A stretch of 41,540 bases of DNA. It comes from Acidobacteriota bacterium (lineage in GTDB: Bacteria; Acidobacteriota; Thermoanaerobaculia; Multivoradales; JAGPDF01). The stretch spans positions 50,001 to 91,540 of the forward strand of contig JACTMI010000018.1 of the NCBI GenBank assembly GCA_014584695.1, written 5' to 3'. The notes beneath the pieces were generated by a model. The model ran no database searches, was not told the DNA's origin, and saw nothing but the letters and a program-made list of their open reading frames with translations. Each line of letters opens with the position of its first letter. The first letter of the stretch is position 1. Shown piece after piece: positions 1-41,540 of this stretch. Both the position numbers and the translations under genes were made by a program.

Positions 1-657
<657 letters not shown>

Positions 658-777
658 TGAATCCGGCTGTGAGCCTCCGACGGCCGGCTAAGGACCATCG
701 GAAGCGACAAAACTATTGTTTCGGTCGCCCGTTCGAAAACGAGCGGAACCGACGTTGGCTTTTCTTCCTCTATTCAG

Positions 778-789
778 TTTTCAAAGAAC
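778..789 (-). promoter_or_regulatory. boxA-like rRNA antitermination element in the 16S leader
   Basis: On the minus strand the leader reads GGTTCTTTGAAAACTGAA. This closely matches the boxA element (TGCTCTTTGAAAA type) that NusB/NusE bind to make rRNA transcription resistant to Rho. It lies about 120 nt before the 16S 5' end and about 35-40 nt after the predicted P2 start. No boxB or boxC was sought in detail. Confidence 0.6.
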
Positions 790-826
790 CGGCGCTCCCT
801 GACGGATCAGCTAGCGCGGATTTTTA

Positions 827-855
827 ACACTAGCGAAACCCCGAACCGGTGTCAA
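827..855 (-). promoter_or_regulatory. rRNA promoter P2 (TTGACA-17-TAGTGT)
   Basis: On the minus strand a perfect -35 hexamer TTGACA (850-855) is followed, after exactly 17 bp, by TAGTGT (827-832), which matches the first two and last bases of TATAAT. The predicted start is near 820, leaving a leader of about 160 nt with boxA before 16S. The local sequence downstream of the -10 is AT-rich compared with the surrounding DNA. Confidence 0.75.
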
Positions 856-862
856 GAGCAGA

Positions 863-882
863 TCGGATCGATTTCGATCCGA
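863..882. promoter_or_regulatory. 20-bp perfect palindrome just upstream of rRNA P2
   Basis: TCGGATCG-ATTT-CGATCCGA is a perfect 8+4+8 inverted repeat that ends 7 bp upstream of the P2 -35 hexamer. Its centre is about 52 bp upstream of the predicted P2 start. This is where activators or UP-element-like contacts sit on strong rRNA promoters. It could also form a hairpin in a transcript starting at P1. I do not recognise the site as that of any named regulator. Confidence 0.4.
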
Positions 883-972
883 AAAGCGACCCGACCCTGG
901 TGACTCCAGCTGCTGTTCCGGGGGGCCCTCGCGGGCCTCGGGGACTGCGGCAGCGACTTCGGGTTTCGCCGC

Positions 973-997
973 GCCGCGCCGTGACTGCTGGCGCGGC
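973..997 (-). other. GC-rich hairpin at the predicted 5' end of the P1 transcript
   Basis: GCCGCGCC and GGCGCGGC form a perfect 8-bp stem around a 9-nt loop. A second 7-bp pairing (TTTCGCC 964-970 with GGCGAAA 1002-1008) can extend it across small internal loops. The stem begins 3-4 nt after the predicted P1 start, so it would cap the 5' end of a P1 transcript. It could also act as an attenuator for read-through from purN. There is no U-run on either strand, so a classical intrinsic terminator is not supported. Confidence 0.35.
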
Positions 998-1006
998 GGG
1001 AGGCGA

Positions 1007-1035
1007 AAGATACGAGAGCCGCCCGACCCTGTCAA
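1007..1035 (-). promoter_or_regulatory. rRNA promoter P1 (TTGACA-17-TATCTT)
   Basis: On the minus strand a second perfect TTGACA (1030-1035) is followed, after 17 bp, by TATCTT (1007-1012), four of six matches to TATAAT. It lies 180 bp upstream of P2 in the same direction and 49 bp downstream of the purN stop codon. Tandem P1/P2 promoters are usual for rRNA operons. The outer arm of the 964-1008 hairpin overlaps this -10. Confidence 0.6.
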
Positions 1036-1084
1036 CCCCCCGTTGGGGTGGGGCGCGAGCCGGGCGTGCTGCCCGCGGCTCGGA

Positions 1085-1726
1085 TCAGAGAGCGAACAGG
1101 ACCCGACGCCCCTCGAGCCGCCACGATTCGGTCAGCAGACGTCGCAGCGCCTCCGGATAGGCCCGGTGCTCTTCGGTCAGGATGCGCGCCGCCAAGGTCT
1201 CCTCGCGGTCGTCGTCGAGCACCGGTACGGCCCGTTGCACCACGATCGGGCCGCTGTCGAGGCCCTCGTCGACCAGGTGGACGGTGCAACCGGAGATCTT
1301 GACCCCCGCCGCGATCGCCTGCCGCTGCGGGTGGAGCCCCGGAAACGCCGGCAGCAGGCTGGGGTGGATGTTGAGGATCCGGTGCCGGTAGTGGGCGACG
1401 AACGCGGACGAGAGCAGGCGCATGTAGCCGGCCAGACAGATCCACTCCGCTCCGCACTCCGCGAGCGCTGCGAGCAGCTGCGCCTCGTGACTCTGACGCG
1501 AAGCGTCCGCCCCGTGGGGGATCGCGACCGCCGCGAGGCCGCGCTCGCGAGCGCGCGCGAGCCCCGGCGCCTCTTCCCGGTTGGAGATCACCCGCACGAC
1601 GCGCGCCGGCACCTGCCCGCGCTCGATCGCGTCGGCCAAGGCGACGAAATTGCTGCCCCGGCCCGACAGCAGAATCGCGACCCGCGCCGGAGCGACGCCG
1701 CCGTCGTCTGGTGCCCGCTCCCGCAT
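1085..1726 (-). CDS. purN: Phosphoribosylglycinamide formyltransferase, folate-dependent (GART)
   Basis: PurN transfers the formyl group of 10-formyltetrahydrofolate to GAR, giving FGAR, the third step of purine synthesis. From the ATG at 1726 the product has 213 residues, normal for the family. It shows the N-terminal nucleotide-binding loop LLSGRGSNF (about 19-27), the NIHPSLLPAF motif (119-128) and the HLVDEGLDSGPIV motif (150-162). The catalytic Asn, His and Asp fall at N119, H121 and D157, the same spacing as N106/H108/D144 of E. coli. The start lies 2 nt after the purM stop, so the two genes are coupled. The open frame continues far upstream inside purM in another phase, and that extension is spurious. 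A GTG ten codons downstream is a possible alternative start. Confidence 0.95.
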   Translation of the reverse strand: MRERAPDDGGVAPARVAILLSGRGSNFVALADAIERGQVPARVVRVISNREEAPGLARARERGLAAVAIPHGADASRQSHEAQLLAALAECGAEWICLAGYMRLLSSAFVAHYRHRILNIHPSLLPAFPGLHPQRQAIAAGVKISGCTVHLVDEGLDSGPIVVQRAVPVLDDDREETLAARILTEEHRAYPEALRRLLTESWRLEGRRVLFAL

Positions 1727-1728
1727 GG

Positions 1729-2802
1729 TCAGATCGCGGTCGGCTCGTCGCCGGTGCCGCCGAGATCGTAGACCACGCCGCGGCCGCCCTCGCGCACCGT
1801 GCCGATCGGGAGCGCGCGCTGGCCGCTCGCGGCGAAGCTCTTCGAAAGCGCCGGCAGGTGGGCCGGATCGACGATCGCGACCATGCCGATCCCCATGTTG
1901 AAGACGCGGAACATCTCCTCGAGCTCGACGTCGCCCTGTTCCTGGAGCACCTGGAACGGCGCCGGAATCTCCCAGGCGCCGAAGCGCACTTCGGCGCTCA
2001 GGCCGGCCGGGAGGACCCGCGGCAGGTTGTCGGTCAGGCCGCCGCCGGTGACGTGGGCGAGCGCGTGCAGACCCGGGTGCTCGAGCAGCGGCTTGAGGGG
2101 GGCGAGATACGACAGGTGGGGCGCGAGCAGCCACTCACCCACCCGACGCTTCTCGGGATCCCCCGGAATCCGGTCGCGTAGCGACAGCCCGAGCGTGTCG
2201 AAGAAGATCCGGCGCGCCAGCGAATAGCCGTTGGTGTGGAGGCCCGCCGAGGGCAGGCCGAGCAGGACGTCCCCGGCGCGGACGCGCGAGCCGTCCAGCA
2301 CCTTGGCGCGATCGACCAGACCGACCACGAATCCGACCAGCTCGTAGTCGCCCGGCGCGTAGAAGCCCGGCATCTCTGCCGTCTCGCCGCCGAGCAGCGC
2401 GCAGCCGTTGGCGCGGCAACCGTCGGCCACGCCCCGCACCAGCTCGACCAGCTGGGCCGGCTCGAGCTTGCCGGCGCCGACGTAATCCAGGAAGAACAGC
2501 GGCAGCGCCCCCTGCACCAGGATGTCGTTGACGCAGTGGTTGACCAGGTCGCGGCCGACGGTCGAGAAGTCCCCGGCCATGCGGGCGACGGCGAGCTTCG
2601 TGCCCACGCCGTCGGCCGAAGCGACCAGCACCGGCTCGGCGAAGTTCGTGAGGTCGGGCCGGAACAGGCCGCCGAAGAGGCCGATCTCCGAGAGCACGCC
2701 GGGCGTGAAGGTCGACCGCGCGAGCTTCCTGACCCCTTCCAGCCCGCGCTCCTGGGCCGCGATGTCCACGCCCGCCCGCTGGTAGGCCCCCGATTCGCTC
2801 AT
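1729..2802 (-). CDS. purM: Phosphoribosylformylglycinamidine cyclo-ligase (AIR synthetase)
   Basis: PurM closes the imidazole ring of FGAM using ATP, forming AIR (step 5). The 357-residue product begins MSESGAYQRAGVDI and is of usual length. It carries the family blocks ADGVGTKL, GRDLVNHCVNDI, ALLGGETAEMPGFY, GLPSAGLHTNGYSLAR and HVTGGGLTDNLPR. It belongs to the same ATP-binding fold family as PurL. The ATG at 2800-2802 is chosen because the family starts just before the YxxAGVDI block and a TAGGAT element ends 7 nt upstream of it. An ATG three codons earlier is possible. purM is separated from purF by an antisense tryptophanase gene, so it is either read from its own promoter or reached by read-through. 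Confidence 0.95.
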   Translation of the reverse strand: MSESGAYQRAGVDIAAQERGLEGVRKLARSTFTPGVLSEIGLFGGLFRPDLTNFAEPVLVASADGVGTKLAVARMAGDFSTVGRDLVNHCVNDILVQGALPLFFLDYVGAGKLEPAQLVELVRGVADGCRANGCALLGGETAEMPGFYAPGDYELVGFVVGLVDRAKVLDGSRVRAGDVLLGLPSAGLHTNGYSLARRIFFDTLGLSLRDRIPGDPEKRRVGEWLLAPHLSYLAPLKPLLEHPGLHALAHVTGGGLTDNLPRVLPAGLSAEVRFGAWEIPAPFQVLQEQGDVELEEMFRVFNMGIGMVAIVDPAHLPALSKSFAASGQRALPIGTVREGGRGVVYDLGGTGDEPTAI

Positions 2803-2809
2803 CGCGAGC

Positions 2810-2815
2810 ATCCTA
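2810..2815 (-). promoter_or_regulatory. -10 element (TAGGAT) for a near-leaderless purM transcript
   Basis: TAGGAT on the minus strand ends 7 nt before the purM ATG, so transcription would begin at or next to the start codon. No clear -35 is seen. The same bases contain AGGA, which could instead be a weak Shine-Dalgarno sequence. The matching arrangement at five to six other genes in this window favours the promoter reading. Confidence 0.45.
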
Positions 2816-2853
2816 GCCCAGGGCCGCGGGCGGGACGCGTCACGCGCCAGATC

Positions 2854-2892
2854 GCCGGCGCCCCCCCTCGCCCGTTCGGGCGGGGCGCCGGC
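2854..2892. other. Strong GC-rich hairpin between divergent purM and tnaA
   Basis: An outer 9-bp stem (GCCGGCGCC 2854-2862 with GGCGCCGGC 2884-2892) encloses an inner 5-bp stem (CGCCC-GTTC-GGGCG) with a 4-nt loop. It lies between the two divergent start codons, 51 bp from purM and 25 bp from tnaA. It may block transcripts arriving from purF on the minus strand, or may be a regulator site. There is no U-tract. Confidence 0.35.
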
Positions 2893-2905
2893 GCGCCCAG
2901 CGCGA

Positions 2906-2911
2906 TACCGT
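2906..2911 (+). promoter_or_regulatory. -10-like element (TACCGT) upstream of tnaA
   Basis: TACCGT (part of GATACCGT) ends 6 nt before the GTG start at 2918. This fits a leaderless transcript, and there is no Shine-Dalgarno sequence in the space between. It matches the TANNNT pattern but not the TAGNNT form seen at other starts here, so it is one of the weaker cases. Confidence 0.35.
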
Positions 2912-2917
2912 GCGGCC

Positions 2918-4291
2918 GTGAAGACCATCATCGAGCCCTTCCGCATCAAGTCGGTCGAGCCGATCCGGATGTCGACCCCGGGCGAACGCGAAGCGCTGCT
3001 CACCGCGGCCGGTTACAACCTCTTCCGGCTCCCCTCCGATCACATCGTGATCGACCTGCTGACCGACAGCGGCACCGGCGCGATGAGCGCCCAGCAGTGG
3101 GCGGCCATGATGCAGGGCGACGAGTCCTACGCCGGCAGTCCGAGCTTCCACCGCTTCGAACACGCCGTGCGCGACATCTTCGGCTTCCGCCACGTCATCC
3201 CGACCCACCAGGGGCGGGCCGCCGAGCGGATCCTGGCGGCCACGCTGCTCACGCCGGGCGACGTCGTTCCCAACAACACCCACTTCGACACCACGCGCGC
3301 CAACATCGAGGCGGTGGGCGCCACGGCCCTCGACCTGCCCTGCCCCGAGAGCGCCGACCTGGCGGCCCAGCATCCCTTCAAGGGCAACATCGACCTCGGC
3401 CGGCTGGAGCGGCTGCTCGAGCGGCCGCCCGGACCGATCCCGGTCGCCTTCGTCACCGTGACCAACAACGGCGGCGGCGGTCAGCCGGTGTCGATGGCCA
3501 ACCTGCGCGCGGCCTCGCAGCTGTGCCGCGCGCGCGGCGTGCCCTTCTACGTCGACGCCTGCCGCTTCGCCGAGAACGCCTACTTCATCCGCGCGCGCGA
3601 GCCCGGCTACGAGGACCGGCCGCTGATCGACATCGCCCGCGAGATGTTCGCGCTCGCCGACGGCTGCACGATGAGCGCCAAGAAGGACGGCATGGCGAAC
3701 ATCGGCGGCTTCCTGTGCACCAACGACGACGCCGTGGCCCGCCACGAGGAGGAGCTGCTGATCCTGACCGAGGGCTTCCCGACCTACGGCGGCCTGGCCG
3801 GCCGGGACCTCGAAGCGATCGCGGTCGGCCTCTACGAAGCGCTCGACCTCGCCTACCAGGAGTACCGCCACGCCTCCGTGCAGTACTTGGGCGAGCACAT
3901 CACGGCCGCGGGCGTGCCGATCGTCCAGCCGCCGGGGGGTCACGCCATCTACATCGACGCGGCGAGCTTCCTCGACCACCTGCCGCGCGAGCAGTATCCG
4001 GGCCAGGCGCTGGCGATCGAGCTCTATCGGCGCGCCGGCATCCGCAGCGTCGAGATCGGCTCGGTGATGTTCGGCAAGCGCGATCCGGTGACCGGCCAGG
4101 AGAGCTACGCCGATCGCGAGCTGGTCCGCCTCGCCATCCCGCGCCGGGTCTACACCCAGAGCCACATCGACTACGTCGTCGAGTCGCTCGCCGAGCTCGC
4201 CCGGGACCGGCGCCGCATCCGCGGCGTGCGCATCGTCGAGCAGCCGCCCGCGCTGCGCCACTTCTCGGCGGTCTTCGCGCCGGTCCCGTAG
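2918..4291 (+). CDS. tnaA: Tryptophanase (L-tryptophan indole-lyase), beta-eliminating PLP lyase
   Basis: The 457-residue product aligns over its whole length with the tryptophanase/tyrosine phenol-lyase family, which splits tryptophan to indole (or tyrosine to phenol), pyruvate and ammonia. Visible blocks are EPFRIKSVEPIR, DLLTDSGTGAMS, PTHQGRAAE, QPVSMANLRA, FAENAYFI, MSAKKDGM (PLP-binding Lys), EGFPTYGGLAGRD and IPRRVYTQSH. Two positions separate the enzymes: VEIGS here has Ile where tyrosine phenol-lyase has the phenol-binding Arg (MERG), and HFDTT has Asp where the phenol-lyase has Thr. Both favour tryptophanase. The start is a GTG with no Shine-Dalgarno sequence. The gene lies antisense between purF and purM, and no tnaC-like leader or permease gene is beside it. 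Confidence 0.85.
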   Translation: MKTIIEPFRIKSVEPIRMSTPGEREALLTAAGYNLFRLPSDHIVIDLLTDSGTGAMSAQQWAAMMQGDESYAGSPSFHRFEHAVRDIFGFRHVIPTHQGRAAERILAATLLTPGDVVPNNTHFDTTRANIEAVGATALDLPCPESADLAAQHPFKGNIDLGRLERLLERPPGPIPVAFVTVTNNGGGGQPVSMANLRAASQLCRARGVPFYVDACRFAENAYFIRAREPGYEDRPLIDIAREMFALADGCTMSAKKDGMANIGGFLCTNDDAVARHEEELLILTEGFPTYGGLAGRDLEAIAVGLYEALDLAYQEYRHASVQYLGEHITAAGVPIVQPPGGHAIYIDAASFLDHLPREQYPGQALAIELYRRAGIRSVEIGSVMFGKRDPVTGQESYADRELVRLAIPRRVYTQSHIDYVVESLAELARDRRRIRGVRIVEQPPALRHFSAVFAPVP

Positions 4292-4309
4292 GGATCCCGC
4301 CGGCGGCGT

Positions 4310-5701
4310 CTACGGCTCTTCGGAAGCGGCGGGGAAGAGCTCGGCCTGGCGGCGGTCCTCGCCGGCGATGGGGACCGGGTAGTCGCCGGTCCAGCAGGCG
4401 GTGCAATAGCTGCCGGGCTGACCCGACAGGGCTTCGAGCAGCCCCTCGACCGAGAGGTAGGCGAGCGAGTCGGCGCCCACGAATTCGCGGATCTCCTCGA
4501 GCGACTTCTGCGCCGCGATCAGCTCGCGCCGCCGCGGCGTGTCGATGCCGTAGTAGCAGGGCCAGGAGGTGGGTGGCGAGGAGATCCGCAAGTGCACCTC
4601 GGCGGCGCCGCCCTCGCGCACCATGTGAACGATCTTGCGCGAGGTGGTGCCGCGGACGATCGAGTCGTCGATCAGCACCACCCGCCGGCCGCGGATCAGC
4701 TCACGCACCGGGTTGAGCTTGACCTTGACGCCGAAGTTGCGGATCGACTGCTTCGGCTCGATGAAGGTGCGGCCGACGTAGTGGTTACGCGTCATGCCGA
4801 GCTCGAACGGCAGCCCCGATTCGCGGCTGTAACCGAGCGCCGCGAACAGACCCGAGTCCGGCACCGGCACCACCAGGTCGGCGACCGCCGGGGCCTCGCG
4901 CGCCAGCCGCGCGCCCAGCCGGCGCCGCACCTCGGCCACCGAGTCGCCGAACGCCACGCTGTCGGGGCGGGCGAAGTAGACGTGCTCGAAGGCGCAGCGG
5001 CGCGGCGCCGCCGCGCGCGGCACGTGGTAGCTGACGCGCCGGTCCTCGCGCACCACGACCACCTCACCCGGCGCGAGCTCGCGCGGCGCCTGGGCGCCGA
5101 GCAGGTCGAAGGCGCAGGTCTCCGAGGCGAAGCAGCTGGCGCCGTCGAGCTCGGCGAGCGAGAGCGGCCGGAAGCCGTTCGGATCGCGCGCCGCGATCAG
5201 ACCCTCCTGGGTGATCAACAGCAGCGAATAGGCCCCCTCGACCTCCGCGAGCGCCACCAGCAGTGAATCGACGACCTCGGCCCGCGGGTTGCGCGCCATC
5301 AGGTGGAGGATCACTTCGGTGTCGCTGGTGGTCTGGAAGATCGAGCCCTCCGCCTCGAGGCGATTGCGGATCGAAACCGCGTTGGTCAGATTGCCGTTGT
5401 GGACCAGACCGAGCGGCCCCATCGAGGTTCGCACCACGATCGGCTGCGCGTTGTCGACCACCGAGGAGCCCGAGGTGGAGTAGCGGGTGTGGCCGATCGC
5501 ACGGCGCCCCGGCAGGCGCGCCAGCACGCTCGCACGGAAGACGTCGGCGACGTGCCCCATGCCGCGCTCGAGCCGCATCCGCTCGTCGCCCCAGGCGACG
5601 ATGCCGGTCGACTCCTGGCCGCGGTGCTGGAGCGCGTAGAGCCCCAGGTAGGCGTGGTTCGCCGCGTCCTCGTGGCCCTCGATGCCGAAGATGCCGCACA
5701 T
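4310..5701 (-). CDS. purF: Amidophosphoribosyltransferase (glutamine PRPP amidotransferase)
   Basis: PurF commits PRPP to purine synthesis by replacing pyrophosphate with the amide nitrogen of glutamine. The 463-residue product starts MCGIFGIEGHE, with the catalytic Cys directly after Met and so no propeptide. The glutaminase domain follows (QHRGQESTG, HTRYSTSG, HNGNLTN), then the PRPP-binding loop VVLIDDSIVRGTTS (341-354). Cysteines C236, C382, C433 and C436 fit the Bacillus-type enzyme that holds a [4Fe-4S] cluster, suggesting an oxygen-sensitive form regulated by nucleotides. It begins 9 nt after the purL stop and ends 18 nt from the convergent tnaA stop. Confidence 0.97.
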   Translation of the reverse strand: MCGIFGIEGHEDAANHAYLGLYALQHRGQESTGIVAWGDERMRLERGMGHVADVFRASVLARLPGRRAIGHTRYSTSGSSVVDNAQPIVVRTSMGPLGLVHNGNLTNAVSIRNRLEAEGSIFQTTSDTEVILHLMARNPRAEVVDSLLVALAEVEGAYSLLLITQEGLIAARDPNGFRPLSLAELDGASCFASETCAFDLLGAQAPRELAPGEVVVVREDRRVSYHVPRAAAPRRCAFEHVYFARPDSVAFGDSVAEVRRRLGARLAREAPAVADLVVPVPDSGLFAALGYSRESGLPFELGMTRNHYVGRTFIEPKQSIRNFGVKVKLNPVRELIRGRRVVLIDDSIVRGTTSRKIVHMVREGGAAEVHLRISSPPTSWPCYYGIDTPRRRELIAAQKSLEEIREFVGADSLAYLSVEGLLEALSGQPGSYCTACWTGDYPVPIAGEDRRQAELFPAASEEP

Positions 5702-5710
5702 GCCGCCGCC

Positions 5711-7914
<2,204 letters not shown>

Positions 7915-7918
<4 letters not shown>

Positions 7919-8628
7919 CGGCGGGCCCCCGCGAGGCGCGCCGCCGAGCTGCGCAGCAGCCCTTCGAACAGCGCCAGCCCGTCGGTGTTGCCGAGCACCT
8001 CCTCGGCGGCCCGCTCCGGGTGCGGCATCAGGCCGAGCACGTTGCCCGCCGGATTGCAGACGCCGGCGATGCCGCGCGCCGAGCCGTTGAAGTTCCAGCG
8101 TTCCTCGGGCTCACCGGCCGGCGACACGTAGCGCAGCACCACCTGTCGCGCCGCCTCGAGCCGGTCCAGCTCGGCGTCGAAATGCTCGAAGTTGCCCTCG
8201 CCGTGGGCGATCGGCATCCGGATCACCTGCCCCGCCCGGTAGCCGCGAGTGAACGGCAGATCGTCGCGCTCGACCCGCAGGTGGACGTCGCGGCACTCGA
8301 AGCGCAGATCGCGATTGCGACGCAGCGCTCCCGGCAGCAGCTTCGCCTCGGTGAGCACCTGGAAACCGTTGCAGATGCCGAGCACCAGACCGCCGCGCTC
8401 GGCGTGCTGGCGGACCGCGGTCATCGCCGGCGACAGCGCGGCGAGCGCGCCGCCGCGCAGGTAGTCGCCGTAGGACCAGCCGCCGGGCAGCACCACCAGG
8501 TCGCAACCCTTGAGCGTCGGCTCCTCGTGCCAGAGGAAGAGCACCTCCTGGTCGAGCACGTGCTTGAGCACGTGGTAGACGTCGTGGTCGCAGTTGGAGC
8601 CGGGGAAGACGACGACACCACACCTCAT
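7915..8628 (-). CDS. purQ: Phosphoribosylformylglycinamidine synthase subunit PurQ (glutaminase)
   Basis: PurQ is a class I glutamine amidotransferase that hands ammonia to PurL in the PurSQL complex. The 237 residues begin [16 protein letters not shown], as is usual for the family. They contain the oxyanion block [14 protein letters not shown], the nucleophile elbow LGICNGFQ with Cys86, and the GLMPHPERA motif with His203 and Glu205 completing the triad. The ATG at 8628 overlaps the purS stop (ATGA). In-frame codons upstream lie inside purS and are not part of the gene. Confidence 0.97.
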
Positions 8629-8879
8629 GCGTTGCGGACCTCCAGCAGCTCGATCTCGTAGTCCTCGACCACGGTGTTGGCGAGCAGCTTCTCGCACATC
8701 GCCGCGAGCAGGTCGCCGGCGCGCTGGGCGTCGTCGACTCCCAGGTCGAGCTCGAAGCTCTTGCCGGCTCGAACTTCGTGGACTTCCGCGAAGCCGATGC
8801 GCGCCAGGGCGCCGCGGATCGCCTTGCCCTGCGGGTCGAGGATCTCGCGGCGCGGATATACCGTCACGCGTGCCTTCAC
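8625..8879 (-). CDS. purS: Phosphoribosylformylglycinamidine synthase subunit PurS
   Basis: PurS is the small structural subunit that joins PurQ to PurL and helps pass ammonia. From the GTG at 8877-8879 the product has 84 residues beginning VKARVTVYPRREILDPQGKA, the typical PurS opening. It continues through a GFxEVxEVRAGKSFEL-like block and ends in VVEDYEIELLEV. A strong GGAGG lies 7 nt upstream of this GTG. The ATG six codons earlier sits before that site and is rejected as the start. The GTG overlaps the stop of the upstream hydrolase gene (GTGA), so purS is coupled to it. Confidence 0.93.
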   Translation of the reverse strand: MKARVTVYPRREILDPQGKAIRGALARIGFAEVHEVRAGKSFELDLGVDDAQRAGDLLAAMCEKLLANTVVEDYEIELLEVRNA

Positions 8880-9706
8880 GTCGTCACCTCCAGCCAAGCA
8901 GTGGGTTCGAACTGGTTCGAGAGCACGATATCGGCCGCCGAGCCCTCGCGCGCCAGCGGCTCGGCCACCGCCGCGGCGGCGAGCGCCGGCAGGTTGTTGG
9001 TGCGGGAGAGGTGGTAGAGGACGACGAAGCGGAGCCGCGCCGAGAGCAGCTCCGGCAACCCCTCGCCGGCGTCGTGGTTCGACAGGTGGCCGTGCCGCCC
9101 GGCCACCCGCTGCTTGAGCGGCCAGGGGTAGGGGCCGCTGCGCAGCAGCTCGAGGTCGTGGTTGGTCTCGAGCAGCAGCAGGTCGAGATCGGTCAGACGC
9201 CCCCAGGCCAGCCGGCTGCGGCAGCCGAGGTCGGAGAGCAGGCCGAGCCGACGCCCGGCGCCGTCCTGGACGACGAAGCCCACCGGCTCGCGGGCGTCGT
9301 GCGGGATGGCGAACGGCTCGACCGCGAAGCCGCCCCCGACCTCGACGACGTCGCCCGAGGCGAAGACCTGGAGACGGGCGGCGACGTCCGGTGGCAGCGC
9401 GCAGCCGGCGATCGTGCCCCGCGTGGCGTGGACCGGGATGCGGTGCCTGAGCGCGAAGCGACCGGCGCCGCGGACGTGATCCTCGTGCTCGTGGGTGAGC
9501 AGCAGCGCCGAAATGGTGGCGGGGTCGACCCCCACCGCCCGCATCCGCCGCTCGAGCTCACGGCAGGAGAAGCCGGCGTCGATCAGCAGCCGGCAGCCGC
9601 CGGACTCGACCACCACGGCGTTGCCGCCGCTACCCGACCCGAGGACGACCGCCCGCAGCGGCGGGGCCGAGGCCTCGCTATCTTCGAATGGGAGCGCTGC
9701 CTGCAC
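8876..9706 (-). CDS. Metallo-beta-lactamase-fold hydrolase, YycJ/WalJ-like
   Basis: The 276-residue product has the compact lactamase-fold layout of the YycJ/WalJ group of putative nucleases: LGSGSGGNAVVVE (21-34), LLIDAGFSCRELERRM and the metal motif THEHEDH (71-77). Later come a GLLSDLG-type Asp block, an ETNHD block and LSNHDAGE. The substrate is unknown; WalJ relatives are linked to DNA metabolism. The start is a GTG. A TAGACT element lies 10 nt upstream, so this gene may open the transcript that feeds purSQLF. Its stop overlaps the purS start. Cytoplasmic: no signal peptide is seen. Confidence 0.8.
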   Translation of the reverse strand: MQAALPFEDSEASAPPLRAVVLGSGSGGNAVVVESGGCRLLIDAGFSCRELERRMRAVGVDPATISALLLTHEHEDHVRGAGRFALRHRIPVHATRGTIAGCALPPDVAARLQVFASGDVVEVGGGFAVEPFAIPHDAREPVGFVVQDGAGRRLGLLSDLGCRSRLAWGRLTDLDLLLLETNHDLELLRSGPYPWPLKQRVAGRHGHLSNHDAGEGLPELLSARLRFVVLYHLSRTNNLPALAAAAVAEPLAREGSAADIVLSNQFEPTAWLEVTT

Positions 9707-9716
9707 GGCGGCGCCG

Positions 9717-9722
9717 AGTCTA
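9717..9722 (-). promoter_or_regulatory. -10-like element (TAGACT) before the WalJ-like hydrolase and pur genes
   Basis: On the minus strand TAGACT is followed by CGGCGCCGCC and the GTG start of the WalJ-like gene. The same hexamer followed by a similar CCGGCGCC stretch precedes the peptidase gene at 23499. It could be the entry promoter for the purine operon with a leader of only a few nucleotides. No -35 is recognisable. Confidence 0.4.
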
Positions 9723-9757
9723 TCGCAGCCCCCCGGCCGACCAGCGCGCCCGGTGGC

Positions 9758-10519
9758 TCAGAGCTGGTAGGCGCGGCCCTGCTCGAGGAAGGCGATGTCC
9801 GGGTTGCCCAGGGCGCGCACTTCCGCTGCGATCTTCTCGATGCAGGGGGGCTTCAGGTGATGGAGCAGGATCGGCGTCCGGCGGGTGAGCTGCTTGAGCT
9901 CGGCGGCCAGGGTCTGCGGGGTGAGGTGGCCCGAGACGTCGGCGATCGGCTGCATCGCGTTGTCGAAGCTGGTGTCGATCCAGATCCCCTTCAGCCGCTC
10001 GGTCCGGTTCGCGACCTCCCACAGCCGCTTGGTCGGACCGGTGTCCGAGGACCAGAGCAGCGCCGCGCCGGCGTCCTCGATCAGGTAGCCGAAGGTCGGC
10101 ACCGGGTGGTTGACGGGAATCGGCGTGAACCGCAGGCCGCCGATCTCGACCGGCTCGCCCTCGACCAGCTCGTGGAAGCGCATCACCGGCAGCAGATGGT
10201 TGGGCAGCCGGGTGAAGTCGGGCCAGACGTCGTTGTTGAACAGGTTCTTGCGGATGGCGTAGATGGTCGCCGCCGAGGCGTAGATGTCGACCGCGTCGCG
10301 CAGCTTGCCGTAGACGTTCTCGATGAAGAACGGCAGCGACGAGGTGTGATCCATGTGGGAGTGGGTCAGCACGATCGACTGCACGTCGCGCTGGCGGGCG
10401 ATCGGCAGCGACTGCGACAGCGAGCCGGCGTCCAGGGCGACGGTGTCGTCGAGCAGCAGACACGTCATCCGGCAATCCGGGCTCTCCCCGCCGTAGCTGC
10501 CGAGCACCTCGACTTTCAT
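9758..10519 (-). CDS. Metallo-beta-lactamase-fold hydrolase resembling class II cyclic nucleotide phosphodiesterase
   Basis: The 253 residues run from MKVEVLGSYGG, with the metal motif THSHMDH (52-58), the second-shell block LLWSSDTGPTKRLWE and a late LLHHLKP. The sequence TH-S/H-x-DH followed by a hydrophobic helix, and a WIDTSF block, resemble the class II 3',5'-cAMP phosphodiesterases (CpdP/PDE1 type). These open cyclic nucleotides to 5'-NMP. Specificity is inference; an RNase Z-like or other phosphodiesterase role is also possible. It starts 3 nt after the HD-GYP stop, so the two are co-transcribed. No signal peptide is seen. Confidence 0.7.
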   Translation of the reverse strand: MKVEVLGSYGGESPDCRMTCLLLDDTVALDAGSLSQSLPIARQRDVQSIVLTHSHMDHTSSLPFFIENVYGKLRDAVDIYASAATIYAIRKNLFNNDVWPDFTRLPNHLLPVMRFHELVEGEPVEIGGLRFTPIPVNHPVPTFGYLIEDAGAALLWSSDTGPTKRLWEVANRTERLKGIWIDTSFDNAMQPIADVSGHLTPQTLAAELKQLTRRTPILLHHLKPPCIEKIAAEVRALGNPDIAFLEQGRAYQL

Positions 10520-10522
10520 GGG

Positions 10523-11677
10523 CTACCAGTGATTGTACTCGCGGTCCAGCCGGGCCGACAACAGAACCAGCAACTTCTCGCCCGCCGCGACGGTGAACTC
10601 GCCGCGCTCGAACAGCAGGTCGAACGCCGCCACCACTTGCGGGCAGAGGTGATTGCCGGCGACGCGGCGGATCTCCGCGGCCGCAGTCTCCCGCGGCAGC
10701 GCCTTGCGGTAGGGGCGGCTGGTGGTCATGGCGTCGAAGGTGTCGGCCACCGCCACGATGCGCGCCGGCAGCGGAATCGACCCCGCCGAGAGCCCGTCGG
10801 GATAACCGCGGCCGTCCATTCGCTCGTGGTGGTTGCGCACGATCGGTACCTGCGGGCGCAGGCTCTCGATGCGCGAAACGATCGCGGCGCCGTCGGCGGC
10901 GTGCCGGCGCATCACCGACTGCTCGGCGTCGTCGAGCGGCCCGGCCTTGAGCAGCACGCCGTCCGGCACGCCGATCTTGCCGATGTCGTGGAGGGTGGCG
11001 CCGAGCCGCAGGCTCTCGAGCTCGTCGACCGAGAGGCCGAGCTCCTGGCCGAGCACCAGGGAGTAGGCCACCACCCGCTGCAGGTGACCGCCGGTATAGG
11101 GATCGCGCTTCTCGACCGCTTCGGCGAGCGCGGTCACCGTCTCCAGGAAGATGCGCTGCTGCGCGGCGTAGAGCTTCGCGTTCTCGAGCGCGTGGGCGAG
11201 CGGGCCGGCGAACAGCCGCATGCGCCGCAGATCGTCGTCGTCGAAGCGTTCGCGGCCGACCGGATTCAGCAGCTGCAGGACGCCGATCACCCGCCCGCGG
11301 GAGACCAGGGGCACCGCCAGGATGGCCCGCGTGTCGAAGGCCTCGGAGCTGTCTCCGCGCCAGCGCGGGTCGGCCGCGACGTCGTGGATCAGCTCCGGCC
11401 GGCCGCTCGCCGCCACCGAGCCGATGCCCTGCCCGACCGGGATGCGCAGGTCGCCGATCTCCGGCGCCGCGCGGCCGCGCACGATGCGGAAGAACAGCTC
11501 ACCGGCGGCGGCGTCGAGCTCCCAGATCGAGCTGGTCTCGGCCGAGCAGATCCGCTCGGCGTGCTCGAGCGCCACCGAGAGGACGCGGCGCAGGTCGAGC
11601 GTCTCGGCGAGCGCCAGGCCGACTTCGAGCAGGGTCTCCTGCTCGGCCAGCCGCCGCTCCTGGCTCTCGCCCTCCAC
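10523..11677 (-). CDS. GAF domain HD-GYP protein, probable cyclic-di-GMP phosphodiesterase
   Basis: The 384-residue protein has a short helical lead, a GAF sensory domain (about 12-165) and an HD-GYP domain (about 178-375). The catalytic signatures are complete: LHDIGKIGVPD with H230/D231, HH (283-284) followed by ERMDGRGYPDG, and VADTFDAMTTSRPYRK. HD-GYP enzymes hydrolyse c-di-GMP (some cGAMP) to linear or mono-nucleotides; the GAF domain probably gates this in response to a ligand. No receiver domain or membrane segment is seen, so it is cytosolic. The start is a GTG 9 nt after the preceding stop. The C-terminal tail beyond the HD-GYP fold is of ordinary length. Confidence 0.88.
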   Translation of the reverse strand: MEGESQERRLAEQETLLEVGLALAETLDLRRVLSVALEHAERICSAETSSIWELDAAAGELFFRIVRGRAAPEIGDLRIPVGQGIGSVAASGRPELIHDVAADPRWRGDSSEAFDTRAILAVPLVSRGRVIGVLQLLNPVGRERFDDDDLRRMRLFAGPLAHALENAKLYAAQQRIFLETVTALAEAVEKRDPYTGGHLQRVVAYSLVLGQELGLSVDELESLRLGATLHDIGKIGVPDGVLLKAGPLDDAEQSVMRRHAADGAAIVSRIESLRPQVPIVRNHHERMDGRGYPDGLSAGSIPLPARIVAVADTFDAMTTSRPYRKALPRETAAAEIRRVAGNHLCPQVVAAFDLLFERGEFTVAAGEKLLVLLSARLDREYNHW

Positions 11678-11686
11678 CGCTGGCCT

Positions 11687-14605
11687 CTAGAACCGCGCGC
11701 CGATCCAGAACGAGGTCCGGTAGCCGCCCGGCAGACCCTCCTTGAAATTCCATTGGCGGGCGAAGTCCCAGTTGAGATCGAGCCCGGAGAAGCGGAGGGT
11801 GAAGCCGTAGCCGTAGGAGGAGAACGCGTCCTCGAGCCGGTTCTCGTCGCTGTTCCAGAGCTCGAAGTCCTGCCCCAGGGAGTCGAACCAAGCCCCGGCG
11901 ATGTCCAGGAAGACCCGCCCCCGGATGCCGCGAAAATCGAACACCGGCGTGATGAAGGCGTCGACCAGCGGGAAGCGGTACTCGATGTTGAAAGCGAACG
12001 CGCGATCGCCCTGCAGCGATCGGTAGTCGATGCCGCGCAGCGTGTCGAGGCCGCCGATGTAGTAGAAGCTCGGCCGGTTGCCCTCCGCGTAGCCGGCGAA
12101 CAGGCGGATCGCCAGGTGGCTGCGCTGCGAGACAGGCAGGTACTGGCGCCAGTCGAGCTCGGTATTCCACGAGACGGCGCCACTCTCCTCGGTGTCGAAG
12201 CCGTAGGTCGAGCGCAAGCGCCAGCGGCGGCCGCTCAATGGCCCGTACCAGGCGTTGACGGTCGAATCGCCGGTCATCGCCGCGAAAACGAGCGGAATGT
12301 CGTCTTCGAAGCGGAACCAGCGGTAGTTCTCGGGGCGGGGCGGGATGCCCGGGATCGGCGGGTTGTCGGGGTTCTGCACGGGGAACGCATAGCGGCGCTG
12401 CAGGTAGCCGCCGCCCGCCTCGACCCGGTGGTAGAAGTCGATCGGGTAGATCCAGGAACCGATCAGGCCGGTCTGGCGCAGCGCCTCCTGGCGCACCACG
12501 GGCCGCCCGTCGAGCTGATCCTGGAAGGTGTAGTAGTCCCGGTCGTCGAACAGCCGCAGCGCCCATTGCCAGCGCCGCGAGGCGTCGATGTACTGGATGT
12601 CGAAGTTCGAGAAGGTGTCGACCGAGGACAGCAGCAGGTTCAGTCGGCGGTCGCCCAGGTAGTCCGAGAAGAACAGGTAGGCGTAGCCCAGCACCAGCTG
12701 GTCGTCGGTGATGCCGACCGAGCCGCCGGCGTCCTCGAGGAAGAGCTTGAAGCCACCGTACTTGCTCTTGTTGGCGTCGTCGAGGGTGACCCGGATGTCG
12801 GGCTCGAAGCGCGGCAGCTCGGTGTGCTCGACCGGCTCGGTGGGCAGCGGCGTCACGGTCGGCTCGCCGACCGTCTGCGTGAGATCGGTCAGGTAGAGGT
12901 CGAAGCGGCCCTTCCAGAAACCGGCGAAGACCACGCGGTCGGGCTCGCCCTCGGTGCGCAGCGTCGCCGGCATCAGGCAGCCGGTCACGGCGTTGGTGAT
13001 CTGCAGCGTCCGGCCGGTGGCGAGGTCCATCGCCCAGATGTTGTCGTTGCCGCTCCGGTCGGAGGTGAAGACCAGCCACTTGCCGTCGCTGGTGAAGACC
13101 GCGTCCTTGTCGCTCCACTCCCCCTCGGTCAGGCGGTAGCGCCGGGTCGGATCGGCGAGGTCCAGGCGGAACAGTTGCGCCCGGTCCTCGCCGATGGTCG
13201 AGGAGTAGACGATCGAGGCGCCGTCGGGCGAGAAGACGGGGGCGCCGTCGTAGATCTCGTCGTCGGTCAAGTTGACGATCTCGCCGCTGTCGAGGTCGTA
13301 GGTGAAGATGTCGAAGCGGCCGCCCCGGTTACCGGAAAAGGCGATCTTGCGCCCGTCCGGGCTCCACGCCGGGCCGTGCTGCTGCTCGACGTCCATGTCG
13401 ATGAGGCGGGACAGCTTGCGCGAGAGCACGTCGAAGACCATCAAGCTGCGGCCCCGCTCGCGCTTGGCGAAAGCGGCGAGGTGATTGCCATCGGCGGAGA
13501 AGGCGAGGTCGCGGCCCATGCGCGCCTTCGAGGTGATGTGCTGCGCGGTCAGGTACTGGTAGTCCCGGCTGTAGCCGCGGGTCAGGTTGGCGATCGGGCG
13601 CCGCCGTCGGGCGTCGAACAGCACGATGTCGAGGTCGCCGCGCGCCACCGCCAGCGCGGCGACCAGATCCCCCGAGGGCGACACCGCCGGCGAGATCGCG
13701 TCGCTGACGTTGCCCTCCTCGTCGCGGAACGGCCGGCCGAAGTCCGACGGCTCGCCGGTTTCGACCAGCTGCGGCAGGTACTCGCGCCGCAGCCAGCGGC
13801 GGAAGTCGAGGTCGAAGTCCTCGGCCTCGATCTTGAGCGCGCGCTCGAGCGCCCGGTCGGCCCGGGAACCGAAGGTGTTGCGGAACTCGTAGAGGAAGTC
13901 CCGGAAACCCTCCTTGCCCCAGCGCTCCTCGATGTAGTCGAAGGCGGCGTGGCCGAAACGGTAGGCGAGGAAGCCCTGGACGCCGCGCTGGACGATCGAC
14001 GGCACGCGGTCGTTGACCACCGCGTCGCGCAGGAACATCTTGTCGGTGGTCGATTCGTCTTTGGCCATGTAAGAGGCCATCCCCTCCATGAACCACTGCG
14101 GCGGGTTCGAGGTCAGGCCCTTGCCGAGACGGCCCTGGAAGAGGATGTGGTACTGGAAGATGTGGGTCAGCTCGTGCAGGATGAGCTGGAACAGCTCGCC
14201 GTCGGGCAGGTCGATCGGCAGCACCATCCGGTTGCGCACCGGGCTCGCGAACGCGCCGACGCCCTCGGGGATGAAGTTGAAGATGATGTTGTTCTGTTCG
14301 AAGGCCGAGTGGGTGAGGTAGTAGATGAGCGGCGTCGGCTCCTGGATCTGGAAATCGAACTCGCGCGACAGCCGGTCGTAGGCGCTCTCGGCGAACGAGG
14401 CCACCTTCTCGAGCTGGCCCGCGGCCTCGGTGTAGTAATAGATGTCGAAGTGCGGCGAGCGGTAGATCTTCCAGTCGAAGTCCCGGTACTGGATCTTGTT
14501 CTTGCCGAAGTAGTTGCTGTACTGGGCGTCGAGCGCGCCGGCGCCCAAGGCCAGCGCGACCAGGCACGCTCCGGCGGCGCGCCGGAGGAAGAGAGAGCGG
14601 ATCAC
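11687..14605 (-). CDS. Outer-membrane fusion: HExxH peptidase domain, TolB-like propeller, Omp85/BamA-like barrel
   Basis: The 972-residue protein starts with a signal peptide (about 1-27, ending LDAQ). Residues about 45-290 form a peptidase-MA-like gluzincin: HELTH (144-148) and WFMEGMASYM, where E174 is the likely third zinc ligand. Residues about 300-600 hold repeated PD40/TolB-type blades, for example AWSPDGRKIAFSGNRGG, VFSPDGASIVYSS and FTSDGKWLVFTSDRSG. The last 350 residues look like an Omp85 surface-antigen barrel with GGLDTLRGIDYRSLQGDRAF, ending in aromatic F. The start is a GTG with AAGGAGG 5 nt upstream. It is the third gene of a run of exported proteins (15745 to 11687). The substrate is unknown; it may process or secrete envelope proteins. 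Confidence 0.85.
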   Translation of the reverse strand: MIRSLFLRRAAGACLVALALGAGALDAQYSNYFGKNKIQYRDFDWKIYRSPHFDIYYYTEAAGQLEKVASFAESAYDRLSREFDFQIQEPTPLIYYLTHSAFEQNNIIFNFIPEGVGAFASPVRNRMVLPIDLPDGELFQLILHELTHIFQYHILFQGRLGKGLTSNPPQWFMEGMASYMAKDESTTDKMFLRDAVVNDRVPSIVQRGVQGFLAYRFGHAAFDYIEERWGKEGFRDFLYEFRNTFGSRADRALERALKIEAEDFDLDFRRWLRREYLPQLVETGEPSDFGRPFRDEEGNVSDAISPAVSPSGDLVAALAVARGDLDIVLFDARRRRPIANLTRGYSRDYQYLTAQHITSKARMGRDLAFSADGNHLAAFAKRERGRSLMVFDVLSRKLSRLIDMDVEQQHGPAWSPDGRKIAFSGNRGGRFDIFTYDLDSGEIVNLTDDEIYDGAPVFSPDGASIVYSSTIGEDRAQLFRLDLADPTRRYRLTEGEWSDKDAVFTSDGKWLVFTSDRSGNDNIWAMDLATGRTLQITNAVTGCLMPATLRTEGEPDRVVFAGFWKGRFDLYLTDLTQTVGEPTVTPLPTEPVEHTELPRFEPDIRVTLDDANKSKYGGFKLFLEDAGGSVGITDDQLVLGYAYLFFSDYLGDRRLNLLLSSVDTFSNFDIQYIDASRRWQWALRLFDDRDYYTFQDQLDGRPVVRQEALRQTGLIGSWIYPIDFYHRVEAGGGYLQRRYAFPVQNPDNPPIPGIPPRPENYRWFRFEDDIPLVFAAMTGDSTVNAWYGPLSGRRWRLRSTYGFDTEESGAVSWNTELDWRQYLPVSQRSHLAIRLFAGYAEGNRPSFYYIGGLDTLRGIDYRSLQGDRAFAFNIEYRFPLVDAFITPVFDFRGIRGRVFLDIAGAWFDSLGQDFELWNSDENRLEDAFSSYGYGFTLRFSGLDLNWDFARQWNFKEGLPGGYRTSFWIGARF

Positions 14606-14618
14606 CCGAACCTCCTTT

Positions 14619-15314
14619 TCAGTCGGTAAGGAGCACGCGGGTCGCCTCGACCGTCTTCTGGACGAAGACGCCGACGATCCGGTCCTCGAGCGAGATCAGG
14701 TTCTCGAACATCCCCTTCAGGGGGTCCGCCTTCTCGCCTTCGAACTGCTTGAAGTCCTTGAAGTTGTCGAAGTACAAGCGCTCGCCGGTGCGGCCGTCGA
14801 AGACCATCAGGACGATGTCGTACTCGAACCCGGTGTGCTCGACCAGGACCTGCCGGTAGTAGGTGCGACCGTCGAACGGCGAGACGTACTCCTCGGTCCG
14901 GTAGCCGCTCTTGTCTTGGACGTCGAAGTCGAGGCTGCCGGCGATGACGAGATCGGTCTGCAACCGCTCGCCGAGCGCGCGCCAGAAGTCGCGATTGCCG
15001 GCCAGCAGGTCGAGATCGAAGGTCGGATAGTCGACCGGGCCGCTGTCGAGGATCTTGAGCCGCGTCTCGCGCCGGAGGACCTTCAAGAGGTAGCGCTCGA
15101 ACTCGCGCTGGACGTCGATCGACGTGCCGCGCGGCGACTCCCGCGAGCCCTCCCGGCTGAGCACCAGGAAGGGCGCGACCGCCACCGTCTTGCGGCCCTC
15201 GAGGTCGAGCCGCGCGCGCACCGGCAGCCGCAGGCGGACTTCGACCGCCGCCTCGAGCGCCGGGGCGGCGGCGAGGGCGACCAGCAGCGCCGCCAGGGCC
15301 CGGCGGCCGGTCAC
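14619..15314 (-). CDS. Exported protein with CsgG/LpoB/TolB-N-like layout, function unknown
   Basis: The 231-residue product begins with a GTG whose bases overlap the preceding stop (GTGA, 15311-15314), with GGAGG 6 nt upstream. An N-terminal signal peptide (about 1-23, ending ALEAA) is followed by KTVAVAPFLVLSRE, a helix with VQREFERYLLKVLRRETRLKILD, and LQTDLVIAGSLDF. This beta-helix-beta order, with 'AVAPF', 'L..LD' and 'D.VI.GS', resembles the periplasmic alpha/beta domain of CsgG, LpoB, FlgT and the TolB N-terminus, but I cannot assign a family. It probably acts in the periplasm with its neighbours, a TPR lipoprotein and the barrel fusion. The open frame upstream of the GTG lies inside the lipoprotein gene and is spurious. 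Confidence 0.7.
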   Translation of the reverse strand: MTGRRALAALLVALAAAPALEAAVEVRLRLPVRARLDLEGRKTVAVAPFLVLSREGSRESPRGTSIDVQREFERYLLKVLRRETRLKILDSGPVDYPTFDLDLLAGNRDFWRALGERLQTDLVIAGSLDFDVQDKSGYRTEEYVSPFDGRTYYRQVLVEHTGFEYDIVLMVFDGRTGERLYFDNFKDFKQFEGEKADPLKGMFENLISLEDRIVGVFVQKTVEATRVLLTD

Positions 15315-15745
15315 GACGCTCCTCCCGCCGGCGGCGGCGCGGGCTCCGGCGCCGGGGAGGCCGGCGCGGGTGGCTGCGACGCGGTGGCCGGTTTGGCTCG
15401 ATAGGCCTGGTAGAACTCGAGGAAGCGGGCGAAGTTCTGCTTGAGCGCCCGGTTGTTGGGGTCCGCCTGCGCGGCCAGCCGGTAGGCCGTGAGCGCGTCC
15501 TCGAAGCGGCCGACCGCCTCGTAGGAGACCGCTAGGTTGTTGAGCGCCCGGGTGTCGTCGGGGGAGAGCCTGCGCGCCTGCTCGAAACGGAACAGCGCCT
15601 CGTTCCAGAGCCCGCGCTGCGCCATCTGGACGCCGAAGGTGACCTGGGCGGCCACCGAGTCGGCGGGCGGGCGGCTCGAACAGGCGGCCAGGGAGGCGGC
15701 GACGAGCAGCGGCGGCGCGAGGCGCGCCAGGGTGGTCCGGATCAT
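15311..15745 (-). CDS. TPR-containing lipoprotein
   Basis: The 144-residue product has a lipoprotein signal peptide with lipobox LAAC (Cys about 22), then at least two tetratricopeptide repeats. The first is FGVQMAQRGLWNEALFRFEQARRLSPDD and the second ALNNLAVSYEAVGRFEDALTAYRLAAQADPNN; both show the TPR pattern of small residues. A third helix pair is followed by an Ala/Pro-rich tail. It is probably anchored to the outer membrane and holds partner proteins. It is first in the run leading to the barrel fusion. A purine-rich GGAGG lies about 10 nt before the ATG. Confidence 0.75.
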   Translation of the reverse strand: MIRTTLARLAPPLLVAASLAACSSRPPADSVAAQVTFGVQMAQRGLWNEALFRFEQARRLSPDDTRALNNLAVSYEAVGRFEDALTAYRLAAQADPNNRALKQNFARFLEFYQAYRAKPATASQPPAPASPAPEPAPPPAGGAS

Positions 15746-15820
15746 TCTCCCCCTTCCTCCCCTTCTCGGGCGCCAGCGGCGCCGACACCCAGCGACCGCC
15801 GGCGTCGCGCGGCGGCCGGC

Positions 15821-15828
15821 AGTATATA
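15821..15828. promoter_or_regulatory. Back-to-back -10 elements for the TPR lipoprotein (-) and dprA (+)
   Basis: AGTATATAC is an AT-rich island in GC-rich DNA between the divergent genes. It reads TATACT on the minus strand (15821-15826) and TATATA on the plus strand (15823-15828). Either would give leaders of about 70-80 nt, both containing Shine-Dalgarno sequences. No convincing -35 exists for either. Confidence 0.4.
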
Positions 15829-15866
15829 CGAGCGATTTCGGCCTTCCGGCCGAAGCGAGAGCCCGC

Positions 15867-15910
15867 TCTCTCGGCTTCCGTCTCTCCGTTCCCAGGAGGC
15901 CGAGAGACGG
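15867..15910 (+). promoter_or_regulatory. Two mutually exclusive hairpins around the dprA ribosome-binding site
   Basis: In the dprA leader, TCTCTCGGC (15867-15875) pairs perfectly with GCCGAGAGA (15899-15907). CCGTCTCTC (15878-15886) pairs perfectly with GAGAGACGG (15902-15910). The two 9-bp stems share the GAGAGA strand and cannot form together. The only good Shine-Dalgarno sequence, AGGAGG (15894-15899), lies in the loop of the second stem but loses its last base to the first stem. It is 14 nt from the ATG, which is long, and the second stem would shorten the effective distance. This could be a translational switch, or chance in a CT-rich stretch. Confidence 0.4.
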
Positions 15911-15913
15911 TTC

Positions 15914-17002
15914 ATGCCCACCCCCCGCGAGCTGCTGATCGCCCTCAACGCCGACCCGGAGCTGTCGCGCGCCGCCGCCTGCCGGCTGGCGCGGACGCTC
16001 GAGGAGTGGGCCGGCGCCCGCCACGCCGGCGACGTGCCGGCGCTCGGCCTGCCGGCGCTCGCGCTCGAACGGGCGCTCGCGCTGCGTCGCACCGCCGCGG
16101 CGGCGGCGCGGCGCGAGGTGGCGGCGGCCGACCGCGCCGGAGCCCTCCTGGTGACCCGGGCCGACGCCGACTACCCGCCGGCGCTGCTCGATCTCGCCCT
16201 GCCGCCGCCCGCGCTCTACGTCGCCGGCGAGCTCCCGGAAGCGCCCGCCGTGGCGATCGTCGGCGCGCGCCGCGCCAGCCCCTATGGCCTCGAGATCGCC
16301 ACCTGGTTCGGACGTTCGCTGTCCGCGGCCGGGGTCACCGTCGTCTCCGGCTTCGCGCTCGGCGCCGACGGCGCCGCGCACCGGGGTGCGCTCGCCGCCC
16401 CCGCGGGACGGACGGTCGCGGTGCTCGGCTGCGGTCTCGACGTCGACTACCCGCGCGCCCATGCCCGGCTGGGATGCGAGATCCGCGCCCGCGGCGCCCT
16501 GGTCACCGAGTTCCCCTGCGGCGTCGCGCCCGAGCCCTGGCGCTTCCCGGTGCGCAACCGGCTGATCGCCGCGCTGGCGCGCGCCGTGGTCGTGGTCGAG
16601 GCGGCGCCGCTGTCGGGCTCACTGGTCACCGCGCGGCTGGCGCTCGACCTCGGCCGCGAAGTGTTGGCGGTGCCGGGGCGGGTGACCGACGAGCTGGCCG
16701 TGGGGACCAACGCGTTGCTCGCCGACGGCGCCGCGCCCGCGCTCGCGCCGGAGGACCTGCTCGCCGCGCTCGGGCTCGAGGGCGGCGCGCGGACCCGTCC
16801 GGTCTCGCCGCTGCCGGCGGGGTTGTCGCCGCCGGCGCGCCGCCTCGCCGAGGCCGCCGAGCCGGGCCGCCAGACCGCCCCCGAGGAGCTCGCCGCGCGC
16901 GCCGGGCTGGCGATCGAGGTCGCCCTCGGGGCGCTGCTCGAGCTCGAGCTGGCCGGCGCGCTGCGGCGCCTGCCGGGCGGGCTCCTGGTGCGCGGCGAAT
17001 GA
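15914..17002 (+). CDS. dprA: DNA-processing protein DprA (Smf)
   Basis: DprA binds incoming single-stranded DNA during natural transformation and loads RecA. The 362 residues show an N-terminal SAM-like helical domain (about 1-75), the Rossmann-type DprA core and a C-terminal winged-helix domain (about 295-358). The core has AIVGARRASPYG, SGFALGADGAAHRGAL, VAVLGCGLDVDYP, FPVRNRLIA and LSGSLVTARLALD. It stands directly upstream of topA, as in many bacteria. Its leader holds the alternative hairpins described separately. No other competence gene is in the window. Confidence 0.93.
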   Translation: MPTPRELLIALNADPELSRAAACRLARTLEEWAGARHAGDVPALGLPALALERALALRRTAAAAARREVAAADRAGALLVTRADADYPPALLDLALPPPALYVAGELPEAPAVAIVGARRASPYGLEIATWFGRSLSAAGVTVVSGFALGADGAAHRGALAAPAGRTVAVLGCGLDVDYPRAHARLGCEIRARGALVTEFPCGVAPEPWRFPVRNRLIAALARAVVVVEAAPLSGSLVTARLALDLGREVLAVPGRVTDELAVGTNALLADGAAPALAPEDLLAALGLEGGARTRPVSPLPAGLSPPARRLAEAAEPGRQTAPEELAARAGLAIEVALGALLELELAGALRRLPGGLLVRGE

Positions 17003-17057
17003 GCGCCGACCGGCCGTCGCCGCCCGGCCCGTCCCGGCCCCGGCGGGGGGCCTGTGG

Positions 17058-17100
17058 TAGGGTCCGCGCCCTGCCGGGACCGGGGGAGCGACCGCTCCCC
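17058..17100 (+). promoter_or_regulatory. Candidate topA promoter element and leader palindrome
   Basis: TAGGGT (17058-17063) resembles the TAGNNT -10 elements found before other genes here. It is followed at 17083-17100 by a perfect 8-bp inverted repeat (GGGGAGCG-AC-CGCTCCCC). The ATG of topA is 42 nt further on. This would give topA its own transcript with a structured leader of about 75 nt. There is no clear -35. Confidence 0.35.
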
Positions 17101-17142
17101 GGGAAGAAACCGAGGCTCCCGGCGGTTCCCCCACACCGCGAC

Positions 17143-19428
17143 ATGGCGAAGAACCTGATCATCGTCGAGAGCCCCGCGAAGACGCGCACGCTCAAGAAAT
17201 TCCTCGGCCGCGACTGGTCGGTCGAGGCCTCGGTCGGGCATATCCGCGACCTGCCCAAGAAGGACATGGGCCTGGGGGAGAACTACGAGCCGCGCTACGC
17301 GGTGCTGGCCGCCAAGAAAGAGGTGGTCAAGAAGCTCAAGGAGGCGGCGAAGAAGGCCGAGCGCGTCTACCTGGCGCCCGATCCGGACCGCGAGGGCGAG
17401 GCGATCGCCTGGCACATCGCCGAGGTGCTCGGCCGCGAGGGGCTCGCGCTCCATCGCGTCACCTTCAACGAGATCACGAAGAGCGCGGTGCAGAAGGCGC
17501 TCGAGCATCCGGGCACGATCGACCACCACCTGGTCGACGCCCAGCAGGCGCGGCGGGTGCTCGACCGGCTGATGGGTTTCAAGCTCTCGCCGCTGCTGTG
17601 GGACAAGGTCAAACGCGGCCTGTCGGCGGGGCGGGTCCAGTCGGTGGCGCTCAAGATGGTCTGCGACCGCCAGGCCGAGATCGACGCTTTCCGCCCCGAG
17701 GAGTACTGGGTGATGGGAGCGCGCCTGGCCGCCCAGGCGCCGCCCGAGTTCGTGGCGCGGTTGCACCAGATCGACGGCAAGCGCGCCCGCGTCGACAACG
17801 GCGAGCAGGCGGCGGCGATCGAGCGCGATCTGGCCGCCGGCGGCTTCCGCGTCGCCGCGGTCGAGCGCAAGGAGTCGAAGCAGCGCCCGTCGCCGCCGTT
17901 CATCACCAGCCGCTTGCAGCAGGAGGCGGCGCGCAAGCTCGGCTTCTCGGTCAAGCGGACGATGGGCATCGCGCAGGGGCTCTACGAGGGTCGCGCGATC
18001 GGCGACCGCGGCCAGCTCGGTCTCATCACCTACATGCGCACCGACTCGACGCGCGTCGCCGCCGAGGCGATCGACGGCGTCCGCGATCACATCCGCGCCA
18101 CTTACGGCGCCGACAAGCTGCCCGACAAGCCCAACTTCTACAGCTCGCGCAAGGGCGCCCAGGACGCCCACGAGGCGATCCGGCCGACCTACTTCGACCT
18201 GCCGCCGGAGGCGGTCGCGCCCTATCTCGAGCCCGAGGAGCTGAAGCTCTATCGGCTGATCTGGGATCGCTTCGTCGCCAGCCAGATGTTGCCCGCGCTC
18301 TTCGACGTCACCCAGGCCGACGTCGAGAACGGCCGCTACATCCTGCGCGCCACCGGCAAGGTGCTCAAGAGCGCGGGCTTCCTCGCTGTCTATCAGGAAG
18401 CGGTGCTCGACGACCGCCCGGCGCGCGCCGACGAGGCGGACAACGGCGCCGCGCTGCTGCCGCCGCTCGAGGCCGGCCAGCGACTGACCCTGCTGGCGCT
18501 CGAGAAGGAGCAGAAGTTCACCCAGCCGCCGCCGGCCTACAGCGAAGCGACGCTGGTCAAGGCGCTCGAAGAAAACGGCATCGGCCGCCCGTCGACTTAC
18601 GCCGCGATCCTCGCCACCCTGACCACGCGCGACTACGTCGAGCGGATCGAGGGGCGCTTCCGCCCCACGCCGCTGGGCGCGGTGGTCAACCGGATGCTGC
18701 AGCAGGGCTTCAACGACATCCTGAACGAGGGCTATACCGCCGAGCTCGAGCTCGAGCTCGACCAGGTCGAGGAGGGCAAGCTGCCGTGGAAGTCGGTGAT
18801 CGTCGACTTCGACCGCAAGTTCGACCGCGACCTGGCCTCGGCCGCCGACGTCATGCCCAACGTCAAGGTGGACGGCTTGCCGGTCGACGGCGAGTGCCCC
18901 AAGTGCGGCTCGCCGCTGGTCATGCGCTTCGGCCGCTACGGCGCCTTCGTCGGCTGCAGCGCCTACCGCAACGATCCCCCCTGCGACTACACGCGCGATC
19001 TCGCCGCGCCCGCCGGCGCTTCGACGCCGGCCGCGGACGAGGAGATCGCCCCGTGCGAGAAGTGCGGCAAGCCGATGGCGCTGCGCCGCAGCCGCTTCGG
19101 CACTTTCCTCGGCTGCACCGGCTATCCGGAGTGCAAGAACATCCGCAAGCTGGGGCCGGCGCCGGCCCCGCCCAAGGACACCGGCGTGCCGTGCCCGCAG
19201 TGCGAGCAGGGCACGATCCAGGAGAAGAAGTCCCGCCGCGGCAAGATCTTCTACTCGTGCAGCCGCTATCCCGACTGCAAGTTCGCGCTCTGGAACCCGC
19301 CGGTCCCCGGGCCCTGCCCGAAGTGCGGCTATCCGCTCCTGACCGAGAAGACCACCAAGCGCCGCGGCACCGAGCGCCTCTGCCCCAACGAAGGCTGCGA
19401 CTACAAGGCCGGCATCGAGAGCGCGTAG
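17143..19428 (+). CDS. topA: DNA topoisomerase I (type IA)
   Basis: TopA relaxes negative supercoils by passing one strand through a transient 5'-phosphotyrosyl break. The 761-residue product has the TOPRIM domain with APDPDREGEA (D80, D82 and E84 bind Mg), the LDRLMGFKLSP and GLSAGRVQSVAL blocks, and the active-site block GLITYMRTDS with Tyr297 and Arg299. The carboxy part holds four Cys4 zinc ribbons: CPKCG...CSAYRNDPPC, CEKCG...CTGYPEC, CPQCE...CSRYPDC and CPKCG...CPNEGC. The ATG at 17143 fits the conserved MAKNLIIVESPAKT start. No Shine-Dalgarno sequence is evident. Confidence 0.97.
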   Translation: MAKNLIIVESPAKTRTLKKFLGRDWSVEASVGHIRDLPKKDMGLGENYEPRYAVLAAKKEVVKKLKEAAKKAERVYLAPDPDREGEAIAWHIAEVLGREGLALHRVTFNEITKSAVQKALEHPGTIDHHLVDAQQARRVLDRLMGFKLSPLLWDKVKRGLSAGRVQSVALKMVCDRQAEIDAFRPEEYWVMGARLAAQAPPEFVARLHQIDGKRARVDNGEQAAAIERDLAAGGFRVAAVERKESKQRPSPPFITSRLQQEAARKLGFSVKRTMGIAQGLYEGRAIGDRGQLGLITYMRTDSTRVAAEAIDGVRDHIRATYGADKLPDKPNFYSSRKGAQDAHEAIRPTYFDLPPEAVAPYLEPEELKLYRLIWDRFVASQMLPALFDVTQADVENGRYILRATGKVLKSAGFLAVYQEAVLDDRPARADEADNGAALLPPLEAGQRLTLLALEKEQKFTQPPPAYSEATLVKALEENGIGRPSTYAAILATLTTRDYVERIEGRFRPTPLGAVVNRMLQQGFNDILNEGYTAELELELDQVEEGKLPWKSVIVDFDRKFDRDLASAADVMPNVKVDGLPVDGECPKCGSPLVMRFGRYGAFVGCSAYRNDPPCDYTRDLAAPAGASTPAADEEIAPCEKCGKPMALRRSRFGTFLGCTGYPECKNIRKLGPAPAPPKDTGVPCPQCEQGTIQEKKSRRGKIFYSCSRYPDCKFALWNPPVPGPCPKCGYPLLTEKTTKRRGTERLCPNEGCDYKAGIESA

Positions 19429-19486
19429 CGCTCCCGCGGGACGCGAAGGACCCCGCCCGTGGGCGGCAGCCCGCGGGCAATCTGGA

Positions 19487-19936
19487 TCAGATCTCGGACT
19501 CGCGCTCGCCGGCGCGCGCCGTCCCGCGGGTCGTCGAGTCCCACGAAGGCGGGCCCGGCGGATCCTCGCGCGGCTCGGCAACCTCCAGCGCCGAGGCGAC
19601 GGGCGTGGCGCCTGCCGGCCGCGCGAAGGCCGCGTCCAGCGCCACCGCGCCGATGTCCAGCCGGAGGCCGAGCGCCCTGCACATCTTGACCATGGACCGC
19701 AGCGTCAAATTCTGCCCGCCGCGCAGCGCGCGCGAGACCTGGGCGGGCTGCCAATCGAGCCTTCTGGCGAGCTCGACCTGGCTGATCTCGTTCGTCCGCA
19801 GGTGAGCGCGCACGGCAGCGATGAACTGGAGACGAGCCAGGTTCTCCCAATAACTGTCCCGCCCCTCCACGTCCTTCCAGAGACGATCGAAATCCGCATG
19901 GCTGCGGCGTCCGCGTGTCTCATTCGAGGTACTCAT
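19487..19936 (-). CDS. XRE-family helix-turn-helix antitoxin
   Basis: The 149-residue product has an N-terminal helical region and an XRE-type helix-turn-helix at about 50-95 (ISQVELARRLDWQPAQVSRALRGGQNLTLRSMVKMCRALGLRLDI). A disordered, Pro/Glu-rich tail follows. Located just after, and overlapping by 17 bp, a RelE/HigB-like toxin gene, it fits the antitoxin of a toxin-first (HigBA-like) pair. Such antitoxins bind the toxin and repress the shared promoter. The tail beyond residue 105 is longer than usual and of unclear role. It ends convergently 58 bp from topA. Confidence 0.75.
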   Translation of the reverse strand: MSTSNETRGRRSHADFDRLWKDVEGRDSYWENLARLQFIAAVRAHLRTNEISQVELARRLDWQPAQVSRALRGGQNLTLRSMVKMCRALGLRLDIGAVALDAAFARPAGATPVASALEVAEPREDPPGPPSWDSTTRGTARAGERESEI

Positions 19937-20303
19937 GGCTCTCCTCGCTGAATCGCTGACGAAGCTGATTGAGTCGCTCGACGCGCTCCCTTCGCTCCCT
20001 CATCCCCTGCTTGCGCCACAGCTCCAGCAAGATCAGCTCGCCACCAGGACTCCAGAACCAGGCCATCCTGAAGCTCCCCCAGCGCCAGTGCAGCACGTCA
20101 CCGAGCTTCGTGCATTCGTCGGCGACGTCGCGCGGGTCGACGCCATCGGCGAGCAGCTCGAAGGCGGCGCGGATCCTCTCGACAACGGTGGGATGGGTCC
20201 GCCGAGTCTCCGTGAGAGCTCTGTCGAGCTCGGTCGGCACCGCTGGCCGACCCGGCGTGAACAGACTCAGAACCCTCCCGCGCAGCACCAGCCTCAGTCG
20301 CAT
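19920..20303 (-). CDS. RelE/HigB-like toxin
   Basis: The 127-residue basic protein has the layout of the RelE/ParE/HigB toxin fold: an N-terminal helical part (TVVERIRAAFELLADG), then strand-rich LGDVLHWRWGSFRMAWFWSPGGELILLELWRKQG, and a C-terminal helix of alternating Arg/Glu residues. Proteins of this kind with an XRE partner downstream usually cleave mRNA on the ribosome. Exact catalytic residues cannot be assigned from sequence alone. It is first in the two-gene operon. The 100 bp upstream are much more AT-rich than the rest of the window, which suggests acquisition by transfer. Confidence 0.6.
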   Translation of the reverse strand: MRLRLVLRGRVLSLFTPGRPAVPTELDRALTETRRTHPTVVERIRAAFELLADGVDPRDVADECTKLGDVLHWRWGSFRMAWFWSPGGELILLELWRKQGMRERRERVERLNQLRQRFSEESHEYLE

Positions 20304-20304
20304 A

Positions 20305-20344
20305 TTAACTCATAAGATAACAAATCACTGCACCCCAGTATCAA
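20305..20344 (-). promoter_or_regulatory. Toxin-antitoxin promoter with operator-like imperfect palindrome
   Basis: On the minus strand TTGATA (20339-20344) and TTATCT (20315-20320) are 18 bp apart, a plausible -35/-10 pair. The -10 lies inside TTATCTTATGAGTTAA (20305-20320), an imperfect 16-bp palindrome that matches its own reverse complement at 12 of 16 positions. It ends 1 bp before the toxin ATG. Binding of the helix-turn-helix antitoxin here would cover the -10 and start codon, the usual autoregulation of such operons. Confidence 0.45.
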
Positions 20345-20431
20345 AAAGATCGATTACCGCCGATTTTACGTCCCAATTGCGTCACGACCTCATCTCCAAT
20401 CACTGACCACCTTCCCACAGCCACGGACAGG

Positions 20432-23338
20432 CTAGCTGGATCCTTCTGCCAAGTTCAGCGCCAGCAAACGCTCCAGAATCTCCTCGTCCGGCAGCCCACC
20501 CGGCCAGCCGTACGCCGCGAACACGGCCTCGTCGAGCGCCTGGTGGGCGTTGGCGAGCCAGGCGGGGCGCTCGTTGTAGAGGTTGGTGAGGGTACGCCTG
20601 GCGAGTTTCTTCTCGTGCTCGGCGTCCTTCGCCACCGTCCTCGACCAGCGCACCGTACCGATGCCGTCCGCGTTGGGCGCCACCACGAACCGCCCCCACG
20701 GTCCGTCGACCGCCCCGGGGAATTCCAGCACCTCCTCCTTCATCCATTCCGGCGGATTCAGCCACCGCTGCCGGAGTTCGTCCAGTTCCCGGGCGGCGCC
20801 AGCGATTGCAGCGCTGCGAGAAGCGTCCATAGAAGGGAAAGGGAACGTCTCGAACGCCGTAGACGGCGTGTACCTCGACCCGCTCTCCTTCTCTCGAAGC
20901 TGAGTGCCGAGAGCACGGGCCCAGGTTTGGTGAGCACTGGCGGAAAGGATTCCGAAGAGGGTGTCGTCCGAGCTGGTGAATGCGACGAGAGCATTCGACG
21001 GCAAGAAGACGCCACCAAGGCGCACGACGAGGTGATGCTTGGCGGTCATCGGCACGGCGAGGTAGCTCGCCAAGTTCCTCGACGCCGCACGAAAGCCCTG
21101 CCGGGTCTCGCCGAATCTCCACCACTCCAGGCGGTGACGATCACGGCGGATGGCATCCCGCACGGGCTTCACTTCGGCGACGACGTGCGCGAAGGGCTGC
21201 GCGTAGAGTGCTGCGCGCTCTGCCTCCAGCTCGTCGAAATCGATGATCCACAGTCCCGCCGACCTTCCGGTCACGTCCGCTGCATTGAGAAACGGGCGCA
21301 GCACATCAGAGTTGGGGCGGTCGTGCGGGTTGGGTGAACGGAGCAGGCGCAAGGCCACCTCCTCCGTCACCTCGAAAGACCCGCTCTTTTGAATCCCGAT
21401 GAAGCCGAGCCGGGCGTTGGCTTCGAGACGCCGTGCTCGAGCAATGTCAGCGCCGGCCGACAGGTTCGCATGGATCGTTCGTACGTTTCTTCCATCCAGC
21501 TCTCTCGTCGCCTCGGACCCGTCGTCGAAGCCCACCATCGAAACATGGACGTTCGCGCCGTCGAGAACCCAGTCGCGATCGCTGATCGCCCAGAAGATGT
21601 CTCCCGTGTTCTTGATTCGAGCCAGTACCTGGCGACTGGCGCCGCCACGAATTCCCTGAGTGGCGAGGAGGCCCGCACGGACTGACCTTCTCTCTTCTAT
21701 GGAGCTTCTTGTCTTCTCGAACCAGTAGCAACACAGGTCGCTGAACCTGGGCAGCCGGCCGGCGTAAACCGCTGTGAGCTTCTCGAAGTAGTCGTGGCCA
21801 CATTCCCCACGGATCTTCTTCCCGCCAAGAAACGGCGGGTTGCTGACGATGAAGTCGACTTTGGGCCAGGTGGGCTCCCTGGGGTGGGCGGGGTCGGTGA
21901 GGTCGAGGACCGCGTCCTTGTTCTCGATGTTGGACATCGCCTGGAGGATCGGCTCCTTCCAGGTGGTGGTGCCGTGCTGGCGGAGCCACTGGAGATAGCC
22001 GATCCAGACGGTCATCTGAGCCAGCTCGTGGGCGTACTGGTTCAGCTCGATGCCATAGAGCTGCCAGGGGCCGACGCCGAGGCGCAGCGGCGCCTGGAGA
22101 CCTTGTTCGAGCAAGAAATCGTAGACCTCGCTCTCCAGCTCCTTGAGCTTCCACAGGGTCACGTACAGGAAGTTGCCCGAGCCGCAGGCCGGGTCGAGCA
22201 CCTTGACCGATTCCAGGCGCTGCAGGAAGCGCTCGAGAAGCTGCGCCGCCTCGAGCCGCGCCTTCTTCGCGGCCGCCGCCGAAAGCGCCTTCACCGGTTC
22301 CGGCCCGCCCACTTTCCCGCCGGTCGTCATGAGGCGACGGACCGCGGCCATCGTTTCCGCCCACTCCCGTCGCAGTGGAGTCATCACCACCGGCTCGACC
22401 AGCGTCTCGATGTCCTCCCGGCTCGTGTAGTGCGCGCCCAGTTGCGAGCGCTTCGCCGGATCGAGGCCCCGCTCGAACAGCGTGCCGAAAATCGACGGGT
22501 CGATGTGGCTCCAGTCGAGCTGCGAGACCTGGTAGAGAGCTCCGAGCTCGGCCGCGCTCAACGGCAGAGTGTCGGCATTGTCGAACAGGCTGCCGTTCAC
22601 GTGCGGGATCCGAAGGAGGCCGAAACGCCCGCCCGCCGACATCTTCTCGAACAGGTCGGCCGAGAGCGTCGGAAACTCCTCCGGCGCTGAGCGGACCTGC
22701 TCGAGTAATCTCGAAACCAGGCGGTCGGGCAGGATTCCGACGTCCTCCGCGAAGAAGCAGAAGACCAGGCGATCCAGAAAGCGCGCCACCGTCGGCGGCG
22801 GGATGCCGCGCCGCGCGAGGTCGTGAGCGAGCGCGCCGAGCCGCTGGGCCGCCTCGCGCGTGACCAACGCGCTGACCGCGCCCGGCCGCAGCCTCTCGGG
22901 CTCGAAGAACGCCGCGCGCAGAACCTCGAGGCTCGTGGGATCGGCGATCGTCTCCAGGCGAATCTCGTGCAGCACCGTCCGCGTGCCGGTGAAGTTCGTG
23001 CGCACCAGAATCCGGTCAAGGTCCGACACGATCAGCAGAGGCGGGTTCTCGAGCGCCTCCCGGTACTGCAAGAGCTGCCTGTACGCCGCGTCGAGATCCC
23101 GGCCCTTGCCCTTGTACTCGAAGCCGAAATGGCCCCGCTTCCAGGCGTCCGCCCAGCCCTCGCCGCCGTCCTGCTTGGCGGCGCCGCGCTGGAAACAGAA
23201 GCTCTCCCCGGTCGGGTCGGCGACCTCTGGCGACGGATGCCCCACTAGCGAGCAAAGGTCCAGAAAGTGAGCCTGGTAGGCCTGCAGCTCACCCAGCTGG
23301 ATCTTGCTCCACTTCGTCCGGAACTCGGCAGGAGTCAT
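20432..23338 (-). CDS. MmeI-like type IIL restriction-modification protein (nuclease and N6-adenine methyltransferase in one chain)
   Basis: The 968-residue product has the MmeI order. An N-terminal nuclease domain contains D64-x9-E74-Y-K76 (FEYKGKG), matching the D-x9-ExK motif. A helical spacer follows, then LGAHYTS (300-306), then an N6-adenine methyltransferase with DPACGSGNF (382-390) and NPPF (500-503). The target-recognition and C-terminal regions follow (FPFPSM near 810). Enzymes of this type cut DNA about 20 nt from the site and methylate only one strand for protection, so no partner gene is needed. The start MTPAEFRTKW is chosen because the family begins there and TAGGAT ends 7 nt upstream. 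The frame continues upstream without homology. Both activities look intact. Confidence 0.85.
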   Translation of the reverse strand: MTPAEFRTKWSKIQLGELQAYQAHFLDLCSLVGHPSPEVADPTGESFCFQRGAAKQDGGEGWADAWKRGHFGFEYKGKGRDLDAAYRQLLQYREALENPPLLIVSDLDRILVRTNFTGTRTVLHEIRLETIADPTSLEVLRAAFFEPERLRPGAVSALVTREAAQRLGALAHDLARRGIPPPTVARFLDRLVFCFFAEDVGILPDRLVSRLLEQVRSAPEEFPTLSADLFEKMSAGGRFGLLRIPHVNGSLFDNADTLPLSAAELGALYQVSQLDWSHIDPSIFGTLFERGLDPAKRSQLGAHYTSREDIETLVEPVVMTPLRREWAETMAAVRRLMTTGGKVGGPEPVKALSAAAAKKARLEAAQLLERFLQRLESVKVLDPACGSGNFLYVTLWKLKELESEVYDFLLEQGLQAPLRLGVGPWQLYGIELNQYAHELAQMTVWIGYLQWLRQHGTTTWKEPILQAMSNIENKDAVLDLTDPAHPREPTWPKVDFIVSNPPFLGGKKIRGECGHDYFEKLTAVYAGRLPRFSDLCCYWFEKTRSSIEERRSVRAGLLATQGIRGGASRQVLARIKNTGDIFWAISDRDWVLDGANVHVSMVGFDDGSEATRELDGRNVRTIHANLSAGADIARARRLEANARLGFIGIQKSGSFEVTEEVALRLLRSPNPHDRPNSDVLRPFLNAADVTGRSAGLWIIDFDELEAERAALYAQPFAHVVAEVKPVRDAIRRDRHRLEWWRFGETRQGFRAASRNLASYLAVPMTAKHHLVVRLGGVFLPSNALVAFTSSDDTLFGILSASAHQTWARALGTQLREKESGSRYTPSTAFETFPFPSMDASRSAAIAGAARELDELRQRWLNPPEWMKEEVLEFPGAVDGPWGRFVVAPNADGIGTVRWSRTVAKDAEHEKKLARRTLTNLYNERPAWLANAHQALDEAVFAAYGWPGGLPDEEILERLLALNLAEGSS

Positions 23339-23345
23339 GGCCAGG

Positions 23346-23351
23346 ATCCTA
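23346..23351 (-). promoter_or_regulatory. -10 element (TAGGAT) for a leaderless MmeI-like gene transcript
   Basis: On the minus strand TAGGAT is followed by 7 nt (CCTGGCC) and the ATG, so the transcript would start at or beside the start codon. The hexamer and spacing are identical to those at purM. No -35 or Shine-Dalgarno sequence is seen. Confidence 0.45.
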
Positions 23352-23484
23352 GTCCTTCGCCGCCCTGGCGGCACCGGTTGGCGGCTGAAAACGGTTTCGT
23401 CGGCCGAGGCGGGTTTCCTCGACGCGTACCATCGCCACCCGTCGACGGCTGGTCCAGGTGCCGTCCGCAGGCCGAGGTCCGGCG

Positions 23485-23490
23485 TAGACT
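23485..23490 (+). promoter_or_regulatory. -10 element (TAGACT) for a leaderless peptidase transcript
   Basis: TAGACT ends 8 nt before the ATG at 23499 (spacer CCGGCGCC), with no Shine-Dalgarno sequence between them. It belongs to the TAGNNT set found before several first genes of transcription units in this window. Confidence 0.45.
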
Positions 23491-23498
23491 CCGGCGCC

Positions 23499-24842
23499 AT
23501 GGTCATCTCCTGTCGTTTCGCGGCGCTGGTGCTCGCCGGCGCGATGGCAACGCCGGTGGCGGCGGTCGAGAGCTCGCCGCTCGGGGGCTCGGTGCGGTTG
23601 GTGCGCGAGAGTGGCGAGCGCTTTCGGGCCGAGTACTGCCTCGCGCGGGAGGTCACCGCGCTCCGCTTCGAGCGGCCGATCGAACGGCTGCGCTCGAGTC
23701 ACTGGCGCGCGAGCGACGACGCCCTGGCGCTCGAAGTCGCGCCCGACGGCTCGGCCGAGCTCGCGCGCCGGGACGGCGCGCCCTTTCGCTGCGCCACGCT
23801 CGCCCTCGGCGTCTTCACGGAGCGCCCCGAGGCGAACTACTACGCCTTCTCGCCGTTCAGCGACGGCGGCCTCTCGGTTTATACCGGTTACCTGATCGCC
23901 CACGCGCGCAGCGATGGTGAGTGGCGCGCGACCGAGCTCGCGGCGACCTACGTCGGCCGCGACGGCGAGCGGATCGTGACCCGCGCGCCGGACGCCCTCA
24001 CCGAGCAGTTCGTCTACTTCGGCCCGCAGGCGCCGGTCGCGAGCGGCGGCCTCCGCGCGCTGGTCGACCCGGCGATGTCGGCCGCGGCGCGCGACCGGCT
24101 GCTCGAAACGCTGCCGGCGGTCGACGAGCTGCTCGGCGAAGTGTTCGGTTTCCGGCCGGCCGCTCCCTACCTGCTCTTCCTCGCGACCGAGCTCGACGCC
24201 TTCGACGGCTACTCGATCAACGGGGGCGCGCTACCGGGTCAGATCCTGTTCACGGTCAAGGGTCGGGAGGCGGCGGCCGAGATGACCCGCGACCCCCTCC
24301 GCCAAGCCCGCCTCGCGGCGCACGAGCTCCTCCACCTCTGGCAGCAAGAGGTCTGGTTCGGCTCGCTCGGCGTCGACCGGCCCTGGGTGCACGAGGGGAG
24401 CGCCGAGGCGCTGGCGCTCGAAGCGCTGCGCCGCACGGGTGCGCTCGATCCGGCGGGGTACGCCCGGAGCTGGCGCGAGATGGAGTCGAGCTGCGCCGAA
24501 AAGCTCGAGCGCAGCAGCGTCCACGCCGGCCCGGCGGCCGGCAACTTCGACGTCGTCTATCCCTGCGGCGCCCTGTTCAACCGGCTGGCTGGTGAGCTGC
24601 TCGACCCGGTCGATCCGGGCAGCGGCCTGGTCGGTCTCTGGCGCGCCCTGGCCGGGCGGCCGGAAGCGGAGCGGAGCGGCCCCAGCGAGCCGCTCTTCTT
24701 CGACGCGCTCGGCCGGCTCGGCGTCGCCGCCGAGAGAGTCGCCGCGCTCGCCGCCCTGCTCGACTGGACCGGCGACCGCGCGAGCTTCGCCGCTGAGCTC
24801 GCCGCGCTGCGCGCCCGGCCCGAGCCCGCCGTCGACCCATAG
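23499..24842 (+). CDS. Secreted HExxH (gluzincin-type) metallopeptidase-like protein
   Basis: The 447-residue product begins with a signal peptide (MVISCRFAALVLAGAMATPVAA). An N-terminal beta-rich region (about 25-190) is reminiscent of M1/M61 peptidase N-domains. The zinc motif AAHELLHLWQQE follows (H275, E276, H279), and 20 residues on WVHEGSAEALALEAL with E299 as likely third ligand. The C-terminal helical part has cysteines at ESSCAEK and YPCGAL. This order (HExxH-19-E) is that of gluzincins. The substrate is unknown. It was probably brought in with the neighbouring accessory genes. The open frame extends 65 codons upstream, but the ATG at 23499 is preferred because of the signal peptide and the TAGACT element. 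Confidence 0.75.
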   Translation: MVISCRFAALVLAGAMATPVAAVESSPLGGSVRLVRESGERFRAEYCLAREVTALRFERPIERLRSSHWRASDDALALEVAPDGSAELARRDGAPFRCATLALGVFTERPEANYYAFSPFSDGGLSVYTGYLIAHARSDGEWRATELAATYVGRDGERIVTRAPDALTEQFVYFGPQAPVASGGLRALVDPAMSAAARDRLLETLPAVDELLGEVFGFRPAAPYLLFLATELDAFDGYSINGGALPGQILFTVKGREAAAEMTRDPLRQARLAAHELLHLWQQEVWFGSLGVDRPWVHEGSAEALALEALRRTGALDPAGYARSWREMESSCAEKLERSSVHAGPAAGNFDVVYPCGALFNRLAGELLDPVDPGSGLVGLWRALAGRPEAERSGPSEPLFFDALGRLGVAAERVAALAALLDWTGDRASFAAELAALRARPEPAVDP

Positions 24843-24860
24843 TCGCCGGAACGGGGGACT

Positions 24861-24960
24861 GGAGGGGAGGGCACGCGCCCTCCCCTCGGCCGCCGGAGTG
24901 AATCCGGCGGCCTCACCCCGCCGCGGTCGCGAGCCTGGCGGCTCGCTCCGGGGGGGCTCA
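24861..24960. repeat. Structured palindromic repeat, copy 1
   Basis: A 100-bp unit, 89% identical to copy 2, starts exactly 110 bp before it. It contains hairpin 1 (24863-24886, 10-bp stem AGGGGAGGGC, 4-nt loop), hairpin 2 (24888-24912, 10-bp stem GGCCGCCGGA, loop GTGAA) and hairpin 3 (GCGAGCC-TGGC-GGCTCGC). It lies 18 bp after the stop of the peptidase gene and may serve as a terminator. Confidence 0.8.
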
Positions 24961-24970
24961 TTCACACGGG

Positions 24971-25070
24971 AAAGGGGAGGGCTCGCGCCCTCCCCTCGGC
25001 CAGCGGAGTGAATCCGCTGGCCTCACCCCTCCGCGGTCGCTCGCCTGGCGGCTCGCTCCGGTGGGGCTCA
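24971..25070. repeat. Structured palindromic repeat, copy 2
   Basis: Same unit as copy 1. Hairpin 1 differs only in its loop. Hairpin 2 (24998-25022) is GGCCAGCGGA-GTGAA-TCCGCTGGCC, where two base pairs have changed on both strands relative to copy 1, so pairing is kept. Hairpin 3 has lost two pairs. The last three bases of the unit, TCA, provide the TGA stop codon of the TonB-dependent receptor. Confidence 0.8.
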
Positions 25071-27494
25071 GGTGCGCGGGATGCGCACGGTCATGCGGGC
25101 GAAGTAGAAGGCGCCGTTGAAGCCCATCTGGACGTTCTCCCAGAGGGCGCCGTTCTCGGTCTCGTCCGGGTCCTGGCGGGTCGGCTGGACGTCGAAGACG
25201 TTGGCCCCGCCGACGGTGAGCTCGACCCGCTCGGTGAGCCGGAAGCCGAAGTCGAGGTCGACCGTGGTGCGCGGCGAGTAGCGCTGGCCGGGCAGCGTCG
25301 GGTCGTCGAGCTGCGACCAGATGCCCGAGGTCACGTCGCCGAAGTAGCTCAGCCGCCCGCCGGCGCTCCAGCGGCCGCGCCGGAAGGAGAGGCCGGCGGT
25401 GCCCTTGATCTCGGGCGCCGAGCCCTCGACGAAAAGCCGCTCGCGCTGGTTGAAGTAGACCTCCTCCTTGCCCGCGAGGCCGGGCGCGGTGTTGACCTTG
25501 CGCACGTCGGTCTCGTTCCAGTTGAGCGCCACCAGGCCGGTCAGGTGGCCGCCCCATGCCGGGCGGCGGTGGCTCAGCGTCAGGTCGACGCCGCGCGTGC
25601 GGGTGTCGATGGCGTTGGTGAAGAAGCGGGCCTCGACCAGGTTCTCGGCGGCGATCAGGTCCCCGATGTCCGGGTCGTCGGTGGTGAAGCCGCCGGTCAG
25701 GACGATGCGGTCGTCGATGTCGATCTGATAGGCGTCGAAGGTCAGCTCGACCGTCGTCGCCGGCACCCAGGTGAAGCCGACGGAGACGTTCTGGGAGGTC
25801 TCCTCCTCGAGCTTCGGAATGCCGACCAGGCGCGCCAGCTCGCTGTCGTTCGGCGCCAGCTTGACGTCGGCGGCCTCGCCGGCGATGAAATCGGTGAAGG
25901 TCGAGCTGAAGAAGCGCTGATGGAGCGAGGGGGCGCGGAAGCCGGTCGAGGCCGAGCCGCGCAGGTGGAGCGCGCCCAGCGCGTAGCCGAAGGAGAGCTT
26001 GCCGTTGACCGTGTCGCCGAAGTCGCTGTAGTGCTCGCCGCGCAGGGCGACGGTGAACAGGAAGCGCTCGGTCGCCTGGATCTCGACGTCGACGTAGGCG
26101 GCGACGCTGTCGCGGCTGGCGTCGACCTCGTCGACCGGCTGGAAACCCGGGAAGCCCTGCGAGCCGGCGTTGCCGCCGCCGGGGCCGTCGAAGTCGGCCC
26201 AGGAGCCGGGCTCGCCGGCGAAGATCTCGTAGGTCTCGCGCCGGTACTCGAGCCCCGCCGCGATGCCCAGGCCGTGCCAGCGCTCGGTGGTGAAGCGCGA
26301 CAGATCGAGGTTGGTGGTCTGCTGGGTGAACTCGAAACCGCCGGCGCCGAAGCGGGTCGGCGAGAGGCCGTTGTTCAGCGTCGCGATCGAGGCGTTCAGG
26401 GTGTCGCTGATGAGGTACTCCATCCGGTTCGAGCCGAAGCCGGTGGAGACGTCGAGCGACCAGTCGCCCACCAGGGTGCGGTAGCCGACGGCCGCCGACA
26501 GGTCCTCGATGTCGGTGCCGATCGAGGGCACGAAGCCGTTCGGGTACATCTGGGCCGAGTTGCGCGAGGGGATGTCGTCGGAGCCGACGCCGTCGCGGTA
26601 CCAGGCGCCGGCCAGCCCGTCGCGCTGGTTGTAGCCGCCGTGGGCGTAGAAGACCGCGCGGTCGCCGACCGGCAGGTCGAGGTTGACGAACAGCGTCGCG
26701 TTGTCGGTCTCCGCGTCGCCGATCACGCGCGGCTCGTCGGCGCTCGAGCGGTCGGTCTGCTCGCGCGTCAGCAGCTCGCCGGTCAGGTTGAGCGAGCCGC
26801 CGCGGCCCACCTCCAGGCCGTAGTTGACGGCGACCTGGCCGGTCTCGCCGTCGCCCGCCGTGTAGCCGCCGGCGGCGACGACGACGTCGAGTCCGGTGCC
26901 GCGCTTGAGGACGATGTTGACGACGCCGGCGATGGCGTCCGAGCCGTACTGCGCCGAGGCGCCGTCGCGCAGGATCTCGATCCGCTCGATGGCGGCGACC
27001 GGGATGGTGTTGAGGTCGGTGCCGACGTTGCCCCGCGCGCGCGTGCCGAACAGGTAGACCAGCGAGGAGGTGTGGCGCCGCTTGCCGTTGACCAGCACCA
27101 GGACCTGGTCGGGGCCGAGGCCGCGCAGGGTGGCGGCGTCGACGTGGTCGCTGCCGTCGGAGCCCGACTGCCGGTTCGAGTTGAACGACGGCGCGGCGTA
27201 CTGCAGGAGCTGGCCGAGATCGAGCTGGCCGCTCGCGGTGGCGAGCTCCTCGATCGGCAGCACGTCGACCGGGACCGGCGTGTCGGTGCGCGAGCGCTCG
27301 GCGCTGCGGCTGCCGACGCTGATCGTCTCGCTGAACTCCGGCGCCGCCTCGGCCTCGCTCTTCGCCTTGGCCTCCGCTTCGCCGGGCGGCGGCTCGGCCG
27401 CCGGCTCCTGGGCGCGCGCGCCCGCGGTGGACAGGGTGAGCAGAAGGGCGGCGATCGGCCACCCGGCACGACGGCGACGGTGGAAACGAGCCAT
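25068..27494 (-). CDS. TonB-dependent outer-membrane receptor
   Basis: The 808-residue protein has a signal peptide (to about 28, ARA-Q). An acidic Ala/Glu linker and a TonB-box-like ETISVGSRSAER follow, then the plug domain with LRGLGPDQVLVLVNGKRRH, IPVAAIERIEILRDGASAQYGSDAIAGVVNIVLKRG. The rest is a 22-strand-type barrel with a GSASTGFRAPSLHQRFF block and RTTVDLDFGFRLTERVELTVGGANVFD near the end. These receptors import large substrates such as siderophores, vitamin B12 or glycans using TonB energy; the substrate cannot be read here. The gene ends in T, not the usual aromatic residue. It has GAGG 8 nt before the ATG. The neighbouring secreted peptidase may be functionally linked. Confidence 0.93.
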   Translation of the reverse strand: MARFHRRRRAGWPIAALLLTLSTAGARAQEPAAEPPPGEAEAKAKSEAEAAPEFSETISVGSRSAERSRTDTPVPVDVLPIEELATASGQLDLGQLLQYAAPSFNSNRQSGSDGSDHVDAATLRGLGPDQVLVLVNGKRRHTSSLVYLFGTRARGNVGTDLNTIPVAAIERIEILRDGASAQYGSDAIAGVVNIVLKRGTGLDVVVAAGGYTAGDGETGQVAVNYGLEVGRGGSLNLTGELLTREQTDRSSADEPRVIGDAETDNATLFVNLDLPVGDRAVFYAHGGYNQRDGLAGAWYRDGVGSDDIPSRNSAQMYPNGFVPSIGTDIEDLSAAVGYRTLVGDWSLDVSTGFGSNRMEYLISDTLNASIATLNNGLSPTRFGAGGFEFTQQTTNLDLSRFTTERWHGLGIAAGLEYRRETYEIFAGEPGSWADFDGPGGGNAGSQGFPGFQPVDEVDASRDSVAAYVDVEIQATERFLFTVALRGEHYSDFGDTVNGKLSFGYALGALHLRGSASTGFRAPSLHQRFFSSTFTDFIAGEAADVKLAPNDSELARLVGIPKLEEETSQNVSVGFTWVPATTVELTFDAYQIDIDDRIVLTGGFTTDDPDIGDLIAAENLVEARFFTNAIDTRTRGVDLTLSHRRPAWGGHLTGLVALNWNETDVRKVNTAPGLAGKEEVYFNQRERLFVEGSAPEIKGTAGLSFRRGRWSAGGRLSYFGDVTSGIWSQLDDPTLPGQRYSPRTTVDLDFGFRLTERVELTVGGANVFDVQPTRQDPDETENGALWENVQMGFNGAFYFARMTVRIPRT

Positions 27495-27598
27495 GGCAGG
27501 CACCTCGGGACGGCGCTTCCCGCCGACCGCACGCGCACCGCCCGGCCCGGAGCACCCTCCGGACCGGCCGCCGATCCACCTGCGGGGGAAGCGGCGCG

Positions 27599-27604
27599 AC
27601 TCTA
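27599..27604 (-). promoter_or_regulatory. Possible -10 (TAGAGT) for the TonB-dependent receptor
   Basis: TAGAGT on the minus strand lies about 105 bp before the receptor ATG. If used, it would give a leader of about 98 nt ending in a GAGG Shine-Dalgarno sequence. It is the only TAGNNT element noticed in this 190-bp divergent gap on that strand. No -35 is seen. Confidence 0.3.
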
Positions 27605-27674
27605 CTCCCGCGCCGCAGGCTCGCCAAGGGGGGCGGCGAGACCGTGCCGCCGCGAGCTCGCCGCCGCCCACCCG

Positions 27675-27680
27675 TAGAAT
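27675..27680 (+). promoter_or_regulatory. -10 element (TAGAAT) for a leaderless trmFO transcript
   Basis: TAGAAT, five of six matches to TATAAT, ends 6 nt before the GTG start at 27687 (spacer CCCGCC). A transcript from it would begin at the start codon. There is no Shine-Dalgarno sequence. It is the clearest leaderless case in the window. Confidence 0.5.
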
Positions 27681-27686
27681 CCCGCC

Positions 27687-28994
27687 GTGAGCGCTCCCGT
27701 CCAGGTCGTCGGCGCCGGCATGGCGGGGGCGGAGTGCGCCTTTCAGCTCGCTTCGCGCGGGGTGCCGGTGGTGCTCCACGAGATGCGGCCGGAGCGCTCG
27801 ACGCCCGCGCACAAGACTGGCGGCTTCGCCGAGCTCGTCTGCTCGAACTCGTTCCGCAGCGACGACGCCCACCATCCGGCCGGGCTGCTCAAGCGCGAGA
27901 TGGAGGCGTTCGGGTCGCTCCTGATCGCCACCGCCCGCGCCCACGCCGTCCCCGCGGGCAGCGCGCTCGCGGTCGACCGGGACCGCTTCACCGCGGCGGT
28001 GACCGCGCGGCTCGAGGCGCTGCCGGGGATCGAGATCCGTCGCCAGGAGGTGACCGACTGGCCGCCGGGCGACGTCGTGGTCGCCACCGGGCCGCTCACC
28101 TCGGACGCGCTGGCGGCGCGGCTGCGCGAGCTGGTGGGCGGCGAGTACCTCTACTTCTACGACGCGATCGCGCCGATCGTCGAGGGCGAGTCGCTCGATT
28201 TCGACCGGCTCTTCTGGGCCTCGCGCTGGGGCAAGGGCGCGGGCGACGACTACTTGAACGTGCCGCTCGACCGGCCACTCTACGAGGCCTTCCACCGCGC
28301 CATCGTCGAAGCCGAGACGCTGCCGCTCCACGACTTCGAGCGCGCGCTGTTCTTCGAGGGCTGCCTGCCGATCGAGGAGCTGGCGCGGCGCGGCGTCGAC
28401 ACGCTGCGCTACGGGCCGATGAAACCTGTCGGGCTGCGCGGGCCGGACGGCCGCCGCCCCTGGGCGGTGGTCCAGCTGCGCCAGGAGAACCTCGCCAAGA
28501 GTCAGTTCAACCTGGTCGGCTTCCAGTCGCGGATGAAGTGGCCCGACCAGCAGCGGGTGTTCCGCATGCTGCCCGGGCTCGAGGCCGCCGAGTTCGTCCG
28601 CCTCGGCCAGATCCACCGCAACACCTTCGTCAACGCGCCGCGCCACCTCGACCGGCGCTACCGCCTGCGCGCGGCGCCGCGCTTGCGCCTGGCCGGCCAG
28701 ATCACCGGCGTCGAGGGCTACCTCGAATCGGCGGCGACCGGCTTGGCGATCGCGCTCGACCTGGTCGCCGAGCGGCGCGGCGCCGAGCCGGAGCCGCTGC
28801 CGCCGACCACCGCGCTCGGCTCGCTGGTGCGCCACCTGACCGAGTCCGATCCGGAGCACTTCCAGCCGGCCAACGTCAACTACGGCCTCTTCCCGCCGCT
28901 CGTGCCGGAGCCGAAGAAGGCCGATCGCCGCGCCGCCCACGCCGCGCGGGCGGCCGCCGATCTCGCCGCCTGGAGGGCGCGGTGCGGGCTCTGA
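27687..28994 (+). CDS. trmFO: Methylenetetrahydrofolate-tRNA-(uracil-5-)-methyltransferase TrmFO
   Basis: TrmFO makes m5U54 in the tRNA T-loop using methylenetetrahydrofolate and FADH2. The 435 residues begin with the FAD-binding GAGMAG (9-14). They show HEMRPERSTPAHKTGGFAELVCSNSFRSD, which carries the conserved Cys, then a second Cys in FFEGCLPIEELARRG. Further family blocks are PVGLRGPDGRRPWAVVQLRQENL and FNLVGFQSRMKWPDQQRVFRMLPGLE. The start is a GTG. The stop overlaps the xerC start by 13 bp. The gene order with xerC and hslVU is that of Bacillus (gid-codV-clpQ-clpY). Confidence 0.96.
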   Translation: MSAPVQVVGAGMAGAECAFQLASRGVPVVLHEMRPERSTPAHKTGGFAELVCSNSFRSDDAHHPAGLLKREMEAFGSLLIATARAHAVPAGSALAVDRDRFTAAVTARLEALPGIEIRRQEVTDWPPGDVVVATGPLTSDALAARLRELVGGEYLYFYDAIAPIVEGESLDFDRLFWASRWGKGAGDDYLNVPLDRPLYEAFHRAIVEAETLPLHDFERALFFEGCLPIEELARRGVDTLRYGPMKPVGLRGPDGRRPWAVVQLRQENLAKSQFNLVGFQSRMKWPDQQRVFRMLPGLEAAEFVRLGQIHRNTFVNAPRHLDRRYRLRAAPRLRLAGQITGVEGYLESAATGLAIALDLVAERRGAEPEPLPPTTALGSLVRHLTESDPEHFQPANVNYGLFPPLVPEPKKADRRAAHAARAAADLAAWRARCGL

Positions 28995-29905
28995 TCGACG
29001 CCTTTCTCGGCCACCTCGAAGAGGAGCGCAACCTCTCGGCGCATACCGTGCGCGCCTATCGCGGCGACCTCGAGCGTTTCCTCGACTTCCTCGGCCGCCG
29101 CTTCCTCGACCAGGATCCGGCGACGGTGCGGCCGGAGCAGATCGACCCGCTCGCCGTCCGCTCCTTCCTCGCCGCCCAGGCGCGCGACGGGCTCGGGCGG
29201 CGCAGCCAGGGGCGCGCGCTGTCGGCGCTCAAGAGCTTCTTCCGCTTCGCCTGCCGGGTGGGCGCGCTCGCCGCCAACCCGGCCGCCCGCGTGCCGACGC
29301 CCAAGGCGCCGAAGACGCTCCCCCGCCACCTGCGCCCGGGCGAGATCGAGACCCTGCTCGAAGCGCCGGCGGGCGACGGCGCGCTCGCCCGGCGCGACCG
29401 CGCCCTGCTCGAGCTGCTCTACGCCACCGGCGTCCGAATCGCCGAGGCGATCGGCCTCGACTGGCGCGACCTCGACTGGGCGGGACGGACGCTGCGCGTC
29501 ACCGGCAAGGGGGACAAGGAGCGGATGGTGCCCTTCGGCCGGCCGGCGCTCGAGGCGCTGCGCGCCTGGCGCGAGCTCTGGCCGGAGCTGCGCCGCCGCA
29601 GCTCGGACCACGACGAGCCGGTCTTCCTGAACGCGCGCGGCGGCCGACTGACCGACCGCTCGGCGCGCCGGATCGTCGACCGCTGGGTCGAGGCCGCGGC
29701 GCTGGCGCGCGGCGTCCACCCCCACACCCTGCGCCACACCTTCGCCACCCACCTGCTCGAGGCCGGCGCCGACCTGCGCGCCATCCAGGAGCTGCTCGGT
29801 CACGCCTCCCTCGCCACCACCCAGCGCTACACCCACGTCGACCTCGACCGCCTGCTCACCGTCTACCGCGAAAGCCACCCGCGGGCGCGGGCGGGCGAGG
29901 AGTGA
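28982..29905 (+). CDS. xerC: Tyrosine recombinase XerC
   Basis: XerC with XerD resolves chromosome dimers at dif. The 307-residue product has an N-terminal SAM-like core-binding domain (HLEEERNLSAHTVRAYRGDL) and a catalytic domain with the full set of residues: R152 (ATGVRIAE), K176 (GKGDKER), H248 and R251 (HPHTLRHTFATH), H274 (LLGHASLATTQRYTH) and Tyr283. The GTG at 28982 is chosen because GGAGG lies 5 nt upstream and the family starts there. It overlaps the trmFO end by 13 bp. The much longer open frame upstream is antiphase to trmFO and is spurious. XerC is favoured over XerD by the gene context. Confidence 0.92.
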   Translation: MRALIDAFLGHLEEERNLSAHTVRAYRGDLERFLDFLGRRFLDQDPATVRPEQIDPLAVRSFLAAQARDGLGRRSQGRALSALKSFFRFACRVGALAANPAARVPTPKAPKTLPRHLRPGEIETLLEAPAGDGALARRDRALLELLYATGVRIAEAIGLDWRDLDWAGRTLRVTGKGDKERMVPFGRPALEALRAWRELWPELRRRSSDHDEPVFLNARGGRLTDRSARRIVDRWVEAAALARGVHPHTLRHTFATHLLEAGADLRAIQELLGHASLATTQRYTHVDLDRLLTVYRESHPRARAGEE

Positions 29906-29910
29906 TGCCG

Positions 29911-30798
29911 ATGGACGTCGCGCTGGTCACTTACGAGAAGCTGCCCGAGCTCGATCCGGACGATCGGCCGCTGGCGGCGGCGCTCGCGGCGCGGGGGCTC
30001 AAGGTCGCAGCGGTGCGCTGGGACGATCCGGGCTTCGACTGGAGCTCGACCCGGCTCGCGCTGCTGCGCAGCCCCTGGGACTACTTCCACCGCCTCGACG
30101 AGTTCCTGGCCTGGGCCGAGCGGACGAGCCGGCTCACCCGGCTCGAAAACCCTTTCGCCCTGGTGCGCTGGAACCTCGACAAGCGCTACCTGGTCGAGCT
30201 CGCGGCGGCCGGGGCGCCGGTGGTGCCGACGACGCTGCTCGAACGCGGCGCGCGGGCCGATCCGGAGGCGCTGCTCGCGGCGGGGGGTGAGGCCGGCGTC
30301 ATCCTCAAGCCGGCGGTCTCGGCCGATTCCTGGGAGACCGTCCACGTCGCCCCGGGTGACCTCGCGCGCGCCGCCGACTACCTCACCCGGCACCTGGCCG
30401 AACGGGCGCTCCTCTGCCAGCCCTACTTCGAGTCGGTGGAGGGGTACGGCGAGCGCTGCCTGGTGGCGATCGACGGCGTGCTCTCCCACGCCGTGCGCAA
30501 GAACGCGCTCACCCGCGGCGGCCGCTGGGCGGGGCTGCCGGAGGGGGCGCCGGTCGAGATCGCGCCCGAGGAGCGCGCCGCGGCCGAGGCCGTGCTCGCC
30601 GCCGCCGCGGCGGCGACCGGCCTCGGCGTTCCCCTCTACGCCCGCATCGACCTGGTCCGCGACGGCGAGAACCGGCCCCGCCTGCTCGAGCTCGAGCTCG
30701 CCGAGCCCACCCTGTTCCTCGCGACCTCGGCGAGCGGCCTCGAGCGAATGGTGCGCGCGGTCTCGGCGCGGCTCGACGGAGCCACCGCCGCGCCCTGA
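29911..30798 (+). CDS. ATP-grasp enzyme, RimK/glutathione-synthetase-like, substrate unknown
   Basis: The 295-residue product begins MDVALVTYEKLPELDPDDRPLAAAL, the opening of a family of stand-alone ATP-grasp proteins. It contains a pre-ATP-grasp domain (LLRSPWDYFHRLDEFLAWAE), an ATP-binding block VILKPAVSADSWETVHV, FESVEGYGERCLVAIDGVLSHAVRK and a Mg-binding ARIDLVRD...LLELELAEPTLFL. Such enzymes join a carboxylate to an amine or thiol using ATP. The ATG at 29911 is chosen because GAGGAG lies 8 nt upstream; the ATG at 29905, overlapping the xerC stop, is too close to it. It sits between xerC and hslV, which are adjacent in the ancestral order. Confidence 0.75.
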   Translation: MDVALVTYEKLPELDPDDRPLAAALAARGLKVAAVRWDDPGFDWSSTRLALLRSPWDYFHRLDEFLAWAERTSRLTRLENPFALVRWNLDKRYLVELAAAGAPVVPTTLLERGARADPEALLAAGGEAGVILKPAVSADSWETVHVAPGDLARAADYLTRHLAERALLCQPYFESVEGYGERCLVAIDGVLSHAVRKNALTRGGRWAGLPEGAPVEIAPEERAAAEAVLAAAAAATGLGVPLYARIDLVRDGENRPRLLELELAEPTLFLATSASGLERMVRAVSARLDGATAAP

Positions 30799-30833
30799 TC
30801 GTTCGGGGGATACCCAGCGGCGCGGTTCCCGGG

Positions 30834-30839
30834 TAGTGT
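30834..30839 (+). promoter_or_regulatory. -10-like element (TAGTGT) before the histidine kinase
   Basis: TAGTGT is identical to the -10 of rRNA promoter P2. It lies 30 bp before the kinase ATG and would give a leader of about 24 nt that contains GGAG (30859-30862) at a 7-nt distance. No -35 is visible. Confidence 0.4.
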
Positions 30840-30869
30840 CGGCCCGACCGCAGCCAACGGAGCCCCGGG

Positions 30870-32399
30870 ATGGACGAAGCGAAGTCCGCGACCGAGTCGG
30901 AAACCCCGTACCGGGTGGCGTTCGACAACAGCCACGAGGCGATCGTGATCGCCCAGGATGGACTGTTGAAGGTCGCCAACGCCGCCGCCCGGCGGATGAC
31001 CGGCTACTCGCTCGACGAGATGGTCGCGCTGCCCTTCCTCGACATCGTCCACCCGGAGGATCACGAACAGACGCTCGACCGCTACCAGCGGCGCCTGGCG
31101 GGCGACGACAGCGAGCGCAGCATGGTGCTGCGCATCCGGCGGACCGACGGCTCCTGGTTCTGGGCCGAGGCGCACTCGATGCCGGTCGACTGGGGCGGCC
31201 GTCCCGCGGTGCTGGTCTTCCTCGCCGACGTCTCCGACCGCGAGGAGGCGCGGCGCGAAGCGGCCGAGAAGAGCCGCCTGGTCGAGCGCATCGCCGAGCT
31301 CGCCCCCTACTTCCTCTTCATCTACGACTACGATCTCGGCCGCGACGTCTACATCAACCGCTCGGTGCCGCAGGCGCTCGGCTACTCGGAAGCCGAGGCC
31401 GCGGCGCTCGGCGACTACCCCTTCCTCGCCCTCTGCCACCCCGACGATCTCGCCCGCTCGCTCGCGCGCGACGAGCGCTGGCGCGGCGTCGCCAACGGTG
31501 TCGCCGACGTGGTCGAGTTCCGGATCCGCCACCGCAACGGCGAGTGGCGCTGGTTCCGCTCGCACAACCTGCCGTTCCAGCGCGACGCCGACGGGCGCGT
31601 GACCCGGATCCTCGGCATGTCCCAGGACGTCACCGAAAAGAAGCGCAGCGAGCAGCTGCTGCGCCAGAACGAGCGGCTGGAGAGCCTCGGCCTGCTCGCC
31701 GGCGGCGTCGCCCACGACTTCGCCAACCTGCTGACGCCGATCGTCGGCCACATCGAGCTGCTGCTGGCGCGGCTGCCGGAGGACTCGCCCTTGAGGGAGC
31801 GGGCGCGCGCCATCGAGACCGCCGCGGCGCGCGCCACCGAGCTGGTCGACCAGCTGCTCGTCTACGCCGGCCGCGGCGAGATCGTCCGCCGATTGGTCGA
31901 CCTCAATGCCCTGGTCGAGGAGGCGGTCCGGCTGCTCGACCGCCGGGGCGAGACGCCGTCGATCGAGCTCTCGCTCGAGCCCGGCCTGCCCGCCGTCTCG
32001 GGCGACGCGAGTCAGCTCCGGCAGGTGGTCATGAACCTGCTCGCCAACGCCCGCGACGCGCTCGCGGGGCGCCCCGGGGGGATCCGCCTGGCGACCCGCC
32101 GGGTGGAGCTCGGGCCCGCCGAGCTCGGCGGCCTGGTCCTGGCCGAGGAGCTCCGGCCCGGCCCCGCCACCCTGCTCGAGATCGCCGACGACGGCGTGGG
32201 GATGGACGCCGAGACCCTGGCGCGGCTCTGGGAGCCCTTCTTCACCACCAAGCCGAACGGCCGCGGCCTGGGGCTGCCGTCCGCGCTCGGCATCCTGCGC
32301 CAGCACGGCGCCGGGCTGTGCGCCGAGTCGACCCCCGCCGTCGGCAGCCGCTTCCGCATCTATCTCCCGCCGCCGCCCGAGCCGCCGGCGGGCCGGTGA
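30870..32399 (+). CDS. PAS-domain sensor histidine kinase
   Basis: The 509-residue soluble protein has two PAS/PAC domains: about 13-125, with YRVAFDNSHEAIVIAQDG...LADVSDRE, and about 135-256, with FLFIYDYDLGRDVYINRSV...GMSQDVTEKK. A HisKA domain follows with His282 in AGGVAHDFANLLTPI, then an HATPase_c domain with N-box MNLLANARDAL, G1 DDGVGMD (440-446), F-box PFFTTK and G2 GRGLGLPSALG. The H-box has Ala where the common form is HDFNNLL. No membrane segment is seen, so it senses a cytosolic signal. No response regulator is beside it, so its partner is encoded elsewhere. Confidence 0.9.
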   Translation: MDEAKSATESETPYRVAFDNSHEAIVIAQDGLLKVANAAARRMTGYSLDEMVALPFLDIVHPEDHEQTLDRYQRRLAGDDSERSMVLRIRRTDGSWFWAEAHSMPVDWGGRPAVLVFLADVSDREEARREAAEKSRLVERIAELAPYFLFIYDYDLGRDVYINRSVPQALGYSEAEAAALGDYPFLALCHPDDLARSLARDERWRGVANGVADVVEFRIRHRNGEWRWFRSHNLPFQRDADGRVTRILGMSQDVTEKKRSEQLLRQNERLESLGLLAGGVAHDFANLLTPIVGHIELLLARLPEDSPLRERARAIETAAARATELVDQLLVYAGRGEIVRRLVDLNALVEEAVRLLDRRGETPSIELSLEPGLPAVSGDASQLRQVVMNLLANARDALAGRPGGIRLATRRVELGPAELGGLVLAEELRPGPATLLEIADDGVGMDAETLARLWEPFFTTKPNGRGLGLPSALGILRQHGAGLCAESTPAVGSRFRIYLPPPPEPPAGR

Positions 32400-32405
32400 T
32401 ACGCT
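32400..32405 (+). promoter_or_regulatory. -10-like element (TACGCT) before hslV
   Basis: TACGCT directly follows the kinase stop codon and ends 10 nt before the hslV ATG. No Shine-Dalgarno sequence lies between them. hslVU could therefore be read from a near-leaderless transcript of its own, or together with the kinase. Confidence 0.35.
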
Positions 32406-32415
32406 CGCCGCTCCG

Positions 32416-32952
32416 ATGGAGCGGACCCACGCCACCACCGTGCTGCTGGTGCGCCGGGGCGGGCGTGTCGCGATGGTCTCGGACGGCCAGGTGACGCTGG
32501 GCGCCACGGTGGTCAAGGCGACCGCCGCCAAGGTCAAGCGCGCCGGCCGCGGCCGGGTGCTGGTCGGATTCGCCGGTGGCGGCGCCGACGGCTTGGCGCT
32601 GTTCGCCCGCTTCGAGACCAAGCTCGAGGAGTCCAACCAGAACCTCGAGCGAGCGGTGGTCGAGCTGGCCAAGGACTGGCGCACCGACCGCGCGCTGCGC
32701 CAGCTCGAGGCGGTGCTGCTGGTCGCCGACGCCGAGCGCAGCTTCCTGGTCTCCGGCCAGGGCGACCTGCTGCAACCCGACGACGAGGGGCTGCTCGCCA
32801 CCGGCTCGGGTGGCAACTTCGCGCTGGCGGCGGCGCGCGCGCTCCAGCGCCACACCGAGATGTCGGCGCGCGAGATCGCCGTCGCGGCGCTGCAGATCGC
32901 CGGCGAGCTGTGCATCTACACCAACGACCGCCTGACGATCGAGGAGCTGTGA
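32416..32952 (+). CDS. hslV: ATP-dependent protease peptidase subunit HslV (ClpQ)
   Basis: HslV forms the threonine-protease double ring capped by HslU. The 178-residue product carries HATTVLLVRR, whose first Thr of the TT pair (Thr7) is the predicted mature N-terminal nucleophile. Further family blocks are DGQVTLGATVVK, GFAGGGADGLALFARFETKL, ELAKDWRTDRALRQLEA, GSGGNFALAAARAL and ELCIYTNDRLTIEEL. The residue before DGQ is Ser, where Gly is usual. The hslU GTG overlaps its stop (GTGA). Confidence 0.96.
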   Translation: MERTHATTVLLVRRGGRVAMVSDGQVTLGATVVKATAAKVKRAGRGRVLVGFAGGGADGLALFARFETKLEESNQNLERAVVELAKDWRTDRALRQLEAVLLVADAERSFLVSGQGDLLQPDDEGLLATGSGGNFALAAARALQRHTEMSAREIAVAALQIAGELCIYTNDRLTIEEL

Positions 32953-34325
32953 GCGTTCCGGCGCCCGCCGAGGCGCGCCCCGCCGTGGGCATCGAGGCGC
33001 TGACGCCGCGCCAGATCGTCGCCGAGCTCGACCGCCACGTGGTCGGCCAGCGCGCCGCCAAGCGGGCGCTGGCGATCGCGCTGCGCAACCGGTGGCGGCG
33101 CCAGCGGCTGCCGCCCGAGCTCGCCGAGGAGGTGGTGCCGAAGAACATCCTCATGATCGGCCCCACCGGCGTCGGCAAGACCGAGCTGGCGCGGCGGCTG
33201 GCGCGGCTGGCGCGCGCGCCCTTCCTCAAGGTCGAGGCGTCGAAGTTCACCGAGGTCGGCTACGTCGGCCGCGACTGCGAGTCGATGGTGCGCGACCTGA
33301 TGGAGATCGGCGTCGCGCTGGTGCGCGAGGAGCTGCGCGCCGAGCTGGCGCCGACCGCGGCGGCACGCGCCGAGGAGCGCCTGCTGGCGCTGCTGGTGCC
33401 GACCGCGGCCGGCTTCGGCCCGGCCTCGACCCAGGGCGCCGAGGAGCTGACCTCGACGCGCGAGAAGCTGCGCGAAAAGCTCCACGCCGGCCTGCTCGAG
33501 GAGCGCGAGGTCGAGGTCGAGATCGAGGAGAGCGGCGGCCCGTCGCTCGAGATGGTCGGCCCGCAGGGGGTCGAAGAGGTCGGCATCAACATCAAGGAGA
33601 TGATCCCCGGTCTGTTCTCCCGCAAGCGGCGCCAGAAGCTGCGGATCTCCGAGGCGCGCGCGGTGCTCGAAGCGGAAGAGGCCGAGAAGCTGATCGACCG
33701 CCAGAAGGTCGCCCGCGAAGCGCGCCTGCGGGTCGAGCAGACCGGCCTGATCTTCCTGGACGAGCTCGACAAGGTGGCCGGCCGCGAACGCGGGCAGGGG
33801 CCGGACGTCTCGCGCGAGGGGGTGCAGCGCGACCTGCTGCCGATCGTCGAGGGGACGACGGTGTCGACCAAGCACGGCCCGGTGCGCACCGACCACATCC
33901 TGTTCGTCGCCGCCGGCGCCTTCCATGTCGCGCGGCCGTCGGACCTGATCCCGGAGCTGCAAGGCCGCTTCCCGATCCGGGTCGAGCTCGAGGCGCTCTC
34001 GGAGGAAGATCTGGCCCGCATCCTGACCGAGCCCGAGGGCGCGCTCTCCAAGCAGTACACGGCGCTGCTCGGCGCCGAGGGGCTGTCGGTCGAGTTCCTC
34101 CCCGACGCCATCGAGGAGATCGCGCGCCTGGCGGCCGAGGTCAACCGCACCACCGAGAACATCGGCGCCCGGCGGCTGGCGACGCTGCTCGAGCGGCTGC
34201 TCGAGGAGGTCTCCTTCGAGGCCCCCGGCATGGCCGGCGTCGAGCTCCGGATCGACGCCGCGTTCGTCCGCCGCGAGCTCGGCCCGCTCGCCGAGGACCA
34301 GGATCTCTCCCGCTATGTGCTCTGA
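32949..34325 (+). CDS. hslU: ATP-dependent protease ATPase subunit HslU (ClpY)
   Basis: HslU is the AAA+ unfoldase that feeds HslV. The 458 residues include LTPRQIVAELDRHVVGQRAAKRALAIALRNRWRR, Walker A GPTGVGKT (71-78), VEASKFTEVGYVGRDCESMVRDL (pore loop GYVG), and an I-domain rich in acidic residues. Walker B IFLDELDK, the GRFPIRVEL arginine-finger block, sensor 2 ENIGARRL and the C-terminal LSRYVL, whose tail inserts into HslV, follow. The start is a GTG coupled to the hslV stop, and upstream frame codons lie inside hslV. Its end overlaps the next gene by 11 bp. Confidence 0.97.
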   Translation: MSVPAPAEARPAVGIEALTPRQIVAELDRHVVGQRAAKRALAIALRNRWRRQRLPPELAEEVVPKNILMIGPTGVGKTELARRLARLARAPFLKVEASKFTEVGYVGRDCESMVRDLMEIGVALVREELRAELAPTAAARAEERLLALLVPTAAGFGPASTQGAEELTSTREKLREKLHAGLLEEREVEVEIEESGGPSLEMVGPQGVEEVGINIKEMIPGLFSRKRRQKLRISEARAVLEAEEAEKLIDRQKVAREARLRVEQTGLIFLDELDKVAGRERGQGPDVSREGVQRDLLPIVEGTTVSTKHGPVRTDHILFVAAGAFHVARPSDLIPELQGRFPIRVELEALSEEDLARILTEPEGALSKQYTALLGAEGLSVEFLPDAIEEIARLAAEVNRTTENIGARRLATLLERLLEEVSFEAPGMAGVELRIDAAFVRRELGPLAEDQDLSRYVL

Positions 34326-35397
34326 ACCGAAGCTCCGGGCGCTCGCCGCCCTGCCGCTGCTCGCGCTCGCGCTCGCTGTCCTGCCGCTCGCCGCCTGTGG
34401 CAAGCGCGGCGATCCGACGCCGCCGCCGCGCACCATTCCGCAGCCGATCCGCGACTTGACGGTCGGCCAGCGCGGCGCCGAGGTGGTGCTCGAGATGGGT
34501 CACCCGAAGTCGACGCTCGCCGGCCTCGCGCTGCCGGCGCTGGCCGAGGTCGCGGTCTACCAGGTGACGCGCCCGGCGGCCGCCGACGGCGGCGCCCCGG
34601 CAATCTCGGAGACCGAGCTCGCGCTCGCCGCCAAGCCGCTCGCGACGCTGCGCGGCGCCGAGCTCGCCGGCGCCCAGCGCGGCGACCGGATCAGCTTCCG
34701 CTTCCGCCTCGAGGAGAGCGCGTTCGAGCCGCCGGCGACGGCGCGCTATTTCGCCGTGCGCACGCGCGCCGCGGTGGGCGAGGTCTCGCCCTGGTCGAAC
34801 GCGGTGGCGCTGGTGCCCAGGCGCCCACCCGAACCGCCGGCGCGGCTCGAGGTCGGCGCGCGCCAGGAGGGCATCGAGCTCTCCTGGGCGAGCCCCGCCG
34901 CCCCGGTCGAGGGCTACCACGTCTACCGGCGCGAGGCGACGGTGCCGAGCTACGGCGCGCCGCTCGCCCGCCTCGGCGCCGAGGCGGTCGGCCATCTCGA
35001 CACGACGGCGACCTACGGCCAGCGCTACATCTACACCGTCTGCTCGCTCGCCGCGCGCCAGCCGCCGATCGAGAGCGCCCCGGCCGGCGAGCGCGAGATC
35101 GACTACGAGGACCGCTTCGCCCCCGCGCCGCCGCCGGCGGTGCGCGCGCTCGCGAGCCCGAACGAGGCGCGGCTGCTGTGGGAGCCGAGCCCGGATCGCG
35201 ACGTCGCGGGCTACGTGGTCTTCCGCGCCGATCCGGGCCAGGAGTGGCGCCGCGTCAACGCCGAGCCCGTGACCGGCCAGGAGTTGGTCGACACCGGGCT
35301 CGGCTCCGGATTGACCTTCCGCTACCGGGTGGCGGCGATCGATCACGCCGGCAACCTCGGCGAGCCCTCGGAGGTCGCCGAGGCCCACGTCCCTTGA
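34315..35397 (+). CDS. Lipoprotein with LptM-like N-terminus and fibronectin type III repeats
   Basis: The 360-residue product has a lipoprotein signal peptide with lipobox LAAC (Cys28). The mature start CGKRGDPTPPP resembles the CGxKGPL motif of LptM (YifL), the small lipoprotein that helps mature LptD and lies beside dapF in E. coli. Unlike LptM, it continues with about three beta-sandwich segments of fibronectin III character: IRDLTVGQRGAEVVLEM, RLEVGARQEGIELSWASP...GYHVYRRE and RALASPNEARLLWEPSPDRDVAGYVVFRADP. It overlaps the hslU end by 11 bp and precedes dapF by 10 bp. Role in the outer membrane is inferred. Confidence 0.75.
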   Translation: MCSEPKLRALAALPLLALALAVLPLAACGKRGDPTPPPRTIPQPIRDLTVGQRGAEVVLEMGHPKSTLAGLALPALAEVAVYQVTRPAAADGGAPAISETELALAAKPLATLRGAELAGAQRGDRISFRFRLEESAFEPPATARYFAVRTRAAVGEVSPWSNAVALVPRRPPEPPARLEVGARQEGIELSWASPAAPVEGYHVYRREATVPSYGAPLARLGAEAVGHLDTTATYGQRYIYTVCSLAARQPPIESAPAGEREIDYEDRFAPAPPPAVRALASPNEARLLWEPSPDRDVAGYVVFRADPGQEWRRVNAEPVTGQELVDTGLGSGLTFRYRVAAIDHAGNLGEPSEVAEAHVP

Positions 35398-35407
35398 TCC
35401 TCCGGCG

Positions 35408-36250
35408 GTGACCGAGCTGCTCAAGGTCTCGGGCGCGGGCAACGATTTCCTGGTCCAGCTCGAGCCGGAGCGCGACCCGACGCCGGACGAGGTGCGCGCT
35501 TGGTGCGCGCGCGGCTTCGCCTTCGGCGCCGACGGCCTGTTCGTGCTGCGGCGCGAGAGCCTCGGCCTGGTCCGGATGGAGCACTGGAACGCCGACGGCG
35601 GCCGCGCCGAGCTCTGTCTGAACGGCACCCGTTGCGCGGCGCGGCTCGCCTTCGAGCTCGGCTGGGCCGGCGACGAGGTGACGCTCGCGACCGGCGCCGG
35701 GCCGGTCACCGGCCGGCGCGGCGAGCGCCCGGCCGAGGCGGCGATCGAGGTCCCGGGCCCCGCGGCGCCGCCGCGCGCGCTCGCCCCCGAGCTCGCCGGC
35801 CGCTCTCACCCCGGCTGGCTGCTCCGCTTCGGCGTCCCGCACTTCGTCCTGCTCGCCGAGGACTCGCTCGCCGGCGCGCCGGTCGCCGAGCTGGGGCCCG
35901 AGCTGCGACGCCACCCGGACGTCGGGCCGGCCGGGGCCAACGTCAACTGGATCCGCTTCCCCGACCGCCAGACGCTCGAGATTCGCACCTTCGAGCGCGG
36001 CGTCGAGGCCGAGACGCTCGCCTGCGGCACCGGCATCCTCTCCGCCCTCGCGGTCGGACTCCATCTCGACCTCTGCGATCCCACGATCACCGCTCGCGTC
36101 CTCGGCGGCTTCGCCCTCCGCGCCACCGCCCGCCCCACCGCCGCCGGCGCCGCCACCTTCACCCTCGCCGGCGACGCCCGCTACCTCGGCCGCCTCACCC
36201 TCGCCCCCGACGCCACCACCCCGCTCCCACCCCCGCCCCGCTGGAGCTGA
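35408..36250 (+). CDS. dapF: Diaminopimelate epimerase
   Basis: DapF interconverts LL- and meso-diaminopimelate for lysine and peptidoglycan synthesis. The 280 residues begin MTELLKVSGAGNDFLV from a GTG start. They show both catalytic cysteines: Cys76 in LNGTRCAAR and Cys206 in TLACGTGILSA. Other family blocks are FGADGLFVL, NADGGRAELCLNG, GVPHFVLL and GANVNWI. The enzyme is cofactor-free. The C-terminal tail is Pro/Ala-rich and slightly long. It is probably co-transcribed with hslU and the lipoprotein. Confidence 0.95.
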   Translation: MTELLKVSGAGNDFLVQLEPERDPTPDEVRAWCARGFAFGADGLFVLRRESLGLVRMEHWNADGGRAELCLNGTRCAARLAFELGWAGDEVTLATGAGPVTGRRGERPAEAAIEVPGPAAPPRALAPELAGRSHPGWLLRFGVPHFVLLAEDSLAGAPVAELGPELRRHPDVGPAGANVNWIRFPDRQTLEIRTFERGVEAETLACGTGILSALAVGLHLDLCDPTITARVLGGFALRATARPTAAGAATFTLAGDARYLGRLTLAPDATTPLPPPPRWS

Positions 36251-36333
36251 GGGGCCCCTGCGCACCGCGACGCCGACCACTGTCGCATGCCGCTCGCCCC
36301 TCCCGCCCGAGACTCGACCCTATCTCTGGGCTT

Positions 36334-38073
36334 TCAATCGGGGGACGACTCCGAGGCGGAGCCGGCGAGACCGGCCCCGAGCTCGAACACCTCGAAGGCG
36401 CCGAAGCGGTGGGCGGCGCGGGTTCGGGGCGCCGCCCAGTCGCGGACCCGGGGGAGGGTGTCGGGAGTGACGCCCATCTGCGTGCCGCCGTTCTCGACCA
36501 CCAGGTAGTGCACGCGCTCGCGCTCGAGGCGGCCGATCAGCTGCTCCTGGAACTCGACCGTCGCCGTCTCCCCCCGCCAGGGCACGGTCAGAAATGGATG
36601 GAACCAGAGCACCGGGCTCGTCGAGCAGCGACCGGCGAGACCGTAGATCAGGCTCGAGTCGCCGAGCAGGAAGAACCGCTCCGGGCGATCGCGGAGGAAT
36701 GCGACCACGCCGCGCAGCGACTCGCCATCGGTCGCGGTGAACGCGGGCGTCACCGGATCGAGGCCCTCGAGCCCGGGCGGCACCGGCTGCGCCGCCAATC
36801 GCCCGCGCAGGTCCAGCAGGAGGGCGCCGCGCCGCTCGTTGACGACGACGTGGAAGAAACCGAGCCAGGCGACACAGGCGAGCCCGGCGATCACCCCGGC
36901 GATCCGGATCCGCCTCGCGGCGCGCGGGTCGCGCGCTCCGGAACCTCGCTCCATCGCTGCCGATAAGCGCCGGTCGGCCGGTGCCCAGGCCAGACCCCAC
37001 GCGAGCGGCAGCCAGCCGAGCGAGGTCCAGCCGCTGCGGAAGGTGAGGCTGGCATAGAAGAGACTGGCGAGCAGGAGACCGGTGGACAAGAGCCGGTCGC
37101 GCCACGCGGCGCTGCGCTCGGCGTCATCCTGCTCGGCGCCTCGACCGGCGCTCCAGGCCGCGAGCCCGCCGACCAGCAGCCAGAGTGGCAACGGCACGGA
37201 CCAGGCCGGCGCCACCACGGCCCTCAGATGGGCCATCGAATCGGCGTGGAGGCGAGTGATTCGCCCCTCACCCACGGTGAGCAGCCACCGCAGGCCCTCG
37301 AGATAGCTCCCGCCGTCGACCCCGGCGAGGCCCAGCGTCGCTCCGCCGGTAACCAACGAGCCCGCGACGAAAGCGGAGAGCGCGCGGGAGAGCGGCCGGG
37401 CACCCGCCTCCGGCCGCCGCAGGAGGAAAACGACGAGGGGCAGGGCGAAGGCCGCTGGAATCGGTTTCGCCAGGAACGCCCAGGACCAGCTCGCGCCCGC
37501 GAGCACCGCGAGGAGCGTCGCCGCGCCGCCGCGCCGCGAGCGCGCACGGTCCGCCGCGAGCAGCGCCAGCCCCGAGAACAGGAACGAGCCGTGGTCTGGA
37601 TACGGAACGCCGATCGGTGGCAGGAAGACCACCGCGGTCGCCGCCGCCGCGGCGAGAGGAAGCCGCGCCGTCGCCGCGCGCGGGCGGAGCAGCCCGTAGG
37701 TCGCGAGCGCGCCCAGCGCGGAGAGCAGGGCTCCGTGCAGCAGGTACGCGCGCCAGCCGACACCGAGGATGGCGAACAGGGACCGTTGAATCAGGAAGAG
37801 CGGCAATCCGGCCGGCGCCGCGAGGTCGACGAACGGTACCCGGCCGCAGCCGAGCGCGTGCCCGCCCTCGAACACGATGGCCTGATCGAGCGGCAAGAGC
37901 CCGCGCCCGCCGGCGCGCACCGCGAGCAGCGCGGCGAGACTCACCACGCCCAAGGCTCCGATCCGCTCGAGCCATCGGCTCCGGTCGCGATTTCGCATTC
38001 TTCCCGATCGGCCAACCAGGGCGCGCATCACATCCCGACCCCCCCGCCGGCCGCGTGGATCAGCATGCTCCAT
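36334..38073 (-). CDS. Polytopic membrane protein, GT-C glycosyltransferase-like, function unknown
   Basis: The product has up to 579 residues, with about ten hydrophobic segments (for example IGALGVVSLAALLAV, LPLAAAAATAVVFLPPIGV, LPLWLLVGGLAAWSAG) and a soluble C-terminal part of about 160 residues. The loop after the first segment (LPLDQAIVFEGGHALGCGRVPFVDLAAPAGLPLFL) resembles the first periplasmic loop of GT-C mannosyltransferase-type proteins that use lipid-linked sugars, with an acidic motif near the N terminus. A family cannot be assigned. The start is uncertain: ATGs at 38073, 38028 and 37998 are all possible and none has a clear ribosome site or TAGNNT element. It converges on dapF. 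Confidence 0.6.
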   Translation of the reverse strand: MEHADPRGRRGGRDVMRALVGRSGRMRNRDRSRWLERIGALGVVSLAALLAVRAGGRGLLPLDQAIVFEGGHALGCGRVPFVDLAAPAGLPLFLIQRSLFAILGVGWRAYLLHGALLSALGALATYGLLRPRAATARLPLAAAAATAVVFLPPIGVPYPDHGSFLFSGLALLAADRARSRRGGAATLLAVLAGASWSWAFLAKPIPAAFALPLVVFLLRRPEAGARPLSRALSAFVAGSLVTGGATLGLAGVDGGSYLEGLRWLLTVGEGRITRLHADSMAHLRAVVAPAWSVPLPLWLLVGGLAAWSAGRGAEQDDAERSAAWRDRLLSTGLLLASLFYASLTFRSGWTSLGWLPLAWGLAWAPADRRLSAAMERGSGARDPRAARRIRIAGVIAGLACVAWLGFFHVVVNERRGALLLDLRGRLAAQPVPPGLEGLDPVTPAFTATDGESLRGVVAFLRDRPERFFLLGDSSLIYGLAGRCSTSPVLWFHPFLTVPWRGETATVEFQEQLIGRLERERVHYLVVENGGTQMGVTPDTLPRVRDWAAPRTRAAHRFGAFEVFELGAGLAGSASESSPD

Positions 38074-38426
38074 CTCACTCTCGTGCCGCGAGCATCAGCC
38101 CACGGTCCGCGGCCCCTCACGCAGGTCACTCCAATCTGGGATGGGGGTCGCGATCCCGAGAACGGACCCCAGACTTCGCTCCACGCCGCACCTCTGTTCA
38201 CTCGTCGCCGTCCCGAAGTCCATCGATGCTCCAGACCCTCGCCTCGAGGTGCCGAGACATTCGCTCCAGCGTCTCCTCGATTCGACCGTGGGTCTACTGT
38301 TGTTTCGCATCGAACGACTCGACCTCTCGAACCTGCTCGGCGAGCAGGTATGCGCGCACCGTATGCGGCCGCAACGCCCCGGATGCCAGCGTCGGTGTTG
38401 TCGAGGTTGTCTGCCTGGCGGCCTCG
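38074..38426. other. Gene-poor stretch with a possible decayed reading frame
   Basis: No convincing gene lies between the small membrane-protein gene and the polytopic membrane protein. On the minus strand one frame (38198-38459) reads like protein across an in-frame TAG: TVRAYLLAEQVREVESFDAKQQ, stop, THGRIEETLERMSRHLEARVWSIDGLRDGDE, stop. Its helix-like, charged composition suggests a decayed gene. The HGRIE string recalls ISAs1-type transposases, but the match is too short to call. Other frames give only low-complexity Arg/Ser/Pro sequence. No RNA gene was recognised. Confidence 0.3.
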
Positions 38427-38792
38427 CTACGGTGCTCGGACCTGGCGGGAGCGCCGAGTTCTGAGCCAATGAATGGTTGATGCTAGGCCCGTCAGAAGGA
38501 CGATCCAGCCGGCGAAGTTCGAGATCAGAAAAGTTGCCAAGATCGAGGAGATGGCAGAGGGGGCAGCATCTGGAATCCAGAACTCCGGCTGACAATCGAG
38601 CAGCGCGCAAACCGAGATCGCGGGCGTGGCAAGGAGGCGGACATCTCCAAGCCGTGCACGGGCCTCGCTGGCAGCGAGTGTCCCATGGTCCGAAATAACG
38701 CGAAGTGCTGCCCAGTACGCGAGTGGTAAGACGGTGAAGAACAGGCTGGCCCAGGCAACCGCCGGCGTCAGCTTGATGTCTCGCAGTGACAT
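38427..38792 (-). CDS. Small membrane protein, candidate immunity protein for the RHS toxin
   Basis: The 121-residue product has two clear hydrophobic segments (about 11-33 and 81-108), a third weaker one (52-66) and a basic C-terminus. Its ATG shares a base with the RHS stop codon (TAATG), so it is translated right after the RHS tip. This placement is typical of immunity genes in polymorphic toxin systems. I do not recognise the family. A membrane location would mean the toxin is blocked at the inner membrane or in the periplasm. Base composition is lower in GC than the RHS core, like the toxin tip itself. Confidence 0.5.
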   Translation of the reverse strand: MSLRDIKLTPAVAWASLFFTVLPLAYWAALRVISDHGTLAASEARARLGDVRLLATPAISVCALLDCQPEFWIPDAAPSAISSILATFLISNFAGWIVLLTGLASTIHWLRTRRSRQVRAP

Positions 38793-41540
38793 TAGTGCTT
38801 CTCCCGAGTGAGTGGTGAGAAGGGTGGCTTGGCAAGCAACTCTCGATGCAGATTCTCGTAGCGCAGAGCGAACGAATCGGTGCTGCCTGGCTGAAGGGGA
38901 TTCGCTCCTGCAGCGAAGTAGCCGAAGGCGTGGCCGAGCTCGTGGACCACCGCGGTGCCGAGCGAGTATGGGAGCCCGACTTTGACTCCGGCGAAGGGAC
39001 CACTCGTCGGGGTGCCAGTCAATGCCATGCTTGTCACTTGGCTCGGATTGATCAAGATCTTGATCTTATTGGCATAGGTGGGGTCAGTCCTGGCACCCTG
39101 CCACTTGGCGAGATCGCGACTCGTGACCTCGAGTTCGACCCGCTCCTTGGCCGCGATGGCACTGCCAATCAGCCGAGCGGTGGGATTCTCCGATTTCGTG
39201 AGATCTACGTCGCCGCTGGAGAGGTGGGTCTCGGTAGTTGTCCATTTCAGGCCGAGGAGGGAGTGGGTGACCTCGACCTCCTCGAGTTGCAGCGTCGCGG
39301 TATCACCAGCCTCGACCAAGGCCTCCCGGAGGCCCTCCAGCCCCTTGTCTGAGGTGACAACATAGAGCCCCGTCGGATCCACGTACGCGAGCGGGTTGCT
39401 CAGGGCGTACGAATAGCGGTTCCAGAGCTGTGGCATCCGCTGCGCACGGCCGACCTGCAGGACCGGATCGACTGACAGAAATCTCCCGATCTGCGGGTTG
39501 TGCATCCGCGCGTGCATGTGGTCGAGGTCGTCGGCGGTGCTGGTCGGGTCGCCGAGGTCTCGTTCGTGGCCGGTGAACTTGTAGCGGATGAGGTTCTGGG
39601 TCGCGCTGGTCGCCTCTTCGCCGTAAGGGAAATAGGCGTGGAAGGCGACCTGCGCGCCGGCGTGGTCGGTCAGCAGCCGGGGGGTTCCCAGGTGGTCGAC
39701 GTGGAAGTGCGTCGTCTGGAGCGGGCCCTGCGACCTCAGCAGCGGACCGCCGGGGCCCCGGTGGACGTTGTCGCGCTCGACGACGCCCGTCGCCGTCGGC
39801 CGGTCGTAGACGAACTCCCGCAGCACTTGGTTGTCCAGCCCCCGCAGCGTCCAGCGGATCTTCTCGGCCCCGCCCACCTGCCAGGAGAGCAGACGCTCGT
39901 CCTGCGCCGTGTAGGCGTGGAGCCACTCCTGGTTGCTGGTTTCCACCCGCCAGACCTCGCCGAAGGGGCCGAAGTCGTATTCGTTGCCATTCCATCGGTC
40001 GAGGTTCCCGGCCGCGTCGTAGTGAATCATCATCCCCAGCAGGCGATTCGTCGCCGGGTTCACCGGGATCTCCCGCCCCGGGTTACCCACCACCTCGATC
40101 AGGTTCCCGAACGGGTCATAAGCGAACTGCTGCACGCGCTCCGGCGGCGGCGGCGTTCCGCCCCAGGCCGAGGTGTCCCCGCTCTCGAAATCGTCCGCGA
40201 AGATCAGATCCAGCAGCCGCGGCCGCGCGCGCGCCGCGACGCTCACCCGCGACTCCGTCACCCGGCTCACCCGGTCGTACAGGTAGCTCGTCTCGCCGAT
40301 CTCCACCACGTTGCCCGAGCCGTCGAACCGGTAGGGGCCCGACGTCCAGTTGCCGGCGGCGGAAACCCCCGTCGTCCCGATCGACGCCGGGCGCAGCATC
40401 CCGTGCGGGTCCAGCCCGTGCGTCACCGTCACCCCGTTGCCGTGCTGCACCTGGGCGACCATCCCGTTCGGATGGTACGTCACGTTGCCGAACAGGATCC
40501 CGGAGGGTGTCCGTACCGTCGTCAGCCAGCCCTGCGAGAAGAGAAATTCGACCTCCGGGAAGGCCGCTCCGTCCAGGCACCCGCCCGCCTCGCAGTGCGG
40601 GTACTCCAGCAGGTCCACCACCCCGAGCGGCGTGTACTCGAAGCCCTGCGTCCACCGGTCCGTCGGCCCCGCGCCGTCGAGGTAGACCTCCGTCGTCCGG
40701 CGAGAGACGCGCCCGCCGCGCCCGAAGTGCTCGTAGATCTCACGCACCTGTGCCGTCACCGGCTGACCGGAGAGCAAGACGTGGTTGAAGCGGCTCGCCT
40801 CGACCAGCTGGCCCAGGCTCGGGCCCGGCGTCGGCGAGTAGAAGAACTCCTTCAGGGTCCGCGCGCCGCCGCCGGTCTCTTGCACCCGCGTCAGCCGCTC
40901 CGCCCGGTCGAAGTGGTAGGTGAGGTCGTGAGGCCCGTCGACCTTGCGCGTCGCGTGGCCGCGGGCGTCGAAGCCCGAGTAGGTGACCATCCCGTTGCCC
41001 GACTCACCCTTCTCCGGATGCTGCTCCGAAAGCAGCAAGCCCCGCTGGTCGTAAGTCCAGAAGCGATTCTGCGTCACCGTGCCCTGGCCGATCGGGGCCG
41101 CCGTCGACGCCTGTCGCAGGCGGTTGCCGACGTCGTAGCCGTAGGTCGTCGTCGCGGTCGCGCCGCCCGCGCCCGAGGGCTCCACGACCTCCCCCAGCCG
41201 TCCCTGCCGGTCGAAGCGCTCGATCGTCACCGACGGCACCTCGATTGCCCGCCCGGCCTCGCCGGCGATCGCGCCGACCCAGGAGCGGCGCAGCAGCTGG
41301 CGATTGCCTAGGTATTCGAGCTCGATGCGATGGTCGAAGCCGTCCGGTGGCGTGATGGTGGCCGGCCGGCCGAAGGGGTCGTAGCCCTCGAACAGCGTCC
41401 GCTGCGCGAGGTGGCCCCATTCCGAGATCGAGGCGCGCCAGCCGTTACCGTCGTAGCGCGTCTCGCGGGTCGACCAGACGCTCCCCCCGGGCATCCGGCG
41501 GGACTCCCGCCAGAGCCTGCCGAAGCCGTCGAGCTCGGAA
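38792..41540 (-). CDS. RHS-repeat polymorphic toxin with HExxH metallopeptidase-like tip (5' end beyond window)
   Basis: The open frame runs to the window edge (upstream codons read SELDGFGRLWRESRR), so the N-terminus is missing; about 915 residues are visible. YD/RHS repeats (YDGNGWRAS, GYDPFGRPATI, FAYDPFGNLIEV) lead into the core end HVDHLGTPRLLTDHAGA, RYKFTGHERDLG, RMHNPQIGRFLSVDP, and the junction RYSYALSNPLAYVDPTGLY at about 39362-39420. After DPTGL, a tip of about 190 residues carries VVHELGHAFGYF (HExxH at 38930-38944) and RYENLHRELL near the end, like zinc metallopeptidase toxin tips (M91/NleD-like). An IFADDFESGDTSAW motif lies mid-protein at about 40160-40214. The tip is less GC-rich than the core, suggesting exchange. 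Confidence 0.88.
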   Translation of the reverse strand, partial: SELDGFGRLWRESRRMPGGSVWSTRETRYDGNGWRASISEWGHLAQRTLFEGYDPFGRPATITPPDGFDHRIELEYLGNRQLLRRSWVGAIAGEAGRAIEVPSVTIERFDRQGRLGEVVEPSGAGGATATTTYGYDVGNRLRQASTAAPIGQGTVTQNRFWTYDQRGLLLSEQHPEKGESGNGMVTYSGFDARGHATRKVDGPHDLTYHFDRAERLTRVQETGGGARTLKEFFYSPTPGPSLGQLVEASRFNHVLLSGQPVTAQVREIYEHFGRGGRVSRRTTEVYLDGAGPTDRWTQGFEYTPLGVVDLLEYPHCEAGGCLDGAAFPEVEFLFSQGWLTTVRTPSGILFGNVTYHPNGMVAQVQHGNGVTVTHGLDPHGMLRPASIGTTGVSAAGNWTSGPYRFDGSGNVVEIGETSYLYDRVSRVTESRVSVAARARPRLLDLIFADDFESGDTSAWGGTPPPPERVQQFAYDPFGNLIEVVGNPGREIPVNPATNRLLGMMIHYDAAGNLDRWNGNEYDFGPFGEVWRVETSNQEWLHAYTAQDERLLSWQVGGAEKIRWTLRGLDNQVLREFVYDRPTATGVVERDNVHRGPGGPLLRSQGPLQTTHFHVDHLGTPRLLTDHAGAQVAFHAYFPYGEEATSATQNLIRYKFTGHERDLGDPTSTADDLDHMHARMHNPQIGRFLSVDPVLQVGRAQRMPQLWNRYSYALSNPLAYVDPTGLYVVTSDKGLEGLREALVEAGDTATLQLEEVEVTHSLLGLKWTTTETHLSSGDVDLTKSENPTARLIGSAIAAKERVELEVTSRDLAKWQGARTDPTYANKIKILINPSQVTSMALTGTPTSGPFAGVKVGLPYSLGTAVVHELGHAFGYFAAGANPLQPGSTDSFALRYENLHRELLAKPPFSPLTREKH

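What the first reader, a model, noticed from the sequence alone, without database searches (positions are those of the whole stretch)
38427..39380. RHS toxin tip with metallopeptidase motif coupled by TAATG to a small membrane protein
The RHS core ends at DPTGL. The variable tip (about 190 residues) has HELGH and a downstream ENLHREL block, so a zinc peptidase effector is likely. The next gene starts inside the RHS stop codon and encodes a multi-helix membrane protein I do not recognise. Immunity proteins to cytosolic peptidase toxins are usually soluble, so a membrane-bound one hints that the toxin acts at the membrane or in the periplasm, or that immunity works differently. Both genes differ in composition from the RHS core, as expected for an exchanged tip/immunity cassette.
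Basis: partly seen in the sequence, partly recalled or inferred. Interest (0 to 1): 0.66.

Follow-up and report, generated by a model that had tools for sequence, protein, structure and literature searches.

The report
RHS peptidase toxin with membrane immunity
A little-studied bacterium carries a swappable toxin tip that looks like a zinc protease, followed directly by a small membrane protein that probably protects the cell from it; the pairing recurs in a relative and fits a design already described in other bacteria, so it is a new member of a known kind rather than a new system.

Summary
The RHS core ends at DPTGL. A 190-residue tip with HELGH and YENLHREL follows. A 121-codon gene starts inside the RHS stop (TAATG). 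GC content and GC3 drop in both. The RHS gene is cut at its 5' end by the contig end, so its delivery route is unknown. One relative of the tip (about 42% identical) was found in the same order: an orphan tip with a broken link to its core, also followed by a small membrane protein of the same size and hydropathy. The tip's HExxH–EN–R pattern matches the M91/NleD-HopH1 profile better than 200 of 200 shuffles that kept VHELGHA, but no curated model calls it. M91-like proteins elsewhere in the phylum are followed by exported or anchored proteins in 13 of 13 readable loci. In the same genome a Tlde1-like tip also has an anchored neighbour, a nuclease-like tip does not. Best reading: an envelope-acting metallopeptidase toxin with an inner-membrane immunity protein. 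An RHS–M91 effector with a 110-residue transmembrane candidate immunity protein is already published (Salmonella Dublin), so this is a new member of a known kind. Catalysis, target and protection are inferred. AlphaFold gave no usable tip model.

The parts
39365..41539 (-). RHS core (725 residues, 5' part cut off by the contig end), ending NPLAYVDPTGL
   Evidence: RHS_repeat PF05593 E=3e-12; TIGR03696 E=2e-15 at residues 636-725; contig end
38792..39364 (-). Variable tip, 190 residues, predicted zinc metallopeptidase toxin
   Evidence: Only match in the own genome is itself; relative in G026; no curated family
38930..38944 (-). HELGH (predicted zinc-binding and catalytic motif)
   Evidence: read from the sequence; VHELGHA identical in the relative
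38837..38860 (-). YENLHREL, candidate third-ligand block, equivalent of the [DE]N of Tox-HopH1/M91
   Evidence: EN.HR.L identical in the relative; aligned to the M91 EN..R block
38427..38792 (-). 121-residue membrane protein, predicted cognate immunity protein, overlapping the RHS stop (TAATG)
   Evidence: hydropathy peaks at 12, 48, 81; three helices in a moderate-confidence model

Best explanation
This is an exchangeable RHS tip/immunity cassette. The tip is a zincin-type metallopeptidase resembling the M91 (NleD/HopH1-like) family and is most likely toxic in the envelope (periplasm or inner-membrane face) of rival bacteria. The small protein is its immunity protein, held in the inner membrane by two helices with both ends in the cytoplasm. 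Its middle stretch of about 50 residues would face the periplasm, where it would bind the peptidase or shield its target. Shown: gene order, stop/start overlap, compositional shift, recurrence of the pair in a relative, and profile similarity to M91. Inferred: catalysis, delivery, target, topology and protection.
For: Tip placed directly after the RHS core end, with lower GC3. A relative tip (E=2.8e-16, 42% identical over its C-terminal 100 residues) keeps VHELGHA, EN.HR.L and PF; it follows a frame-broken remnant of an RHS core end and is followed by GGAGG and a 122-residue membrane protein. The two small proteins have hydrophobic segments at 12/48/81 and 9/44/79 and align at score 47, reached by 14 of 2000 full shuffles and 35 of 2000 local shuffles. 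The annotated frame pair scores highest of 36. Tip profile against M91 domains from the phylum: hhalign probability 86.5, and 0 of 200 shuffles keeping VHELGHA reach it. In 13 of 13 readable M91 loci the next gene begins with a signal-peptide-like, lipobox or anchor segment. In the same genome a Tlde1-like tip is followed by an anchored HEAT-like protein, and a Tox-REase-7-like tip by a protein without such a segment. Charges favour N-in/C-in. A published parallel is an RHS-M91 protein with a 110-residue transmembrane candidate immunity protein (PMC8867033).
Against: No significant Pfam, NCBIfam, PHROGs or PDB sequence match for the tip or the small protein. The tip alone does not score above shuffles against the M91 profile HMM (3.5 bits, 70 of 500 shuffles as good), and shuffling only the part after HELGHA reaches the real hhalign score in 3 of 200. 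The AlphaFold tip model is not usable (pLDDT 43). The pair rests on two loci, and the relative's tip is decayed at its RHS junction. The small-protein similarity is only moderately above shuffles.
Confidence: 0.66

Rival explanations
1. The tip is a metallopeptidase toxin that works in the cytoplasm, and the membrane protein gives immunity by blocking entry at the inner membrane, as proposed for two-helix immunity proteins such as Imm-CdiI and Imm17.
For: Two-helix immunity proteins thought to block uptake are described (PMC3482391); the characterised M91 enzyme NleD acts in the cytosol of target cells (PMC9846239).
Against: M91-like proteins in this phylum pair with exported or anchored proteins, lipoproteins included, which suits action outside the cytoplasm.
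Confidence: 0.17
2. The HExxH tip is not a toxin against rivals but a processing or adhesion-related peptidase of the RHS protein, and the small membrane protein is an anchor or export helper.
For: Peptidase domains with releasing roles occur in polymorphic toxins (PMC3482391); RHS proteins in this class are poorly studied (no paper found).
Against: The position is the variable tip, with foreign-like composition and a decayed orphan cassette in a relative, as expected for toxin/immunity cassettes. RHS tip release in studied cases is by aspartyl self-cleavage inside the core (PMC8636562).
Confidence: 0.1
3. The small ORF is not a gene, or is an unrelated gene that happens to follow the RHS gene.
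For: Overlapping frames are open by chance here (302 codons in another frame); shuffle support is only about 1-2%.
Against: One-base overlap with the RHS stop, same place and size in the relative, that frame the best conserved, and matching hydropathy positions.
Confidence: 0.07

Closest known systems
Salmonella Dublin SPI-19 SED_RS06335/SED_RS06340 (PMC8867033)
   Same: RHS protein with a C-terminal HExxH M91-type tip, in a two-gene unit with a 110-residue transmembrane candidate immunity protein
   Different: That RHS has a PAAR domain and a type VI system and is annotated as M91; here the N-terminus is missing and the curated M91 model does not call the tip. The two small proteins were not compared by sequence.
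Tpe-Tpi metallopeptidase effector/immunity pairs (VgrG2b-PA0261, Tpe1-Tpi1; PMC6899460)
   Same: Zinc peptidase toxin with an envelope-placed immunity protein; Tpi1 sits in the inner membrane
   Different: Carried by VgrG or another gene rather than an RHS tip; the immunity protein is mostly a periplasmic domain; no sequence comparison with this pair was made
Tox-HopH1 / Peptidase M91 (PF14891) tips of polymorphic toxins (PMC3482391)
   Same: HExxH plus a later EN, tip position after RHS repeats
   Different: Below detection by the curated model; profile similarity only, from a two-row alignment
[quoted passage not shown]
   Same: Small, two main membrane helices
   Different: Imm17 has WxW and an Arg between its helices; there is no WxW here and no Pfam match

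Membership tests
RHS polymorphic toxin | RHS/YD repeats and RHS-associated core before a variable tip | tested here: met
   PF05593 and TIGR03696 hits; tip after DPTGL
RHS polymorphic toxin | Immunity gene directly downstream, exchanged with the tip | tested here: inconclusive
   Pair recurs once in a relative; protection not tested
RHS polymorphic toxin | Secretion-specific N-terminus (e.g. PAAR, signal peptide) | not testable with these tools
   Contig ends inside the gene
Peptidase M91 / Tox-HopH1 | HExxH with downstream [DE]N | tested here: met
   HELGH and EN, both kept in the relative; signature from PMC3482391
Peptidase M91 / Tox-HopH1 | Match to Pfam PF14891 | tested here: not met
   No PF14891 hit for the tip up to E=10; no PF14891 match in the own genome
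Peptidase M91 / Tox-HopH1 | Profile-profile similarity beyond the HExxH motif | tested here: inconclusive
   Probability 86.5, 0/200 shuffles, but 3/200 when only the part after HELGHA is shuffled
Peptidase M91 / Tox-HopH1 | Zincin fold | tested here: inconclusive
   AlphaFold pLDDT 43 with a two-row alignment
Imm17 two-helix immunity | Two TM helices with WxW and Arg between them | tested here: not met
   Sequence has no WxW; no Pfam match

The most novel reading that the evidence does not exclude
The tip is a new zincin toxin family, distinct from M91, that cuts an inner-membrane protein at the periplasmic side, and the two-helix protein protects by shielding or imitating that membrane target rather than by binding the toxin as a soluble inhibitor.
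Probability: 0.12. Interest if true: 0.55.

Novelty: new member of a known kind. Interest (0 to 1): 0.32.

Why it matters
It adds an uncharacterised tip/immunity pair from a little-studied class (Thermoanaerobaculia, inferred from the relative's public record). More generally, all 13 readable M91-like loci examined in this phylum have an exported or membrane-anchored next gene. That makes a simple prediction testable: these peptidase toxins act in the envelope, and the location of the immunity protein tells where a toxin acts.

Tried and rejected
Wider searches for tip relatives gave only G026: genome contigs, viral contigs (18), plasmids (19), 72 genomes of the order (29), 149 of the class (32) and 396 of the phylum (33). 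Weak hits L016 and L022 were checked and dropped: L016 lies antisense to an efflux-pump gene (35), and L022 is a short stand-alone protein with HELGH that looks like an archaemetzincin and has no RHS core (36). Searching P0002 alone gave only weak, scattered hits, the best E=6e-4 in G093, which I did not follow up (22). AlphaFold on the tip failed (52); the P0002 model (pLDDT 67, 53) was judged too weak for a fold search. PDB, PHROGs and PADLOC gave nothing. The exported neighbours of M91 proteins resemble BsuPI-type inhibitors by eye, but Pfam called no family (66).

Full report
What is there. The window is positions 50001-91540 of a 91,540-base contig, and the contig ends at the window's right edge. 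On the minus strand an RHS reading frame enters from that edge and runs to 38792 (915 codons seen). RHS repeats and the RHS-associated core are recognised; the core ends with NPLAYVDPTGL at 39365. The 190 residues after it hold HELGH and YENLHREL. The stop TAA shares a base with the ATG of a 121-codon gene. GC drops from about 0.70 to about 0.61, and GC3 from 0.92 to 0.73 and 0.67.

Is the small gene real. In this region another minus frame is open for 302 codons, so an open frame proves little. The stronger evidence is comparative. One relative of the tip was found among 197 related genomes, in a genome of the same order that is also public as a Thermoanaerobaculia genome bin. It keeps VHELGHA, GYFA.GA, EN.HR.L and PF. 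Just upstream, in another frame, lies a remnant of an RHS core end (DGWNLYAYTSGNPVN). Further upstream is an RHS end with another tip and a HEAT-repeat gene. I read this as a displaced orphan cassette. Directly after its tip come GGAGG and an ATG opening a 122-residue membrane protein. This protein and ours have hydrophobic segments at nearly the same positions (9/44/79 and 12/48/81) and align with score 47; 14 of 2000 full shuffles and 35 of 2000 hydropathy-keeping shuffles do as well. Among all 36 frame pairings, the annotated pair scores highest (z = 3.8; next 2.9). I take the two as a conserved pair, with moderate confidence.

What the tip is. No curated model calls it. I collected M91 (PF14891) domains from the order and phylum and compared profiles. 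The tip pair aligns to them over HExxH, the later EN..R and nearby residues with probability 86.5. None of 200 column shuffles that keep VHELGHA reach this, though 3 of 200 that shuffle only the part after HELGHA do. The published Tox-HopH1 signature, HExxH plus [DE]N (PMC3482391), is met. Because PF14891 itself does not match and the fold could not be predicted, I say it works like an M91 peptidase, and leave membership open.

Where it may act. In 13 of 13 M91 loci with a readable next gene, that gene starts with a hydrophobic export or anchor segment, often with a lipobox. Several of these loci are close relatives, and not all sit in RHS genes, so the independent count is nearer eight. Signal peptides were judged by hydropathy and by eye, not by a trained predictor. 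In the window's own genome, an RHS protein with a Tlde1 (L,D-transpeptidase-like) tip is followed by a membrane-anchored HEAT-like protein, whereas a tip just below the Tox-REase-7 cut-off is followed by a protein with no such segment. Zhang and colleagues noted that most immunity proteins are cytoplasmic, that two-helix ones exist, and that some immunity proteins of surface-acting L,D-peptidases are secreted or membrane-bound (PMC3482391). The small protein's charges put both ends inside, with its middle stretch of about 50 residues outside. The simplest model is an envelope-acting peptidase with an inner-membrane immunity protein.

How new. An RHS-M91 protein of Salmonella Dublin in a two-gene unit with a 110-residue transmembrane candidate immunity protein is already described (PMC8867033), and Tpi1 is an inner-membrane immunity protein of a periplasmic metallopeptidase (PMC6899460). 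The present pair is unnamed and rare in the collections searched, but the design is known. It is a new member of a known kind.

Limits. The pair rests on two loci; catalysis, target, delivery and protection are inferred.

Noticed in passing
L063 and L064 (own genome, contig C14, about 63-83 kb): Several RHS core ends with different tips, orphan cassettes, and an 1834-codon RHS frame with a Tlde1-like tip and an anchored HEAT-like neighbour: a polymorphic-toxin island in the same genome.
   Followed up: partly
L062 (own genome, contig C8, right end): A second RHS gene about 78% identical to the window's core also breaks at a contig end and is itself frame-broken before any tip; the repeat probably caused both assembly breaks.
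   Followed up: partly
window 40160-40201 (minus strand): The RHS core contains FADDFESGDTSAWG in the middle of the repeats, which I know from memory as a motif usually seen near protein C-termini; a close form is also in the C8 copy.
   Followed up: no
L024, L025, L026, L038, L044, L048 (genes after M91 proteins): Exported or lipoprotein neighbours of M91 proteins look by eye like BsuPI-type protease inhibitors, but Pfam called no family in those tested.
   Followed up: partly
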